Assembly: GCF_900112525.1 (NCBI RefSeq)
Contig: NZ_FOMD01000002.1
Location: 744,001 to 808,000, forward strand
Reading direction: 5' to 3'
Length of the DNA stretch: 64,000 nt
From: Klenkia taihuensis
Lineage (GTDB): Bacteria > Actinomycetota > Actinomycetes > Mycobacteriales > Geodermatophilaceae
Below, one piece after another: positions 1-64,000 of this stretch. The translations under genes and the position numbers were made by a program. How positions within the stretch are numbered: position 1 is the stretch's first letter; each line of letters opens with the position of its first letter. Under the pieces are notes generated by a model. That model was given only the letters and a program-made list of their open reading frames with translations, had not been told where the DNA came from and searched no databases.

Positions 1-438
1 GACCACGTGCTGCGGACGGCGACCACGCACATCGACCGCGTGGTGCTGGAGGCGTTCGTGGCCGCGGTGGACCGCACCGCCGACCCGGCCGCCAAGGCGC
101 TGCTGGCCAAGCTCTGCGACCTGTACGCGCTGACCACCATCGAGGCCGACCGCGGCTGGTTCCTCGAGCACGGCCGGCTCACCCCGGCCCGCTCCAAGGC
201 CGTGACCAGCGCGGTGAACGGGCTGCTCAAGGAGCTGCGCCCGTACATGTCCACGCTGGTCGACGGCTTCGCCATCCCCGACGCGTGGGTGCAGGCGCGG
301 ATCGTGTCGGAGGAGGGCCCCCGACAGGAGGTCATGGCCGCCGAGGACGCCCGGGTGCGCGCCGCGCACGGGGAGGGGTCGGCCGTCGACACCCCCGACG
401 CCACCGCCGTCGACCTGGAGATGGCACCGGCGCAGTGA
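1..438 (+). CDS. Acyl-CoA oxidase/dehydrogenase, C-terminal fragment (5' end outside window)
   Basis: The frame is open from base 1, so the gene starts upstream and only the last ~145 residues are visible. The segment has the helical C-terminal domain of acyl-CoA oxidases: the stretch LYALTTIEADRGWFLEHGR followed by a RSKAV helix and a LVDGFAIP segment is typical of peroxisomal-type oxidases and their actinobacterial relatives. These flavoenzymes make the first double bond in fatty acyl-CoA beta-oxidation. The FAD-binding and catalytic domains lie outside the window, so oxidase versus dehydrogenase cannot be decided. The end is a TGA 26 bases before the next gene. Confidence 0.75.
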   Translation, partial: DHVLRTATTHIDRVVLEAFVAAVDRTADPAAKALLAKLCDLYALTTIEADRGWFLEHGRLTPARSKAVTSAVNGLLKELRPYMSTLVDGFAIPDAWVQARIVSEEGPRQEVMAAEDARVRAAHGEGSAVDTPDATAVDLEMAPAQ

Positions 439-463
439 TCGCGGGCGCAGCGACAATGGCGGG

Positions 464-1147
464 GTGAGCGCCACCGCCGACGTCCTGCGCATCCCGGTGG
501 CGGTGGACCTCGCCGCCGTCGTGGTCGGAGCCCTCACGGGCGGCCTGCTGGCCGCCCGTGAGGGCTTCGCGCTGTCCGGGGTGCTGCTGCTCGCGGTCAC
601 CGGCGGCCTGGGGGGCGGGCTCATCCGCGACGCGTTGATGGGCGTGCCGGCGGTGGCCCTCACCAACCCGGCCTACCTGCCGACGGTGGGCATCGCCGCG
701 ATGGTCACCTTCTTCTTCGCCGGCTGGCTCAACCGCACCACCGGCCTGCTCACCGGGCTGGACGCGCTGACCCTGGGCTTCTTCACCGTCATCGGCGCGC
801 AGAAGGCGCAGACCGCCGGGCTGCCGGTGGCCAGCGTGGTCTTCCTGGGCGTGGCGACGGCGGTCGGCGGCGCGGTCATCCGGGACGTGCTGCTGGCCCA
901 GCGCGCCGACATCGTGCAGCCGGGCCCCTACAACGCCGTCGCCGCGCTCATCGGCGCCTCGCTGCTGGCCGTGCTGTCCGGGCCGCTGGACCTGCCGCTG
1001 CTCCCGGTCGCCGCCGCCACCATCGCCCTGGTGGCCGGGCTGCGCCTGCTGTCGGTGCGGCGCGGCTGGTCGGCACCGGTGGCGATCGACCTGCCGTTGC
1101 GCGCCCGTTCCCGCTGGTCGGCCCGCCGACGTCGCCCGGAGGGGTGA
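464..1147 (+). CDS. TRIC-type trimeric cation channel family membrane protein (UPF0126)
   Basis: A 227-residue polytopic membrane protein with about seven hydrophobic segments. It shows the tandem-repeat signature of the prokaryotic TRIC/UPF0126 family: GGLGGGLIRDALMG near residue 50 and VGGAVIRDVLL near residue 133, one per repeat. Family members form monovalent cation (K+) channels; physiological roles in bacteria are poorly known. The start is the GTG at 464, six bases after a GACAAT hexamer (452-457), the leaderless-type arrangement common in this window. The C terminus is Arg-rich and probably cytoplasmic. It is followed by a sigma-28-like promoter for the next gene, so it may end its own unit. 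Confidence 0.8.
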   Translation: MSATADVLRIPVAVDLAAVVVGALTGGLLAAREGFALSGVLLLAVTGGLGGGLIRDALMGVPAVALTNPAYLPTVGIAAMVTFFFAGWLNRTTGLLTGLDALTLGFFTVIGAQKAQTAGLPVASVVFLGVATAVGGAVIRDVLLAQRADIVQPGPYNAVAALIGASLLAVLSGPLDLPLLPVAAATIALVAGLRLLSVRRGWSAPVAIDLPLRARSRWSARRRRPEG

Positions 1148-1154
1148 GCCGGGG

Positions 1155-1181
1155 TCAAGTCCGGCGGGGTGCTGCCGAACC
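1155..1181 (+). promoter_or_regulatory. Sigma-28 (FliA/WhiG-type) promoter-like sequence
   Basis: TCAAGTCC (1155-1162), an 11-base spacer, then GCCGAACC (1174-1181). This matches the flagellar/WhiG sigma consensus TAAAGTTT-N11-GCCGATAA in spacing and at most positions. It lies about 30 bases before the GTG of the GGDEF-EAL gene. Motile actinobacteria commonly place c-di-GMP enzymes under such promoters; that use here is inferred. Confidence 0.45.
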
Positions 1182-1211
1182 ATCCAGCACTGCCGACCCG
1201 GAGGGAGCGCC

Positions 1212-3533
1212 GTGCTGGACCCGCACGTCCCCGCGCCCCCGCGCGCCCGCTCCCGGCGGGGCCCCGGACCCCTCGCGCTCGCCCTCGTCCTCGCCGTGCT
1301 GCTCGGCTTCCAGGCCGCCTCCACCTTCGGCGACGCGGCCTTCGTCGACGTCTACGTCTCCAACCTGCTGCAGTTCGGCGCCGGGGTGACCGCGGCCGTG
1401 GCCTGCGCCGTCCGGGCCCGCACGCTCACCGGCCGGACCCGCTGGTCGTGGACCTGCCTGTCCGCCGGCACCGCCGCCTGGGCCGCCGGCCAGGGCTGGT
1501 GGTGCTGGGTGCAGGTCGTCGAGGGCGGCGAGGCACCCTTCCCCTCGGTCGCCGACGTCGGCTTCGTCGCCTTCCCGCTGCTGGCCGGCGCCGCGCTGCT
1601 GCTGACCCCCACCGGCGACGGCTCCACAGCCCGCTGGCGACGGGCGCTGGACGCCGCGATGACCTCCGCCGCGGTCGGCCTGGTCAGCTGGGAGACCACG
1701 CTGGGCACCGTCGTGGCGATGAACGCCGGCAACGACCCGCTGGTCGCCGGGCTGCTGGTGGGCTACCCCGTGCTCGACGTCCTGCTCATCGTGCTCGGCA
1801 CGCTGACCGTCGCCCGGGCCACGGTCGCCCGGTTCCCCCAGGTGCTGGTCACCCTCGGCCTGGTCTCCTTCGCCGTCTCCGACAGCGCGTTCGCCTACGT
1901 CGCCGCCGAGGGCGACTACGACGGCAACCTGCTCGACCTGGGCTGGATCGCCGGATTCCTGCTGGTGGCGCTGGCCGCGCTCTGCCCGCCCGGCGACGCC
2001 GCGCCCGCCCGCAGCCGCCGCCGCGACGACCGCGGCGGGTCGGACCTGCTGCTCTACGTGCCGGTCGCCATCGCCTTCGCCGTCACCACCGTGCTGGCCT
2101 TCGGCGGCCGGCGGCTGGACGGCTGGGAGCTGCTCACCGCCGGCGTCGTCGTCGCCCTGCTGCTGGCCCGGCAGTGGTTGGCGCTGCGCGACAACGCCCG
2201 CCTGGCCGCCGAGCTCGCCGCCCGCGAGGCCGAGCTGCGCCACCAGGCCTTCCACGACGCGCTCACCGGGCTGGCCAACCGCGCGCTGTTCCTCGACCGG
2301 CTCGACCACGCGCTCAAGCTGCACGCCCGCGACCTGCGCCCGGTGGCGCTGGTCTTCCTCGACCTCGACGACTTCAAGGTCGTCAACGACACCCTCGGCC
2401 ACGCCGTCGGCGACGAGCTGCTGGTCCGGGTCGCCGAGCGGATGCGCGGCGCCGTCCGGGCCGGGGACACCGTCGCCCGCCTCGGCGGCGACGAGTTCGC
2501 CGTCCTGCTCGAGGACGGCGGCGACCCGGTGCTGACCGCGGCCAAGGTGGCCGGTGCGCTCGGGACGCCGTTCACCCTGCGCGGGGACGTCGTCGACGTG
2601 CGGGCCAGCGTCGGGATCTGCGAGCTGTCCGCCGACGACGCGCCGCTGGCCGCCGACGAGCTGCTGGCCCGCTCCGACACCGCCATGTACGCGGCCAAGC
2701 GCTCGGGCAAGGACACCATCGTCTCCTGGAGCGCGGGCATGAGCCTGGCCGAGCTCGAGGACGAGGAGCTGCGGTCGGCGCTGCGCACCGCCGTCGAGGA
2801 CCGCCGGGTCCGGCTCGCCTTCCAGCCCATCGTGGAGCTGACGACCGGGCGGCTGTCCGGCCTGGAGGCGCTGGCCCGGTGGCGCCACGAGGGCCGCGAC
2901 GTCCCGCCGGACGTGTTCATCCCCCTCGCCGAGCGCGCCGGGCTGATGGGGGCACTCACCGCCGACCTGCTCGAGGAGGCCTGCACGCGGCTCGCCGGCT
3001 GGAGCGCCGGCCGGGACGACCTGCTCACCGTGCACGTCAACGTGGCACCCAGCCAGCTGGTCGCCCCCGGTTTCGTCACCACGGTGGCCGACCTGGTCCG
3101 CCGGCACGGGCTGCGGCCGGGCGCGCTGGTCCTGGAGATCACCGAGTCGGGCATCTTCGCCGACCTGGACGCCGCCCGGGCCGCCGTCGTGGAGCTGCGC
3201 CGGCTGGGCGTCGGTGTCTCCCTGGACGACTTCGGGGTGGGCTACTCCTCGCTGGCCCAGCTCAACGCGATGCCGCTGGACTCGGTCAAGATCGACCGCT
3301 CCTTCCTCGCCGCGGTGGACAGCGACCCGCGGCAGGCCCGCTTCCTGCACGCGGTGCTGCGGCTGGCCGAGGAGATCGGCCTGCCCGTGGTGGCCGAGGG
3401 CGTGGAGCGGCCGGCCCAGCTGCACCTGCTGCGCGCCCTGGGCTGCCTGCACGCGCAGGGCTACCTGCTCGGGCGGCCGGTCGAGGTGGACGCGGTGCCC
3501 CCGCTGCTGGACGGGATCGCCATCCCCGCCTGA
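1212..3533 (+). CDS. Membrane-bound bifunctional diguanylate cyclase/phosphodiesterase (GGDEF-EAL)
   Basis: A 773-residue c-di-GMP enzyme. Residues ~15-330 hold about eight to ten hydrophobic helices, a membrane sensor of no family I recognise. The GGDEF domain (about 345-510) keeps RLGGDEF (G425) and an RAGD inhibitory I-site exactly five residues upstream. The EAL domain (about 525-770) keeps E552 in the GLEALARW motif, the Asn of NVAPSQ, the ITESG Glu, the LDDFGVGYSS aspartates, the KIDRSF Lys and AEGVER, so both synthesis and hydrolysis look possible. A GGAGGGAGCG purine run precedes the GTG start at 1212. A sigma-28-like promoter lies upstream and a degenerate EAL gene follows 10 bases after the stop, which suggests co-regulation with motility. 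Confidence 0.92.
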   Translation: MLDPHVPAPPRARSRRGPGPLALALVLAVLLGFQAASTFGDAAFVDVYVSNLLQFGAGVTAAVACAVRARTLTGRTRWSWTCLSAGTAAWAAGQGWWCWVQVVEGGEAPFPSVADVGFVAFPLLAGAALLLTPTGDGSTARWRRALDAAMTSAAVGLVSWETTLGTVVAMNAGNDPLVAGLLVGYPVLDVLLIVLGTLTVARATVARFPQVLVTLGLVSFAVSDSAFAYVAAEGDYDGNLLDLGWIAGFLLVALAALCPPGDAAPARSRRRDDRGGSDLLLYVPVAIAFAVTTVLAFGGRRLDGWELLTAGVVVALLLARQWLALRDNARLAAELAAREAELRHQAFHDALTGLANRALFLDRLDHALKLHARDLRPVALVFLDLDDFKVVNDTLGHAVGDELLVRVAERMRGAVRAGDTVARLGGDEFAVLLEDGGDPVLTAAKVAGALGTPFTLRGDVVDVRASVGICELSADDAPLAADELLARSDTAMYAAKRSGKDTIVSWSAGMSLAELEDEELRSALRTAVEDRRVRLAFQPIVELTTGRLSGLEALARWRHEGRDVPPDVFIPLAERAGLMGALTADLLEEACTRLAGWSAGRDDLLTVHVNVAPSQLVAPGFVTTVADLVRRHGLRPGALVLEITESGIFADLDAARAAVVELRRLGVGVSLDDFGVGYSSLAQLNAMPLDSVKIDRSFLAAVDSDPRQARFLHAVLRLAEEIGLPVVAEGVERPAQLHLLRALGCLHAQGYLLGRPVEVDAVPPLLDGIAIPA

Positions 3534-3536
3534 TCT

Positions 3537-3569
3537 CCCCCCGTGGGGGGACGAACGGTCCAGGACCGT
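3537..3569. repeat. Two short inverted repeats after the GGDEF-EAL stop codon
   Basis: CCCCCC-GT-GGGGGG (3537-3550) and ACGGTCC-A-GGACCGT (3555-3569) follow the stop directly. They could be a weak terminator, an operator or an attenuator for the next gene. If the next protein starts at GTG 3543, that codon sits in the loop of the first repeat, so a downstream start (GTG 3573 or 3594) is credible. Confidence 0.4.
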
Positions 3570-4661
3570 CCGGTGCCGGTCGATCAGACCAGCGTGACCG
3601 ACCTGTACGAGCCGACCGCCCGCACCGACTGCCGTCCGCTGCTGGCCGACCCCGACGACCTCACCGTCGTGCACTCCCCCGTGGTCGACCTGGCCGACGG
3701 CTCGGTGACCGGCTGGACGGCGGCCGCCCGCTTCCCCGGCACCGCCACCCCCGACGTCTGGTTCGCCGCCGCGCACGACGCCGGCCTGGCCGCGCCCCTG
3801 CAGGCCCTGCTGCTGCAGACCGCGCTGGCCCGCCGCCCCGCCGCCGGCCGGCTGCACGTCCCGGTCGACCCGTGGCTGCTGGGCGCGCCGGTCGTGCACA
3901 CCGCCCTGTCCGTCCCGCTGACCGGGGTCGTCCTCGAGCTCGCCGACGCCAACGTCGACGACGAGGCCGCCCTGCTGCGGCGCTGCACCGTGCTGCGCGA
4001 GCGGGGCGCCGCCCTCGCCGTCCCCGCTGCCCTGCTGCACCGGCTGCCGCAGCTGCCGGCCGACGTCGTCCTGCTGCCCGCGCCGCTGGTCGCCGGGCTG
4101 GCCGGGGACACCCGGCGCACCGCGGTGGCCACCGGCGTGCTGGCCTACGCCGCAGCGGCCGGGGCGACCGTGCTGGCCGACGGCGTGGAGACCGACGCCG
4201 AGCTGCACGGCCTGCTCGACGCCGGCGTGCACGCCGCCCGCGGCTGGCTGGTCGGCCCGCCGGCCGACGGCTACGGCCCGGCCGCGCCCCGCGTGGTCCG
4301 CGCGCTGGGCACCCGCGCACAGCGGGCCGGCGGCGACACCACGGTCCGCGGCCTGCTGCGCCCGGTGCGCACCTGGTCCCCCGGCCGGGACGACCGCCAG
4401 CTCACCCCGCCGGTGCTGGTCCTCGACGACGCCGGCCGACCGGCCACCCTCTCCCTGGTGGACGCCCGCACCGGCGCCTGGTTCGAGGCCCCGGCCGCGC
4501 TGGTGCTCGACGTGGGCACCCCGGTCACCGAGGCCCTGCACCGGGCGCTGGCCCGCCGTCCCGCCGTCCGGTTCGACCCGGTGCCCTGCACCGACGCCGC
4601 CGGCGCGGTCGTCGGCCTGGTCCGGGTGGAGGACCTGGCCGGCGCCGCCGCCGCCCGGTAG
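3543..4661 (+). CDS. Degenerate EAL-domain protein (catalytically inactive c-di-GMP-binding or signalling protein)
   Basis: Up to 372 residues. The first ~240 align with an EAL domain: the opening VVHSPVVDLADGSVTGW corresponds to the usual FQPIVDL...G.EAL region, and the closing ADGVETDAEL...ARGWLVGPP corresponds to AEGVET...QGYL.G.P. The EAL glutamate is replaced (GWTAAARF), the DDFGTGYSS metal-binding segment and the KxDR lysine are not recognisable, and AEGVE is ADGVE. Phosphodiesterase activity is therefore unlikely. The C-terminal ~110 residues (from about 285) resemble a CBS-like alpha/beta segment, weakly. It follows the intact GGDEF-EAL gene by ten bases, so it may act as that enzyme's partner or as a sensor. 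The start is uncertain (GTG 3543, 3573 or 3594). Confidence 0.7.
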   Translation: MGGRTVQDRPVPVDQTSVTDLYEPTARTDCRPLLADPDDLTVVHSPVVDLADGSVTGWTAAARFPGTATPDVWFAAAHDAGLAAPLQALLLQTALARRPAAGRLHVPVDPWLLGAPVVHTALSVPLTGVVLELADANVDDEAALLRRCTVLRERGAALAVPAALLHRLPQLPADVVLLPAPLVAGLAGDTRRTAVATGVLAYAAAAGATVLADGVETDAELHGLLDAGVHAARGWLVGPPADGYGPAAPRVVRALGTRAQRAGGDTTVRGLLRPVRTWSPGRDDRQLTPPVLVLDDAGRPATLSLVDARTGAWFEAPAALVLDVGTPVTEALHRALARRPAVRFDPVPCTDAAGAVVGLVRVEDLAGAAAAR

Positions 4662-4662
4662 G

Positions 4663-5583
4663 TCAGGCCGAGGCGTCGTCCAGCGCGGCGCGCTCGTCGT
4701 CGGTGAGGCGCAGGTCCAGCATCGGCAGCAGGTCGGCCAGCTGCTCGACCGAGCGGCCACTGGCGATCGGCGCGACCACGGTCGGCCGGTCGGCCAGCCA
4801 GCGCAGCGCGACCGCCGACCCGGTGGTGCCGTGCGCGTCGGCGACCTGCGCCAGCGCGGCGAGCACCCGGTCGCCCTTCTCGCCAACGTAGGCGGAGGCG
4901 CCCTTCGCGCGCGGGGAGTCGATGGTCTCCCCGGCCCGGTACTTGCCGGTCAGGAAGCCCTTGGCCAGCGAGAAGTAGGGCAGCGTGCCCAGCCCGCGGT
5001 CGGCGACGACGTCGCGCAGCTCGTCCTCGTAGACCGGGCGCTCCATCAGGTTGTAGTGCGGCTGCAGCGCGACGTAGGGCGCCAGGCCCTTCTCCTGCTG
5101 GATGTCGAGGGCCTCGGTGAGCCGCTGCGCCGAGTAGTTGGACGCCGCGACGTGGCGCACCTTGCCGGCCTGCACCAGCTCGTCGAAGGCGGTGAGCGTC
5201 TCCTCCAGCGGCGTGGTCTGGTCGTCGTAGTGGGCGTAGTAGAGGTCGATGTGGTCGGTCTGCAGGTTGCGCAGCGACCGCTCGGCGGCGTCGCGGATCT
5301 CCGGGGCCGACAGCGGGTGCTCCTTCTCCCCCGGGGAGGCCTTGGTGGCCACCACCACCCGGTCGCGCCCGCGCTCGGCCATCCAGCGGCCCAGGATCTG
5401 CTCCGACAGGCCGTTGCCGTACATCTCGGCGGTGTCCACGAACGGCGTCTGCGTGCTGGGCACGGCGTCGACGAAGCGGTCCAGCAGCGCCCAGGAGGTG
5501 GACTCGTCGGCGGTCCAGCCGAACACGTTGCCGCCGAAGCAGAGGTCGCTGACGGTCAGGTCGGTCCCGGGGAGTCGTGGCAT
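4663..5583 (-). CDS. Aldo/keto reductase
   Basis: A 306-residue NADPH-dependent TIM-barrel oxidoreductase that reduces aldehydes and ketones. The catalytic tetrad is visible as D50 and Y55 (FVDTAEMYGNG), K81 (VATKASPG) and H118 (YYAHYDD); a cofactor-binding SGRSVEQ segment lies near the C terminus. It resembles the bacterial AKR11/YghZ-like group; the substrate cannot be assigned. The start is the ATG at 5583. It converges on the preceding EAL gene with one base between the two stops (4661 and 4663), so each 3' end probably runs antisense into the other gene. Confidence 0.9.
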   Translation of the reverse strand: MPRLPGTDLTVSDLCFGGNVFGWTADESTSWALLDRFVDAVPSTQTPFVDTAEMYGNGLSEQILGRWMAERGRDRVVVATKASPGEKEHPLSAPEIRDAAERSLRNLQTDHIDLYYAHYDDQTTPLEETLTAFDELVQAGKVRHVAASNYSAQRLTEALDIQQEKGLAPYVALQPHYNLMERPVYEDELRDVVADRGLGTLPYFSLAKGFLTGKYRAGETIDSPRAKGASAYVGEKGDRVLAALAQVADAHGTTGSAVALRWLADRPTVVAPIASGRSVEQLADLLPMLDLRLTDDERAALDDASA

Positions 5584-5797
5584 GGACCAACCATAAGGAG
5601 ACCGCGCGGGTGCCGCAGAGGGTCGCCTGGGTCGGTTGGGACGTGAAAAGCCCGCCAATCCGGGCATCTGACTGGCCAGACCGCGCCGTGGCATGGCAAC
5701 GTGCCTGCCGTCCCCGGCCGACGACCCCGTCGTCCGGCCCGCCCGCACCGGGGTGGACACCCCGACCGGGCCTTGCAGACCACCGAGAGGAACCACC

Positions 5798-6085
5798 GTG
5801 AACAAGGCCGAACTCGTCTCCGCCATCTCCAAGCGCGCCGACGTGCCCGCCGCCACCGTCGACTCCGTCATCGCCGCCATGGGCGAGGAGTTCGTGGACG
5901 CCCTCACCCGCGGCGACAAGATCGCCATCTCCGGCCTGCTGACCCTGGAGCGCTCCTCGCGCTCGGCGCGCACCGGCCGCAACCCGCAGACCGGCGAGAC
6001 CATCGAGATCGCCGCCTCGAACACCGCGAAGCTGACCGCCGGCTCCAACCTGAAGAAGGCCGCCGCCGCCGTCCCGGTGAAGTGA
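5798..6085 (+). CDS. HU-family nucleoid-associated protein, short form without Lys-rich tail
   Basis: A 95-residue histone-like DNA-binding protein. The fold is complete: N-terminal helices (NKAELVSAISKRA), the beta saddle (ISGLLTLERSSRSARTGRNP) and the arm motif RNPQTGETIEI with the intercalating proline. Unlike mycobacterial HupB it stops right after the core and has no Ala/Lys-rich tail, so it may be the tail-less member of an HU pair. The GTG start at 5798 follows GAGAGG (5785-5790) with a seven-base spacer. The 214-base region upstream, shared with the divergent reductase, holds no gene; a GCCCG/CGGGC hairpin lies near 5660. Confidence 0.95.
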   Translation: MNKAELVSAISKRADVPAATVDSVIAAMGEEFVDALTRGDKIAISGLLTLERSSRSARTGRNPQTGETIEIAASNTAKLTAGSNLKKAAAAVPVK

Positions 6086-6092
6086 CGCCTCC

Positions 6093-6169
6093 GCTGCGCC
6101 TGCGCAGCGTTGATCAGGTCCCCTGATCGAACTCCGTCCCCCTGCACGAGATCTGGTGCAGGGGGACGG
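6093..6169 (+). terminator. Triple hairpin terminator region after HU
   Basis: Three perfect stem-loops in 77 bases: 7-bp GCTGCGC/GCGCAGC (6093-6108), 7-bp GATCAGG/CCTGATC (6112-6128), and a 14-bp stem CCGTCCCCCTGCAC with its complement and an 8-base loop (6134-6169). ACTTCTGT follows the last one. The last hairpin is the likely intrinsic terminator; the first two could protect the abundant HU mRNA. Confidence 0.75.
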
Positions 6170-6222
6170 ACTTCTGTGGGGGAGGAACCCGGGCTGTCGG
6201 ACCCGCGGTGCAGGATGCGGGT

Positions 6223-7440
6223 GTGCTCACCGTCGAGACCGACCCCGCCTCCGTAGGACTGGACGCCGCCCGGCTGGCGCGGCTGGACGCCCGGCTAGCC
6301 CGCTGGGTCGACGAGGGCCGGCTGCCCGGCTTCCTGGTCACCGTGGCCCGGCACGGGGCGCTCGCCCACGTCGGCAGCTACGGCTCCCGCGACGTCGGGG
6401 CCGGGCTCCCGGTCACCCCCGACACGATCTGGCGCATCTACTCGATGACCAAGCCGATCACCTCCGTCGCGGCGATGAGCCTGTACGAGGAGGGCGCCTT
6501 CGAGCTGACCGACCCGATCAGCCGCTGGCTGCCGGAGTTCGCCGAGCCGCGGGTCTACGTCGCCGGCCCCGCCGCCAAGCCGGTCACCGTGCCCGCCACC
6601 GAACCAATCCGCATCTGGCACCTGCTCACCCACACCTCGGGCCTGACCTACGGCTTCCACCACGTGCACCCGGTCGACGCCGCCTACCGGGCCGCCGGCC
6701 ACGAGTGGGGCACCCCGCCGGGGGCGGACTCCGCCGAGGTCAGCCGGCAGTGGGCCGCGCTGCCGCTGGTCTTCCAGCCCGGCAGCGAGTGGAACTACGG
6801 CGTGTCCACCGACGTGCTGGGCCGGCTGGTCGAGGTGGTCGCCGGCAAGCCGCTGGACGAGGTGTTCGCCGAGCGCGTGTTCGGCCCCCTCGGCATGACC
6901 GAGACCTCTTTCGGCCTGCGCCCCGGCGACGACCCCGCCCGGCTGGCCCGCCTCTACGCCCCGGGCCTGGTCCCGCTCGAGGCCTTCGAGCCCGCCGCGA
7001 AGCAGAAGCCGGCGTTCCTGTCCGGCGGCGGCGGGCTCGTCTCCACCGCCGGGGACTACCTGCGCTTCGTCGAGATGCTCCGCGCCGGCGGCACCGCGCC
7101 CGACGGCACCCGGGTGCTGGGCTCCCGGACGATCGCGCACATGGTCCGCAACCACATCCCGGGCGGTGCGGACCTGGAGACCTACGGCCGGCCGCTGTTC
7201 GCCGAGACGCCGCTGCGCGGGGTCGGCTTCGGCCTGGGCTTCTCGATGGTCCTGGACCCGGCCCGCTACGGCACGGTCTCCTCGGTGGGCGACTACTCGT
7301 GGGGCGGGGCGGCGTCCACGGCGTTCTACGTGGACCCGGTCGAGGACCTGACCGTCACCTTCTACACGCAGCTGCTGCCCTCGAGCACCCTGCCCATCCG
7401 CGGCTACCTGCGCTCGCTGGTGCACCAGGCGATCGAGTGA
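6223..7440 (+). CDS. Serine beta-lactamase-fold hydrolase (class C / esterase EstB type)
   Basis: About 405 residues. The nucleophile motif SMTK (SxxK) follows IWRIY near residue 77, the Tyr motif is WNYGVSTDVLGRLVE, and the C-terminal KTG-box region is SVGDYSWGGAASTAFYVDP, as in EstB-like esterases rather than true AmpC enzymes. There is no signal peptide, so it is probably cytoplasmic and acts on esters or amides. The start chosen is GTG 6223, six bases after CAGGAT; GTG 6208 would add five residues. It is first in a tightly overlapping operon with a formamidase and FolP2: its TGA shares bases with the next GTG. Confidence 0.85.
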   Translation: MLTVETDPASVGLDAARLARLDARLARWVDEGRLPGFLVTVARHGALAHVGSYGSRDVGAGLPVTPDTIWRIYSMTKPITSVAAMSLYEEGAFELTDPISRWLPEFAEPRVYVAGPAAKPVTVPATEPIRIWHLLTHTSGLTYGFHHVHPVDAAYRAAGHEWGTPPGADSAEVSRQWAALPLVFQPGSEWNYGVSTDVLGRLVEVVAGKPLDEVFAERVFGPLGMTETSFGLRPGDDPARLARLYAPGLVPLEAFEPAAKQKPAFLSGGGGLVSTAGDYLRFVEMLRAGGTAPDGTRVLGSRTIAHMVRNHIPGGADLETYGRPLFAETPLRGVGFGLGFSMVLDPARYGTVSSVGDYSWGGAASTAFYVDPVEDLTVTFYTQLLPSSTLPIRGYLRSLVHQAIE

Positions 7441-8360
7441 GGCTCGACCCCGGGCCGGGCACGCTGCACGGCTGGTTCGACCCCGGCCTGCGCCCGGCGG
7501 TGACCGTCGACCCGGGCACCACCCTCACCGTGGGGTGCCTGGACCCGGGGTGGTCCACCGGCCCGTTCGACGGCGGCGACCTCGCCGCCCGGCCGCGGCA
7601 CCCGTCCTGGGAGCCGGGCACCGGGCACGCGCTGACCGGCCCGGTCGCCGTCCGGGGCGCCCGGCCGGGGCAGGTCCTCGCCGTCCGGGTGGACGACGTC
7701 GTCCCCGGCGCCTTCGGGACGACGTACTGCGGGCTGCGGGACACCCCGCTCAACCGCCGGCTGGGCGTGCTGGAGGACCCGGTGGTGCTGCGCTGGACGA
7801 TCGCCGACGGCGTGGCCACCACCCAGCACGGCCACCGGGTCGCCACCACCCCGTTCCTCGGGGTGGTGGGCGTGCCCCCGGCCGAGCCGGGCCGGCACTC
7901 CACCGTCCCGCCCCGCTGGCACGGCGGGAACCTGGACTGCCGGGAGCTGGTCGCGGGGTCGGTGCTGTACCTGCCGGTCACCGTGCCCGGTGCGCTGCTG
8001 TCGGTCGGCGACGGGCACGCCGCGCAGGGCGACGGCGAGGTCAGCGGGACGGCGATCGAGTGCCCCGTCGAGGCCACGCTGACCGTCGACCTGCTCGACG
8101 ACCTGCACGGCCTGCAGCTGCGCACCCCGGTCGCGCGCACCCCGGCCGGGTGGGTGGCGATGGGCGTGGCCGACGACCTGGACACCGCGACCGGCCACGC
8201 CCTGGACGCCGTGCTGGACCTCATGGGCGCACTGCACGGGGTGAGCCGGTCGGAGGCGCTGGCGCTGGCCTCGGTGCTGGTCGACCTGCGGGTGACCCAG
8301 GTGGTCAACCAGGTCGTCGGCGTGCACGCCCTGCTGCCCGTGGCACGGTTGCTGGCGTGA
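7437..8360 (+). CDS. Acetamidase/formamidase family protein
   Basis: A 307-residue member of the FmdA/AmdA family, zinc-dependent enzymes that hydrolyse formamide or acetamide to ammonia and the carboxylate. Family features include GPVAVRGARPGQVLAV, an HGGNLDCREL segment (metal-binding region), LYLPVTVPGALLSVGDGHAAQGDGE and a late CPVEATLTV strand. The GTG start overlaps the previous stop as GTGA, and its own stop overlaps the FolP2 GTG the same way, so the three proteins are probably made by coupled translation. The substrate is not certain; the size is shorter than Methylophilus FmdA (~400) and fits the short bacterial group. Confidence 0.85.
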   Translation: MRLDPGPGTLHGWFDPGLRPAVTVDPGTTLTVGCLDPGWSTGPFDGGDLAARPRHPSWEPGTGHALTGPVAVRGARPGQVLAVRVDDVVPGAFGTTYCGLRDTPLNRRLGVLEDPVVLRWTIADGVATTQHGHRVATTPFLGVVGVPPAEPGRHSTVPPRWHGGNLDCRELVAGSVLYLPVTVPGALLSVGDGHAAQGDGEVSGTAIECPVEATLTVDLLDDLHGLQLRTPVARTPAGWVAMGVADDLDTATGHALDAVLDLMGALHGVSRSEALALASVLVDLRVTQVVNQVVGVHALLPVARLLA

Positions 8361-9220
8361 CCCTGCGGATCGGCTCCCTCGACGTCCCCGACGGCGGGCT
8401 GGTGGTGATGGCCATCGTCAACCGGACGCCGGACTCCTTCTTCGACCGGGGCGCGACCTACGAGCTGCAGGCCGCCGTCGAGCGGGTCGACGGCGTCGTC
8501 GCCGAGGGCGCGGACATGGTCGACGTCGGCGGGGTCAAGGCCGCACCCGGCGAGGTGGTGACCCCGGCCGAGGAGATCCGCCGCACCGTCGACCTGGTCG
8601 CCGCCATCCGGGCCGCGCACCCCGCGCTGCCGATCTCGATCGACACCTGGCGCGCCGAGGTGGCCCGCGAGGTGCTGGCCGCCGGCGCCGACGTGGTCAA
8701 CGACGCCTGGGGCGGGGTCGAGCCCGAGCTCGCCGAGGTGGCCGCCGAGGCGGGCGCCGGGATCGTCTGCACGCACGCCGGCGGGCTGCCGCCGCGGACC
8801 CGACCGCACCGGGTCGGCTACCCCGACGTGGTCGCCGACATCGTGGCCCGCACGACGGACCTCGCGGAGAAGGCGGTGGCCGCCGGGGTGGACCGGGACC
8901 GGGTGCTGGTCGACCCCGGGCACGACTTCGGCAAGAACACCCGGCACTCCCTGGAGGCCACCCGGCGGATCGGCGAGCTGGTCGCCACCGGCTGGCCGGT
9001 GCTCATGGCGCTGAGCAACAAGGACTTCGTCGGCGAGACCCTCGGCGTCCCGCTGGAGGACCGCCTCACCGGCACCCTCGCCGCGACCGCGGTCAGCGCG
9101 TGGCTGGGCGCCCGGGTGTTCCGCGCGCACGACGTCGCGGCCACCCGGCAGACCCTCGACATGGTCGCGAGCATCCGCGGCGACCGGCCTCCGCTGCGGA
9201 CGGTCCGCGGCCTGGCCTGA
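8357..9220 (+). CDS. folP2: FolP2-type dihydropteroate synthase homologue
   Basis: A 287-residue TIM-barrel protein of the DHPS family, close to mycobacterial FolP2: MAIVNRTPDSFFDRGATY replaces the canonical NVTPDSFSDGG loop, with VDVGGVKAAPGE, ISIDTWRAEVA, VNDAWGG, DPGHDFGKNT and MALSNKDFVGETLGV all in order. In mycobacteria the true sulfonamide target is FolP1; the role of FolP2 is unsettled, with poor evidence for DHPS activity. Here it sits in an overlapping operon with a formamidase and an esterase-like hydrolase rather than with folE, folB and folK. That context argues for a role outside core folate synthesis, which is inference. Confidence 0.88.
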   Translation: MTLRIGSLDVPDGGLVVMAIVNRTPDSFFDRGATYELQAAVERVDGVVAEGADMVDVGGVKAAPGEVVTPAEEIRRTVDLVAAIRAAHPALPISIDTWRAEVAREVLAAGADVVNDAWGGVEPELAEVAAEAGAGIVCTHAGGLPPRTRPHRVGYPDVVADIVARTTDLAEKAVAAGVDRDRVLVDPGHDFGKNTRHSLEATRRIGELVATGWPVLMALSNKDFVGETLGVPLEDRLTGTLAATAVSAWLGARVFRAHDVAATRQTLDMVASIRGDRPPLRTVRGLA

Positions 9221-9263
9221 GGGACGACCACGTCCGTAATGCGGCGCACCTAGCCTCCGCGCC

Positions 9264-10634
9264 GTGACCCGCGACCTGGTGCTGGGCGTCTTCGAGATGC
9301 TCTACCCGAACAACGCCCACCCGACCTGGCGGCACCCGCACGCCCGCGCCGACCGGTACACCGACCTCGACCACTGGCTGGGCCTGGCCAGGCTGCTGGA
9401 CGACGCGGGCTTGGAGTTCCTGTTCTTCGCCGACAGCTACGGCTACGCCACCGACGCCCGGGGTGACCTGCTCGACGTCGGCGCCCGGCACGGCGTCCAG
9501 TTCGGCCAGCTGGACCCGATGATGATCGTCACCGCGCTGACCGCGGCCACCCGCGACCTGGGCATCGTGGTCACCTCGCAGACCACCGTCGAGGCGCCCT
9601 ACGCCTCAGCCCGCCGGTTCGCCACGCTGGACCACCTGACCCGCGGCCGCATCGGCTGGAACATGGTCACCGGCGCCAGCCCGAACTCCATCGCCCGCAC
9701 CTTCGGCCAGCAGGTGCTGCCCGACCACGCGGCCCGCTACGACATCGCCGACGAGTTCGCCGAGATCTGCTACCAGCTGTGGGAGGGCTCCTGGGCCGAC
9801 GACGCCCTCCGCAACGACGTCGCCGGCGACGTGTGGGCCGACCCGGCACGCATCCGCCCGGTCGAGCACCGCGGGGCGCACCGCACCTCCACCGGCGTGT
9901 TCGTGGTGCCGCCGTCCCCGCAGCGGACGCCCACGCTGTTCCAGGCCGGCACCTCGGCCCGGGGCCGGGACTTCGCGGCGCTGCACGCCGAGGTGGTCTT
10001 CCTGCAGGGCACCTCGACCGCCTCCTGCGCCGAGCACGTCGCCGACCTGCGCCGCCGCGCCGAGGGGCACGGCCGCACCGACGGGCTGCGGGTGGTCACC
10101 GGGGTCAGCGTCGTCGTCGACCCGGACGCCGGCCGGGCCGCCGACCTGCGCGCCGAGCTCGACGCGCAGTTCCGCCCCGAGGACGCCGCCGCGCTCTACC
10201 TGGCCAACACCGGCATCGACCTGCTGGCCCTGGACCCCGACCTGCCCATCTCCACCCAGTCGACCGAGCAGGGCCGCACCGCCCTGGAACGGTTCACCCG
10301 CACCGGCGAGCCGACCGTGGCCGAGGTGCTGGAGAAGTTCCGGGCGCACGGCCTGCGCGGGTTCCAGGTGACCGGCGACCCGGCGTCGGTCGGCGAGCAG
10401 CTCGCGGCGGTCGTCGAGGCGACCGGCGTGGACGGGTTCATGTTCGAGCCGACGTTCGGCGACCACAGCGCGTTCGTCGACGTCGTCGAGCACGTGCTGC
10501 CCGAGCTGGAGCGCCGCGGCCTGCGCACCCCCGGACGGCGGAGGACGGGCACCCTGCGCGAGCGGATGGGCGGCGAGGGACCGCGCCTGCCGGCCAGCCA
10601 CCCGGCAGCCGCCCACCGGTGGCCCCGGACCTAG
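9264..10634 (+). CDS. Flavin-dependent monooxygenase, NtaA/SnaA/DszA subgroup of the luciferase-like family
   Basis: A 456-residue (beta/alpha)8 flavin monooxygenase that uses reduced FMN from a separate reductase. Subgroup marks are YPNNAHPTWRHP near the N terminus, GRIGWNMVTGASP around residue 130, the VQFGQLDP stretch, and TLFQAGTSARGRDFAA around 225. Relatives oxidise nitrilotriacetate, EDTA, dibenzothiophene sulfone or long-chain alkanes; the substrate is unknown. GTG 9264 lies seven bases after TAGCCT, the leaderless arrangement. The last ~35 residues are Arg/Pro-rich and probably disordered. The stop TAG doubles as the start of the -10-like hexamer of the next gene. Confidence 0.85.
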   Translation: MTRDLVLGVFEMLYPNNAHPTWRHPHARADRYTDLDHWLGLARLLDDAGLEFLFFADSYGYATDARGDLLDVGARHGVQFGQLDPMMIVTALTAATRDLGIVVTSQTTVEAPYASARRFATLDHLTRGRIGWNMVTGASPNSIARTFGQQVLPDHAARYDIADEFAEICYQLWEGSWADDALRNDVAGDVWADPARIRPVEHRGAHRTSTGVFVVPPSPQRTPTLFQAGTSARGRDFAALHAEVVFLQGTSTASCAEHVADLRRRAEGHGRTDGLRVVTGVSVVVDPDAGRAADLRAELDAQFRPEDAAALYLANTGIDLLALDPDLPISTQSTEQGRTALERFTRTGEPTVAEVLEKFRAHGLRGFQVTGDPASVGEQLAAVVEATGVDGFMFEPTFGDHSAFVDVVEHVLPELERRGLRTPGRRRTGTLRERMGGEGPRLPASHPAAAHRWPRT

Positions 10635-10644
10635 GGTGCGCGGC

Positions 10645-11070
10645 ATGGCCGCCACCGGGTTCCACACCGCCGACGAGCTCAACGACCTGCTGCCGGGGAC
10701 CCTGCCGGGCCTGGTCGGCGTCGTCGTCGACACGCACGAGGTCGGCCGGCTGACCAGCCACCTCGACGTGCGGCCGGAGGTGCTGGCGCCCAACGGCTAC
10801 CTGCACGCCGCGACGGTGGTGGCGCTGGCGGACACCTCGTGCGGGCTGGCCACCCGCGCGCTGCTGCCCGAGGGCTCGACCGGGTTCACCACGATCGAGC
10901 TGAAGAGCAACTTCCTCGGCACCGCGCGCGAGGGCCGGATCGAGTGCGTGGCCACGAACGTGCACGCCGGTCGCACCACCCAGGTCTGGGACGCCGTGGT
11001 CACGAACCCGGGGACCGGCAGGACCACCGCGCTGTTCCGCTGCACCCAGCAGGTGCTCTGGCCCCGGTGA
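10645..11070 (+). CDS. PaaI-type hotdog-fold thioesterase
   Basis: A 141-residue single hotdog domain. LHAATVVALADTSCGLATRALLP holds the conserved helix with the Asp nucleophile region, followed by FTTIELKSNFLGTAREG. Such enzymes hydrolyse acyl- or aryl-CoA thioesters. It lies between a monooxygenase and a CoA ligase, which fits a small catabolic group, but no pathway can be named. The start is ATG 10645, seven bases after TAGGGT (10632-10637); that hexamer includes the stop codon of the upstream gene. Confidence 0.88.
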   Translation: MAATGFHTADELNDLLPGTLPGLVGVVVDTHEVGRLTSHLDVRPEVLAPNGYLHAATVVALADTSCGLATRALLPEGSTGFTTIELKSNFLGTAREGRIECVATNVHAGRTTQVWDAVVTNPGTGRTTALFRCTQQVLWPR

Positions 11071-11129
11071 CGCGGCTCACCGGGCGGGTGTGAGACTGGC
11101 GTCACCCCCACCCCGAGGAGGAGCCCGCC

Positions 11130-12734
11130 GTGGTGCTCGCCAGCCGTTTCCCCGACGTCGAGATCCCCGACCTGCCCGTGCCGAGCTACGTGCTCGCCGC
11201 CTCGCGCGAGCTCGGTGAGGCCCCGGCGCTGGTCGACGGCCTGTCCGGCGAGACGATCAGCCACGGTCAGCTGGTCGGGTACGTCGACCGGTTCGCCGCC
11301 GCGCTGCACGCCCGCGGCCTGGGCAAGGGCGACGTCGTCGCGGTCTTCTCCCCCAACACCATCTGGTACCCGGTCGTCTTCCACGGCATCGCCGCCGCCG
11401 GCTGCGTGATGAGCCCGGTCAACTCGCTCTACACGCCCGACGAGATCGCCTTCCAGCTCAAGGACGCCGGGGCCAAGCTGCTGGTCACCGTCTCGCCGTT
11501 CCTGGACCGCGCCCGGCCGGCCATGGAGGCCGCCGGCATCACCGACCTCGTCGTCCTCGACGGCGCCGAGGGGGCCGACAGCCTGCGCGACCTGCTCACC
11601 TCCGGCGCCCCGTCGGTCTCCCCGGACGTCGACCCGGCCACCGACCTGGTCACGCTGCCCTACTCCAGCGGCACCACCGGCCTGCCCAAGGGCGTCATGC
11701 TCACCCACCGCAACCTGGTGGCCAACGTCGCGCAGACCCGCCCGCTCATCGACCTGGCCCCGGGGGGCGAGCGGATCATCGCCGTCCTGCCGTTCTTCCA
11801 CATCTACGGCCTGACCGTGCTGATGAACCAGGGCCTGCAGTGGGGCGGCGCGGTGATCACCCTGCCCCGCTTCGACCTCGAGCAGTTCCTGCGGGCCATC
11901 CAGGACCACCGGGTGACCCGGGCGTTCGTCGCCCCGCCCATCCTGCTGGCGCTGGCCAAGCACCCCTTGGTCGAGCAGTTCGACCTGTCCAGCCTGCGGT
12001 CGATCACCTCGGGTGCCGCGCCGCTGGACGAGTCGCTGGCGCTGGCCGTCGAGCAGCGCCTGCGCGGGCTGGCCGGCGCCGGCGAGGACGGCGTCACGGT
12101 CGCGCAGGGCTACGGCATGACCGAGCTCTCCCCGGTCAGCCACACCACGCCCGACCGCGGCACCGGCCCGGCCGGCGACCCCGACGTCCCCAAGGGCACG
12201 GTGGGCTACGCCATCCCGGGCACCGAGTGCCGGCTGGTCGACCCGGCCACCGGCGAGGACGCCGCCGAGGGCCAGAGCGGGGAGCTGTGGGTGCGCGGGC
12301 CGCAGGTGATGGCCGGCTACCTGAACAACGAGCAGGCCACCCGCGACACCCTGGACGGCGAGGGCTGGCTGCACACCGGCGACGTCGCGGTGGTCGACGA
12401 CCTGGGCCGCTACACCGTGGTCGACCGGGTCAAGGAGCTGATCAAGTACAAGGGCTACCAGGTGGCGCCCGCCGAGCTCGAGGCCGTGCTCATCGCCCAC
12501 CCGGGCATCGCCGACGCCGCGGTCATCGGGGTCAAGGACGAGGAGTCGGGCGAGGAGCTGCCCAAGGCCTTCCTGGTGCGGGCGCCCGGGTCGGGGATCA
12601 CCGAGGACGAGGTGATGGCCTACATGGCCGAGAAGGTCGCGCCGCACAAGAAGATCCGCATCGTGGAGTTCATCGAGACGGTGCCCAAGAGCGCGGCCGG
12701 CAAGATCCTCCGCAAGGAGCTCCGCTCCCGCTAG
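11130..12734 (+). CDS. Acyl-CoA synthetase / 4-coumarate-CoA-ligase-like AMP-binding enzyme
   Basis: A 534-residue ANL-superfamily ligase. The P-loop is YSSGTTGLPKGVMLTH (~175-190); GYGMTELSP, GWLHTGD and the hinge region DRVKELIKYKGYQV follow, and the catalytic C-terminal lysine lies in KSAAGKILRKEL. These steps adenylate a carboxylate and transfer it to CoA. The residues resemble the 4CL/fadD group, so an aryl or medium-chain acid is likely. The start GTG 11130 is preceded by a very strong GAGGAGGAG (11115-11123), unlike most neighbours. The TAG stop shares the CTAG tetranucleotide 12731-12734 with the stop of the convergent photolyase-like gene. Confidence 0.92.
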   Translation: MVLASRFPDVEIPDLPVPSYVLAASRELGEAPALVDGLSGETISHGQLVGYVDRFAAALHARGLGKGDVVAVFSPNTIWYPVVFHGIAAAGCVMSPVNSLYTPDEIAFQLKDAGAKLLVTVSPFLDRARPAMEAAGITDLVVLDGAEGADSLRDLLTSGAPSVSPDVDPATDLVTLPYSSGTTGLPKGVMLTHRNLVANVAQTRPLIDLAPGGERIIAVLPFFHIYGLTVLMNQGLQWGGAVITLPRFDLEQFLRAIQDHRVTRAFVAPPILLALAKHPLVEQFDLSSLRSITSGAAPLDESLALAVEQRLRGLAGAGEDGVTVAQGYGMTELSPVSHTTPDRGTGPAGDPDVPKGTVGYAIPGTECRLVDPATGEDAAEGQSGELWVRGPQVMAGYLNNEQATRDTLDGEGWLHTGDVAVVDDLGRYTVVDRVKELIKYKGYQVAPAELEAVLIAHPGIADAAVIGVKDEESGEELPKAFLVRAPGSGITEDEVMAYMAEKVAPHKKIRIVEFIETVPKSAAGKILRKELRSR

Positions 12735-13951
12735 CGGCGGGGCAGCCCCTTCCGCCAGGCGCTGAAGCTGGACACCGGCCCGGCCCCCGGGCGGCGCAGC
12801 CAGGGCCACGGGTGCAGCTCCACCGGCTGCACCGCCGCGGCCCGGCGGCCGAACCCGGGCACCGGGGCGTGGGTCACCGCCGGGGCCCGGCCGGCGAGCA
12901 CGTCGGCCGGGTCGCCCAGGTACAGCTCGACCTCCCGGTCCTCCGCCAGCTCGGCGAGGGTCTCGACCAGGAAGACCAGCCGCTTGGAGGCCAGCCGCAG
13001 CCGGGCCAGCAGCGGCTCGTCCAGCACGAACACCACCGGCAGGCCGGGGTGGGCGGCCAGCGCGGGGTCCGACGTCCCCAGGGACTCCGCGGTCAGCCAG
13101 ACCGCCTCGGGCTCCCCGGTGGACTCCACCTCGACCGGGCCGGCGGTGGTGCCGGGCGAGGGGTCGGCGGCCAGCAGCGGCTCGCGGTCGAGCCAGCGGG
13201 TCGGCTGGTCCTCGGGCCAGTCCTCGATCGGGCAGTCCGCGGCCAGCGGGCACCGTTCGCACAGCCCCGGTGCCCGCTTGCGCACCTGCCAGCGGGAGAA
13301 GCCGTAGGCCTTGCCGTTGCCGGCCCCGACCGTCCACTGCCAGCCCACCCGGTTGGCCGCGCGCGAGCCGTCGAGCAGCCGGGCGTACAGCTCGTCCTCG
13401 CCCTCGGCCCAGTCGTGCCCGGCCCGCACGGTCCACTGGGAGGACACCCACATGCGGGTCTGGTTGACCAGCCAGCCGTCGCGGTCGAGCTCGCCGAGCA
13501 CGGTGTCCAGGCAGGCCATGTCCCGCGGCCACGGCTCCTGCCAGCGGGCGTGCGCGCGGGCCGGCTCGGCCCGCAGCGCCGACCGGGTACGGGCGCCCAG
13601 CCGGGCGTAGAGGTGCCGGCTGTACTCCTGCCACATCAGCTCGTCGCGGTACTTGGTGCGGTCGCGGGTGGGGGCGTCGGCGACGGCGTCCCACACCTCG
13701 GGCAGCTGCAGCAGCCCGTGCCGGACGTAGGGGCTGATCGCACTGGCCCCTCGGCGCGACGGAGGCAGCACCTGGTTGCGCCGGCCGGCGTACCCGGTGA
13801 CGTCGAGGGCGGCCAGCGCCGCGTCGGCGGCGGCCTGCCCGCCGCGGAACCGCTCCGAGGGACGGACGGCGTCGTCGCGGTGCAGGTGGCCCAGGTGCTC
13901 CCCCACCCAGGCGGGGACGGCGTCGACGGCGGGCACGGGCAGCTGGGGCAC
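12731..13951 (-). CDS. Photolyase/cryptochrome-like protein with reversed domain order
   Basis: About 406 residues. Residues ~20-235 look like the helical FAD-binding domain of photolyases: SAISPYVRHGLLQLP, RDELMWQEYSRHL, GWLVNQTRMWVSSQW and the DGSRAANRVGWQW segment. The alpha/beta domain normally at the N terminus appears after it (~270-370: VWLTAESLGTSDPAL, VVFVLDEPLLARLRLASKRLVFLVETLAEL, YLGDPADVL). Cysteines at 231, 234 and 240 (CxxCx5C) plus C147 could ligate an iron-sulfur cluster, as in FeS-type bacterial cryptochromes; this is inferred. The start GTG 13951 follows CAGGGT by five bases; GTG 13936 is an alternative. Role: light-dependent repair or photoreception, not proven. Confidence 0.72.
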   Translation of the reverse strand: MPQLPVPAVDAVPAWVGEHLGHLHRDDAVRPSERFRGGQAAADAALAALDVTGYAGRRNQVLPPSRRGASAISPYVRHGLLQLPEVWDAVADAPTRDRTKYRDELMWQEYSRHLYARLGARTRSALRAEPARAHARWQEPWPRDMACLDTVLGELDRDGWLVNQTRMWVSSQWTVRAGHDWAEGEDELYARLLDGSRAANRVGWQWTVGAGNGKAYGFSRWQVRKRAPGLCERCPLAADCPIEDWPEDQPTRWLDREPLLAADPSPGTTAGPVEVESTGEPEAVWLTAESLGTSDPALAAHPGLPVVFVLDEPLLARLRLASKRLVFLVETLAELAEDREVELYLGDPADVLAGRAPAVTHAPVPGFGRRAAAVQPVELHPWPWLRRPGAGPVSSFSAWRKGLPRR

Positions 13952-14011
13952 GCCCCACCCTGCGGGTTCCCGGCCGGGCGCGCGCGGCGGGTGGCCCCTA
14001 CGGTCGGGGAC

Positions 14012-14992
14012 GTGCACGCGATCACCCAGCAGTCCTCCGGCGGCCCCGAGACCCTGGTGTGGGCGGAGGTGCCCGACCCGGTCGCCGGTGAGGGCGAGGT
14101 CGTCCTCGACGTGGTGGCCAGCGCGGTGAACCGCGCCGACCTGCTGCAGCGCGAGGGCAACTACCCGGTGCCGCCCGGCGCCAGCGAGGTGCTCGGCCTG
14201 GAGTGCAGCGGGGTGGTCCGCGAGGTCGGGCCCGGCGTCGAGGGCTGGAAGGTCGGCGACGAGGTCTGCGCGCTGCTGGCCGGCGGCGGGTACGCCGAGC
14301 GGGTCGCCGTCCCGGCGGCGCAGCTGCTGCCCCGCCCGGCCGGGGTCGAGCTGGCCGCGGCGGCGGCGCTGCCCGAGGTGGCCTGCACCGTGTGGTCCAA
14401 CGTGTTCATGCAGGCCGGGCTGCGGGCCGGCGAGCTGCTGCTGGTGCACGGCGGCGGCAGCGGCATCGGCACCATGGCCATCCAGCTCGCGGTGCGGGCC
14501 GGGGCCCGGGTGGCCACCACCGCCGGCAGCGCGGAGAAGCTGGCGTTCTGCCGCGAGCTGGGTGCGGAGATCACCGTCGACTACCGGGACGAGGACTTCG
14601 TCGAGGTGGTGCGGGCCGCCGGCGGTGCGGACGTGGTGCTGGACAACATGGGCGCGGCCTACCTGGCCCGCAACGTCGCCGCCCTCGCCCCCGACGGCCG
14701 GATCACCGTCATCGGCATGCAGGGAGGTCGCAAGGGCGAGCTGGACCTCGGGGCGCTGCTGGCCAAGCGCGGCAGCGTCTACGCCGCCGGGCTGCGCGGT
14801 CGGCCGGTGGAGGGCCCGCACGGCAAGGCCGCGGTGGTCGCCGCCGTCCGGGAGAACGTGTGGCCCGACGTCGAGGCCGGCCGGGTCCGCCCGGTCGTGC
14901 ACACCCGGCTGCCGATGGCCCGGGCCGCCGACGGCCACCGCATCCTGGAGGAGAGCTCGCACACCGGCAAGGTGCTGCTCGTCGTCGACTGA
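14012..14992 (+). CDS. NAD(P)H-quinone oxidoreductase, zinc-independent MDR family
   Basis: A 326-residue medium-chain reductase. The GroES-like half holds NRADLLQREGNYPVPPGAS and LGLECSG; the Rossmann half holds LLLVHGGGSGIGTMAIQLA (about 145-165). No structural-zinc cysteine lobe or catalytic Cys/His set is visible, so it belongs to the quinone-reductase (PIG3/TP53I3-like) group. It reduces quinones or enones with NAD(P)H. GTG 14012 is seven bases after TACGGT, and the gene is divergent from the photolyase-like gene with 60 bases between starts. It converges with the aminotransferase: the stops are seven bases apart. Confidence 0.9.
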   Translation: MHAITQQSSGGPETLVWAEVPDPVAGEGEVVLDVVASAVNRADLLQREGNYPVPPGASEVLGLECSGVVREVGPGVEGWKVGDEVCALLAGGGYAERVAVPAAQLLPRPAGVELAAAAALPEVACTVWSNVFMQAGLRAGELLLVHGGGSGIGTMAIQLAVRAGARVATTAGSAEKLAFCRELGAEITVDYRDEDFVEVVRAAGGADVVLDNMGAAYLARNVAALAPDGRITVIGMQGGRKGELDLGALLAKRGSVYAAGLRGRPVEGPHGKAAVVAAVRENVWPDVEAGRVRPVVHTRLPMARAADGHRILEESSHTGKVLLVVD

Positions 14993-14998
14993 CCGACC

Positions 14999-16216
14999 TC
15001 AGGCGAGGGCGGCCACGCTGTCGACCACGTGGTCGACCTCCTCGACCGTGTTGTAGTGCAGGATGCCCAGCCGCACCGCGCCGCCCTGCTCGTTGACGCC
15101 GAGGGCGTCGAACAGCTCGCGGGCGTAGTGGTCGCCGTCCCAGGCGCAGATCGTGCGCCGGGACAGCTCGCGGGCCACGGCCCGCGGGGTCATCCGGGAG
15201 ACGGTGAAGCTCACCGTGGGCGTGCGGTACTGCGGCGACCCCAGCACCTGCACGTGCCGCATCGACCGCAGCGCGCGGTCCAGCCGGTCGAACAGCGCGC
15301 CCTCGTACCGCACCACCGCGGCCATCGAGGTCTGCAGCCGCTCGCGGCGGGTGCCGGTGGCGTCGGGGTGCAGCGCGGCCAGGTGGTCGACGGCGGCGGC
15401 CACCCCGGCGTAGAGCTCGAAGGGCGGGGTGCCGGTCTCGAACCGGTCGGGCACCCGGTCGGGGGCCGGCGCCAGCTTGTCCGGGGCGAGGGTCTCCAGC
15501 AGGTCGGGGTCGGCGACCACGGCGCCCACGTGCGGCCCGCACCACTTGTAGGCCGACAGCGCCAGCAGGTCCGCTCCGGTGGCGGTGAGGTCGATCAGGC
15601 CGTGCGGCGCGGCGTGCGCGCCGTCGACGTAGACCAGGGCGCCCACCGCGTGCGCCCGGTCGGCGATGGCCCGGACGTCGGGCCGGGTGCCGATGGCGTT
15701 GCTGGCCATGGTGACCGCGACCAGCCGGGTGCGGTCGGTGAGCAGCTCGTCGTACTGCCACTCCGGCAGCTCGCCGGACTCGATGTCCACCTCGGCCCAC
15801 TTGACCAGCAGGCCGAGCTCCTGGGCCAGCTGGATCCAGGGCCGGATGTTGGCGTCGTGGTCCAGCCGGCTGACCACGACCTCGTCGCCGGGGCGCCAGG
15901 TCTTGGCCAGCGTGCGGGCCATCGCGTAGGTCAGCGACGTCGTGCTCGCGCCGAGGACGACGCCGCGGGGGGTGCCGCCGACCAGGTCGGCCACGGCCGA
16001 GCGGGCCCCGGCGACCAGCTGTTCGGCCCGGGCGGAGGAGGGGAACACCCCGCCGCGGTTGGCGATCGGCACCCGCATCGCCTGGGACACCGCGCGCAGC
16101 ACGCTCTCGGGCACCAGGGCCCCGCCGGGACCGTCGACGTGCACCATGCCGTCGGACAGGCCGGGGAACAGACCGCGGACGCGGGCGACGTCCAGCGCAG
16201 CGCCCCCGGGTCCCAT
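14999..16216 (-). CDS. Cysteine desulfurase-like class V aminotransferase (VC1184-type)
   Basis: A 405-residue PLP enzyme of the aminotransferase class V fold. YVDGAHAAPHGLID supplies the cofactor Asp and LSAYKWCGPHVG the Schiff-base Lys; SSARAEQLVAGAR and RFETGTPPFELYAGV are typical of the cysteine-desulfurase-like group (TIGR01976). That group has no proven reaction and lacks the neighbouring SUF or ISC genes, also absent here. ATG 16216 lies seven bases after TAGGGT on the minus strand. The gene is divergent from bpa across 98 bases that hold only the promoters. Confidence 0.85.
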   Translation of the reverse strand: MGPGGAALDVARVRGLFPGLSDGMVHVDGPGGALVPESVLRAVSQAMRVPIANRGGVFPSSARAEQLVAGARSAVADLVGGTPRGVVLGASTTSLTYAMARTLAKTWRPGDEVVVSRLDHDANIRPWIQLAQELGLLVKWAEVDIESGELPEWQYDELLTDRTRLVAVTMASNAIGTRPDVRAIADRAHAVGALVYVDGAHAAPHGLIDLTATGADLLALSAYKWCGPHVGAVVADPDLLETLAPDKLAPAPDRVPDRFETGTPPFELYAGVAAAVDHLAALHPDATGTRRERLQTSMAAVVRYEGALFDRLDRALRSMRHVQVLGSPQYRTPTVSFTVSRMTPRAVARELSRRTICAWDGDHYARELFDALGVNEQGGAVRLGILHYNTVEEVDHVVDSVAALA

Positions 16217-16314
16217 GCCTGCGACCCTAGACCGGCCCCCGGTGACGGTGAGGGGCCGCTCCGTCACAGGCCACCCGCCGGGCTGGTCGCCGCGGCCGCA
16301 GGCAGGATGGAGGC

Positions 16315-16848
16315 ATGACTGCACCCTCGAACGACGACCAGTCCGCCCGCGGCCGGCAGGTCGTGGTGGTCGGGCCCGACGGCCAGCCGATCGGGGCGCT
16401 GCCCGCGCCCGACGGCACCGGCGAGGACGTCGGCGACCTGGTGGAGCAGCCGGCCAAGGTGATGCGGATCGGCACGATGATCAAGCAGCTGCTCGAGGAG
16501 GTCCGGGCCGCTCCCCTGGACGAGGCCAGCCGCAACCGGCTGCGCGACATCCACGCCGCCTCGATCCGCGAGCTCGAGGGCGGCCTGTCGGAGGAGCTGC
16601 GCGCCGAGCTGGAGCGCATCACCCTGCCCTTCACCGCCGAGGAGACCCCCAGCGACGCCGAGCTGCGCATCGCGCAGGCCCAGCTGGTCGGCTGGCTCGA
16701 GGGCGTCTTCCACGGCATCCAGACCGCGCTGTTCGCCCAGCAGATGGCCGCCCGCGCGCAGCTGGAGGAGATGCGCCGCAAGGCCCTCCCCGGCGGCCAG
16801 CAGGGCATGCCGGTGCAGCCGCAGCCCGGCGGCGGCCAGTACCTCTGA
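16315..16848 (+). CDS. bpa: Bacterial proteasome activator Bpa/PafE
   Basis: A 177-residue homologue of the mycobacterial ATP-independent proteasome activator (DUF2587). It has an acidic disordered N terminus, a four-helix-bundle core (VEQPAKVMRIGTMIKQLLEEV and on to QTALFAQQMAARAQLEEMRRKA), a Gly/Gln-rich linker and a terminal GQYL. In M. tuberculosis the GQYL tail docks into the 20S proteasome and opens the gate; the dodecameric ring admits unfolded proteins such as HspR. Finding it implies the organism has a 20S proteasome, encoded elsewhere. ATG 16315 is six bases after CAGGAT, and the purine-rich GGAGG in that gap could also act as a ribosome binding site. Confidence 0.93.
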   Translation: MTAPSNDDQSARGRQVVVVGPDGQPIGALPAPDGTGEDVGDLVEQPAKVMRIGTMIKQLLEEVRAAPLDEASRNRLRDIHAASIRELEGGLSEELRAELERITLPFTAEETPSDAELRIAQAQLVGWLEGVFHGIQTALFAQQMAARAQLEEMRRKALPGGQQGMPVQPQPGGGQYL

Positions 16849-16854
16849 CCGGGG

Positions 16855-17664
16855 TCAGCCGCGTAGGCCGGCCAGGAACCGGGCCACGCCGTCCTCGTCG
16901 TTGCGGGCGGTGACGTCGGTGGCGACGGCGAGGACGTCGGGGTGGGCGTTGCCCATCGCGACGGCCCGCCCGCCGCCGGCCCGCACCCACTCGAAGGCGG
17001 CGACGTCGTTGGGCATGTCGCCGAAGAAGACGACGTCGGCCGGGCCGATGCCCAGGTCGGCGCAGACGTCGGCCAGGCCGGTGGCCTTGCTGACCCCCTT
17101 CGCGGAGATCTCGGCGAGGGCGTCGGAGGAGGAGTTGGTGACCGTGGCCCGGTCGCCGACGGCCCGGGCGACGAGGTCGAGGAACTCCTCGCGGGGCAGG
17201 TCCTCGTGCCGGGCCAGCAGCTTGGCGGCGGGCGCGGACACCATCTCGTCCAGCGTCGCGACGGCCACGCCGGGGGCGTCGACGTCCCAGCGCGGCTGGT
17301 ACACGGGCTCGTGCCGGAACTCCAGGCCGTACTCGACGGCGAACCAGGTCCCCGGCTGCTCGCGGCGCAGCTCGGCGGTGACGTGCCGCAGGACGTCGAC
17401 GTCCATGGCGTGCTCGTGCAGCACCTCGAACCGGCCGAGGTCGAGCTGGACGGCGCCGTTGCAGCAGACCGCCACGCCCTCGGGGACCACCTCGCGGATG
17501 GACAGCATCCAGCGCGGGGGGCGGCCGGTGGCCAGCACGAAGGGCACGCCGTCCTCGCCCCAGGCGCGGACCTGCTCCAGGGTGGCCGGCGCGACGGTCT
17601 CGTCGCTGCGCAGCAGCGTGCCGTCCATGTCGCTGGCGATGAGCTTCGGGGTCCAGGCGGTCAC
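16855..17664 (-). CDS. HAD-superfamily Cof-type phosphatase (IIB)
   Basis: A 269-residue hydrolase. Motif I is ASDMDGTLL (nucleophile Asp near residue 12), motif II LATGRP, motif III the Lys of AKGVSKATGLADV, and motif IV FFGDMPNDVAAFEW. The type IIB cap is inserted between motifs II and III. Family members dephosphorylate sugar phosphates, nucleotides or cofactors such as FMN and PLP. The GTG start at 17664 overlaps the stop of the upstream HAD gene as GTGA, so it is the third gene of the serS operon. It converges on bpa with six bases between the genes. Confidence 0.9.
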   Translation of the reverse strand: MTAWTPKLIASDMDGTLLRSDETVAPATLEQVRAWGEDGVPFVLATGRPPRWMLSIREVVPEGVAVCCNGAVQLDLGRFEVLHEHAMDVDVLRHVTAELRREQPGTWFAVEYGLEFRHEPVYQPRWDVDAPGVAVATLDEMVSAPAAKLLARHEDLPREEFLDLVARAVGDRATVTNSSSDALAEISAKGVSKATGLADVCADLGIGPADVVFFGDMPNDVAAFEWVRAGGGRAVAMGNAHPDVLAVATDVTARNDEDGVARFLAGLRG

Positions 17665-18578
17665 TGCTGCAGGGCCTCCAGGTAGCGGGCGACGCCGTCG
17701 GCGTCGTGGCCGCCGGTGCGGCCGGTGGCCGCGGCGAGCACGGCCGGGTGGGCGTTGGCGACGGCGACCGAGCGGCCACCGGCCTCGTTCACCGCGGTGA
17801 TCATGGGCAGGTCGTTGGGCATGTCGCCGAAGACCAGGACGTCGGACGCCGCGACGCCGAAGCGCTCCAGCGCCACCGCGAGCCCGCTGGCCTTGGTGAT
17901 GCCCGGCGGCAGGACCTCGATGAAGCCCAGGCCCGCGTGGGTGACCTCGGCGTCGGAGGGGTCGGTGACCGAGCGGGCCAGCGCGAGCAGCTCGTCCTGG
18001 CCGAGGGTCTCCGAGCGCAGGAACACCTTGAGCACCGGGCCCTCAGGCAGCACGTCGTGCCGCGGCAGCAGGTCGGCGGGCTCGGGGTAGGGCCAGTCGA
18101 AGCCGTGCTGCACGCGCAGCGGCGAGAGCGCGGCGCCCTGGGTGTCGGCGTCCTCGACGGCCAGCACCAGCTCACCGGTGACCGCCTCGATCGCGTCGAC
18201 GACGGCCTGCGCCCGGTCGCGGGGCAGCCCGACGGTGCGCAGCACCTCGTCCCGGTCGAGGTCGACGACGAAGCCGCCCTGCGCGAGGACGGCGACACCG
18301 CGCCCGCCCAGCGTCGTCCGCACGCTGTCCAGCAGGCGCGGGCCCCGGCCGGTGACGCCGACGACCGGCACCCCGGCCGCCCAGCTGGCGTCCATCGCGG
18401 CCCGGGTGCGGTCGCTGACCGTGCCCTGGCTGGTCAGCAGCGTGCCGTCGAGGTCGGTCGCGACCAGCCGCGGCCGCCAGGGGCCGAGATTCCCGAGCTC
18501 GAGGACGACGTCGCTGCCCGCACCGCCGCTGTGCGCGGGCAGCTGGTTGGCCGCCCGAGCAGGGATGTGGGCTGTCAC
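17661..18578 (-). CDS. HAD-superfamily Cof-type phosphatase (IIB), paralogue
   Basis: A 305-residue relative of the downstream gene. Motif I is [12 protein letters not shown], shifted by a ~36-residue N-terminal extension; motif II VGVTGRG, motif [14 protein letters not shown], motif [14 protein letters not shown]. The two phosphatases are clearly paralogous and probably arose by tandem duplication. The GTG start at 18578 overlaps the serS stop (GTGA). Linkage to serS is common in actinobacteria but no functional link is known. The long N terminus may be non-native if a later start were used, but no better start is visible. Confidence 0.88.
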
Positions 18579-19861
18579 GCGGAGGGCGCCAGGGACATCC
18601 CCGGCGAGAGGACCTCGTGGCCGCCGAGCCAGGGGCGCAGCGCGGCGGGCACGTGCACCGAGCCGTCGGCGCGCTGGTGCACCTCGAGCAGGCAGGCGAT
18701 GGTGCGGGCGATCGCGCACAGCGTGCCGTTGAGGGTGGCCGCGGTCTGCGGCTTGCCGTCGGCGTCGCGGTAGCGGATGCCCAGCCGGCGGGCCTGGAAG
18801 GTGGTGCAGTCCGAGGTGGAGGTCAGCTCGCGGTAGGTGCCCTGGGTGGGGAACCACGCCTCGATGTCGTACTTGCGGGCGGCGCTGGTGCCCAGGTCGC
18901 CGGCGGCGATGTCGACCACCCGGTAGGGCAGCTCGAGGGCCTGGAGGAACTCCTCCTCCCACTGCAGCAGCCGCAGGTGCTCGGCCTGGGCCTGCTCCGG
19001 CGGGCAGAAGCTGAACATCTCGACCTTGTCGAACCAGTGCACCCGGATGATGCCCTTGGTGTCCTTGCCGTAGGAGCCGGCCTCGCGGCGGAAGCAGGAG
19101 CTCCAGCCGGCGTAGCGGCGCGGCCCGGCCGACAGGTCGAGCACCTCGTCGGCGTGCATGCCGGCCAGCGCGACCTCCGACGTCCCGACGAGGTACAGGT
19201 CGTCGCGCTCGACGCGGTAGACCTCCTCGAGGTGCTCGCCGAGGAACCCGGTGCCCTCCATCGCCTGCGCGCCGACCAGCGCGGGCGCGACGACGGGGAC
19301 GAACCCGGCGGCCACGGCGCGGGTGATGGCCAGCTGGGCCAGCGCGAACTCCAGCAGCGCGCCGGGGCCGGTGAGGAAGTAGAAGCGCGAGCCGGAGACC
19401 TTGGCGCCGCGCTCCATGTCGATGGCGCCCAGCGCGGTGCCGATGTCGAGGTGGTCGCGGGGCTCGAAGTCGTAGCTGGGCACCTCGCCGACGGTGCGCA
19501 GGGTGACCGCGTCGTCCTCGCCGCCCGGCGGCACCTCGGGGGCGACCACGTTGGCGATGGCCAGGTGCGCGGCGCGCAGCGCCTCGTCGGCGGCGCGGGT
19601 GGCCTCCTCGGCCGCCTTGACCTCGGCGGAGAGGGCCTTGGCCCGCTCCAGGACCGCGGGCCGCTCCTCGGGGGTGGCCTTCTTCACCGACTGCGAGACG
19701 GTCTTCTGCTCGGCGCGCAGGTCGTCGGCGCGGTGCACCGCCGCGCGGCGCTCGGCGTCGGCGGCGAGCAGGGTGTCGACCCGGGACTCGTCGTCCCCGC
19801 GGGCGCGCTGGCTGGCGCGGACGGCGTCGGGGTCATCACGGAGCATGCGCAGGTCGATCAC
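18575..19861 (-). CDS. serS: Seryl-tRNA synthetase
   Basis: A 428-residue class II aminoacyl-tRNA synthetase that charges tRNA-Ser and, first, tRNA-Sec where present. Residues ~1-105 form the antiparallel coiled-coil arm ([14 protein letters not shown], then Ala/Glu/Lys-rich heptads) that grips the long variable arm of the tRNA. The catalytic core has motif 2 ([22 protein letters not shown]) and motif 3 ([18 protein letters not shown]). Length is usual. The start is GTG 19861, six bases after TACCAT. It leads an operon with two HAD phosphatases. No serine T-box or attenuator is visible, as expected for a leaderless message. Confidence 0.97.
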
Positions 19862-19979
19862 GCGCCGATGGTAGGTGGCGCCGTCGTCCCGCCCGGCCGG
19901 AGCACCGCGTTTCCGCCCGCGGCGGGGCGGGCAGACTGGAGGGCGGACACGGAGCGCCGCTGACCAGGAGGTCCACCGC

Positions 19980-20009
19980 ATGCCGTCCCACGGGCCGTGT
20001 CGTGGCTGA
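19980..20009 (+). CDS. Nine-codon upstream ORF overlapping the ATPase start
   Basis: ATG 19980 follows AGGAGG (19966-19971) with an ideal eight-base spacer and encodes MPSHGPCRG, ending at TGA 20007-20009. That stop lies inside the first codons of the next gene (GTG 20002). The downstream gene has no ribosome binding site of its own, so its translation may depend on this leader. Alternatively the site is coincidental. Confidence 0.4.
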
Positions 20010-20430
20010 GCCGACCGCGGTGTGGCAGGAGCGCCGGCCGCCCGACGCCCACCCGATCTGGCACTGGTCGCCCGCCAGCCTGACCGATCTGCCGCGCATC
20101 CGCCGCGAGCTGCGGGCCTCGATCGCCGAGCACGAGGCCACCGACGGCCCACCCGTGGCCGACCCGGACATGTTCGTGCTCGCGCTGGACGAGCTGATGA
20201 GCAACGCGCTGCGGCACGGGCGCACCCCGGTGCTCGTCGACGTGGGCCGCACCGACGACGCGTGGCTGCTCACGGTGTGCGACCGGGCCGCCGACACCCC
20301 GCCGCGCCCCGCGCTGGACCGCGACCCGGTCGAGGGCGGCATGGGCCTGGGCCTGGTGGCGCACGACGCGGTGCAGGAGGGCTGGTACGCCTCCGAGCAG
20401 GGCAAGCACGTCTGGGTCGTCCTGCGCTAG
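20002..20430 (+). CDS. ATP-binding anti-sigma-factor-type protein (RsbW-like HATPase)
   Basis: A 142-residue single HATPase_c domain of the GHKL fold. The N box is [15 protein letters not shown] (~60-75), the G1 box [10 protein letters not shown] (~93), and the G2 region [14 protein letters not shown] (~112). Actinobacteria carry many such stand-alone kinases; RsbW-type members bind a sigma factor or phosphorylate a STAS antagonist. There is no partner gene next to it; the nearest STAS gene in the window is at 56.4 kb. GTG 20002 has no Shine-Dalgarno; a short ORF with a strong one overlaps it. A 44-base palindrome follows the stop. Confidence 0.8.
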
Positions 20431-20448
20431 GAGCTCCCGGCCCCGCAC

Positions 20449-20492
20449 GCAGCAGCGCCCCCCACCTCCGCGGAGGTGGGGGGCGCTGCTGC
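20449..20492. terminator. Bidirectional terminator: 44-base perfect palindrome
   Basis: Bases 20449-20470 are the exact reverse complement of 20471-20492, centred on CCTCCGCGGAGG. In RNA from either strand this folds to a stem of about 20 bp. It lies between the convergent ATPase (ends 20430) and lipoprotein (ends 20500) genes, the right place to end both transcripts. There is no T tract on either side, as usual in very GC-rich actinobacteria. Confidence 0.85.
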
Positions 20493-20499
20493 TACCGGG

Positions 20500-21210
20500 T
20501 CAGGAACCGGTGGGGATGGTGAGGGTGGCGACGCCGACCAGGAAGTTGGCCGGGACGGCGTTCGGGGCGCCGAGGGTGGTGTTGAGGAAGTCCGCGGCGG
20601 CCGCGGAGACCTCGACCTGGGTGCCGGTCAGGATGGCGTTGCCGGAGCTGTCGACGGTGACGGGCTCCAGCGTGGTGCCGTTGAGGTTGAACAGCGGGAA
20701 GGACGCCGCGGCCAGCTCGCCGTTCACCGACACGTCGGCGAAGAGGATGGCGGGCTTGCTCGGGACGACGACGAAGTTCTCCAGCTGGATCACGTTCGCG
20801 CCGGCGGTCAGGGAGATGCCCGAGCCCTGGTGGAAGATCGCACCCTGGACGAAGGGCCGGTAGCCGGAGTCCTTCGGGTAGACGGTCGCGGTGCCACCGG
20901 TGATCGGGAAGTCCAGCGTGGTGCCGTCCAGCGTCGCGCCGCCGATGACGCCCGGGGTGATGCCCAGGGTGGTCAGCGCGTCGAGGAAGCCGGCGTCCAG
21001 GGCCACGGCGGTGTCGCCGCCGGAGATGGCGGGGATGGTGGCGACGGGCTCCGGGTTGGTCACGGTCGACGAGGTCGCCGCGGCGGCGGAGGTGCTGCTG
21101 CTCGAGCTGCTGCTGCCCGAGTCCGAGCTGCAGGCGGCCATGGTCAGGGCGGCGCTCAGGGCGACGGCGGCGACCCCGGTGCGCTTCAGGGCGATCTTGT
21201 TCATGTTCAC
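20500..21210 (-). CDS. Secreted lipoprotein of unknown function with a beta-rich domain
   Basis: A 234-236-residue exported protein. A Lys/Arg N terminus and hydrophobic helix end in the lipobox MAAC, followed by a Ser-rich linker (~25 residues) that would span the cell wall zone. The rest is Val/Thr/Gly-rich with alternating strands such as GSGISLTAGANVIQLENFVV and VNGELAAASFPLFNLNGTT; it vaguely recalls HtaA-like or fasciclin-like folds but I do not recognise a family. GTG 21210 follows GAGGAG with a five-base spacer; ATG 21204 is an alternative. An ECF-type promoter sequence lies upstream. It is probably anchored to the outer face of the membrane. Confidence 0.75.
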   Translation of the reverse strand: MNMNKIALKRTGVAAVALSAALTMAACSSDSGSSSSSSSTSAAAATSSTVTNPEPVATIPAISGGDTAVALDAGFLDALTTLGITPGVIGGATLDGTTLDFPITGGTATVYPKDSGYRPFVQGAIFHQGSGISLTAGANVIQLENFVVVPSKPAILFADVSVNGELAAASFPLFNLNGTTLEPVTVDSSGNAILTGTQVEVSAAAADFLNTTLGAPNAVPANFLVGVATLTIPTGS

Positions 21211-21250
21211 GGTTGCTCCTCGTTGCTCCGGTGTGGGGCGGTCACGGGGA

Positions 21251-21278
21251 GTTCGGGCCGACGTCAAGATCTGGATGT
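21251..21278 (-). promoter_or_regulatory. SigK-like ECF promoter candidate for the lipoprotein
   Basis: On the minus strand ACATCC is followed after 16 bases by CCGAAC. The mycobacterial SigK consensus is CCATCC-N16-18-CCGAAT, which controls the secreted antigens Mpt70 and Mpt83. The spacing puts transcription start near 21243 and gives a ~33-base leader with a good ribosome binding site. One match by eye among many ECF possibilities. Confidence 0.35.
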
Positions 21279-21291
21279 CACGGTTGCATAA

Positions 21292-23894
<2,603 letters not shown>

Positions 23895-23896
23895 GG

Positions 23897-24235
23897 TTGA
23901 CTGACCGCGTGCCCACCGACGACCAGCGCCTGCCGATCAAGATGCTGCACGACCGGATGCTGGTGTCGCTGCGCGCCGACGAGGGCGACCGGCGCAGCTC
24001 CGGCGGCATCCTCATCCCGGCCACCGCGCAGATCGCCAAGCGGCTGGTCTGGGGCGAGGCGCGGGCGGTCGGCGGCAACGTGCGGCAGGTCAAGGTCGGC
24101 GACCACGTGCTGTTCTCCCCCGACGACCAGCACGAGGTCGAGGTGCACGGCGAGGACCTGCTGATCCTGCGCGAGCGCGACGTGCACGCCGTCGCCGCGG
24201 AGCGGATCGAGGAGGCCGGCGGCCTCTACCTGTGA
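23897..24235 (+). CDS. GroES-like co-chaperone family protein
   Basis: About 112 residues, a Cpn10-like beta barrel: IKMLHDRMLVSLRADEG, then SGGILIPATAQIAKRLVWGEARAVGG, KVGDHVLFSPDDQHEVEV and a closing LLILRERDVHAV strand. It differs from true GroES in the mobile loop and C terminus and belongs to a second actinobacterial group found away from groEL. Whether it pairs with a chaperonin is unknown. The start is probably TTG 23897, which keeps the conserved MTDRVP; GTG 23909 is possible. It is the last gene of the guaB1 operon. Confidence 0.8.
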   Translation: MTDRVPTDDQRLPIKMLHDRMLVSLRADEGDRRSSGGILIPATAQIAKRLVWGEARAVGGNVRQVKVGDHVLFSPDDQHEVEVHGEDLLILRERDVHAVAAERIEEAGGLYL

Positions 24236-24240
24236 GCGGC

Positions 24241-24259
24241 CGACCACACCACGTGGTCG
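24241..24259. terminator. Short hairpin between convergent genes
   Basis: CGACCAC (24241-24247), a five-base loop and GTGGTCG (24253-24259) form a 7-bp stem six bases after the GroES-like stop and 70 bases from the pheA stop. It could end transcription in both directions. The rest of the 94-base gap shows no other feature. Confidence 0.45.
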
Positions 24260-24329
24260 TCGGGGGTTGCGCAGACCCCTCGCGGTAGCAGGATGGGGAG
24301 CCGTGACCGCGCGGCGCCGACTCCCCGGA

Positions 24330-25280
24330 TCAGTCCGCGGAGCCGTGCCGCAGCCGGTCCAGCCAGCCCTCCGCCGTCCCGAAGGCGTCGTCGGCGAAGC
24401 GCTCGGGCACCGCGGCCGCGGCCCGGCCGTCGGCCCGCGGGTAGGAGCCGTGGAAGCGCACCTCGTCGCACAGCCGGTGCAGCGCGACCAGCGCGTCGCC
24501 CACCCGGCGGTCGGCGACGTGGCCCTCGCAGTCCACGGAGAAGGAGTAGACGCCCAGCCGCTCGCGGGTGGGCCGGGACTCCAGCCGGGTCAGGCTGATG
24601 CCGCGCGAGGCGAACTCGGTGAGCAGGTCCAGCAGCGCGCCGGTGCGGTCGGCGACGAAGCAGGTCAGCGTGGTCTTGTCCGCGCCCGTCGGTGCGGGCA
24701 GCCGGCCGGGCCGCTCGACCTGGACGAAGCGGGTCACCGCGCCGGGGGTGTCGGCCAGCCGGTCGGCGAGGACCTCCAGGCCGTAGCGGGTGGCGGCGAA
24801 CGCCGGGCAGACCGCGGCGTCGTGGGCGCCCTCGGCGACCAGCCGGGCGGCGTCGGCGGTGGAGGCCGCCGGCACCACCTCGGCGGCGGGCAGGTGGGCG
24901 GCCACCCAGCCGCGCGTCTGGGCCAGGGCGTGCGGGTGGCTGGCCAGCCGGTGCACGCCGGCCAGGGCGGTGCCCGGCCGCACGGCGAGCACGAAGTCCA
25001 CCTCGAGGAAGGCCTCGCGGGTGATCACCAGCGGCTCGCCGCCGGCCAGGCCGTCGATGGTCGGGGACACCGAGCCCTCGACGGAGTTCTCCAGCGGGAC
25101 GAAGGCCGCGTCCACCTCGCCGGCCCGGGTCATGGCCAGCGCCGCGGGCACGCTGGGCGCGGGCACCGCGCCCCCCTCGGAGGGGGGTCCGAGACTGCGC
25201 AGGGCAGCTTCGGTGAAGGTACCTTCGGGCCCCAGGAAGGCGAACCTCGTCGGAGTCGGTCCCGTGGGCTGAGCAGGCAT
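24330..25280 (-). CDS. pheA: Prephenate dehydratase
   Basis: A 316-residue enzyme that converts prephenate to phenylpyruvate for phenylalanine synthesis. The PDT domain runs ~12-195: FAFLGPEGTFTEAAL at the start, FVPLENSVEGSV, and the catalytic STADAARLV segment near 142. The ACT domain at ~208-290 carries the ESRP motif (RLESRPTRERLGVYSF), the phenylalanine feedback site. There is no chorismate mutase domain, as in other actinobacteria. ATG 25280 is six bases after TACCCT on the minus strand, so no leader-peptide attenuator is possible on that transcript. Confidence 0.95.
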   Translation of the reverse strand: MPAQPTGPTPTRFAFLGPEGTFTEAALRSLGPPSEGGAVPAPSVPAALAMTRAGEVDAAFVPLENSVEGSVSPTIDGLAGGEPLVITREAFLEVDFVLAVRPGTALAGVHRLASHPHALAQTRGWVAAHLPAAEVVPAASTADAARLVAEGAHDAAVCPAFAATRYGLEVLADRLADTPGAVTRFVQVERPGRLPAPTGADKTTLTCFVADRTGALLDLLTEFASRGISLTRLESRPTRERLGVYSFSVDCEGHVADRRVGDALVALHRLCDEVRFHGSYPRADGRAAAAVPERFADDAFGTAEGWLDRLRHGSAD

Positions 25281-25387
25281 CCGGCGAGGGTAGTGCGGCC
25301 GGGGCGTGCAGCGTGGGCGACCCGGGGGGAGCTGCCTCGCCACCGTCGTGTCGGCGTCCGCCGTCGCCCAGGTGAGGAGAGGTCCGC

Positions 25388-27175
25388 GTGAGCACCGGCG
25401 CCGCCGACACCTCCGTCGTGGACGAGGCCACCCTGTCCGGCCTGCGCTGGGACCTGTTGGCGGTCAGCGACGGCGACGACCCCCGCGCCTTCACCGACCT
25501 GCTCGCCGACCACGAGGCCGAGCTCACCGCGGCGTCGTCCGCCCCGCGCTGGCAGGCGTGGTCGCACGCCTTCGCCGCCCGCCGGCTGCTCGCCGAGCAC
25601 GACGCCGAGGCCGCCGGCGCCCAGGTGGTCGCCGCCCGCGCCGCCGCCGAGGACTGCCCGGCCGGCGCCGAGCGCGCCCTGGTGCTGGCCTACCTGGCGC
25701 ACCTGGAGGTGGCCGGCGACCGGTTCGAGGCGGCGCTGCACCTGGCCGTGGACGCCAGCCTCCTCACCGACCAGGTGCCCGCCGACGAGCCCAGCCGCGC
25801 GCTGCACCAGGCGCACCTGTGGCTGTCGCTGGCGCTGACCCGGCTCGACCTCGAGGAGCTGGCGGTCGCCCAGGCGCTGCGCGGCCACCGGGTCGCCGCC
25901 GAGCTCGACGACGACGCCGCCCGCTGGCAGCTGCTGGCGCTGTGCGCCCAGCAGCACGCCGAGCTGGCCCAGACCGTGCACCGGCGCGGCGACGAGGTGC
26001 GGGCCGCCCGGCTCGCCGCGGTCGCGCTGCGCTGCTCGTTCACCGCCACCGACCTGCCGCACGAGCCGGCCGACGCCGAGTCCGACCTGCTGTCGGTCGT
26101 GCACGGCTGGGCGCTGACCCTGGCCGGCGACCTCGAGGACACCCTGCCGGCGCTGCGCCGGGTCCGGGACCGGGTGGCCGCCGAGGGCGGGCCGTGGCTG
26201 CGCGGGTACGCCGACCTGGCCCTGGCCCGGCTGCTCTGCCGGCTGGCCGGCCCCCCGGACGCGCTGGGCCCGCAGGCCGAGGAGGCCGCGGACCTGCTCG
26301 CCGACGCCGCCACGGCGTTCGCGGCGACCGGCGACCGGCGCCGCTACCGCCAGGCGCTGCTCGAGCTCGGCCGCACCACCGCCGCGCTGGGCCGGGCCGC
26401 CGAGGCGCTGCACTGGCTGGAGGCCTACCGCGGCGAGACGGTGCGGATGCACCAGCGCAGCCGCGAGCTGTGGGCCGACCTGTTCGTGCGGCGCTCCCGG
26501 CTGCGGGAGGCCGAGCGGCAGACCGCGCTGATGCGCCGGCACGCCCTGGAGGACCCGCTGACCGGCCTGGGCAACCGGCGCAGCGCCGAGCGGCGGCTGG
26601 CCGAGCTCGACCCGACGGCCGCGCCGCTGGCGCTGGCGGTGGTGGACGTCGACCGGTTCAAGCTGGTCAACGACACGCACTCGCACCTGCACGGCGACGC
26701 CGTCCTGCGCCGGCTGGCCGACCTGCTGCGCCTGCACTGCCGCACCGGCGACGAGGTGTACCGCTGGGCCGGGGACGAGTTCCTCGTGGTGCTGCCCGGC
26801 GCCGGGGAGGCACAGGCGGTGGTGGCGATGGAGCGGCTGCGCCGCGCCGTCGTGCAGTGCGCCTGGGCCGAGCTCGACGTGCGGGACGAGGTCACCGTCA
26901 GCATCGGCATCGCCACCTCCCACCCCGAGACCCCGCGCACCTGGCGGCAGCTGTTCGACGACGCCGACCTGCACCTGTTCGCCGCCAAGCGGTCCGGCCG
27001 GGACCGGGTGCGCACCGGACCCCGCGACGGCGACGACGCCGCGCCCCCGCCGCCCGGTCCGCACACGTCGGTGGACGCGCTGGTGGACGAGCTGCTGGGC
27101 GCCCGCACCCCGCGCTCCCCCGGCTGGGCCTTCGAGCCCGACCCCGACGCGCCCGATCCGGAGCCCGCGCCGTGA
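25388..27175 (+). CDS. Soluble diguanylate cyclase with N-terminal TPR-like helical repeats
   Basis: A 595-residue protein without membrane segments. Residues ~10-370 are Ala/Leu-rich helical hairpins resembling TPR or MalT-like repeats, likely a sensing or partner-binding platform. The GGDEF domain starts at DPLTGLGNRR (~389); the active loop is RWAGDEF with A461 replacing the first Gly, a change found in active cyclases. The RTGD I-site is five residues upstream, so product inhibition is expected. The Pro/Asp-rich C terminus is disordered. GTG 25388 follows GAGGAGAGG. It is clearly paralogous to the next gene. Confidence 0.9.
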   Translation: MSTGAADTSVVDEATLSGLRWDLLAVSDGDDPRAFTDLLADHEAELTAASSAPRWQAWSHAFAARRLLAEHDAEAAGAQVVAARAAAEDCPAGAERALVLAYLAHLEVAGDRFEAALHLAVDASLLTDQVPADEPSRALHQAHLWLSLALTRLDLEELAVAQALRGHRVAAELDDDAARWQLLALCAQQHAELAQTVHRRGDEVRAARLAAVALRCSFTATDLPHEPADAESDLLSVVHGWALTLAGDLEDTLPALRRVRDRVAAEGGPWLRGYADLALARLLCRLAGPPDALGPQAEEAADLLADAATAFAATGDRRRYRQALLELGRTTAALGRAAEALHWLEAYRGETVRMHQRSRELWADLFVRRSRLREAERQTALMRRHALEDPLTGLGNRRSAERRLAELDPTAAPLALAVVDVDRFKLVNDTHSHLHGDAVLRRLADLLRLHCRTGDEVYRWAGDEFLVVLPGAGEAQAVVAMERLRRAVVQCAWAELDVRDEVTVSIGIATSHPETPRTWRQLFDDADLHLFAAKRSGRDRVRTGPRDGDDAAPPPPGPHTSVDALVDELLGARTPRSPGWAFEPDPDAPDPEPAP

Positions 27176-27314
27176 TGCGCCGGGCCCTGGTGCCGCTGGT
27201 GCCCCCGGGACGGCCGGGGCCCCTGGGACGGCCGTGACCCGGCGCGCCCGACGGTCCCGGCGTGGCCCCGACGGAATGCGTGACAGAACGCAGTCCGACG
27301 GGCACAGTGCGCTC

Positions 27315-30059
27315 GTGCCACCGGGGATCCTGCACGAGCAGGTCAGCGTCGCGCTGGCGAACTGGCAGCTCGACGTGGCCGAGGCCCTGCTGGCCGACAC
27401 CGACGCCGACCCCGCCCCGTCGGCGACCAGCGGCGCGCCGCTGACGTCGCTGTCGCGCGCCTGGGCGGACACGCTGCGGGCCGAGCTGCTGGTCCGCCGG
27501 CTGCGGATGGCCGGCTTCACCCTGCTCGGCGACCCGATCGACGACGCGGGCGGGGCCGCCGAGCCCCCGCTGGACCTGCACGGGGGCACCGACCCCGGCG
27601 CGCGGGTGGACACCCGGACGGAGTCCGCCGGGCACGCCGCCGCCGCCATCGCCCTGGTCCGCTCGGCGCGCGCGGCCTTCGACGCCAGCGACGACGACCT
27701 GCAGCGGGCCGCGGGCCTGGCCCGGCACGCCCGCATCGAGCTGCTGTCCCGCCGGGTGGACGCCGCCATGGACGAGGCGGTGGAGGCGGCCAGCCTGCTG
27801 GACCCCGCGCTCCCCCCGTCGCCGCTGCTGGTGCACACCCTGGGCGCGCTGTCGGCGGTGCTGGCCGACCTCGAGCTCATGCCGCTGGCCCTGGACTACC
27901 AGCGCCGCGCCCACCACACCGCGCTGCGGCTGGCCGAGGACGAGCCCGGCCCGGGCGGGACCGGGCTGGTCGGCGACAGCGCCGCCCGGCTGGCCGCGCT
28001 GTGCGCCGAGGTCGGCGAGGGCCTGCTCGACGACGACAGCCCCGACGCCGCCGACCCGCACTTCACCGAGGCCCGCGCGCTGGCCGAGGAGAGCCTGGCC
28101 GGGCTGCCCGAGGGCGACCCGCACCGGCCCACCGCCGAGGTCGTGCTCGGCTCGGCCCTGGTCGGCCTGGGCGAGCACGACGCCGCCGTCGCCACCCTGC
28201 AGCGGGTGGTCGCGGCGGTCCCGGCCGCGCAGGACCGCGCACTGCTGGCCGCCGCCGAGCTCGCCCTCGGCCGGGCCCTGCGCCGGCAGGACCGGGGCAC
28301 GGACGCCGACGACCACCTCGCGCACGCCCTGGCGCTGGCCACCGAGCACGGGCTGCCCCGGCTGCGCCGCTCCGCGCTGCGCGAGCTGTGCACCCTGCAC
28401 GCCGACCTGGACGACGCCGCGCGGGCACTGCCCTACCTGCAGGCCTACCTGGCCGACGAGCTGGACCGCGTCGACGAGCGGCGCACCCGCTGGGTGGAGC
28501 TGTTCGGCCGCCGCAAGAGCCTGCTGGAGACCGAGCGCGCCGCCGGGCAGCTGCGCCGGCAGGCCTACGAGGACCCGCTGACCCACCTGCCCAACCGGCG
28601 CTACGCCGAGGGCCGGCTGGACGGCCTGCTCGCCGCCGGTGCCGCCCCCGCGCTCGCCGTCGTGGACATCGACCACTTCAAGGCGATCAACGACCAGGCC
28701 GGGCACCCCGGCGGGGATGCCGTGCTGCGCGCGGTCGCCCAGCTGCTGGTCGACGGCGTCCGCGACACCGACGAGGTGTGCCGCTGGGCCGGCGACGAGT
28801 TCGTCATCCTGCTGCCCGACACCACCGCCGAGCAGGGCGAGCGGGCCATGGAGCGGATCCGGGCGTCCATCGCCACCAACGACTGGTCCGCGCTCGGCGT
28901 CGACGTCCCGGTGACGATCAGCGCGGGCATCGCCTCGGCGGCCCGCGGCGACGACCGCCGCACGCTGTTCGCCGCCGCCGACGGCGTGCTCTACGACGCC
29001 AAGCGCAGCGGCCGCGACCGGGTCGTCCGGCTGTCCGGGGTCACCCAGACCCGGGCCGCGGACGGCGCCCCCGCCGATCCGCCGCGGCCGGCCGCCCCGG
29101 TGTTCGAGGGCGAGCTGCTCGACCTCGACACGACCCCCGCCGGTGACGCCGCGTCAGCGGACCCGGCGGATAGTGTCACCGACGTGCAGCCGCAGCCGAC
29201 CGACATCCTCTTCGGCGGCCCGCGCGACGTCCCCACCCCGCGCACCGAGCCCGCCCCGCGCACCGAGCAGGACGACGCGGGCGGCTTCGGCCCGCTGCTG
29301 GTGGAGCCCGTGCCCGCGGAGCCGTTCCCCACCCGCCCAGGACCCCGTCCGCGGGTCGCCGGCCGGGTCGTCGGCCCCGCCACCGGGCCCGACACCGTGC
29401 CCGACGCCGGCGAGCCGGCCACCGACCGCACCCCGGCCACCCGCGCACCGCGCACCGGCCCCGAGGTCGTCCGCGCCGGCGGCCGCAGCACCGACCAGGT
29501 GCTGGCGCTGGTCCGCGCCGCCCGCCAGGAGCACCCCGAGCGGCCCGCCGTCGTCGTCGGCGCCCCCGCCGACACCCTGGTCGCGCTGGCCGCCGAGCAC
29601 GACGCCTACACGACCATGGACCACGCCGCGATGGCCGCCGCCGTCGGCCCGCTGCCCGAGCCGCACGGCCGGGTCGTCGTCCTCGGTGCGGGGTCGGTGG
29701 ACGCCGCCGTCGCCGCCGAGGCCGCGTTCCTGGCCCGGGTGGGCGGCACCGAGGTGGTGCGCGTCGAGGACGTCGGCGTCGCGCAGGTGCCGGCGCTGCT
29801 GGCCGACGGGTCGCTGCTGGAGGGCACCGGCTGCGTGGTCGTGGTCGCCGGCACCGACGCCGCCCTGGCCACCGCGGTCGCGCAGGTCACCGAGGTGCCC
29901 GTCGTCGCCGTCCCCACGTCCGCGGGGCAGTCCGGGGCGTTCGGCGGCATCGGCGCGCTGATGACGATGCTGAACTCCGGGACCGCCGGCGTGGTGGTCT
30001 CCGCGATCGACGACGGCTGCGCCGCCGGGGTCGTCGCCGCCCGCATCGCCCGGCGCTGA
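27315..30059 (+). CDS. Diguanylate cyclase fused to a C-terminal LarB/AIR-carboxylase-like domain
   Basis: About 914 residues in one uninterrupted frame. Residues ~1-400 are TPR-like helices as in the preceding paralogue; GGDEF ~410-570 carries RWAGDEF (A492) and the RDTD I-site. A ~140-residue Pro/Thr-rich linker follows, then residues ~715-914 match LarB: GPEVVRAGGRSTDQVLALVRAA, VVVVAGTDAALATAVAQV, VVAVPTSAGQSGAFGG and ALMTMLNSGTAG. LarB makes the pyridinium precursor of the nickel-pincer cofactor through a cysteine in LNSC; here it is Gly, although IDDGC has a nearby Cys. GTG 27315 is six bases after CACAGT (GTG 27234 and ATG 27276 are alternatives). An in-frame GTG at 29184, seven bases after TAGTGT, may also start the LarB part alone. 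Confidence 0.8.
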   Translation: MPPGILHEQVSVALANWQLDVAEALLADTDADPAPSATSGAPLTSLSRAWADTLRAELLVRRLRMAGFTLLGDPIDDAGGAAEPPLDLHGGTDPGARVDTRTESAGHAAAAIALVRSARAAFDASDDDLQRAAGLARHARIELLSRRVDAAMDEAVEAASLLDPALPPSPLLVHTLGALSAVLADLELMPLALDYQRRAHHTALRLAEDEPGPGGTGLVGDSAARLAALCAEVGEGLLDDDSPDAADPHFTEARALAEESLAGLPEGDPHRPTAEVVLGSALVGLGEHDAAVATLQRVVAAVPAAQDRALLAAAELALGRALRRQDRGTDADDHLAHALALATEHGLPRLRRSALRELCTLHADLDDAARALPYLQAYLADELDRVDERRTRWVELFGRRKSLLETERAAGQLRRQAYEDPLTHLPNRRYAEGRLDGLLAAGAAPALAVVDIDHFKAINDQAGHPGGDAVLRAVAQLLVDGVRDTDEVCRWAGDEFVILLPDTTAEQGERAMERIRASIATNDWSALGVDVPVTISAGIASAARGDDRRTLFAAADGVLYDAKRSGRDRVVRLSGVTQTRAADGAPADPPRPAAPVFEGELLDLDTTPAGDAASADPADSVTDVQPQPTDILFGGPRDVPTPRTEPAPRTEQDDAGGFGPLLVEPVPAEPFPTRPGPRPRVAGRVVGPATGPDTVPDAGEPATDRTPATRAPRTGPEVVRAGGRSTDQVLALVRAARQEHPERPAVVVGAPADTLVALAAEHDAYTTMDHAAMAAAVGPLPEPHGRVVVLGAGSVDAAVAAEAAFLARVGGTEVVRVEDVGVAQVPALLADGSLLEGTGCVVVVAGTDAALATAVAQVTEVPVVAVPTSAGQSGAFGGIGALMTMLNSGTAGVVVSAIDDGCAAGVVAARIARR

Positions 30060-30110
30060 GCCGTGACCGGACCCACGCCGCGGCGGGGTCCTGGGCGCCG
30101 AACCCGCTGG

Positions 30111-30280
30111 TAGGGTCCTCTCCCAGCGAAGGGGAGTAGCCCCCCAACATCGTGGTCGACATGCTGGCGCTCCGGCGCCCGGTCACGAGGGCCCCGGGAG
30201 ACCGGGGCGGGCGAGACCTTCGACCCAGGTACACCCATGTGCCGGGTCGAGGTCTCGCGCGGACCCGGCCCGGCCGGTCG
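30111..30280 (+). promoter_or_regulatory. yybP-ykoY manganese riboswitch with its promoter
   Basis: A TAGGGT -10-like hexamer (30111-30116) precedes AGCGAAGGGGAGTAGCCCCC (30125-30144), the conserved L1 strand of the yybP-ykoY class. GCGAGACCTTCGACCC (from ~30209) is the conserved L3 strand with ACCTT, and it pairs with GGGTCGAGGTCTCGC (~30243-30259) in the second arm. The element ends about 20 bases before the ribosome binding site of a TMEM165/GDT1 transporter, the usual client of this Mn2+-sensing riboswitch. Mn2+ binding is expected to switch expression on. The 3' limit is approximate. Confidence 0.85.
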
Positions 30281-30298
30281 CAGAGAGGCCCACCCCGA

Positions 30299-30886
30299 GT
30301 GGACGCAGTCTTCTACAGCACCGTGCTCAGCTTCGGTGTCGTCTTCGTCGCCGAGCTCGGCGACAAGTCCCAGCTCATGGCGCTCACCTTCGCCACCCGC
30401 TACAAGGTGGTGCCCACCCTCATCGGCATCACGATCGCCACCGCGGTCGTGCACCTGGCCTCGGTGGGCATCGGCTACGGCCTGGGTGTCTCGCTGCCCA
30501 CCGGCTGGATCAGCCTGGTCGCGGCGCTGGCCTTCATCGCCTTCGGCTTCTGGACCCTGCGTGGCGACGAGCTCAGCGACGACGAGAAGGACAAGGTCAA
30601 CCGGACGACGAAGTCGGCGGTCATCGCCGTCGGCACCGCGTTCTTCCTCGCCGAGCTGGGCGACAAGACCATGCTGGCCACCATCACGCTGGCCACCGAC
30701 CACGGCTGGTTCGGCACCTGGCTGGGCTCCACCCTCGGCATGGTCGCCGCCGACGCGCTGGCCATCCTGGTCGGCCGCTGGCTGGGCAGGAGCCTGCCGG
30801 AGAAGACCATCAAGTACGGCGCCGCGGCGCTGTTCTTCCTCTTCGGCGCCTGGCTGCTGGTCGAGGCCGTCACCGAGCTGACCTGA
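30299..30886 (+). CDS. TMEM165/GDT1 (UPF0016) family manganese exporter
   Basis: A 195-residue protein with six to seven transmembrane helices in two repeats, each with the family signature: FVAELGDKSQLMALTFATRY (~18-37) and FFLAELGDKTMLATITLA (~117-134). The ExGD-K/R acidic residues form the cation site. Bacterial relatives such as MneA export Mn2+ and protect from manganese excess. GTG 30299 follows AGAGAGG (30282-30288). The manganese riboswitch directly upstream supports the metal assignment. The frame continues upstream through the riboswitch but those codons are not expected to be translated. Confidence 0.93.
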   Translation: MDAVFYSTVLSFGVVFVAELGDKSQLMALTFATRYKVVPTLIGITIATAVVHLASVGIGYGLGVSLPTGWISLVAALAFIAFGFWTLRGDELSDDEKDKVNRTTKSAVIAVGTAFFLAELGDKTMLATITLATDHGWFGTWLGSTLGMVAADALAILVGRWLGRSLPEKTIKYGAAALFFLFGAWLLVEAVTELT

Positions 30887-30907
30887 CGCCCGGCGGCGCA
30901 GCGGGTC

Positions 30908-31921
30908 TCAGGGTTCGGTGCGCCGCTCGGCCATGGCGGCCAGCCGGTCGAGGGCCTCCACGTTGCGCCGGCGCAGCACGGCCTCGGACAGCGGGTTGTG
31001 CACCCACTTGCCGGGCCCGCTGACCGGTTGCTCGGTCATGGTCACCCGGGTGCCGCCGTCCTCGCTGCGCAGGTCCAGCTCCACCCGGGCCTCGCCCAGC
31101 GGCCAGCCCTGCGCCAGCAGCACCAGCCGGCTGGCGGGCTTCGAGACCTCGACGCGGGCCTCGTCGTCCAGGGTCAGGGGCCAGCTGCCCTGGCTGTGGT
31201 GGAGCACCGCGCCGGCCGCGGGCCAGGCGGCGTCGACGGCGCGCATGTGCGAGGCGCCGACCACCCAGTTGCTGTAGGACCAGCCGTCGGCGAGCACGTC
31301 CCAGACGGCGGTGGGCGGGGCGTCGACGTGCCGGGAGACGGTGGCCATCGCCCCATCGTGTCGCGGCCGGATCGGTTCCGCACCGGCAGCGGCGCTTGCG
31401 CTGGTGAGGCGTTCCCGCATCCCGACGGCGAGCCCCGCGACGGTCAGCCGGTCGGCCGCACCGCCCAGCACGCGGGCCAGCCGCTCGTGCCGCACCCCGG
31501 CCAGCCGCAGCCGCAGCTGCACCCGGGTGCCGCCGTCCCGGTCGTGCAGCACGATCGCCCAGCTGAGCCGGACGTGGTCACGGACCGAGCGGTGCACCAG
31601 CACGTGCGGCGGGTCCATCCGGTGCGCGGTGAAGGTGGCGTGCCGGCCGCCCCAGTCGGGGATCGTGTCGCCGACCTGCAGGCCGGCGAGCGCCGGGTCC
31701 AGGTGCCGCAGGCCGCGGCGGGCCCGCGGGGTGAGCGCGTCGACCCGGCGCGGCAGGTAGTAGCCGCCCCGGCGCTTGCCCAGCTGCACGAACCAGGGCC
31801 AGACGTCGGCCGGGGGTGCAGGCAGGTCGAAGGCGGTGTCCATCGCGACGGTGGCGTCGGGGACGACGTCGTCCCCGGGCAGGACGGCGGCCCGCTCGGC
31901 CGCCGTCGGCCGCACGCTCAC
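30908..31921 (-). CDS. Tandem SRPBCC (START/Bet v1-like) domain protein
   Basis: A 337-residue protein with two SRPBCC lipid-binding folds in one frame. Domain 1 (~18-180): TAFDLPAPPADVWPWFVQLGKRRGGYY, then PHVLVHRSVRDHVRLSWAIVL. Domain 2 (~192-335): ATVSRHVDAPPTAVWDVLADGWSYSNWVVG, ending with GTRVTMTEQPVSGPGKWVHNP and a long C-terminal helix. Both types are normally separate proteins. GTG 31921 overlaps the nadE stop (GTGA). An internal ATG at 31348, six bases after CACGAT, would make domain 2 alone. Ligands are unknown; such folds bind or process hydrophobic compounds. Confidence 0.8.
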   Translation of the reverse strand: MSVRPTAAERAAVLPGDDVVPDATVAMDTAFDLPAPPADVWPWFVQLGKRRGGYYLPRRVDALTPRARRGLRHLDPALAGLQVGDTIPDWGGRHATFTAHRMDPPHVLVHRSVRDHVRLSWAIVLHDRDGGTRVQLRLRLAGVRHERLARVLGGAADRLTVAGLAVGMRERLTSASAAAGAEPIRPRHDGAMATVSRHVDAPPTAVWDVLADGWSYSNWVVGASHMRAVDAAWPAAGAVLHHSQGSWPLTLDDEARVEVSKPASRLVLLAQGWPLGEARVELDLRSEDGGTRVTMTEQPVSGPGKWVHNPLSEAVLRRRNVEALDRLAAMAERRTEP

Positions 31922-33942
31922 CCCGGGACGTTCGCGCGGAGCTCGGCCAGCCACAGCGCGGCGGAGCCGTCGGACGGCGCCCGCCAGTCACCGCGCGGGG
32001 ACAGCGACCCGCCGGCGCTGACCTTGGGGCCGTTGGGCAGCGCCGAACGCTTGAACTGGCTGAAACCGAAGAAGCGCTGGCAGAACACCTCGAGCCAGCG
32101 CCGGATCTCGGGCAGGTCGTAGGCCACCCGCTTGGCCTCGGGGTAGGCGTGCGGCCAGTCCCCGGCGTCGGCGTCCCGCCAGGCGTGCCAGGCGAGGAAG
32201 GCGATCTTGCTCGGCCGGAAGCCGTAGCGGAGGACGTGGAAGAGGGTGAAGTCCTGCAGCGCGTAGGGGCCGACGCTGGCCTCGGTGGACTGCGCGGTCT
32301 CCCCCGGCACCAGCTCGGGGCTGATCTCGGTGTCCACGATCGACTGCAGGGTGGCGCCGACCTCGTCGTCGAACTGGCCGGTGGCGATGACCCAGCGGAT
32401 GAGGTGCTGGATGAAGGTCTTCGGGATGCCGCCGTTGACGTTGTAGTGGCTCATCTGGTCGCCGACCCCGTAGGTGGCCCAGCCCAGCGCGAGCTCGGAG
32501 AGGTCGCCGGTGCCCAGCACGACGCCGCCGCGCTGGTTGGCGATCCGGAACAGGTAGTCGGTGCGCAGACCGGCCTGCACGTTCTCGAAGGTGACGTCGT
32601 AGACCGGCTCGCCGTCGCCCGCCGGGTGACCCATGTTCTGCAGCATCAGCGTCGCGGTGGGCTGGATGTCCAGCTCGGCGGCGGTGACGCCGAGGGCGCG
32701 CATGAGGGCCCAGGCGTTGCCCTTGGTGTGGTCGCTGGTGGCGAACCCCGGCATGGTGAACGCCAAGATGTCGCTGCGGGGCCGGCCTGCCTTGTCCATC
32801 ACCTGGGCCGCGACGATCAGGGCGTGGGTGGAGTCCAGCCCGCCGCTGACCCCGATGACGACCTTCGGGTCCCCGATCGCGGCCAGCCGCTGCGCGAGGC
32901 CGGCGACCTGGATGTTGTAGGCCTCGTAGCAGTCCTGCTCGAGGCGGGCGTCGTCGCTGGGCACGAACGGGAACCGCTCGAGCTCCCGGCGCAGGCCGAG
33001 GTCGTCGTCCGGCGGGTCGAGGGTGAACTCGACGGTGCGGACCGACGGCGCGACGTGCCGGCGGTTGTCGTCGAAGGTGCCCATGCGGGCGCGCTCCTGG
33101 CGGAGCAGGTCCAGGTCGACGTCGGCGACGGCGCGGCGGTCGCCGTCGGGGAAGCGGTCGGTCTCGGCGAGCAGGACGCCGTTCTCGTAGACCAGGGTCT
33201 GGCCGTCCCAGGACAGGTCGGTGGTGGACTCGCCCTCGCCGGCGGCGGCGTAGACGTAGGCGGCCAGGCACCTGCTGGACGCCGACCGCACGAGCAGCCG
33301 GCGGTCCTCGGCCCGGCCGACGGTGATCGGCGAGCCCGACAGGTTGACCAGCACGGTGGCGCCGGCCAGCGCGGCCTCGGCGCTGGGCGGGACGGGCACC
33401 CACATGTCCTCGCAGACCTCGGCGTGCAGCACCAGGCCGGGGACGTCGGTGGCGGCGAAGAGCAGGTCGGGGCCGAACGGGACTGCTCTTCCGTTCACCC
33501 GGATCTCGCCCCCCGCTTGGTCGTCGCCGGGGGCGAGCTGGCGGCGCTCGTAGAACTCGCGGTAGGTCGGCAGGTAGGACTTGGGGGCGACGCCGAGGAC
33601 CCGGCCGCGGTGGACGACGACCGCGCAGTTGTAGACGCGGTTGCGGTGCCGGAGCGGGGCGCCGACGACCAGCACCGGCAGCAGGTCGCGGGACCCCTCG
33701 ACCAGCTGGACCAGCGCGGTCTCGACGGCGTCCAGCAGCGGGTCCTGCAGCAGCAGGTCGTCGATGGAGTAGCCCGACAGGGTCAGCTCGGGGAACACCG
33801 CGACGGCGACGCCCTCGTCGGCGCAGGCCCGGGCCTGGCGGAGGACGGCGTCGGCGTTGGCCGGCGGGTCGGCGAGCGCGGTGCGCTGCGTGCAGGCCGC
33901 CACCCGCGCGAACCCGTGCCGGTAGACCGAGGTGAACCCCAT
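31918..33942 (-). CDS. nadE: Glutamine-dependent NAD+ synthetase
   Basis: A 674-residue two-domain enzyme that amidates deamido-NAD+ to NAD+. The nitrilase-type glutaminase domain has its triad at E52 (FPELTLSGYS), K121 (PKSYLPTYREFYE) and C177 (EVCEDMW), nearly the same numbers as M. tuberculosis NadE. The synthetase domain starts near 340 and carries the PP-loop GVSGGLDSTHALIV, then GTGDLSELALGWATYGVGD and the C-terminal KRSALPNGPKVS. Length is usual for the octameric actinobacterial type, in which ammonia tunnels between domains. ATG 33942 is seven bases after GACACT. The double SRPBCC gene is translationally coupled downstream. Confidence 0.97.
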   Translation of the reverse strand: MGFTSVYRHGFARVAACTQRTALADPPANADAVLRQARACADEGVAVAVFPELTLSGYSIDDLLLQDPLLDAVETALVQLVEGSRDLLPVLVVGAPLRHRNRVYNCAVVVHRGRVLGVAPKSYLPTYREFYERRQLAPGDDQAGGEIRVNGRAVPFGPDLLFAATDVPGLVLHAEVCEDMWVPVPPSAEAALAGATVLVNLSGSPITVGRAEDRRLLVRSASSRCLAAYVYAAAGEGESTTDLSWDGQTLVYENGVLLAETDRFPDGDRRAVADVDLDLLRQERARMGTFDDNRRHVAPSVRTVEFTLDPPDDDLGLRRELERFPFVPSDDARLEQDCYEAYNIQVAGLAQRLAAIGDPKVVIGVSGGLDSTHALIVAAQVMDKAGRPRSDILAFTMPGFATSDHTKGNAWALMRALGVTAAELDIQPTATLMLQNMGHPAGDGEPVYDVTFENVQAGLRTDYLFRIANQRGGVVLGTGDLSELALGWATYGVGDQMSHYNVNGGIPKTFIQHLIRWVIATGQFDDEVGATLQSIVDTEISPELVPGETAQSTEASVGPYALQDFTLFHVLRYGFRPSKIAFLAWHAWRDADAGDWPHAYPEAKRVAYDLPEIRRWLEVFCQRFFGFSQFKRSALPNGPKVSAGGSLSPRGDWRAPSDGSAALWLAELRANVPG

Positions 33943-34000
33943 GGTGATCAGTGTCGCGCGCCCCGGCCCCCGCCGTCGGCCGCCCTCCCCCGGCCGGGTG

Positions 34001-34693
34001 TCAGAAGGGTGCGGTGCCCGAGCGGTCGGTGAACGTGCCGGTCGGGCCGTCGGCGCCCTGCAGGGCCAGCGCGACGACGGCGTCGGTGCCCTCGGTGACC
34101 GTCTGCGGGCCGCTGTTCCCGTTCAGGTCGGTGGCCGTGTAGCCGGGGTCGGCGGCGTTCACCCGGATGCCGGGGAAGGCCTTGGCGTACTGCACGGTCA
34201 GCATCGTCAGCGCCGACTTCGACGCGGTGTACAGCGGCGCGACGACGGTGGACTCGATGCGGTCGGCGTCGTGCACCGCGGCGAAGGAACCCAGGCCGCT
34301 GGTCACGTTGATGATCGCGGGGGCGGCGGAGGCGCGCAGCAGCGGCAGGAAGGCGGTCGTCGTCCGGACGACGCCGGCGACGTTGGTGTCCAGGACGGCG
34401 AGCGCGTCGGCGCCGGTCAGGTCGGCCGGGTCCGCGTGGCTGCCCGCGATGCCGGCGTTGTTCACCAGGACGTCGAGGCCGCCCTGCGCGCCGACGGCCG
34501 CGGCCGCGGCGGCGACGGAGGCGTCGTCGGTGACGTCGAGCTGGACGAAGCGGGCCCCGAGCTCGTCGGCGGCCTGCCGGCCCCGGGTCTCGTCGCGGGC
34601 GCCGATCCACACGGTGTGGCCCTCGGCGAGGAGGCGGCGGGCGGTCTCGCGACCGAGGCCCTTGTTGCCGCCGGTGATCAGTGTCGTGGTCAT
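34001..34693 (-). CDS. Short-chain dehydrogenase/reductase
   Basis: A 230-residue classical SDR. The NAD(P) motif is ITGGNKGLGRETARR at the N terminus with an Arg-containing VWIGARD strand end favouring NADPH; NNAGIAG, the Ser of INVTSGLGS, and the catalytic YTASK motif follow. The C-terminal stretch DRSGTAPF is typical of a large actinobacterial and proteobacterial group near XRE regulators. The substrate is unknown. ATG 34693 is seven bases after CACAGT. It is divergent from an XRE/MmyB-type regulator with 103 bases between starts, so that regulator probably controls it. Confidence 0.9.
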   Translation of the reverse strand: MTTTLITGGNKGLGRETARRLLAEGHTVWIGARDETRGRQAADELGARFVQLDVTDDASVAAAAAAVGAQGGLDVLVNNAGIAGSHADPADLTGADALAVLDTNVAGVVRTTTAFLPLLRASAAPAIINVTSGLGSFAAVHDADRIESTVVAPLYTASKSALTMLTVQYAKAFPGIRVNAADPGYTATDLNGNSGPQTVTEGTDAVVALALQGADGPTGTFTDRSGTAPF

Positions 34694-34796
34694 GTCCGCC
34701 ACTGTGCGCCGGGGGCCGGGGCCCGCGCGTGGCCCGGCACAGCCTGTGGAGTGCCGGTACCAGGCTGCCGGGTGCGGTCGGGACGAGACTGGGGGC

Positions 34797-35648
34797 GTGA
34801 CGGACCACGGTGAGCTCGGGTCGCTGCTGCGGTCCTGGCGGGACCGGCTGTCCCCCGCCGACGTGGGGACGGCGACCGGGGGCGTGCGGCGGGCCGCCGG
34901 GCTGCGGCGGGAGGAGCTGGCGGCGCTGGCCGGGGTGAGCGTGGACTACGTCGTCCGGCTGGAGCAGGGCCGCGCCCGGACGCCGTCCGCGCAGGTCGTG
35001 GCGGCGCTGGGCCGCGCGCTGCAGCTGGACCGGGCCGAGCGGGACCACCTCTACTCCCTCGCCGGGCTGCGGCCGCCCGGGGACGCCCTGGTGAGCACGC
35101 ACGTGCCGGCCGGGGTGCAGCGGATGGTGACGCGGATGGGCGACAACCCGATCGCGGTGTTCACCGCGAGCTGGGACATCCTGCTGTGGAGCCCCACCTG
35201 GGCGGCGCTGTTCGGGCAGCCGGCCGGGCGCACCGCGTGGGAGCGGAACCTGGTCGTGCAGACGTTCCACGAGGACCTGTTCGCCGGGGAGCGGATCGGC
35301 CGGGCGGTGTACACCGACGGCGGGGCGGGCTTCCGGGCGTCGCTGGTCGCCGGCCTGCGCCGAGCCCAGGGCCGTCACCCCGACGACCCGGGGCTGCGGG
35401 CACTGATCGGCCGGCTGCAGGACAGCAGTGCCGAGTTCGCCAGGCTGTGGCGCACCGGCGTGGTCGGCGAGCACCTGTCCCAGCGCAAGGTGGTGGAGCA
35501 CCCGACGGTCGGCCGGCTCGAGGTCGACTGCGACGTGTTCACCGTGAGCGGCTCAGAGCTGCAGATCGTGGCCATGACCGTGCCCGCCGGGTCGCCGGCG
35601 GCGGAGAAGCTGGACTTCCTCCGCGTGACCGGCGCCGCCGTCCGCTGA
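34797..35648 (+). CDS. XRE-family regulator with MmyB-like ligand-binding domain
   Basis: A 283-residue regulator. The HTH lies at ~28-80 (GGVRRAAGLRREELAALAGVSVDYVVRLEQGRARTP region); residues ~105-280 are the MmyB PAS-like fold, with FTASWDILLWSPTWAALFG and the closing TVSGSELQIVAMTVPAGSP. These proteins bind fatty acids or other small ligands and usually control an adjacent divergent SDR, which is present here. GTG 34797 is six bases after GAGACT. The shared intergenic region has GCCTG/CAGGC arms around a GGTACC core (about 34743-34765) that could be an operator. Confidence 0.88.
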   Translation: MTDHGELGSLLRSWRDRLSPADVGTATGGVRRAAGLRREELAALAGVSVDYVVRLEQGRARTPSAQVVAALGRALQLDRAERDHLYSLAGLRPPGDALVSTHVPAGVQRMVTRMGDNPIAVFTASWDILLWSPTWAALFGQPAGRTAWERNLVVQTFHEDLFAGERIGRAVYTDGGAGFRASLVAGLRRAQGRHPDDPGLRALIGRLQDSSAEFARLWRTGVVGEHLSQRKVVEHPTVGRLEVDCDVFTVSGSELQIVAMTVPAGSPAAEKLDFLRVTGAAVR

Positions 35649-35984
35649 TCTCCGGCGCCGCGGCCAGTTCGGCGGGGCAGGGATGTCGTACCCCTCTGGT
35701 CGAACGGGTCCATGACGGCGACGGCACAGCGGTTCTGGGTGGAGATCACCCCGCGCCTCGCCGTGGGCCGCGCCGGAGCGGCGGCACCCTGGTCACCCGG
35801 CCACCGGGCGAGGGCCACGTCCTCGACCTCGGCCACCCGCCACCGCCACCGCACGACCCGGTCGCCGACCCCGCCCCGTTCTGAGCAGCACCCCGCCCCG
35901 GCGTCGACGGCGCCGCCGTCGGCTGGCGTCTCCCGCGGGGGCCGCTCGTCCGGACGCCCGCGCGCCTCGCTAGTTTCGGCGCCC
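35649..35984. other. Intergenic region without a convincing gene
   Basis: 336 bases between the regulator stop and the next GTG. Short open frames exist on both strands, such as MTATAQRFWVEIT from 35712, but none has the codon usage, start signals or similarity I would need. The region is Arg/Pro/Thr-biased in every frame. It may hold a decayed gene; the only clear signal is TAGTTT at 35971-35976 before the next gene. Confidence 0.5.
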
Positions 35985-36785
35985 GTGCGCGTCGTCAGCC
36001 TCAACGCCTGGTGCGGGGTCGAGCTGGACGCCCTGCTCGCCTGGCTCCCCGCCGTCGGGGCCGACGTGCTGTGCCTGCAGGAGGTCACCAGCTCCTCGAC
36101 GCACCACGGCTGGGTGACCTACGCCGACGGCGACCGCACGCTGCGCCAGCGCTCCGACCTGCTCGCCGACGTCCGCGCCGTGCTGCCCGGCCACGAGGCC
36201 CACTTCGTCACCTTCGACACCGGCCCGGTGGTCGGCGAGGACGGCACACGGCACCGCCAGCTGTTCGGCCAGGCCGTGTTCGTCCGCCACGGGCTGCCGG
36301 TGGTCGGTCTCGGCGCGGAGTACGTCGTCGGCGACTTCGCCGCGCACGACGAGTGGCCACCCGGGGGCCGGCCGCGCCTCGCGCAGGCCGTGCGCGTCGT
36401 CGACCCGGACGGCGGCCGGCCCGTCGTCGTGCTGCACACCCACGGCGTCCGCGAGCGCAGCGGCAAGGGCGACACCGATCTCCGACGGGCGCAGGCGCGG
36501 CGCCTCGCCGAGGTCGTCGAGCGGGTCCGCCGTCCCGGTGACCTGGTCGTCCTGGCGGGCGACCTCAACCTGCTGCCGGACTCGGAGACCTTCGACGTGC
36601 TGGCCGGGATCGGGTTGCGCGACCTCGTCGGCACCGCCGACACCCGCACCCACCTCTACGCCAAGGCGGTGCGGCACGCGAGCTACGCGCTCGTCTCCGA
36701 CGTCGACGCGGTCCGCCGCTTCGAGGTGGTCGCTGCGCCGGTCGTGTCCGACCACCGGCCCCTGGTGCTCGACCTCGAGGGCTGA
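35985..36785 (+). CDS. Endonuclease/exonuclease/phosphatase (EEP) family protein
   Basis: A 266-residue DNase I-like fold. VRVVSLNAW begins the first strand with the metal-coordinating Asn, [10 protein letters not shown] gives the catalytic Glu (~35), VLHTHGV matches the middle His region, [14 protein letters not shown] holds the D-x-N pair (~192), and [13 protein letters not shown] ends with the SDH catalytic His (~257). Family members cleave nucleic acids, sphingomyelin or inositol phosphates; the target is open. There is no signal peptide, so it acts in the cytoplasm. GTG 35985 is eight bases after TAGTTT. Confidence 0.88.
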
Positions 36786-36813
36786 GCCGCCCACGGGGGT
36801 GCACGATGCGGGG

Positions 36814-37683
36814 ATGAGCGAGCACGCGGGCGAGCGCCCCCTCGAGGCAGGCATCCGCACCGACCTGCGCGACACCATGACCTACGGCGGCTACCTCGAC
36901 CTGGACCGCCTGCTCTCCGCGCAGCACCCGGTCAGCCGACCCGAGCACCACGACGAGCTGCTGTTCATCATCCAGCACCAGACCACCGAGCTGTGGTTCA
37001 AGCTCGTCCTGCACGAGCTGCGCGCGGTCCGCGACCAGCTCGACGCCGACGACCCCGCCCGCGCGCGCAAGGGCCTGGCCCGGGTCAAGCACATCTTCAA
37101 GACCCTGGCCGAGCAGTGGTCGGTGCTCGCCACCCTCACCCCCAGCGAGTACGCCGAGTTCCGCGGCTGGCTGGGCAGCTCGTCGGGCTTCCAGTCCCAC
37201 CAGTACCGGGCCGTCGAGTTCATCCTCGGCAACAAGAACGCCGCGATGCTGAAGGTCTTCGACGCCGACCCCGCGGCCCGCGCCGTGCTGGCCGAGCTGC
37301 TGGACACCCCCACCGTCTACGACGCGTTCCTCGCCCACCTCGCCCGCACGGGCCACGCCGTCCCCGAGCAGCTGCTGCACCGCGACGTCAGCGAGGCCTG
37401 GACCTTCGCCCCCGAACTGGTCCCGGTCGTCCGCCGGGTCTACGACGACACCGACGCGCACTGGGACGCCTACGCGACCTGCGAGGACCTCGTCGACATC
37501 GAGGACGCCTTCCAGTTCTGGCGCTTCCGCCACCTGCGCACTGTGCAGCGCACCATCGGCTTCACCACCGGCACCGGCGGCTCCTCGGGCGCGGCCTTCC
37601 TCCGCCGCGCCCTGGACCTCACGTTCTTCCCCGAGCTCTACGAGGTCCGCACCGGCATCGGCGCCTCCGCTACCGGTCGGTGA
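36814..37683 (+). CDS. kynA: Tryptophan 2,3-dioxygenase
   Basis: A 289-residue haem enzyme that opens the indole ring of L-tryptophan to N-formylkynurenine. [17 protein letters not shown] starts the fold; [23 protein letters not shown] holds substrate-pocket residues including the HQTTELWFK helix; [22 protein letters not shown] contains the proximal haem His and the flexible GTGGSSG loop. Length matches bacterial TDO. ATG 36814 is six bases after CACGAT. Kynureninase and kynurenine formamidase genes are not adjacent. Its 3' end overlaps the convergent helR by 14 bases. Confidence 0.96.
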
Positions 37684-39964
37684 GGCGGGACATGCTGTCG
37701 GGCAGGTCCAGCGCGTGCAGCACGGCCAGCCGCTGGGTGGCGCGGGTCAGCGCCACGTAGAGGTCGGAGTCCCCGCGCACGCCCTCGGCCAGCACCGCCG
37801 CCGGCTCCACCAGCACCACGGAGTCGAACTCCAGGCCCTTGGCCTCCGCCGGGCGCAGCAGCACCGGCCCGGCCGAGGAGTCCGCGTCCGCCCCCGACGT
37901 GGCACCCGGCAGCGCGGCCACCGCCGCGGCGAACAGCGACGGCGGCACGACGACCGCCGCCGTCCCGCCCTTGCCGGCCAGGTCCGCGGTCACCTCCGCC
38001 ACCCGGTCCAGCAGGTCGCCCGCCGCCACCCGCTCCGCCGTGGGCTGCTCGCCGCTGCTGCGGACCGACCGCGGCGCCTCCAGCGACGACCCGGACGCCG
38101 CCAGCACGTCCGCGGCGACCTCCATGATCTCCGTCGGCGTCCGGTAGTTGACCGTCAGCACCGCCTGCCGCCACTGCGTGCGGGCGTGCGGGGTGAGCAC
38201 CTCGGCCCAGCTGTCCGCCCCGCCCAGCGTCCCGGTCTGCGCCAGGTCGCCGACCACCGTCATCGACAGGGTCGGGCACTTGCGGGCCAGCACCCGCCAG
38301 GCCATCGCCGACAGTTCCTGCGCCTCGTCGACCACCACGTGCCCGAAGGTCCAGGTGCGGTCGGCGGCCGCGCGCTCGGCGGTGGAGCGGTAGTCGGCCT
38401 CGTCGGCGCGGGCGGCCAGGCCCTCGGCGTCCAGCAGGTCGCCGGCCATCAGCTCCTCGGACTCCTCGTCGTCGTCCGCGTCGTGCGACCGGGAGCCGTG
38501 CAGCAGGTCCAGCACCCGCTGCGCCTCGTCCAGCCCGGCCTGCCGGCGGCGCGCCGCGGCGGCGCGCTCCGCGGAGTCGTCGACGCCGAGCAGCTCGTCG
38601 GCCTCCTCCAGCAGCGGGACGTCGGACACCGTCCACGGGGCGTCGGCGTCGCGCACCAGCAGCGCCCGGTCGGCCTCGGAGAGCCCCTTGCCCGCCCGGG
38701 CCAGCCGGTCCGGGGAGGAGAACAGGTCCCGCAGCAGCTCCTCCGGGGTGAGCAGCGGCCACAGCTCCTCGACCAGGTCGACCACCGCGGGCTCCCCGGC
38801 GATCTCCCGGCGCAGCGCGCGGCGGTCCTCGGCGTCCAGCAGGTTCTCCCCGCCCCGGACGTCGGAGCCCAGCCGGTCGGCCACCCGCTGGGCGAGCAGG
38901 TCGACCAGGCCGCGGTAGAACGCCGGGCGGGCCAGGTTGTGCAGCCGCGACGCCCGCCGCGCCTGGGTGCGGACCTTCGCGACGTCACCGGCGCGCAGCC
39001 GGATCCGTTCCCGGTCGACGACCAGCTCGCGGGTGCCGCGCAGCACGCCCTGCCGGTCCTTGACCGCCGCAGCGACCACGTCCGCCATCGCCAGCCGGCC
39101 CTTGACCTCGGCCACCGCCGGCTCGTCGACCCGCGTGGTCGACAGCCCCGGGCGCAGGTCACCCAGCCCGGCCATGACCACGCCGGTCTCGCCCAGGGCC
39201 GGCAGCACGTCGGCGATGTAGCGCAGGAACGTCGGGGTGGGCCCGACGACGAGCAGGCCGCTGCGGGCCAGCCGGTCGCGGTGGGTGTAGAGCAGGTAGG
39301 CGGCGCGGTGCAGCGCGACGGCCGTCTTGCCGGTGCCCGGGCCGCCCTGCACGACCAGGATGCCGCGGGAGTCCGAGCGGATGATGGCGTCCTGCTCGGC
39401 CTGGATGGTCCGCACGATGTCGGTCATCCGGCCGGTGCGCTCGGCGGTCAGCGCGCGCAGCAGCGCGGCCTCGCCGGTCAGCCCGCGGTCGTCGGCCTCC
39501 TCGCCCTCGGCGAGGACCAGCACCTCGTCGTCGATGCCGGTGACCTTCCGGCCCAGGGTGCGGATGTGCCGGCGCCGGGCGATGCCCTCGGGCCGGAACG
39601 GGGTGGCGGTGTAGAACGGCCGGCTGGCCGGCGCCCGCCAGTCGACCAGGGCCGGGTCGCCGCCGGCGTCGTCGGCGGGCAGCCCGGTGCGGCCCACGTA
39701 CAGCGGCTGGGGGTTCTCCTCGCGGTCCAGCCGGCCCAGCACCAGCCCGGCCTCGGCGGCGTCCAGCTGCACGATCCGGGTGCCGTGGAACCGGACCGCG
39801 GCCTCCTTCTCCCCCATCGCCTGCGGGTTGTCCACCAGCGGCGCCGAGATGGCCTGCTGCCGGCGGGTGACCGCCAGCTCCCGGGCGGCGTCCAGCCGGG
39901 CGTAGAGACCGGTGACGTGCTCCTGCTCCTCGGCGAGCGCCTGGTCGGTGGTGCTGCTCGACAC
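37670..39964 (-). CDS. helR: HelD/HelR-type RNA polymerase recycling ATPase
   Basis: A 764-residue SF1-like motor. The N-terminal coiled-coil (~1-60: [25 protein letters not shown]) enters the RNAP secondary channel in relatives; PLYVGRTGL...[19 protein letters not shown] is the HelD signature. Walker A is [12 protein letters not shown] (K213), Walker [10 protein letters not shown], motif [11 protein letters not shown], and the C terminus has [16 protein letters not shown] and [15 protein letters not shown]. HelR dislodges RNAP from DNA and confers rifamycin tolerance in streptomycetes and mycobacteria. GTG 39964 follows GAGGAG with an eight-base spacer. A 19-bp inverted repeat upstream overlaps a possible -10. 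Confidence 0.88.
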
Positions 39965-39990
39965 GTGCGGGTCTCCTCAGGGGCGGGCGA

Positions 39991-40009
39991 GCCGACCACG
40001 GTAGTCGGC
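39991..40009. promoter_or_regulatory. 19-bp inverted repeat in the helR promoter region
   Basis: GCCGAC-N7-GTCGGC, 26 bases before the helR start. On the minus strand the centre contains TACCGT, a possible -10 hexamer, so a protein bound here would block transcription. The position and 19-bp length recall the rifamycin-associated element near helR in streptomycetes, but the sequence is different. Confidence 0.4.
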
Positions 40010-40050
40010 GGACCTGCCGTTCGGGGGGCACCCGGCGCTAGGGTCCGGCC

Positions 40051-40503
40051 GTGCCCGGCCACCACGTCGCCCAGCTGAACGTGGGGACGACGGTGGAGCC
40101 GGTGACGTCGGCCCGGTTGGACGGCTTCTTCGAGCTCATGGAGCCGGTCAACGCCCTCGCCGACGCCGCGCCCGGCTTCGCCTGGCGACTGCCGCCCGGT
40201 GACGCCGAGGCCGACGCCTACCTCCGCGCCCGCGGCGACCGGCTGATCATCAACCTGAGCACCTGGACGTCGCTCGGGGCACTGCGCGACTTCGTCTACA
40301 CCGGCGCCCACGCGGCGGCGATGCGGCGCCGGCGCGAGTGGTTCGAGCAGGTGCGGGAGGCCTTCACGGTGCTGTGGTGGGTGCCGGCCGGGCACCGGCC
40401 GACGGTGGCCGAGGCCGACGCGAGGCTCACCCGGCTCCGTGCGGAGGGGCCGGGCCCGGACGCGTTCACCTTCGCGCGCCCGTTCCCGGCCCCCGCGGAC
40501 TAG
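40051..40503 (+). CDS. DUF3291 domain protein
   Basis: A 150-residue single-domain protein with an N-terminal VAQLNVGTTVEP strand, FELMEPVNALADAAPGFAWRL, the DRLIINLSTWTSLGALRDFVYTGAHAAAMRRRREWF core and a LWWVPAGHRPTVAEADARL ending. These marks define the DUF3291 family (ferredoxin-like, antibiotic-monooxygenase-related dimers) with no known reaction. GTG 40051 is six bases after TAGGGT. Its TAG stop and the stop of the convergent monooxygenase share CTAG 40500-40503. Confidence 0.88.
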   Translation: MPGHHVAQLNVGTTVEPVTSARLDGFFELMEPVNALADAAPGFAWRLPPGDAEADAYLRARGDRLIINLSTWTSLGALRDFVYTGAHAAAMRRRREWFEQVREAFTVLWWVPAGHRPTVAEADARLTRLRAEGPGPDAFTFARPFPAPAD

Positions 40504-42245
40504 CGGCCCAGCACCTGCCGCAGCGCAGCGGCCAGCCACTCCCGCGCGTCGGCACCGGGCGCCTCGAGGTGCCGGGCGGCGACGTAGCAGTCCGGGCGGA
40601 CCAGCAGCACGCCGCCGTCGGCGATCTCGCGGAGGTCGGCCCAGGTGCCGTACGGGTCGTCGTAGGGCAGGCCGGGGCCGATGGCGACCGGCGTGATCTC
40701 CAGCCCCCGCTCGGCGCCGAGCGACGCGGCGGCCTCCAGCCACGCCTCGCCGCCCACCCCGGTGACGACGGCGAACCGGCCCTTGCCGACCAGGTCGAGC
40801 GTGGAGACCTCACGGCCGCCGCGGGTGACCCAGGCGTGCGGCAGCTTGGCGCCGGGCCACGTGGTGGGCTGGGCGTAGAGCTGGTGGTCGCGCCGGTAGG
40901 GCGGCATGTCGGTGCCGTCGGGGACCACCGCGCCCGAGGCGTAGCGCTGGTTGTGCTCCACGCCGTGCGCGTCGAACTCGTAGGCCTTGTAGGCGATCGC
41001 CTCCCGGACCGCCGCGCGCACCTTGTCCCCCTCGGCACCCGGCGCCCGGCGCAGCGCGAGCTGCCGCTCCAGGGCCTCGGTGTCGGTGCTGTCGGTCAGC
41101 TCGAGCGCGGCCATGATCCGGCCGGTGTCGGCGATCGACTGGTTCGCCCGCTCCACGACCTGCCGGGCGATCGGCGCCCGCTCGGCGTCGTAGGAGTCCA
41201 GCAGCGAGGGGTCCGCCGTCCCCCTGATGACGTGGGCGAGCTTCCAGGCCAGGTTGTAGCTGTCCTGGATCGAGGTGTTGGAGCCCAGGCCGTTGGTCGG
41301 CGGGTGCCGGTGCACGGCGTCGCCGGCGCAGAGCACCCGGCCCCGGGCGATCGTGGTGGCGAAGTGGTGGTTGACCGTCCACGGCGAGCCCGAGACGACC
41401 TCCATCTCGAAGTCGTCGCTGCCCACCAGCCCCACGGCCAGCTCGCGGACGAACTCGTCGGTCAGCTCCGGCGGGCCGTCGGCGACGGCGTAGCCCCACA
41501 TGAGCATCCACTTCGTCCAGGGCTCGATCATCCGCAGCACGCCGAGGCCGACGCCCTCCTTCTCCGCACCCGGCTGCAGCATCCAGTAGAGGACCGACGG
41601 CCGGTGCGCGACCAGGTGGGTGAGGTCGGCCTTGAACACGATGCCCAGTGCGCCGCCGACGGCACCGGGGCCCTCGAAGGGGAGCTCCAGGTCGGCGGCG
41701 ACCTTCGACCGCGCGCCGTCCGCGCCGACCAGGTAGCGGGAGCGGATCTCGTACTCCAGGCCGGAGAGCCGGTCGCGCACGGTGGTGGTGACGCCCTCGT
41801 CGTCCTGCACGTGCCGCAGGTACTCGGTGTCGAACCGCACCGTCGCGCCGCGGTCCTGGGCGGCCTTGACCATCACCGGCTCGGTGATCGTCTGCGGGGC
41901 GTCGAGCATCGTGCACGGGCTGGCCAGCTGGTAGTCGGCGTGCCGGGCGGGGTCGGTGCCCCAGCTCGGGATCCGGCCCAGCTCCTCGCCGGCCAGCGAG
42001 GTGCAGAAGGTCGTCGTCCCCATCAGCTCCCAGGGGGTGGCCAGTGCCATGAGGGTGTCCTCGACACCCATGTCCCGCATGGTCTCCAGCGCCCGCTGGT
42101 TGGTGATGTGCGCCCGCGGGTCCTGCGAGAGCCGCGAGTACTTGGTGACGACGACGACGCGGGTGCCGTAGCTGGCCAGGAACAGCGCGGCGGAGGCGCC
42201 GGCGGGGCCGGTCCCCACCACCAGGACGTCGGTCTCCACGGGCAC
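40500..42245 (-). CDS. FAD-dependent aromatic monooxygenase (phenol 2-monooxygenase/TfdB type)
   Basis: A 581-residue group A flavoprotein hydroxylase. The dinucleotide motif is VLVVGTGPAGASAALFLA at the N terminus, the DG motif VGADGARS near 170, and the GD motif CAGDAVHRHPPTNGLGSNTSIQDSYNLAWKLA near 310. A thioredoxin-like C-terminal domain (~450-581) is degenerate, as in TfdB and related 2,4-dichlorophenol hydroxylases. The enzyme adds an ortho hydroxyl to a phenol using NADPH and O2; the substrate is unknown. GTG 42245 follows GAGGAG (seven-base spacer). The promoter TTGACA-N17-CAGTGT lies inside a 28-bp palindrome. Confidence 0.9.
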   Translation of the reverse strand: MPVETDVLVVGTGPAGASAALFLASYGTRVVVVTKYSRLSQDPRAHITNQRALETMRDMGVEDTLMALATPWELMGTTTFCTSLAGEELGRIPSWGTDPARHADYQLASPCTMLDAPQTITEPVMVKAAQDRGATVRFDTEYLRHVQDDEGVTTTVRDRLSGLEYEIRSRYLVGADGARSKVAADLELPFEGPGAVGGALGIVFKADLTHLVAHRPSVLYWMLQPGAEKEGVGLGVLRMIEPWTKWMLMWGYAVADGPPELTDEFVRELAVGLVGSDDFEMEVVSGSPWTVNHHFATTIARGRVLCAGDAVHRHPPTNGLGSNTSIQDSYNLAWKLAHVIRGTADPSLLDSYDAERAPIARQVVERANQSIADTGRIMAALELTDSTDTEALERQLALRRAPGAEGDKVRAAVREAIAYKAYEFDAHGVEHNQRYASGAVVPDGTDMPPYRRDHQLYAQPTTWPGAKLPHAWVTRGGREVSTLDLVGKGRFAVVTGVGGEAWLEAAASLGAERGLEITPVAIGPGLPYDDPYGTWADLREIADGGVLLVRPDCYVAARHLEAPGADAREWLAAALRQVLGR

Positions 42246-42269
42246 GGGCGCACTCCTCGCTGAGGGCTG

Positions 42270-42338
42270 GTGACCGCGGTCACGGTCCGCCCGCGACACT
42301 GGTTGAGCGTTCGACCAGTGTCAAGGCCGACCTACGCT
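42270..42338. promoter_or_regulatory. Divergent promoter with two palindromic operators
   Basis: Between the divergent starts 42245 and 42345. Palindrome 1: GTGACCGCGGTCAC (42270-42283), perfect. Palindrome 2: GACACTGGT (42295-42303) and ACCAGTGTC (42314-42322) around a ten-base centre. On the minus strand TTGACA (42319-42324) and CAGTGT (42296-42301), 17 bases apart, form a near-ideal promoter exactly covered by palindrome 2; palindrome 1 falls just after its start point. On the plus strand TTCGAC (42310-42315) and TACGCT (42333-42338) serve the next gene. No regulator gene is adjacent. Confidence 0.65.
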
Positions 42339-42344
42339 GGGCCG

Positions 42345-43199
42345 GTGACCGTGCTGGCCCCCGACGAGGCGACCGCCCGCGCCGCCGCGCACCGGGACCG
42401 GCTGCTCACCTGGGTCGGGCCGCACCTGGAGCGCCGGCAGCGGCACGAGGCGCACCCGGTGCTGGACTTCCTGTTCACCTACTACTCCGAACCGCCGGCC
42501 CGGCTGCTGCGCTGGCACGCCGGGGTGGGCAGCTCGGTCATCGGCGACCTCGCCGAGGAGCGGCTGGGCTGGCCGCTGTACGCGCGGCTGCCCGACGGCT
42601 CGGTCGGGCTGGACATCGCGGCCTACCGGGCCAAGCGGGGGACGTCGGCCGGGTGGGTCGCCGGCCTGCTGGGTGCCACCGCCGGGCGGGCGGGCCAGTT
42701 CGGCTGCTTCGGCCTGCACGAGTGGGCGATGGTGCACCGCGGCGCCCCGCGGCACGGCGCCGTCCCGCTCCGGCTGGGCCCGGCCGGCACCGACGCGGTC
42801 GTCGAGTCGCACCGCCTGCAGTGCACCCACGTCGACGCCTACCGGTTCTTCACCCCGACCGCCGCCCCGCGCAACGCCCTCACCCCCACCCGCGACACCC
42901 AGGTGGCGCTGGAGCAGCCGGGCTGCCTGCACGCCGGGATGGACCTCTACAAGTGGGCCTACAAGCTCGCCCCCGCGGTGCCCGGCGAGCTGCTCGCGGA
43001 CTGCTTCGAGCTCGCGGTGGACATCCGGGTCCTGGACATGCGGGCCAGCCCCTACGACCTCGCCGGCGCCGGCTACCCGCCGGTGCCGATCGAGACCGCC
43101 GCGGGCAAGGCCGCCTACGCCGAGGCCCAGCGGGGCTTCGCCGAGCGCGGCCAGGCGCTGCGCGCCCGCCTGCTCGCCGTCTGCGACGCCGTCCTCTAG
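42345..43199 (+). CDS. Conserved actinobacterial protein often labelled 3-methyladenine DNA glycosylase
   Basis: A 284-residue protein with HPVLDFLFTYYSEPPARLLRWHAGVG near the N terminus, GQFGCFGLHEWAMVHRG in the middle, and LQCTHVDAYRFFTPTAAPRNALTPTR plus GCLHAGMDLYKWAYKLAP. The family is widely annotated as 3-methyladenine glycosylase in actinobacteria, but I see no HhH or Mag/AAG motif that proves it. Conserved His, Cys and Glu residues suggest an enzyme. GTG 42345 is six bases after TACGCT, fitting a leaderless message. It is divergent from the monooxygenase and its stop shares CTAG 43196-43199 with the dehalogenase. Confidence 0.7.
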   Translation: MTVLAPDEATARAAAHRDRLLTWVGPHLERRQRHEAHPVLDFLFTYYSEPPARLLRWHAGVGSSVIGDLAEERLGWPLYARLPDGSVGLDIAAYRAKRGTSAGWVAGLLGATAGRAGQFGCFGLHEWAMVHRGAPRHGAVPLRLGPAGTDAVVESHRLQCTHVDAYRFFTPTAAPRNALTPTRDTQVALEQPGCLHAGMDLYKWAYKLAPAVPGELLADCFELAVDIRVLDMRASPYDLAGAGYPPVPIETAAGKAAYAEAQRGFAERGQALRARLLAVCDAVL

Positions 43200-44077
43200 G
43201 GGACCGTGCGCAGCCAGTCGGCGATCGCCCGGCCCAGCTCGTCGGGGCTGTCCTCGGGGACGAAGTGGTTGCCCGGCACCTGCACCTCGGTGAGGTTGGG
43301 CCAGCGGCGCACCAGGTTGCGCTGCCGGCCGACCAGGATCGAGCCGGGGTCGGCGTCGACGAACAGCTTGGGGACGTCGGAGGTCGCCAGCCACTCGCCG
43401 TAGGCGTCGACGACGTCGTGCACGTCCGGCGGCACGTGCTCGATCGGGATGTTCCGCGGCCACTCCAGGGTGGGCCAGCGGCTCTCCGGCGTCGGGTAGG
43501 GCGCCCGGTACCGGTCGTGCACCTCGGGGCTGAGCCCCTGCAGCGTCGAGGCGGGGAGGATCCGCTCGACGAAGGTGTTCCGCTCCAGCACCAGCTCCTC
43601 GCCGTGGTCGGAGCGCATGCCCTGGAAGACGCCCTTCGCCGCCCGCGGCCAGTCGGCCCACAGCAGCGGCGTCACGATCGTCTCGGTGAAGGCGATCGCC
43701 CGGACGCGGTCGGCGTGCCGGCGGGCCCAGTCGAAGCCCAGCGCACCGCCCCAGTCGTGCAGCACCAGGGTCACCCGGTCGCCGAGCTGCACCTCCTCCA
43801 GCAGCTCCTCCAGGAAGGCCGCGTGGGTCGCGAACGCGTAGGTGCCCCGTCCCGGGTCGGGCAGCTTGTCCGACTCGCCCATGCCGATCAGGTCCGGCGC
43901 GACGCACCGGCCCAGCCCGGTCAGGTGCGGGATGACCCCCCGCCACAGGTAGGACGACGTCGGGTTGCCGTGCAGCAGCACGACCGCGTCGCCCTCGCCG
44001 ACGTCGACGTAGGCCATCTCGTGGCCGCGGACGCGCACCCGGGAGCGGGGGAAGGGGTCGTGCGGGGAGGCCGCCAT
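43196..44077 (-). CDS. Haloalkane dehalogenase (HLD-II, DhaA-like)
   Basis: A 293-residue alpha/beta hydrolase. The halide-stabilising N38 is in LLHGNPTSSYLWR, the nucleophile D108 and halide-binding W109 in LVLHDWGGALGF, the catalytic acid E132 in FTETIVTP, and the base H271 in PGNHFVPEDSPDE: the same set as DhaA (N41, D106, W107, E130, H272). CVAPDLIGMGESDK is the HLD-II mark. It hydrolyses the carbon-halogen bond of haloalkanes to an alcohol; natural substrates are unknown. ATG 44077 is six bases after GAGGAT on the minus strand. Confidence 0.92.
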   Translation of the reverse strand: MAASPHDPFPRSRVRVRGHEMAYVDVGEGDAVVLLHGNPTSSYLWRGVIPHLTGLGRCVAPDLIGMGESDKLPDPGRGTYAFATHAAFLEELLEEVQLGDRVTLVLHDWGGALGFDWARRHADRVRAIAFTETIVTPLLWADWPRAAKGVFQGMRSDHGEELVLERNTFVERILPASTLQGLSPEVHDRYRAPYPTPESRWPTLEWPRNIPIEHVPPDVHDVVDAYGEWLATSDVPKLFVDADPGSILVGRQRNLVRRWPNLTEVQVPGNHFVPEDSPDELGRAIADWLRTVP

Positions 44078-44137
44078 GGCCCGATCCTCGCCCCGGCCCG
44101 CCCCTGACCGCGACCCGGCTGTGCCAGGGTGCGGGTC

Positions 44138-44547
44138 GTGATCGAGAAGGCCCCCGCCCGCAGCCGCGCCCTGCTGCTGCTGGGCGGGCTGGCCGTGGCC
44201 GCGCTCGCGGTCCTGGCCTGGGGCCTCGCCCAGCGCACCGACCCCCACGACCTGGTCGTGGCCTACACCGACGCGATCGCCGAGGGGGACGTCGAGGCAG
44301 CCGACGCGCTGGCCACCGACGGCGTCGACGGCGAGGGACCGCTGCCCGAGCCCGGCTCGACGGACGACGTCGAGCCCGTCACGGACGTGCAGGTGGGCCG
44401 GGACGGCGAACCCACAGGTGTCGGCACGGTCTCGGGCGAGCGCTACGACGCGCTGGGCTACGACGTGTCCTGACCGGGCAGGCCGCAGTGGTCTCGGTGA
44501 CCGACGAGGTGCAGACCGTCGTGCAGTGGACCCGCACCGCACGCTGA
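44138..44547 (+). pseudogene. Small membrane-anchored exported protein, broken by an apparent one-base deletion
   Basis: The frame from GTG 44138 (seven bases after CAGGGT) gives an N-terminal anchor (ALLLLGGLAVAALAVLAWGLA), then DPHDLVVAYTDAIAEGDVEAADAL, and ends ...RYDALGYDVS at 44473. Coding character continues without a break in the -1 frame: LTGQAAVVSVTDEVQTVVQW and TRTAR to TGA 44547. Restoring one base near 44467, for example GACGTG-G-TCCTG, gives a smooth GYDVVLTGQ. A single-base deletion or a sequencing error is the simplest reading. The protein resembles small Mce-associated-like exported proteins only in layout. Confidence 0.6.
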
Positions 44548-44560
44548 TCCGCGAACGGGC

Positions 44561-44591
44561 TTGACCCTCCCCCGACGTCAGGCACTTCCAT
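44561..44591 (+). promoter_or_regulatory. MerR-type promoter with 19-bp spacer
   Basis: TTGACC (44561-44566), a 19-base spacer, and TTCCAT (44586-44591). Overlong 19-bp spacers are the hallmark of promoters that MerR-family activators distort to start transcription. It lies 24 bases before the MerR-family gene, suggesting autoregulation as for tipA. Confidence 0.6.
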
Positions 44592-44615
44592 CGTCGCCAT
44601 GAGGAGGACGGAGCG

Positions 44616-45374
44616 ATGAGCCACACGGTGGGCGAGCTGGCGAGGCTGGCCGGGATCACGGTGCGCACGCTGCACCACTACGACCGGATCGGGTTGTTGA
44701 CCCCGTCCGGCCGCACCCCGGCCGGCTACCGCGTCTACGAGCTCGCCGACGTCGACCGGCTGCACCAGGTGCTGGTCTACCGCGGGCTCGGCTTCGGCCT
44801 CGAGGAGATCGCCGCCCTGCTGGACGACCCGGACGCCGACGCGGGTGAGCACCTGCGCCGGCAGCACCGCCTGCTCCTGGAGCAGCGGGACCGGACCGAC
44901 GCGATGGTGGCGGCCGTGGAGAAGGAGATGGAGGCACTGGCCATGGGGAACCCGATGACCCCGCAGGACAAGCTCGAGGTGTTCGGCGACTGGCTGCCCG
45001 AGCAGTACGCCGACGAGGCCGAGCAGCGCTGGGGCGACACCGAGGCCTGGTCGCAGTCCCAGGCCCGCACCGGCAGCTACACCAAGGCCGACTGGCTGGA
45101 GATCAAGGCCGAGACCGACGACCTCGAGCGCCGGCTGGCCGCCGCGGTCGCCGACGGCGCCCCGGCCGACGGCGAGCGGGCGATGGACCTGGCCGAGGAG
45201 CACCGCCAGCAGATCACCCGGCGGTACTACGACTGCTCCCCCGAGCTGCACGCCTGCCTGGGGCGGATGTACACCGAGGACGAGCGGTTCACCGCGTACT
45301 ACGAGCGGGTCGCCCCGGGCCTGGCCGCGTTCCTCGCCACCGCGTGCCAGGCGAACGCGGCCCGGCAGGGCTGA
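44616..45374 (+). CDS. MerR-family transcriptional regulator with TipAS-like drug-binding domain
   Basis: A 252-residue regulator. The winged helix is VGELARLAGITVRTLHHYDRIGLLTPSGRTPAGYRVY (~4-42), the dimer coiled coil ~78-112, and the C-terminal domain (~118-250, with FGDWLPEQYADEAEQRWGDTEAWSQS and RYYDCSPELHACLGRMYTEDERFTAYYERV) is the TipAS fold, which binds thiopeptides in streptomycetes. Cys-containing YDCSPE matches the TipAS ligand region. ATG 44616 has a strong GAGGAGG upstream. The 19-bp-spaced promoter before it suggests ligand-induced autoregulation; other targets are unknown. Confidence 0.9.
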   Translation: MSHTVGELARLAGITVRTLHHYDRIGLLTPSGRTPAGYRVYELADVDRLHQVLVYRGLGFGLEEIAALLDDPDADAGEHLRRQHRLLLEQRDRTDAMVAAVEKEMEALAMGNPMTPQDKLEVFGDWLPEQYADEAEQRWGDTEAWSQSQARTGSYTKADWLEIKAETDDLERRLAAAVADGAPADGERAMDLAEEHRQQITRRYYDCSPELHACLGRMYTEDERFTAYYERVAPGLAAFLATACQANAARQG

Positions 45375-45426
45375 AACCGGAGCGCGTTCGTTCTCACCCG
45401 CGGGGGTGGAACGACTCCATCCCTGG

Positions 45427-45491
45427 TCAACGTCGTGCCGGCGGCCGCCGAGAACCCACGGACGAGCAGCGACCCCGCTGCTCGTCCGTGG
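45427..45491 (+). promoter_or_regulatory. Sigma-28-like promoter and 16-bp stem-loop before the second GGDEF-EAL gene
   Basis: TCAACGTC (45427-45434) and GCCGAGAA (45447-45454), 12 bases apart, resemble the promoter at 1155-1181 with one extra spacer base. Directly after comes a perfect hairpin: CCACGGACGAGCAGCG (45456-45471), loop ACCC, and its complement (45476-45491). It ends 23 bases before ATG 45515. The hairpin is either the terminator of the MerR gene (ends 45374) or a 5'-leader structure of the GGDEF-EAL mRNA. Confidence 0.5.
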
Positions 45492-45514
45492 ACCGACGAC
45501 GACCAGGAAGGGTG

Positions 45515-47905
45515 ATGTCGACCGTGCAGACCGTCGCGATGCACCACCCGCCCGTCACCCGCCCGCTGCTGCACCGGGTCACCCCGCCCCGGGCCCTGCT
45601 CGTCACCGCCGGCGTGCTCGCCGCCTGGGGGCTCGTCCAGGGCACCAGCTCACCCGACAGCGCCTGGCGGCTCGCGGTGGACGTGGTCGTCCTCGCCGGC
45701 GTGCACGGCCTGGCCGCCCTGGTCGCCCTCCGCGACCGGCTGCCCGGCTCCCCCGGCTCCGTCGCCCGCACCGCCCTCGGCACCGGCCTGGGCGCCTTCG
45801 CCCTGGGCGCGGTGCTCGCCCGCGTGCTGCACCCGGTGCCCACCGGCGCGCTCGCCTGGCTGCTCGACGGCCTGCACCTGGTCGGCCAGGTCGGCATCGG
45901 CGTCCTGCTGCTGTCGCTGGTCCTGCCGCTGCGCGGGCGTCTCGTGCTGGCCGGCATCGGCCTGGACTCCGTCAGCACCGCCCTCGGCCTCACCGCCGTC
46001 GCCGGCACCGTCGTGCTCATCGGCATCGGGGACGGCGGCACCGACGCCGCCACCCGCGCCGTCCTCGTGCTCACCGGCATCGACGTCGCGCTGGTCTCCG
46101 GCGCCGTCGCGCTGTGCTCCGTGCTGCGCCCGGGCCGCGACTCCGTCGTCCCGCCGCTGCTGGCCGGCTCCGCGCTGGTGCTCGCCGCCGACCTGGCCTC
46201 GGGCTACTCGCTGCACCACGCCGGCCCGGCGTCCCCCGGCCCCGCGTTCCTGCTCATGGCCGGCGCCTGCGTGGTGCTCGCCTACGCCGTCACCCGGCCG
46301 GTGCGCACCACCGACCACGCCATGCTCGACGCCACCCACCGGCTGCGCAGCTGGTCCAACGTGCTGCCCTTCGCCGGGTGCGGCGCCAACCTGCTCGCCG
46401 TCCTGCTGGCCGCCCACTCCCCCGGCACCGGCCGCTGGGTGCTGCCGCTCGTGCTGGCCGCCGCCGGCTGCCTCGCGGTCGTCGTGGCGCGTTTCCAGCT
46501 GACCATCCGGGTCGCCCGCGCCGCCCTCGAGCAGCTCGCCGACGCCTTCACCGACCCGCTCACCGGCCTGCTCAACCGCCGCGGCCTCGGCGCCGGCGTC
46601 GACCGCTGGCTCACCGGACCCGAGCCGGTCACCCTGCTCGCCCTCGACCTCGACGGCTTCCGCCGGATCAACGAGGAGGCCGGCCACGAGACCGGCGACC
46701 GGGTGCTGCAGCGGGTCGCCTCGCACCTGTCCACCCTCGCCGGGCCGGGCACCGTCGTCGCCCGCATCGACGGCGACGACTTCGCGCTGGCCTTCGTCGG
46801 CGAGGACCCGGCCCGCGCCTCCCTGCTGGCCGCCCAGGTCCGCGACGTGCTGGGCCGTCCCTTCGACATGGACCGGCACCGGCTGCACCTCACCGTCAAC
46901 GTGGGGACGACGACCAGCCACGCCCTCGACGACCGCCCCGGCGAGACCGTGACCACCGGCGACCTCCTGCGCTGCGCCGACCAGGCCCTCGCCGAGGCGC
47001 AGGCCAGCACCAGCGGCGTGGCCGTGCACGACCCCGCCCGCTGCGGCCGCGCCCAGGAGGACAGCCTGCTGGCCTGGGTCGACGACCTGCACGCCGCCCT
47101 GGACGCCGACGACCAGCTGCTGCTGCACTTCCAGCCCCAGCACCGGATCGAGGCCACCGGCACCGGCACCGTCGCCACCGTCGTGGGCTGCGAGGCCCTG
47201 CTGCGCTGGGCGCACCCCACCCGCGGCCTGCTCGGCCCCGGCGAGGTGCTGCGCGCCGCCGAGCACGGCCACCTGTCCGACGCGGTCACCGAGCGGGTGC
47301 TCGACCTCGCCCTCGGCGGCGTCGCCGACTGGTGGGCCGACCGCGAGGTGCCCGTCGCGGTCAACCTCAGCGCCACCGACCTCGACGACCCGCTGCTGCC
47401 CCACCGCATCGCCGACGCCCTCGACCGGCACGGCCTGCCCGCCCGCGCGCTCACCGTCGAGGTCGTCGAGGACACCCTCATGCTCGACCCCGACCGCGCC
47501 CTGCAGACCCTGACCGCGCTGCGCTCCATCGGGCTGCGCATCGCCGTCGACGACTACGGCACCGGCTACAGCTCGCTGGCCTACCTGCACCGGCTGCCCA
47601 TCGACGAGGTCAAGTTCGACCGGTCGCTGACCGCGGGCATCTCCTCCGACGCCGCGGCCGCGGTGATCGTCGGGCACAGCATCCGGCTGGCCCACGACCT
47701 CGGGCTGTCCGCGCTGGCCGAGGGCATCGAGGACCCCGCCGACCTGCAGCTGCTCTCCCGGCTGGGCTGCGACGCCGTGCAGGGCTGGCTCACCGGCCAC
47801 CCGCTCCCCGTGCAGGGCTGGGTGACGGCGCTGGACCTGGAGGCAGTGCCCGATCGCGGTCCTGCGGACCGCACCGCGGCCACCGGCCGTTCCCCGGTGG
47901 GCTGA
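45515..47905 (+). CDS. Membrane GGDEF-EAL protein, degenerate cyclase and intact phosphodiesterase
   Basis: A 796-residue protein with eight to ten N-terminal membrane helices (~28-335). The GGDEF domain (~345-510) has RIDGDDF in place of RxGGDEF (D419) and no RxxD I-site, so it is probably not a cyclase; it may bind GTP to regulate. The EAL domain (~530-780) keeps E560 of CEALLRW, NLSATDL, the EVVEDT Glu, VDDYGTGYSS, KFDRS and AEGIED, so c-di-GMP hydrolysis is expected. Its architecture parallels the 1212-3533 gene. AGGAAGG lies just before ATG 45515. Confidence 0.9.
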   Translation: MSTVQTVAMHHPPVTRPLLHRVTPPRALLVTAGVLAAWGLVQGTSSPDSAWRLAVDVVVLAGVHGLAALVALRDRLPGSPGSVARTALGTGLGAFALGAVLARVLHPVPTGALAWLLDGLHLVGQVGIGVLLLSLVLPLRGRLVLAGIGLDSVSTALGLTAVAGTVVLIGIGDGGTDAATRAVLVLTGIDVALVSGAVALCSVLRPGRDSVVPPLLAGSALVLAADLASGYSLHHAGPASPGPAFLLMAGACVVLAYAVTRPVRTTDHAMLDATHRLRSWSNVLPFAGCGANLLAVLLAAHSPGTGRWVLPLVLAAAGCLAVVVARFQLTIRVARAALEQLADAFTDPLTGLLNRRGLGAGVDRWLTGPEPVTLLALDLDGFRRINEEAGHETGDRVLQRVASHLSTLAGPGTVVARIDGDDFALAFVGEDPARASLLAAQVRDVLGRPFDMDRHRLHLTVNVGTTTSHALDDRPGETVTTGDLLRCADQALAEAQASTSGVAVHDPARCGRAQEDSLLAWVDDLHAALDADDQLLLHFQPQHRIEATGTGTVATVVGCEALLRWAHPTRGLLGPGEVLRAAEHGHLSDAVTERVLDLALGGVADWWADREVPVAVNLSATDLDDPLLPHRIADALDRHGLPARALTVEVVEDTLMLDPDRALQTLTALRSIGLRIAVDDYGTGYSSLAYLHRLPIDEVKFDRSLTAGISSDAAAAVIVGHSIRLAHDLGLSALAEGIEDPADLQLLSRLGCDAVQGWLTGHPLPVQGWVTALDLEAVPDRGPADRTAATGRSPVG

Positions 47906-47980
47906 GCGCGTCCGTCCCGCTCGCGGGAGTTGCGTCGAGTGGGTCTTGCCCGGCGCGGGGCGGGGCGCCATCCTGCCGGC

Positions 47981-48301
47981 GTGGCGTACGACCTCGAGCT
48001 GGCGGAGCGGGTGCGGGCGGCGCTCGGCGGCACGCCCGAGGTCACCGAGAAGAAGATGTTCGGCGGGCTGGCGTTCCTGGTCGGCGGGTCCATGGGGCTG
48101 GCGGTCAGCGGCAGCGGCGGGCTGATGGTGCGCTGCGACCCCGCGCTCGCCGACGACCTGGTCACCCGCGACGGCGTGGCCCGGATGGTCATGCAGGGCC
48201 GCGAGCTGGCCGGCTGGGTGCTGGTCGACCCGGCCACCCTGGACGACGTCCGCCTCCCCGAGTACGTCGCCGCCGGGGTCGAGGCGGCCCGCGCCGCGTA
48301 G
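47981..48301 (+). CDS. TfoX N-terminal domain protein
   Basis: A 106-residue single-domain protein: LAERVRAALGGTPEVTEKKMFGGLAFLVGGSMGLAVS is the TfoX_N signature (alpha-beta fold with KKMFGG), followed by LMVRCDP and AGWVLVDPATL. TfoX/Sxy is a competence regulator in gamma-proteobacteria, but stand-alone TfoX_N proteins in actinobacteria have no known role, so that name should not be taken to mean competence. GTG 47981 is six bases after CATCCT. Confidence 0.88.
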   Translation: MAYDLELAERVRAALGGTPEVTEKKMFGGLAFLVGGSMGLAVSGSGGLMVRCDPALADDLVTRDGVARMVMQGRELAGWVLVDPATLDDVRLPEYVAAGVEAARAA

Positions 48302-48316
48302 GGCACCCTGGGGCCG

Positions 48317-49405
48317 GTGATCGCGCTCGTCGAGGTGCTGCGCCGGCCGTGGGTGCAGCGGGGCATCCGCGCCGCCGTCGCCGCGGGGCTGGCCTGGCAG
48401 ATCGCCGTCCTGCTGCCGCCCACGCTGTCGGACTACGCCTACTACGCCCCGCTCGGCGCGGTCATCGCCGTCCACCCCACCGTCGCGGACTCCGCCGGGG
48501 CCGCCTGGCGGACGGTCGCGGCGATGTTCCTCGGCTTCGGCCTGGCCGTCGGGGTCTACGAGGTCACCCGCGGGGTGCCCAACGCGTTCACCATCGCGCT
48601 GATCGTGGCCGTCGCGGTGGTGGTCGAGCAGTGGCGGTTGCTGCGCGAGCAGGCCAGCTGGGTCAGCTTCGCCGCCGTCCTGATGATCACCATCGGCACC
48701 GACGACCCCGCGGCCTACGTACTGCGCTACGGCGGGCTGACCCTGCTCGGCGCGGCGGTCGGCGTCGCCGTCACCACCGTGCTCTTCCCGCCGATGATGC
48801 TCACCGTCGCCGTCGAGCGGATCGCCGTCGCCCGCGGCCTGCTGGCCGCGCACCTGGTGGACATGGCCGACGCCGTCCGCGGCGGCACCGTGCCCGACCC
48901 GGAGGACTGGGCGCACCGCGGCCGGGCGCTGGACGCCGCGCTGGACCGGATGCGCGCCGCCGAGACCCAGGTCGAGCGGGCCCGGCGGGCCAACCCGCGC
49001 GCGGCCCGCTGGCAGGGGACGGCCGGCCGGGTGCGCGAGCAGTCCCGCGCACTGGACCGGGTGGCCGTGCTGGTCGACGACCTCACCGACCTGGTCGCGG
49101 AGTTCCAGCCGCACCGCCGCGGCCTGGACCGGGTGGACGACGGCACCGGCTGGGTCCTCGCCGACGCGCTCACCGGCCTGGCCGGCGTGGTGCGCATCCC
49201 GTACCACGACGGGCCGCACCGCGACTCCCGCGACGACGCGATCGACGCGGCGGTGGCCGCGCTGGACCGGCTGGTGCAGCTGCTGCGCTCGGCCGAGGTG
49301 CCCGACGACGAGGGGTTCTTCGCGCTCGGCGCGGTGACGGTCGGCGTCCGGCGGTCGCTGCACGCACTGGAGGCCGCGCCCCGCGAGGTCGCCCCGCGCC
49401 ACTGA
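48317..49405 (+). CDS. FUSC-family membrane protein (aromatic acid exporter type)
   Basis: A 362-residue protein. Six hydrophobic helices occupy ~15-170 (GIRAAVAAGLAWQIAVLLPP, YYAPLGAVIAVHPTVADSAG and on); the remainder is a soluble helical domain rich in Arg, Glu and Ala. The HPTVADSAGAAWRTV element and helix pattern place it in the FUSC/ArAE group, which includes aromatic acid exporters such as AaeB; the half-size length suggests it dimerises. The substrate is unknown. GTG 48317 is seven bases after CACCCT and only 15 bases after the TfoX_N stop. Confidence 0.82.
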   Translation: MIALVEVLRRPWVQRGIRAAVAAGLAWQIAVLLPPTLSDYAYYAPLGAVIAVHPTVADSAGAAWRTVAAMFLGFGLAVGVYEVTRGVPNAFTIALIVAVAVVVEQWRLLREQASWVSFAAVLMITIGTDDPAAYVLRYGGLTLLGAAVGVAVTTVLFPPMMLTVAVERIAVARGLLAAHLVDMADAVRGGTVPDPEDWAHRGRALDAALDRMRAAETQVERARRANPRAARWQGTAGRVREQSRALDRVAVLVDDLTDLVAEFQPHRRGLDRVDDGTGWVLADALTGLAGVVRIPYHDGPHRDSRDDAIDAAVAALDRLVQLLRSAEVPDDEGFFALGAVTVGVRRSLHALEAAPREVAPRH

Positions 49406-49453
49406 GCCGGCCGGTACCGGGCTCAGTGGCGCCCTCCCCCACCTGATCGGCGG

Positions 49454-50284
49454 CTACCCGGCGGTGCTTGAGGGGCCGACCCGGACCAGCAGCTCGCCGT
49501 GCAGCATGCCCAGCCAGCCGTCGTCCGCGGCCGCCCAGCGCTGCCAGGCCGCGGCCACGTCGGCGAGCTCGTCGGTGCTGGCCAGGCCGTAGGCCACCGC
49601 CTGCTCCGCGAAGGCCGACGCGGTCGCCCGCCCGGCCCACGAGTCCCCCCACCAGCGGCGCTCGGCGTCGGAGGCGTAGCAGTAGGTGGACGCCGACGCG
49701 GTGAGGTCGCGCAGCCCGGCCGCGTGCGCCCAGGCGCGCAGCCGGCGGCCGGCGTCCGGCTCGGCGTCGTTGCGGCGGGCCACCCGGTGGTAGAGGTCCA
49801 GCCAGCGGGTCAGGCCGTCGTCCTCGGGGAACCAGGTGGTCGCGGCGTAGTCGACGTCCCGGACGGCGACCAGCCCGCCCGGCCGGCACACCCGCGCCAT
49901 CTCGCGCAGCGCGGCGACCGGGTCGGTCAGGTGCTGCAGCACCTGGTGGGCGTGCACCACGTCGAAGGAGTCGTCGGGCAGGTCCAGGGCGTAGACGTCG
50001 CCGACCGCGAACTCCACCGGCACCCCTTCGCGCCCGGCCAGCGCGCGGGCCTCGCCCAGCGGGTCCTCGACGACGTCCAGGCCCAGCACCCGGCCCGGGG
50101 CCACCCGGCGCGCCAGGTCGACGGTGAGCGTCCCCGGCCCGCAGCCCACGTCGAGCACGTCGAGCCCGGCCCGCAGGTGCGGCAGCAGGTAGCCCGCGGA
50201 GTTCTCCGCGGTGCGCCAGCGGTGGGACTGCAGGACGGCGTCGGCGTGGCCGTGGGTGTAGGTGTCCACGCGGTCAGCCTGCAC
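49454..50284 (-). CDS. Class I SAM-dependent methyltransferase
   Basis: About 276 residues. YTHGHADAVLQSHRWRTAENSAGYLLPHL at the N terminus, motif I LDVLDVGCGPGTLTVDLA (~46-63), the acidic LGLDVVEDPL, and motif IV-V FDVVHAHQVLQHLTDPVAALREMARV with CRPGGLVAVRDVDY. It is related to UbiE/arsenite-methyltransferase-like enzymes; the C-terminal half is poorly conserved and the acceptor cannot be named. The start is uncertain: GTG 50284, 50269 or 50296. TCCCAC/GTGGGA arms (50291-50296, 50321-50326) lie in the shared promoter region with the TetR gene. Confidence 0.87.
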   Translation of the reverse strand: MQADRVDTYTHGHADAVLQSHRWRTAENSAGYLLPHLRAGLDVLDVGCGPGTLTVDLARRVAPGRVLGLDVVEDPLGEARALAGREGVPVEFAVGDVYALDLPDDSFDVVHAHQVLQHLTDPVAALREMARVCRPGGLVAVRDVDYAATTWFPEDDGLTRWLDLYHRVARRNDAEPDAGRRLRAWAHAAGLRDLTASASTYCYASDAERRWWGDSWAGRATASAFAEQAVAYGLASTDELADVAAAWQRWAAADDGWLGMLHGELLVRVGPSSTAG

Positions 50285-50453
50285 CCGTCGTCCCACAGTG
50301 TGAACTGGTCATCCCGCTCAGTGGGAAACGGTGGCGTGGCCGTCGCCGTCCCGGACCACCTCGCCGAGGCCGGTGGGTCAACCGTCCCGGACGCGCGACT
50401 CGACTGGCTGACCCGATGGCGTCCCGGGACGCCGACGTGCGACGATCCGCCGC

Positions 50454-51086
50454 ATGCCGCCCGCCACCCGACGCCGCCCGACCCGGCGCCCGCCCGTGGT
50501 GCGCAAGCCCGTCGCCGACCGGCGCGAGGACCTCGTCGAGGCCGCCCTGCGGGTGCTGGTCCGCGACGGCGTCGCGGCGGCCACCACCCGCGCGGTGGTC
50601 GCCGAGGCCGGCGCCAGCCTGTCGGCCTTCCACTACTGCTTCGACAGCCGCGAGGAGCTGCTCGTGCTGGCCGCCGAGCGGATCACCGACCGCACGCTGG
50701 AGCACGTGCGCAGCGGCTTCTCCGTCGAGGGCGACCTGCGCACCGTCGTGCACGGCACGCTGACCCGGCTGTGGGAGCGCATCGAGGCCGACCCCGACCG
50801 CGAGCTGGTCGGCTACGAGCTGGCCCAGTACGCCCGCCGGCACCCCGAGCTGCAGCCGGTCGTCGCCCGGCTCTTCCGCCACTACCTGGACGTGCACGAG
50901 CAGTTCCTCACCGAGGCGGCCACCGCGGCCGGGTTCACCTGGACGGTGCCGGTCCCCGTGCTGGCCCGGCTGGTCGACTCCGCCTTCGACGGCATCGCGC
51001 TCACCTGGCGGGTCGACGGGGACGGCGACGCCGCCCGCGCCGCGCTGGCCGCCCTCGCCGACGCGCTGCTGGACCGGGCCGGGTGA
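50454..51086 (+). CDS. TetR/AcrR-family transcriptional regulator
   Basis: A 210-residue repressor. The N terminus is Pro/Arg-rich (~20 residues), then the HTH: REDLVEAALRVLVRDGVAAATTRAVVAEAGASLSAFHYCFDSREELLVL (~25-72). The rest is the all-helical ligand and dimer domain with no recognisable ligand class. ATG 50454 is seven bases after GACGAT. It is followed with GTGA overlaps by a PLP enzyme and an amidohydrolase, which it likely controls together with itself. Confidence 0.9.
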   Translation: MPPATRRRPTRRPPVVRKPVADRREDLVEAALRVLVRDGVAAATTRAVVAEAGASLSAFHYCFDSREELLVLAAERITDRTLEHVRSGFSVEGDLRTVVHGTLTRLWERIEADPDRELVGYELAQYARRHPELQPVVARLFRHYLDVHEQFLTEAATAAGFTWTVPVPVLARLVDSAFDGIALTWRVDGDGDAARAALAALADALLDRAG

Positions 51087-52273
51087 GCGACCGCCTGGCC
51101 GCACTGCGCGCGGCGACCGCCGACCTGCAGCCGCCCTTCGCCGTCGTCGACCTGGACGCCTTCGACGCCAACGCCGACTCCCTCGTCGCCCGCGCCGCCC
51201 CCGGCACGACCATCCGGCTGGCCAGCAAGTCCGTGCGCTGCCGGGCGCTGGGCGACCGGGCGCTGGCCCGCCCCGGGTTCGCCGGCATCCTGGCGCTCAC
51301 CCTGCCCGAGGCGGTCTGGCTGGCCGCCGACCACCCGGACGTCGTCGTCGGCTACCCCAGCACCGACGCCCCCGCGATGGCCGCGCTGGCCGCCGACCCG
51401 CAGCTGGCCGCGCGGGTGACGCTGATGGTCGACTCGGTCGAGTCCCTGGACGTCGTCGAGGCCGCGGTCGGCCGCTCCCCCGCCGCGCCGCTGAAGGTCT
51501 GCCTGGACCTGGACGCCGCGCTCGAACTGCTCGGCGGCCGGGTGCACCTGGGCCCGCTGCGCTCCCCGGTCCGCACCCCGGTGCAGGCGGTGGCCCTGGC
51601 CCGCGCGGTGCTGGACCGGCCGTGGCTGCACCTGGACGGCCTGATGGCCTACGAGGGCCAGATCGCCGGGACGGCGGACGGCGCGGGCCCGCGGCTGCGG
51701 CAGCTGGCGGTGCGGGCGGTGCAGCGGGCGTCGGCCCGGGAGCTCGCGCAGCGGCGGGCCGCGGTGGTGGCCGCGGTGTCGGAGCTGGCGCCGCTGCGGT
51801 TCGTCAACGGCGGGGGCACCGGCTCGGTGGAGCAGACCTCCGCCGAGCCCGCGGTCACCGAGGTCGCCGCCGGCTCCGGGCTCTACGCGCCCGGCCTGTT
51901 CGACGGGTACCGCCGCTTCCGCCCCCGGCCCGCGGCGTACTTCGTGCAGCCGGTGGTGCGCCGGCCCTCGGCGACGGTGGCCACCGCGCTGGGCGGCGGC
52001 TGGATCGCGTCGGGCCCGCCCGGCCCGGACCGGCAGCCCACCATCGCCTGGCCGGCGGGCCTGCGGTTCAGCCCGCTGGAGGGCGCCGGCGAGGCGCAGA
52101 CCCCGCTGCTCGGCGCCCCCGCCGCGCACCTGCGGCTGAGCGACCGGGTCTGGTTCCGGCACGCCAAGGCCGGCGAGCTGGCCGAGCGGGTCGGCGAGCT
52201 GCACCTGGTGGCCGGCGACGCGCTGGTCGGCTCGGTGCCCACCTACCGCGGCGAGGGCAAGGCGTTCCTGTGA
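51083..52273 (+). CDS. Fold-type III PLP enzyme (D-threonine aldolase / D-serine dehydratase-like)
   Basis: A 396-residue alanine-racemase-fold enzyme. The PLP lysine lies in IRLASKSVRC (~50), after PFAVVDLDAFDANADSL; LKVCLDLDAAL and LDGLMAYEGQIAG are barrel strands; FVNGGGTGSVEQT binds the phosphate. The C-terminal beta domain carries the metal-site residues in SDRVWFRHAKAGELAERVGELHLV, matching the D-threonine aldolase/DSD1 family in which a divalent metal assists. It probably cleaves or deaminates a D-amino acid or hydroxy-amino acid. Translation is coupled to the TetR gene and the amidohydrolase. Confidence 0.87.
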   Translation: MSDRLAALRAATADLQPPFAVVDLDAFDANADSLVARAAPGTTIRLASKSVRCRALGDRALARPGFAGILALTLPEAVWLAADHPDVVVGYPSTDAPAMAALAADPQLAARVTLMVDSVESLDVVEAAVGRSPAAPLKVCLDLDAALELLGGRVHLGPLRSPVRTPVQAVALARAVLDRPWLHLDGLMAYEGQIAGTADGAGPRLRQLAVRAVQRASARELAQRRAAVVAAVSELAPLRFVNGGGTGSVEQTSAEPAVTEVAAGSGLYAPGLFDGYRRFRPRPAAYFVQPVVRRPSATVATALGGGWIASGPPGPDRQPTIAWPAGLRFSPLEGAGEAQTPLLGAPAAHLRLSDRVWFRHAKAGELAERVGELHLVAGDALVGSVPTYRGEGKAFL

Positions 52274-53031
52274 GGCTGGTCGACGCGCACCTGCACGTCG
52301 TGGACCCGGCGTTCCCGCTGGTGCCCAACGACGGCTTCGTGCCCGACCCGTTCACCGTCGCCGACTACCGGGCCCGGGTCGCCGGCCTGGACGTCGTCGG
52401 TGGCGCCGTCGTCTCCGGGTCCTTCCAGGCCTTCGACCAGACGTACCTGCTCGACGCGCTGGCGCGGCTCGGCCCGGGGTTCGTCGGGGTGACCCAGCTG
52501 CCGGCCGACGTGCCCGACGCCGAGGTGCTCCGGCTCGACGCCGCCGGGGTGCGCGCGGTGCGGGTCAACCTGCGCCGCGGCGGTTCGGCGCCGCTCGCGG
52601 ACCTGGACCGGCTGGCCCGCCGGGTCCACGAGCTGGCCGGCTGGCACACCGAGCTCTACGTCGACGGCCGCGACCTGGCCGCCCTGGCCCCGGTGCTGCA
52701 CCCTCTGCCGCAGGTGGTGGTCGACCACCTGGGCCTGCACGCCGACGGCCTGCCCGACCTGCTGGCGCTGGTGGAGACGGGCGCGGTGGTCAAGGCGACC
52801 GGGTTCGGCCGGGTGGAGCTGGACGTCGCCGACACCGCCCGGCAGGTGCTCGCCGTCGACCCGGGCGCCCTGGTCGCCGGCACCGACCTGCCCAGCACCC
52901 GGGCCCGCCGTCCCTTCGCGGACACCGACCTCGACCTGTTGGCGCAGGCGGCCGGGGAGCACGCGGAGGCGGTGTTCGAGGGCAACGCCCGACGCCTCTA
53001 CCGCCTGTCCCCGCCTCCCCCTCAGCCGTGA
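52270..53031 (+). CDS. Amidohydrolase family 2 (lactonase/decarboxylase type) protein
   Basis: A 253-residue TIM-barrel hydrolase. The N-terminal metal motif is VDAHLHVVDPAFPLVPN; VVDHLGLHADG supplies the middle His (~155) and GTDLPSTRARRP the C-terminal Asp (~207). This set fits the group with 4-sulfomuconolactone hydrolase, L-fuconolactonase and ACMSD-like enzymes. The substrate is unknown; pairing with a D-amino-acid-type PLP enzyme suggests a small catabolic route. The GTG overlaps the preceding stop. Its own TGA lies inside the left arm of a 70-base palindromic element. Confidence 0.87.
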   Translation: MRLVDAHLHVVDPAFPLVPNDGFVPDPFTVADYRARVAGLDVVGGAVVSGSFQAFDQTYLLDALARLGPGFVGVTQLPADVPDAEVLRLDAAGVRAVRVNLRRGGSAPLADLDRLARRVHELAGWHTELYVDGRDLAALAPVLHPLPQVVVDHLGLHADGLPDLLALVETGAVVKATGFGRVELDVADTARQVLAVDPGALVAGTDLPSTRARRPFADTDLDLLAQAAGEHAEAVFEGNARRLYRLSPPPPQP

Positions 53032-53097
53032 TCATGGGGTTGTTGCCGGGCGCCGCGCCCGCCCCCGGCGTGTCCGTGGCGACAACCCCATGATCAC
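53028..53097. repeat. 70-base palindromic element between convergent genes
   Basis: GTGATCATGGGGTTGT (53028-53043) is repeated as a perfect reverse complement at 53082-53097, and the GC-rich interior (53046-53070) can fold into a second, smaller stem. It begins inside the amidohydrolase stop codon and ends eight bases from the glpD stop. Its less GC-rich arms differ from surrounding DNA. It could be a bidirectional terminator or a REP-like dispersed palindrome; only one copy is in this window. Confidence 0.6.
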
Positions 53098-53105
53098 CGG
53101 CCGGG

Positions 53106-54629
53106 TCAGCGGCTGAGCTCCTCCGCCAGGACCTCGTGCGCGCGGGCCGCCGCCGCCTCCCGGTCGGCCGGCACCAGGCCGACCCTCGTACGGCGGTCGA
53201 GCAGGTCGGCCACCGTGCGGGCACCCTCGGCCCGGACGGCGAACCGCAGCTCCCCCACCGTCTCCGGCCGGCCCTCGACCAGCGGCTCGGCACCCAGCGC
53301 GTGCACCTGCGCCGCCTCGGTGCCGTGGCGGGCGACCAGCCGGGCCGGGGCGTCCACGGCGTCCAGCACCCGCCGGGGCGCGGCGCCGACCAGCGGCAGC
53401 CGGGCCGTGACCGACCGGCGGGCGGGCCGGCCGAGCACGGCCAGCGCGGCGTCCACCGTCTCCTCCGCCATCGCCCGGTAGGTCGTCAGCTTGCCGCCGA
53501 CGACGGTGAGCACCGACCCGGCCCGGTGCAGCAGGTGCCGGCGGGAGAGGTCGGCCGTGGCGTCGCCCGGGCCGGTGCCGGCCGAGGCGGGCAGCACGAG
53601 CGGCCGCAGCCCGGCGTAGGCACCCACCACGTCGGCGGCGGTCAGCGGGTCGGCGAGCACCTGGTTGACCGTGCCCAGCAGCTGCTGCACCTCGGCGGCC
53701 GAGGGCTGCGGGTCGTCGTCGGGCACCGGGCCCCCGACCGGCTCGTCGGTGATGCCGAGGAACACCAGCCCGGTGTCCTGCGGCAGCGCGAACACGTACC
53801 GGGAGCGGGAACCGGGCAGCGGCACGGTCAGCGCCGCCGTCGGGGAGCCCAGCCGCTCGCTGCGGACCACCAGGTGCGAGCCGCGCGAGGGCACCAGCCG
53901 GATGCCGTCGTCCAGCCCGGCCGACCACACGCCGGCCGCGTTGACCACGACGCCGGCCTCGACCTCGACCCGCCGTCCCTCGACCTCGACGACCGCGGTC
54001 CGCCCGTCCACCCCCACGACCCGGGCGCCGGTGAGCACCGCGGCGCCGTACCCGGCCGCGGTGCGGGCCAGCGCCACCACCAGCCGGGCGTCGTCGGTGA
54101 GCTGGCCGTCCCAGAACGCGACGCCCCCGCCGCGGCCCCCGTGCCCGGGCCGCACCGCCGGCAGCCACGCGGCGACCTCGTCGGCACCCACCCGCCGGGC
54201 GCGGGGCAGCGAGCCGCGCCCGCCGCGCACCGACCCGCGGACGGCGTCCCCCAGCACCCCGCCGAGCCCGGCGACGGCGGCGACGTCGGCACCGGCGACC
54301 GAGGGCACGCAGAACGGCAGCGGCCGGACCAGGTGCGGCGCCGTCGTCCCCATGAGCACGGCGCGCTCGCGGGCGGACTCCCGGGCCAGCCCGACCTCGC
54401 CGTGCGCCAGGTAGCGCAGCCCGCCGTGCACCAGCTTCGACGACCACCGGCTGGTCCCGGCCGCCAGGTCGGCGCGCTCGCACAGCAGCACCGACAGCCC
54501 GCGGGACGCCGCGTCCAGGGCCACCCCGGCGCCGGTCACGCCGCCGCCCACCACGAGGACGTCGACCGCCCGGCCGAGCCGGTCCAGGTCGCGGGCGCGG
54601 CGGGCGGGGTCGAGCAGCGTCCCGGTCAC
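53106..54629 (-). CDS. glpD: FAD-dependent glycerol-3-phosphate dehydrogenase
   Basis: A 507-residue flavoprotein. The FAD motif is VLVVGGGVTGAGVALDAASRG (about 24-44), followed by SRWSSKLVHGGLRYLAHGEVGLARES, a strong GlpD mark. VVNAAGVWS, TGLVFLGITDEP and the C-terminal VVGGKLTTYRAMAEETVD follow; the last ~120 residues are the DAO_C helical domain. It oxidises glycerol-3-phosphate to DHAP, passing electrons to quinone at the membrane. GTG 54629 is six bases after CACAGT. It is divergent from the AGPS-like oxidase with only 27 bases between starts. Confidence 0.93.
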   Translation of the reverse strand: MTGTLLDPARRARDLDRLGRAVDVLVVGGGVTGAGVALDAASRGLSVLLCERADLAAGTSRWSSKLVHGGLRYLAHGEVGLARESARERAVLMGTTAPHLVRPLPFCVPSVAGADVAAVAGLGGVLGDAVRGSVRGGRGSLPRARRVGADEVAAWLPAVRPGHGGRGGGVAFWDGQLTDDARLVVALARTAAGYGAAVLTGARVVGVDGRTAVVEVEGRRVEVEAGVVVNAAGVWSAGLDDGIRLVPSRGSHLVVRSERLGSPTAALTVPLPGSRSRYVFALPQDTGLVFLGITDEPVGGPVPDDDPQPSAAEVQQLLGTVNQVLADPLTAADVVGAYAGLRPLVLPASAGTGPGDATADLSRRHLLHRAGSVLTVVGGKLTTYRAMAEETVDAALAVLGRPARRSVTARLPLVGAAPRRVLDAVDAPARLVARHGTEAAQVHALGAEPLVEGRPETVGELRFAVRAEGARTVADLLDRRTRVGLVPADREAAAARAHEVLAEELSR

Positions 54630-54656
54630 GGGCCCACTGTGCCGCAGACTGTCCGG
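54630..54656. promoter_or_regulatory. Compact divergent leaderless promoter pair
   Basis: 27 bases separate the GTG of glpD (54629, minus) from the GTG of the AGPS-like gene (54657, plus). CACAGT for glpD lies at 54636-54641 (minus) and CAGACT for the other gene at 54645-54650 (plus), each six bases before its start. Each -35 region must therefore lie inside the other gene's first codons. Confidence 0.55.
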
Positions 54657-56345
54657 GTGGCCGAGCAACCCGAACTGACCGTCCAGGGCTGGGGTCCCCC
54701 CGGCACCCGCGTCGCGCACGTGGCCGAGGGCGGCACGCTGGAGCTGACCGCCGACAAGTCGCTGGCGAAGGCGCTGCCGAAGGCCGCCCGCAAGCACCTG
54801 GCCCGGGAGCTGGGCTGGACGCCGCGGCGCACCCCGCCGGTCCCGCTGGACGACGTCGAGCTGGCCGCCAGCCGCCTGCCGGTGCCCGTGCGGGCCGAGC
54901 TGGTGACGCTGCTGGGCCAGGAGAACGTCCGCGACGACCGCGGGTCGCGGCTGCGGCGCACCGGCGGGAAGAGCTACCTGGACCTGGTCCGCCGCCGCTC
55001 CGGCGACGCCTCCGACGCACCCGACGCCGTCCTCACCCCGGCCGACACCGCCGAGGTCGTCGCGGTGCTGCAGCTGTGCAGCCGGCACGGCGTCGTCGTC
55101 GTGCCCTTCGGCGGCGGCACCAGCGTGGTCGGCGGGCTGTCGGGCACCGACGTCGACGACCGGCCGGTGGTCGTGCTGGACCTGGCCCGGATGTCCGGGC
55201 TGGTGTCGGTCGACGTGCCGAGCTCGCTGGTCACCGCCGGCCCCGGCATGCGCGGGCCGGCGCTGGAGGACGCCCTCGCCGAGCACGACCTGACGCTGGG
55301 CCACCTGCCGCAGAGCTGGGAGTTCGCCACCCTCGGCGGGTACGCCGCGACCCGCAGCGCCGGCCAGGCCTCCACCGGCGTCGGCCGCTTCGAGGACCTG
55401 GTGGCCTCGCTGACGCTGGCCACGCCGTCCGGGGTGCTCGAGGTCGGGCACCCGCCGGCGTCCGCGGCCGGCCCCGACCTGCTCGGCCTGGCGCTGGGCT
55501 CGGAGGGCACGCTCGGCGTGATCACCGAGCTCACCCTGCGGGTGCGCCCCCGCCCGGAGGTGGAGGAGTACGAGGGCTGGTCCTTCCGCAGCTGGGCGGC
55601 GGGCCTGGCCGCGCTGCAGCGGCTGGCCCGGCACGACCTGCTGCCCGACGTCGTCCGGCTCAGCGACCCCGACGAGACCCGGGCCAACCTGCTGCTGTCC
55701 GGCGGCGCGGGCGCCCGGGCCCTGCGCGGCGCGCTGCGCAGCCGCGGCCACGGCTCGGGCTGCCTGCTGGTCGTCGGCTGGCAGGGCCTGCCCACCCTGG
55801 TGCGGGCGCGGCAGCGCGCGGCCACCTCGCTGCTGCGCGAGGACGGCGGCAAGCGCGCCGGCTCCCGGGTCGGCGAGGCGTGGGTGCGGCACCGGTTCGA
55901 GGGGCCCTACCTGCGCGACCGGCTGCTCGACCACGGCCTGCTCGTCGAGACGCTGGAGACCGCGGCGACCTGGTCGGCGCTGCCCACCGTCTACGACGCG
56001 GCCCGCCGGGCGCTGCGCGAGGCGCTGGCCGGCCCCGGGAAGCAGCCGTTGGTGATGACGCACGTGTCGCACGGCTACGCCACCGGCGCGTCGCTGTACC
56101 TCACCGTGCTCGCCGACCGGGACGACGACCTGCCCCTGCAGCAGTGGCTGGGCGCCAAGCGGGCGTCCACCGATGCCGTGCTGGCCGCCGGCGGCACGCT
56201 CACCCACCACCACGCCGTGGGCGCCGACCACCGCCCGTGGCTGGACCGCGAGGTCGGGCCGCTGGGCGTGGACGTGCTGCGCGCGGTCAAGGCCTCGCTG
56301 GACCCGGCGGGCATCTGCAACCCCGGCGTGCTGCTGCCCTCCTGA
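54657..56345 (+). CDS. FAD-linked oxidase, alkyl-dihydroxyacetonephosphate-synthase-like
   Basis: A 562-residue VAO/PCMH flavoprotein. FAD-binding segments: RTGGKSYLDLVRRRSG, APDAVLTPADTAEVVAVLQL, VVPFGGGTSVVGGLSG (about 148-163) and GYAATRSAGQASTGVGRFEDLV; the C-terminal cap has THHHAVGADHRPWL and ends DPAGICNPGVLLP. The THHHAVG motif matches eukaryotic AGPS and mycobacterial AgpS-type proteins. AGPS swaps the acyl of acyl-DHAP for an alkyl ether; actinobacterial homologues are unproven and may be dehydrogenases. Divergence from glpD, which makes DHAP, fits the ether-lipid idea. GTG 54657 is six bases after CAGACT. Confidence 0.85.
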   Translation: MAEQPELTVQGWGPPGTRVAHVAEGGTLELTADKSLAKALPKAARKHLARELGWTPRRTPPVPLDDVELAASRLPVPVRAELVTLLGQENVRDDRGSRLRRTGGKSYLDLVRRRSGDASDAPDAVLTPADTAEVVAVLQLCSRHGVVVVPFGGGTSVVGGLSGTDVDDRPVVVLDLARMSGLVSVDVPSSLVTAGPGMRGPALEDALAEHDLTLGHLPQSWEFATLGGYAATRSAGQASTGVGRFEDLVASLTLATPSGVLEVGHPPASAAGPDLLGLALGSEGTLGVITELTLRVRPRPEVEEYEGWSFRSWAAGLAALQRLARHDLLPDVVRLSDPDETRANLLLSGGAGARALRGALRSRGHGSGCLLVVGWQGLPTLVRARQRAATSLLREDGGKRAGSRVGEAWVRHRFEGPYLRDRLLDHGLLVETLETAATWSALPTVYDAARRALREALAGPGKQPLVMTHVSHGYATGASLYLTVLADRDDDLPLQQWLGAKRASTDAVLAAGGTLTHHHAVGADHRPWLDREVGPLGVDVLRAVKASLDPAGICNPGVLLPS

Positions 56346-56396
56346 ACGCCCGCGTGTCGGGTTTGGCGAGGCGTGGTGCGGGACACCCTGGCCTGC

Positions 56397-56738
56397 ATGA
56401 CCACGGACGTCGATGCCACAGCGCCCGACCACGGGTCCGTCGAGCTGTCCGCCGACGGCACCCAGCTGGTGTTCTCGGGCGAGATCGACAAGGACGTCGT
56501 CCGGCAGTTCCGGGTGACCGTCCGCCCCGCCGACTGGCCCGCACGGGTCGACGTGCGCGAGGTGACCTTCATGAGCTCGGCCGGGCTGGAGCTGCTGGTC
56601 CACCTGGCCCGCAAGCAGAAGCGGTCCGGCGGCGAGCTCGAGGTCGTCGAGCCCCCCACCTCGCTGCGCCTGCTGCTCAACCAGACCGGCCTGACCCGGG
56701 TGTTCCGGTCGGTGCCGGCGCCGGTCACCCCCGCCTGA
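56397..56738 (+). CDS. STAS-domain anti-sigma-factor antagonist
   Basis: A 113-residue single STAS domain: an ELSADGTQLVFSGEIDKDVV strand pair, VDVREVTFMSSAGLELLVHLARK with the phosphorylatable Ser in FMSSAGLE (~63), and a C-terminal LLLNQTGLTRVF helix. RsbV-type proteins bind and release anti-sigma kinases. A partner kinase of the right type is at 20.0 kb, but pairing is only a guess. ATG 56397 is seven bases after CACCCT; GTG 56373 would add eight residues. It overlaps the convergent LysR gene by 14 bases. Confidence 0.88.
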   Translation: MTTDVDATAPDHGSVELSADGTQLVFSGEIDKDVVRQFRVTVRPADWPARVDVREVTFMSSAGLELLVHLARKQKRSGGELEVVEPPTSLRLLLNQTGLTRVFRSVPAPVTPA

Positions 56739-57627
56739 GCTCGCCGGCCAGCGCGACCAGCTCCTCGAGCACCACGGCCACCACCCGGCGCTCCGCGGCG
56801 TCCGGGCGGACCAGGGCGTCGACCTGCCGGCCGGCCCGCACCCCGGCCAGTGGGACGAGGCGGACGCCGGGGTGCCCGCCGGAGCTGTAGCGCGGGAGCA
56901 GGGAGATGCCGTGCCCGGCGGCCACCAGCGCCTCCACCACGTGGAAGTCGTTGATCCGCTGCACCACCCGCGGCGCCGTCCCGGTGCGGACGCCGACGTC
57001 GGCGAGCACCCGGGCCACCGGGAACCCCTCGCGGACGGCGATCCAGTCCGCGCCCGCGACGTCGGCGGGTTCCAGCGCGACCCGCCCGGCCAGCGGTGAC
57101 CCGGCCGGGACGGCGACGTCCAGCGGCTCGCGCAGCAGCGGCACCACCCGCACGCCCCCGCCCCACCCCGGGTCGGCCTCCGCCGGGCGGTGCGCCACCA
57201 CCACGTCGTGCCGGTCGGTGAGCGCGGGGAAGGCGTCCTGGGCGACGTCCTCGTCCGAGCACTCCACCGTGATGCCGCCCCGCGCCGCGACCCGGGTGAG
57301 CAGACCGGGCAGCAGCATCCAGGCCGCGCTCTGGAACGCCGAGACCCGCACCGTGCCGGTGGGCGAGCCCGCGAAGGCCGCGCACGCGGCGCGGGCCCGC
57401 TCCAGCGCGACGGCGACGTCGACCGCGGCGTCGGCCAGCGCGTCGCCGGCCGCGGTGAGCCGCAGGCCCCGGCCGACCCGCTCGGTGAGCGGCACCCCGG
57501 CGTCGCGGGAGAGGACAGCCAGCTGCTGGGACACCGCGGACGGCGTCAGGTGCAGCACCGCGGCGGCGGCGGTGACCCCGCCCTGGCTGCGCACCGCGCG
57601 GAGGGTCTCCAGCGCCCGCACGTCCAT
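56725..57627 (-). CDS. LysR-family transcriptional regulator
   Basis: A 300-residue regulator. The winged HTH is MDVRALETLRAVRSQGGVTAAAAVLHLTPSAVSQQLAVL at the N terminus, then RVGRGLRLTAAGDALADAA; residues ~90-295 form the periplasmic-binding-like effector domain. ATG 57627 is six bases after TAGCGT. The divergent EamA transporter starts 73 bases away and a 26-bp inverted repeat lies between them, so this LysR most likely controls that transporter and itself. The effector is unknown, perhaps the exported metabolite. Confidence 0.92.
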   Translation of the reverse strand: MDVRALETLRAVRSQGGVTAAAAVLHLTPSAVSQQLAVLSRDAGVPLTERVGRGLRLTAAGDALADAAVDVAVALERARAACAAFAGSPTGTVRVSAFQSAAWMLLPGLLTRVAARGGITVECSDEDVAQDAFPALTDRHDVVVAHRPAEADPGWGGGVRVVPLLREPLDVAVPAGSPLAGRVALEPADVAGADWIAVREGFPVARVLADVGVRTGTAPRVVQRINDFHVVEALVAAGHGISLLPRYSSGGHPGVRLVPLAGVRAGRQVDALVRPDAAERRVVAVVLEELVALAGELRRG

Positions 57628-57639
57628 GCAGCGACGCTA

Positions 57640-57665
57640 CATCGACAGCGCACGAGCAGTCGATG
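57640..57665. promoter_or_regulatory. LysR-type operator: inverted repeat CATCGAC-N12-GTCGATG
   Basis: Perfect 7-bp arms (57640-57646 and 57659-57665) in the gap between the LysR gene (57627) and the transporter (57700). It contains the T-N11-A pattern bound by LysR proteins and covers the -35 area of the transporter promoter (CAGAGT at 57687-57692). Confidence 0.6.
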
Positions 57666-57699
57666 GTGCTGAAAGGTCCGGTCCCGCAGAGTGGACGAC

Positions 57700-58698
57700 G
57701 TGAACACCCGGGACCGCCTGCTGGCCTGCCTCGTCGCCGTCTGCTGGGGGTTGAACTTCGTCGCCATCCACCTGTCGCTGGAGCAGTTCCCGCCGTTCTT
57801 CCTGGTGGCGCTGCGGTTCGCGCTGCTCGCGGTGCCGACCGTGCTGCTCGTCCCCCGGCCGGGCGTCCCGTGGCGGTGGGTGCTCGGGTACGGCGTCGGC
57901 TTCGGCGTCCTGCAGTTCCTCTTCCTCTACCTGGCCATGGCGGTCGGGATGCCCACCGGGCTGGCGTCGCTCGTGCTGCAGTCCTCGGCACCGTTCACCG
58001 TGCTGCTGGCCGGCGCGCTGCTGCGCGAGCGGGTCACCGGCCGCCAGGCCCTCGGGGTGGCCGTCGCCATCGCCGGCCTCGGGGGCATCGCGGTGCACCG
58101 CGCCGACGTCGACGGCGGGGCGCTGCTGCTGCCGGTGCTGCTCACGCTGTGCGGCGGGCTGGGCTGGGCGCTGGGCAACCTGGCGACCCGGCAGGCGCGG
58201 GCGCCGCACCCGCTGCGGCTGACGCTGTGGATGTCGGTCGTGCCCCCGCTGCCGATGCTGGCGGTGTCCCTGCTGGTCGAGGGCCCGGCGCAGATCGGCC
58301 GCTCGTTCACCGGCCTGGGCACGGCGACCGGCCTGCTCGCCGTCGGTGGACTGGCCTACACCGTGCTGGTGGGCACCGTCCTGGGCTCCGGGCTGTGGGC
58401 CACGCTGATGAGCCGCAACCCGTCGTCCTCGGTCGCCCCGTTCTCCATGCTGGTGCCGGTGGTCGGCATCGGCGCCGCCTGGCTGCTGCTCGGCGAGGCC
58501 ACCTCGGCCGCCGAGCTCGCCTGGGGCGCCCTGGTGGTCGGCGGCGTGCTGGTGGGGTCGACCGGCTCAGCGCGGGCGGCGCACCGGCGGCAGCTTCGCC
58601 GCGACCGAGCGGGCCAGGAAGCCGCCGACGACCGCGGACAGCACCGCGACCAGGACGACGAAGCCGCTGCCGACCTCGCGGGCGCCCAGCGCCTGTAG
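57700..58698 (+). CDS. EamA/DMT-family metabolite exporter
   Basis: A 332-residue drug/metabolite transporter with ten predicted helices in two EamA repeats: LLACLVAVCWGLNFVAIHLSL starts the first, and PVLLTLCGGLGWALGNLATRQAR the second (~150). It resembles RhtA/YdcZ-type exporters of amino acids or metabolites. GTG 57700 is seven bases after CAGAGT; GTG 57691 would add three residues. The helices end near residue 290; the last ~40 residues are charged and read across the opposite-strand membrane-protein gene (58567-58788), so this tail may be a by-product of a lost stop. Confidence 0.85.
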   Translation: MNTRDRLLACLVAVCWGLNFVAIHLSLEQFPPFFLVALRFALLAVPTVLLVPRPGVPWRWVLGYGVGFGVLQFLFLYLAMAVGMPTGLASLVLQSSAPFTVLLAGALLRERVTGRQALGVAVAIAGLGGIAVHRADVDGGALLLPVLLTLCGGLGWALGNLATRQARAPHPLRLTLWMSVVPPLPMLAVSLLVEGPAQIGRSFTGLGTATGLLAVGGLAYTVLVGTVLGSGLWATLMSRNPSSSVAPFSMLVPVVGIGAAWLLLGEATSAAELAWGALVVGGVLVGSTGSARAAHRRQLRRDRAGQEAADDRGQHRDQDDEAAADLAGAQRL

Positions 58699-58788
58699 GG
58701 CGAAGAAGCACAGCGCGGCGACGAGCACGGCCAGCCCGAGGCCGAGCAGCACCACGAACCAGGCTGGTTGACGCTCCCCGCTCTGCAC
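58567..58788 (-). CDS. Small two-helix membrane protein
   Basis: A 73-residue protein with two hydrophobic helices ([21 protein letters not shown] and [18 protein letters not shown]) and a basic C terminus (KLPPVRRPR). No family recognised; the hairpin layout fits a small membrane protein of the cell envelope. The start chosen is GTG 58788, seven bases after CAGACT on the minus strand; ATG 58806 would add six residues. It overlaps the tail of the convergent transporter by 132 bases and is divergent from arginine deiminase with only 16 bases between starts. Confidence 0.65.
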
Positions 58789-58804
58789 AGGGCACAGTCT
58801 GCCC
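58789..58804. promoter_or_regulatory. Overlapping -10 elements of two divergent leaderless promoters
   Basis: The sequence CACAGTCTG (58793-58801) contains CACAGT for the plus-strand arcA (start 58805, six bases away) and, on the minus strand, CAGACT for the small membrane protein (start 58788, seven bases away). The two hexamers share three bases, so only one polymerase can open this DNA at a time. Confidence 0.55.
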
Positions 58805-60013
58805 ATGACTTCCCCCCTGGTCACCAGCGAGGTCGGCCGGCTGCGCACCGTGCTGCTGCATCGCCCCGGGGCCGAGCTGCGCCGCCTGACCCCGCGCAAC
58901 AACGACGAGCTGCTCTTCGACGGCGTGCCGTGGGTGGCCCGCGCCCAGGAGGAGCACGACGCGTTCGCCGCGGCGCTGACCGACCGCGGGGTGGAGGTGC
59001 TGCACCTGGACCGGCTGCTGGCCGAGGTGCTCGACGTCCCCGCGGCCCGCGAGCAGCTGGTCGCCGCGGCGGTCGACGACCCGCGCATCGGGGAGACCCT
59101 GCGGCACACCTGCGTGGCGCACCTGTCCGGCCTGGCGTCCGACGAGCTGGCCGCGGCGCTCATCGGCGGGGTCGCGCACGACGAGCTGCCCGGCGCCCGG
59201 GGGCTGGCCTTCGAGCTGATGGGCCCCGGCGACTTCGTGGTGCGGCCGCTGCCGAACCTGCTGTTCACCCGCGACTCCAGCGTCTGGGTCGGCGACCAGG
59301 TGGCCATCACCTCGCTGGCCATGCCGGCCCGGCACCGGGAGTCCACGATCACCGGCGCGGTCTACGCCCACCACCCGCGCTTCGCCGGCCCGCAGCGGCT
59401 CTACGACCCGACCCTGGAGCACCTCGAGGGCGGCGACGTGCTGCTGCTGGCCCCCGGCGTCCTGGCCGTCGGGGTCGGCGAGCGCACCACCGCGGGCGGG
59501 GCGGAGCGGCTGGCCCGCCGGGTGTTCGCCCGCGGCCTGGCGCACACCGTCCTCGTCGTCCCCATCGCCCAGGAGCGGGCGACCATGCACCTGGACACCA
59601 TCGCCACGATGGTCGACGTCGACGCCATGGTCATGTACCCCGCCGTCGCCGACACCCTGGTCGCCTGGACGGTGCGCGCCGGCGACGACCCGGACGCCGG
59701 TGACCTGCGGGTCAGCGGCCCGCAGCCCTTCCTCGCCGCCGCGGCCGACGCGATGGGCATCGAGCGGCTGCGGCTCATCGACACCGGCCTGGACCCGGTC
59801 ACCGCCGAGCGCGAGCAGTGGGACGACGGCAACAACACCCTCTGCATCGGCCCGCGGCTGGCGGTGGCCTACGAGCGGAACACGGTCACCAACAAGGCGC
59901 TGGAGGACGCCGGCATCGAGGTGGTGCCGATCGCCGGTGACCAGCTCGGCAGCGGCCGCGGCGGCCCCCGCTGCATGAGCTGCCCCGTCGTCCGGGACGC
60001 CTCACCGGCCTGA
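58805..60013 (+). CDS. arcA: Arginine deiminase
   Basis: A 402-residue guanidino-modifying enzyme that converts arginine to citrulline and ammonia. Family motifs in order: [20 protein letters not shown], the [11 protein letters not shown] segment, [22 protein letters not shown], the [11 protein letters not shown] His/Asp region, and the nucleophile C390 in [11 protein letters not shown] at the C terminus. All catalytic elements are present. No arcB, arcC or arginine antiporter is adjacent, so it acts outside a classical ADI operon, perhaps for acid resistance or nitrogen recovery. ATG 58805 is six bases after CACAGT. Confidence 0.96.
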
Positions 60014-61219
60014 GCGCACCCCCAGCGCGACCAGGAGCGGCGAGGCGAACACGCCGTCGGGGTCCAGCCGGTCGAACAGCGCCCGGGCCCGGGCCAGCTG
60101 CGGCACCACCCGGACCAGCCCGGCGGCGCGCAGCGGGTGCGCCTTGCCCCAGTGCGGGCGGGCCCCGAACGGCGCGAGCACCCCGTTGACCAGCGGCACC
60201 GCCTCGGCGAGCGTGGCCGGGGTCCGCCGCCAGGTGAAGTGCACCGCCAGGGAGTCGCGGCCGTGCGCCATCGACAGCCACAGGTCGTCGGCGGCCACGG
60301 TGCGCAGCTCGCTGACCACCAGGTGCTCGCGGATCCGGTCGCCGACGGACGCCACGGCCGCGACGGCGTCGGCGGCGTCGGCCCGGTCGACGAAGAACTC
60401 CGACTGCACCTCGTCGCCGTTGCTGGGGGTGGCGTCGTGCCGGAAGTGCGGCAGCCGCTCGTGCCACGGGCCCGGGACGCCGCCCTGCGGGGTCACGTTG
60501 CCGACGATCTCGTCGGTGATCCGGTCGCGGCTCTGCGGGTCCCGGGGCGCGCCGAGCACGGTGTCGGGGACGTCGGCGGGCAGCCGGGTCTTGACCCACA
60601 GGTCGGCCGCGCCGTCCCAGCGGGTGAAGGCGCTGACGCTGTCCCCGGCGGCGAAGGCCCCGGCGACGTCGGCGAGCGGGGCGCCGCGGTAGACGTCCTG
60701 CCGCACCTCGTAGGTGGGCTCGGTGGCCAGCACCAGCTCGGTGACCACGCCGGTCGACCCCAGCGCCACCGCCTGGGCGGCGACGTCGTCCCCGGTGACC
60801 TCGGTCAGCTCGCCGTCCGGGCCGACCCGGGTGAAGGATCGGACGGCGGTGGCCAGCGCCCCGGCCCGGTCGCCGGAGCCGTGCGTGCCGGTGGCGACCG
60901 CGCCGCCGACGGAGATGTGCGGCAGCGAGCCCAGGTTGTGCAGCGCCCGGCCCTGCCGGTGCAGCTCGCGGGCCAGCGCCCCGAACGTGGTGCCGGCGGT
61001 GACCGCGACCGTGCCGTCGTCGCGCACCTGGACCCGGTCGGGCAGCGCGGTCAGGTCGACCAGCACGCCGGGTGAGTCGGCCAGGCCGTTGAAGGTGTGC
61101 CGGGTGCCCAGCGCGCGCACCGCCGGGGCGTCGCGGACGGCCTCCTGGAGCTCCTCGGTGCTGCGCGGGCGGAGGACCCGCGCGGTGTAGGTGTGCGTGC
61201 CGGCCCAGTCCTGTTCCAC
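60002..61219 (-). CDS. FAD-linked sugar-alcohol oxidase (alditol/xylitol oxidase-like)
   Basis: A 405-residue VAO-family flavoprotein. [14 protein letters not shown] holds H41, the expected site of covalent FAD attachment (His46 in Streptomyces AldO); [16 protein letters not shown], the [13 protein letters not shown] element and the C-terminal [17 protein letters not shown] follow. AldO-type enzymes oxidise xylitol, sorbitol or related polyols and release hydrogen peroxide. GTG 61219 is six bases after TACGGT. The 3' end overlaps arcA by 12 bases. Confidence 0.9.
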
Positions 61220-61247
61220 CCGCCCACCGTAGGCGGACCGAAGAGCA

Positions 61248-61281
61248 GTACGGGCGTACCGGTTTTCCGGTACGGTCGTAC
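61248..61281. promoter_or_regulatory. Twin 12-bp operators for a TetR-type repressor
   Basis: GTACGGGCGTAC (61248-61259) and GTACGGTCGTAC (61270-61281) are near-identical palindromes separated by CGGTTTTCCG, itself palindromic. Centre-to-centre distance is 22 bp, two helical turns, so two dimers could bind the same face of the DNA. They overlap the promoter of the Gdx gene, 24 bases before its start, and the operon's second gene encodes a TetR protein. Confidence 0.75.
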
Positions 61282-61304
61282 GGATCCGAGGGAAGGAGGC
61301 CGTC

Positions 61305-61631
61305 GTGGCCTGGGTCCTGGTCGTCGTGGCCGGTCTGTTCGAGACGGCGTTCGCGGTGTCGCTGAAGAACTCCGAGGGCTTCAGCCGGCTGTGGTGGACG
61401 CTGTCGTTCGTCGTCTGCGCCGGCACCAGCTTCACCTTGCTGACCATCGCGCTGCGCGACCTGCCGGTGGGCACCGCCTACGCCGTGTGGACCGGCATCG
61501 GGGCGGCGGGCACGGCGGTCGTCGGCATGGTGCTGCTCGGCGACCCGGTGGGCACCGTGCGGATCCTGTCGATCCTGCTCATCGTGGCCGGGGTCGTCGG
61601 GCTGAACCTCGCTCCCTCGTCGGCGCACTGA
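61305..61631 (+). CDS. Small multidrug resistance transporter, Gdx/SugE-type guanidinium exporter
   Basis: A 108-residue four-helix membrane protein. E13 in GLFETAFAVSLK is the central proton/substrate Glu, GFSRLWW follows helix 1, and TAYAVWTGIGAAGTAVVGMVLLGDP is the SugE/Gdx signature rather than the EmrE/Qac one. Gdx proteins exchange guanidinium for two protons as dual-topology dimers. GTG 61305 follows GGAAGGAGG. Guanidine riboswitches often precede such genes; none is visible here, and twin TetR operators take that place. The TetR gene begins one base after the stop. Confidence 0.92.
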   Translation: MAWVLVVVAGLFETAFAVSLKNSEGFSRLWWTLSFVVCAGTSFTLLTIALRDLPVGTAYAVWTGIGAAGTAVVGMVLLGDPVGTVRILSILLIVAGVVGLNLAPSSAH

Positions 61632-61632
61632 G

Positions 61633-62211
61633 GTGACCACGCCCAAGGGCGAGGCGCGGCGGGAGGCCATCGTCGCCGCGGCCGCCCGGCTGGTCGCCGA
61701 GGCCGGCCCCGACGCGGTCGCCCACCGGGCCGTCGCGGCGGCGGCCGGGGTGCCGCTGGCGGCCACCACCTACTACTTCCGCGACCTCGACGACCTGCTG
61801 GTGGCCGCCACCGCCCGGGTCGGGGAGCAGGAGACGGCTGCGGCCACCGCCCTGGTGGCCGCGTTGCCGGCCGGGCGGCGCACCACGCGGGCGACCGCGG
61901 CCGTGCTGGTGGACGTGCTGCTGGGCGCCGGACGGCGCACCGACGAGCAGCTGCAGGCCTACTACGAGCGGTGGCTGGCCGGTGGCCGGCACCCGGCGCT
62001 GCGCCCGGTGCTCGCCGCGACCCGGGCCCGCACCGACGCGCTGCTGGTCGAGGTGCTGGCGCGCGGCGGTCACCGCGAGGTGCCGGTGGCCCGGCTGGTC
62101 GCCCTGGCCGACGGCACCGCCCTGTCGGCCCTCGTCGAGGGGGACGGCGGCGCGCGGGCCGCCACGGAGCAGGCGGTGGCCGAGTTGCTGAGCCGCCGGC
62201 GCCGCTGGTGA
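61633..62211 (+). CDS. TetR-family regulator of the Gdx transporter
   Basis: A 192-residue repressor. HTH: GEARREAIVAAAARLVAEAGPDAVAHRAVAAAAGVPLAATTYYFRDLDDLLVAATARV (~6-64), a typical TetR start ending in TYYF. The C-terminal domain is helical and Ala/Leu/Arg-rich with LQAYYERWLAG, a segment seen in repressors of small efflux pumps. GTG 61633 lies one base after the SMR stop, so both come from one transcript and the protein probably represses its own operon through the twin operators upstream. The ligand may be guanidinium or a cationic drug; this is inferred. Confidence 0.9.
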   Translation: MTTPKGEARREAIVAAAARLVAEAGPDAVAHRAVAAAAGVPLAATTYYFRDLDDLLVAATARVGEQETAAATALVAALPAGRRTTRATAAVLVDVLLGAGRRTDEQLQAYYERWLAGGRHPALRPVLAATRARTDALLVEVLARGGHREVPVARLVALADGTALSALVEGDGGARAATEQAVAELLSRRRRW

Positions 62212-62231
62212 CGTCCGCTGCGTAAACCGTG

Positions 62232-62257
62232 GTTACGCCCGGCCGCGGTGGGGGTAG
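62232..62257 (+). promoter_or_regulatory. SigB/SigF-type stress promoter candidate
   Basis: GTTA (62232-62235), a 16-base spacer and GGGTAG (62252-62257), preceded by G. This is close to the actinobacterial general-stress consensus GTTT-N14-17-GGGTAT. It would start transcription near 62264, giving a ~36-base leader with AGGAGG before the ATG at 62300. Confidence 0.5.
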
Positions 62258-62299
62258 TGGGGCGTCTGTCGTTCAGCCACGAGCGCCAGGAGGCACCCC

Positions 62300-62998
62300 A
62301 TGACCACGGCACCGACCCGTCCGACCCGGACCCCGCCCCGTCTGCACGAGGACGTCGCGGAGACCCCCACCGCCCGCCGGGTGAAGACCGTCCACCGGAT
62401 CGGCGCGTTCACCGTCGCCGCCGTCCTCGCGGTGTTCGGCGTCCTCGGCTTCGTCGGCGGCCTCGACTACTTCTCCACCGACGGCGGCCAGGTGGCCGGC
62501 CTGTCCTCCAACGGTCTGCTGTCCACCATCTCGCTGGTCACCGCCGCCGTGCTGGTCGCCGGCGCGGTCAAGGGCGGCCGCATCGCCGGGATCGTGATGA
62601 CCGGGGTGGGCACCGCGTTCCTGCTCTCGGCGTTCTGGCACCTGTTCGTGCTCAACACCGGCCTGAACGTGCTCGCCTTCCAGATGTCCAACGTCATCTT
62701 CTCGATCGTCGTCGGCCTGCTGCTGCTCACCCTGGGCCTCTACGGCCGGGTCAGCGGCAACCTGCCCGCGGACAACCCCTACCGGGCCAACCTGGTCACC
62801 GGCGCCCCCGCCGACGACGAGGAGCCCGACCTGCCGGCCCGCACCCCCGAGGAGCGCCGCGCCGAGGCCGCGATCCGGGAGGCCGAGGTCGCCGTGGCCG
62901 AGCACCGCGCCACCCCCGAGCAGGCCGCCCGCGTCGAGGCGATGAGCCACGAGCGCACCAAGGCCGGCCGCCGCCGCGTCTGGATGCAGTACAGCTGA
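62300..62998 (+). CDS. DUF4383 family membrane protein
   Basis: A 232-residue protein with four transmembrane helices (~28-165). GLSSNGLLSTISLVTAAVLVAGAV and LFVLNTGLNVLAFQMSNVIFSIVVGLLLLTLGLYGRV give the DUF4383 pattern. The C-terminal ~70 residues are charged and helical (EERRAEAAIREAEVAVAEHRATPEQAARVEAM). Function unknown; DUF4383 proteins are often stress-induced in actinobacteria. AGGAGG precedes ATG 62300, and a SigB/SigF-like promoter lies upstream, in line with stress control. Confidence 0.82.
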   Translation: MTTAPTRPTRTPPRLHEDVAETPTARRVKTVHRIGAFTVAAVLAVFGVLGFVGGLDYFSTDGGQVAGLSSNGLLSTISLVTAAVLVAGAVKGGRIAGIVMTGVGTAFLLSAFWHLFVLNTGLNVLAFQMSNVIFSIVVGLLLLTLGLYGRVSGNLPADNPYRANLVTGAPADDEEPDLPARTPEERRAEAAIREAEVAVAEHRATPEQAARVEAMSHERTKAGRRRVWMQYS

Positions 62999-63004
62999 CG
63001 GCGC

Positions 63005-63037
63005 CCGGGGTGGGCCGCGGACGGCGGCCCACCCCGG
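63005..63037. terminator. Bidirectional terminator hairpin
   Basis: CCGGGGTGGGCCGC (63005-63018), loop GGACG and the exact complement (63024-63037) make a 14-bp stem. It lies between the convergent DUF4383 and araA genes (ends 62998 and 63043), so it probably serves both. There is no T tract. Confidence 0.8.
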
Positions 63038-63042
63038 AGGCC

Positions 63043-64000
63043 TCAGAGGCCCTGGGCCAGGCGGTGGTAGGCCGCCGACCAGCGCAGCTCCTTGGCGAGG
63101 CTGCGGCGCGTGGTGTCGGCGTCGATGACCACCAGCTCGGTGCGGAACACGTCGGCCAGGTCGGTCAGCTCCGCCGTGGTCAGCTGGGTGGTCAGCACCG
63201 TGTGGTGCGGCCCGCCCGCGGTCAGCCAGCCCTCGGTGGAGGTGGCGAAGTCCGGCCGGGGCTCCCAGACCGCACGCGCGACCGGCAGGTTCGGCAGCGG
63301 CTCGGACGGCGGGACGACGTCGATCTCGTTGGCCACCCAGCGGAACCGCTCGCCCAGGTCGGCCCACCCGACGACGACGCCCTCGGCGGGCGCGGCGGAG
63401 AAGACCAGGCGCGCCGGGTCCTCCTTGCCGCCGATGCCCAGCGGGTGCACCTCGAGGGAGGGCTGCTCACCGGCGATGGTCGGGCAGACCTCGAGCATGT
63501 GCGCACCGAGGATCTTGGGCGTCTCCGACGACAGGTCGTAGGTGTAGTCCTCCATGAAGGAGGTGCCGCCCGGCAGGCCCCGGCCGGCGGTCTTGAGCAC
63601 CCGCAGCAGCGCCGAGGTCTTCCAGTCGCCCTCGCCGCCGAAGCCGTAGCCGTCGGCCATGAGCCGCTGCACGGCCAGGCCCGGCAGCTGCCGCAGCGCG
63701 CCCAGGTCCTCGAAGTTGGTGGTGAAGGCACCGAAGCCGCCCTCGGTGAGGAACCGGCGCAGCGCGACCTCGAGGCGGGCCTGGTAGCGCACCGAGCCGT
63801 GCCGGTCGCCGCCCGGGCGCAGGTCGTCGGCGACCGCGTACAGGTCGAGGTACTCGGCGACGACCGCGTCGACCTCGGCGTCGGTGACCGTCTCGACGAC
63901 GGCGGCCAGGTCGTTCACGCCGTAGGTGTTCACCGAGACGCCGAAGCGCAGCTGCGCCTCGACCTTGTCGCCCTCGGTCACCGCGACGTTGCGCATGTTG
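63043..64000 (-). CDS. araA: L-arabinose isomerase, C-terminal two thirds (5' end outside window)
   Basis: The frame runs off the right edge; about 318 residues up to the stop at 63043 are visible of a usual ~500. [55 protein letters not shown] and [13 protein letters not shown] are signature segments of AraA; the catalytic Glu residues and metal-binding His lie in [26 protein letters not shown] and GGPHHT. The enzyme interconverts L-arabinose and L-ribulose with Mn2+. The upstream neighbours (araB, araD) would lie to the right, outside the window. Confidence 0.95.

Follow-up and report, generated by a model that had tools for sequence, protein, structure and literature searches.

The window analysed here is a stretch of 64,000 nucleotides from the genome of Klenkia taihuensis, a member of the Geodermatophilaceae. 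On its plus strand, one open frame of 914 codons (27315..30059) joins a TPR-like region, a GGDEF domain and a domain resembling LarB. Three codons are candidates for the start of this fused gene, GTG at 27234, ATG at 27276 and GTG at 27315, and the choice among them is unsure. The motif HSALVPPG around GTG 27315 (window 27276-27326) is kept across genera, even in the part that precedes this codon, so translation may begin further upstream.

The first 395 residues (27315..28499, plus strand) form a TPR-like helical region. Its sequence support is weak, consisting of Pfam TPR matches such as PF17874 (25 bits, below cut-off) together with predicted helices, and in the structure prediction a long helix at residues 368-417 closes it. 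The region is present in 37 of 46 Geodermatophilaceae genomes. Residues 417-569 (28563..29021, plus strand) are a diguanylate cyclase domain, matched by PF00990 at 132.7 bits (cut-off 23.8). Its active-site motif is AGDEF (residues 492-496), against the GG[DE]EF consensus of diguanylate cyclases, and an I-site, RDTD (residues 483-486), stands five residues before it; the two span 28761..28802 on the plus strand. A Pro-rich linker follows (29046..29438, plus strand), predicted to be disordered, with pLDDT below 50 over most of residues 570-713. Mean pairwise identity is 0.40 in the linker vs 0.72-0.86 in the domains; the full-length alignment held the window and 30 of the 33 complete relatives of the first set, three near-duplicates having been left out. 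One short patch in the otherwise poorly conserved linker, GFxxLL (window ~29280-29300, residues 656-662), is conserved and is possibly a docking motif. The frame ends in the pseudo-LarB domain, residues 709-914 (29439..30056, plus strand), which is matched by the NCBIfam LarB profile NF033503. The original prediction had described TPR-like repeats, an AGDEF cyclase with an I-site, a Pro-rich linker and a LarB-like domain in one frame, and the open frame and the PF00990 and NF033503 matches bear this out, with the TPR part the weak one. The fusion is real.

Directly upstream lies a paralogue (25388..27175, plus strand; PF00990 112.1 bits). It shares the TPR-like region and an AGDEF cyclase with RxxD, ends soon after the cyclase and, unlike the fused protein, has no LarB match. 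Of 86 relative loci (drawn in part from the best 80 of 277 relatives), 78 have this paralogue and the other eight are cut short by contig ends. A prephenate dehydratase gene adjoins the pair in 105 of 115 relative loci, counting duplicates and again including the best 80 of 277.

Downstream, a sub-threshold match to the manganese riboswitch RF00080 (30119-30208, plus strand; 22.3 bits vs a gathering score of 45) lies before a GDT1-type cation antiporter gene (30152-30886, plus strand). An RNA-family search of five loci gave a manganese match in K. brasiliensis only, at the same place (L094 6684-6820) and also below the cut-off of 45, at 30.1 bits. A riboswitch for the GDT1-type gene, outside the fusion, is plausible. 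The suggestion that a manganese-controlled exporter next door might tie the fused protein to a metal was rejected, since the window and K. brasiliensis are the sole cases in which the fused gene is immediately followed by the GDT1-type gene. Beyond it, on the minus strand, lies a NAD synthase gene (31918-33942; NF002730, 1086.8 bits).

A profile search of the C-terminal domain had been proposed along with the original prediction, and it supports the LarB relationship. NF033503 matches residues 709-913 at 129.9 bits (E 1e-37), below its equivalog cut-off of 175, and the closest PDB chains by sequence are LarB entries (E ~4e-27). The predicted domain structure matches the LarB and PurE folds, whereas the sequence matches to PurE/AIR carboxylase profiles are below their cut-offs (PF00731, 28.4 bits vs 30; TIGR01162, 18.5 vs 149.6) and far below LarB-level similarity. 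The stretch before about LarB residue 45 is not aligned in the fused domain.

To place the fusion among relatives, 78 related genomes, 46 of them Geodermatophilaceae, were profile-searched for LarB. A divergent match below the cut-off of 175 (60.9-174.7 bits) occurs, among the matches listed, in 36 of the 46 family genomes, and all 36 of these loci, the window included, were retrieved. Ten family genomes have no such match among those listed: in G007 the contig ends before the LarB part, and the other nine, from three genera, are fragmented assemblies in which an intact LarB is present. A wider collection comprised 87 distinct loci, distinctness being judged on the last 150 residues. It was drawn from the family loci above, the window included, and from 80 named loci that are the best 80 of 277 relatives, so the collection leans to close relatives. 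Nearly all of the loci are from Geodermatophilaceae; two named records are labelled otherwise, one as an unverified 'Bacillus sp.' and one as a 'Frankiales' MAG. A profile of the fused domain run against 394 genomes of the class scored above 300 bits, among the matches listed, in two alone, both Geodermatophilaceae, and the best other match reached 223 bits.

The TPR region and the LarB domain share one frame at 78 of the 87 distinct loci (including the best 80 of 277 relatives), a count that includes one locus, L164, cut at its 3' end. Of the remaining nine, eight lose their 5' side to a contig end. The ninth, L046 from G040, is frameshifted within the linker and is the sole locus with the two parts in different frames. 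The cyclase motif at the 78 one-frame loci (best 80 of 277 included) is AGDEF in 73 and AGDEY in five, and RxxD stands five residues ahead of AGDE[FY] in all 78. The earlier suggestion that the stop between two genes had been lost, taken as a chance event in this one genome, finds no support, given the divergent LarB in 36 of 46 family genomes and the one-frame count, and a lost stop codon or an assembly error was rejected as the cause of the fusion on that count. Relatives with separate parts and a canonical LNSC LarB had been named as the case that would speak against the fusion. That case applies only in part: intact LarBs do occur, in 30 of the 46 family genomes, but in fusion genomes they are an extra gene, and only in G040 are the two parts in different frames.

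Selection on the domain was estimated from dN/dS over 13 pairs. The LarB part ranged from 0.07 to 0.48, next to 0.01-0.30 in the cyclase and 0.36-1.15 in the linker; intact LarBs gave 0.08-0.27 over nine pairs. The LarB part also has low values between genomes without larC (window/L062, 0.22). The pseudo-LarB is thus constrained, somewhat less than its enzymatic relative. A few copies look eroded (G010, which has a deletion, and G039).

LarB is reportedly, from the title of a 2021 PNAS paper, an enzyme with a cysteinyl-pyridine intermediate formed by its catalytic cysteine. When the frame is aligned to L. plantarum LarB, the codon at the place of this residue, Cys221, is that of Gly889 (29979..29981, plus strand), within LNSG. 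The missing cysteine was part of the original prediction and proves general: across the 87 distinct loci (best 80 of 277 relatives included) the position holds Ala in 67, Ser in eight, Thr in five, Gly in four, Pro in two and a gap in one, so that none of the 86 loci with a residue there has the catalytic Cys. The Cys of IDDGC, proposed as standing in its place, is present in just 3 of the 88 fused rows and was rejected as a conserved substitute. A Cys at LarB place 172 was also set aside; it is found in 87 of 88 fused rows, but also in 8 of 26 intact LarBs.

The loss extends beyond the cysteine. Compared with the LarB of PDB entries 7mj0, 7mj1, 7mj2, 8soq, 8stc and 8std, the fused domain is without Cys221, Ser127, Lys57, Arg159 and Tyr204. 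Across the 88 fused rows, Lys57, Thr79, Ser127, Arg159, Gly181, Val202, Tyr204, Cys221 and Gly235 stand at 0%, while Lys57, Ser127, Arg159 and Tyr204 are found in at least 95% of the 26 intact LarBs. By their titles, three deposited LarB entries carry a change at Ser127, a hint that this residue matters. Counting as LarB-invariant the 66 positions that are at least 95% identical in the 26 intact LarBs and have the same residue in L. plantarum, the fused rows keep 28 at 90% or more and have changed 38. Three positions carry a new fixed residue and 22 are newly constrained. New polar residues have been fixed at Lys57 (Arg, 86/87), Gly156 (Arg, 82) and Tyr204 (Gln, 71), and the window departs from this at the 156 place, with Gln instead of Arg. 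Asp128, Glu134, Asp151 and Asp231 are kept at 98-100%. The intact set was drawn from 30 fetched intact-LarB loci, of which 26 passed a motif filter that includes the catalytic motif, so its 100% Cys is partly by choice; the Cys was seen in three of the four dropped loci, L013, L015 and L018, the fourth being L033. The count of genomes with a LarB over cut-off, 40 of 78, does not depend on this filter.

Whether the domain still serves the Lar pathway can be judged from the company it keeps. LarB works in genomes that have larC and larE, and the original prediction found neither in the window. This extends to the whole source genome, which has no larC match and, over cut-off, neither larE (one match, 24.5 bits vs 150) nor LarB (two matches, 133.6 bits for the fused copy and 23.6 for another). 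In 22 of the 24 fused genomes that have larC, this gene follows the fused one on its strand at no more than 6 kb, and in 18 at no more than 1 kb, most of these at 230-370 bases, as between the profile matches of ordinary larB-larC pairs. At the level of loci, 47 of the 87 (best 80 of 277 relatives included) have larC on the same strand, at most 2.5 kb downstream. Outside the Geodermatophilaceae, an intact larB lies less than 1 kb before larC in all ten genomes with both, and among the 21 genomes with the fusion, larC and an intact LarB, the intact LarB is next to larC in two (G020 and G034) and elsewhere in 19. From the position of larC, the fused gene appears to occupy the ancestral place of larB.

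Across the 46 family genomes, larC and the intact LarB occur together (Fisher p 7e-8), and no such association holds for the fusion (Fisher p 0.70). All 12 fused genomes without a detected larC, K. taihuensis among them, are also without an intact LarB over cut-off, and since the domain is kept there, it has no role in nickel-pincer synthesis in these genomes. These 12 genomes are spread over five genera in which some other members carry larC, a pattern that suggests repeated loss. The retained role of the pseudo-LarB therefore looks independent of the original pathway of LarB. Three genomes, G008, G026 and G043, have larC and no intact LarB over cut-off, and their fused copies are without the Cys; G008 is 73% complete and contains a fragment of a LarB N-terminus, and G026 has a weak larC match (123.5 bits). 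A Lar role of the fused domain is possible in these three. At L065 (G043) and L047 (G026), larC stands beside a Cys-less fused gene, as could be seen with a decaying pathway, an assembly gap or an unrecognised LarB.

In a tree, the fused domains form one group (support 100/100) on a long stem, and the tree does not place which intact LarB this clade split from. In intact LarBs of fusion-bearing genomes the catalytic motif is often LTAC instead of LNSC; nine such rows (L019, L020, L023-L027, L030 and L031) form one group (support 100/99), and none of the nine has a larC neighbour. No GGDEF or TPR match was found near 20 intact-LarB loci at E 1e-4, several of these loci being cut by contig ends, or at five outgroup loci chosen for long frames.

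Taken as a whole, the observations are best explained by a pseudoenzyme that a diguanylate cyclase has taken up as a module for regulation or oligomerisation, a reading to which a probability of roughly 0.6 is given. The idea that a fold of the nucleotide-binding type was recruited to c-di-GMP signalling stands as the leading one. A narrower reading, possible and distinctly less probable, is that the domain is a scaffold only, a PurE/LarB assembly kept to cluster GGDEF domains with no sensing of a ligand. It would fit the match to both folds, the replacement of pocket residues while many small and core residues stay, and the small or hydrophobic character of many of the 22 newly constrained positions, but the fixed Arg at 57, Arg at 156 and Gln at 204 look like a remodelled site. 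Another reading is an altered enzyme, which without the Cys would not carboxylate and might hydrolyse NaAD or NAD or act on another nucleotide. LarB itself hydrolyses the phosphoanhydride of NaAD, on which it acts, according to PMC11796402 and PMC9283937, and the four acidic residues kept at 98-100% would suit such a chemistry; no fused row has Ser127, Arg159 or Tyr204, and an altered enzyme is improbable.

The pseudo-LarB might also be a metabolite gauge that senses NaAD or NAD and so couples c-di-GMP production to the NAD pool, which is a rather doubtful proposal. NAD synthase uses NaAD, and in all nine Klenkia and Goekera genomes with both on one contig its gene follows the fused gene at a distance of 1.8-9.3 kb (search threshold E up to 1e-100). 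In other genera it was not found within flanks of 3-6 kb, so the neighbourhood, limited to the genus of the window and Goekera, may be one inherited arrangement and is weak support. A sensor of a Lar intermediate, linking c-di-GMP to the nickel-pincer pathway, would account for larC downstream at 47 of the 87 loci (best 80 of 277 included); it can be given almost no weight, because the fusion does not track larC and is kept in the 12 genomes, K. taihuensis included, that have neither larC nor an intact LarB. Only slightly less remote is an accident, that is, read-through, a sequencing error or a functionless, decaying leftover of larB. The eroded copies in G010 and G039 and the frame change in G040 are what it would predict, while the single frame at 78 of 87 loci (best 80 of 277 included) and the restrained nonsynonymous change, also between genomes without larC, stand against it.

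Under the captured-pseudoenzyme reading, a TPR-GGDEF gene with a tandem paralogue would have fused in frame, in an ancestor within the Geodermatophilaceae, with a larB adjoining larC. The captured domain would then have lost its carboxylase residues, Cys221, Ser127 and others, and with them probably its enzymatic activity, while a separate intact LarB would normally serve the nickel-pincer pathway where that pathway was kept. What remains would be an accessory module at the C-terminus of a diguanylate cyclase that looks active. PurE-type oligomers are octamers, and the module may assemble the protein through an oligomer of the PurE/LarB type, bind a dinucleotide-type ligand, or both. NaAD and NAD occur without the Lar pathway, and since LarB acts on NaAD and both molecules exist in that setting, they are the favoured putative ligands. 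Several of the replaced positions may also serve nucleotide binding, so the losses could just as well have abolished it and left the pocket empty. Control would run from the module to the cyclase: through the flexible linker it would alter GGDEF pairing and hence the amount of c-di-GMP, and input from the TPR region would arrive through the long helix ahead of the cyclase.

A cyclase with an accessory domain is a known kind of protein. V. cholerae, of another phylum, provides one comparison in VCA0965. This protein shares the AGDEF variant and the RXXD inhibition site with the fused cyclase and is active as an AGDEF cyclase according to the abstract of PMC3974145, where, unlike the fused protein, it is not described with a LarB-like domain. 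For the Geodermatophilaceae, PMC8325347 gives a c-di-GMP receptor, the twin-motif RsiG, in 16 of 16 species, so the signal has a known kind of target in the family. The fused domain differs from known LarB by its fusion to a cyclase and its retention without the Lar pathway. Open papers were searched, subscription ones being outside the scope, and none paired GGDEF with LarB or with AIR carboxylase, or Geodermatophilaceae with GGDEF; in keeping with the original prediction, which knew of no described system of such a layout, no description of a LarB-fold module on a cyclase was found in them.

The fused gene offers a traceable case in which an enzyme gene was absorbed by a neighbouring signalling gene and lost its catalytic residues, with an intact copy elsewhere as backup. 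In what looks like several separate lineages, the pseudo-LarB has outlived its own pathway. An automatic LarB label on such proteins would wrongly predict nickel-pincer synthesis in genomes without the rest of the pathway. If the domain does bind NaAD or NAD, then NAD metabolism would be tied to c-di-GMP in these bacteria via one domain.
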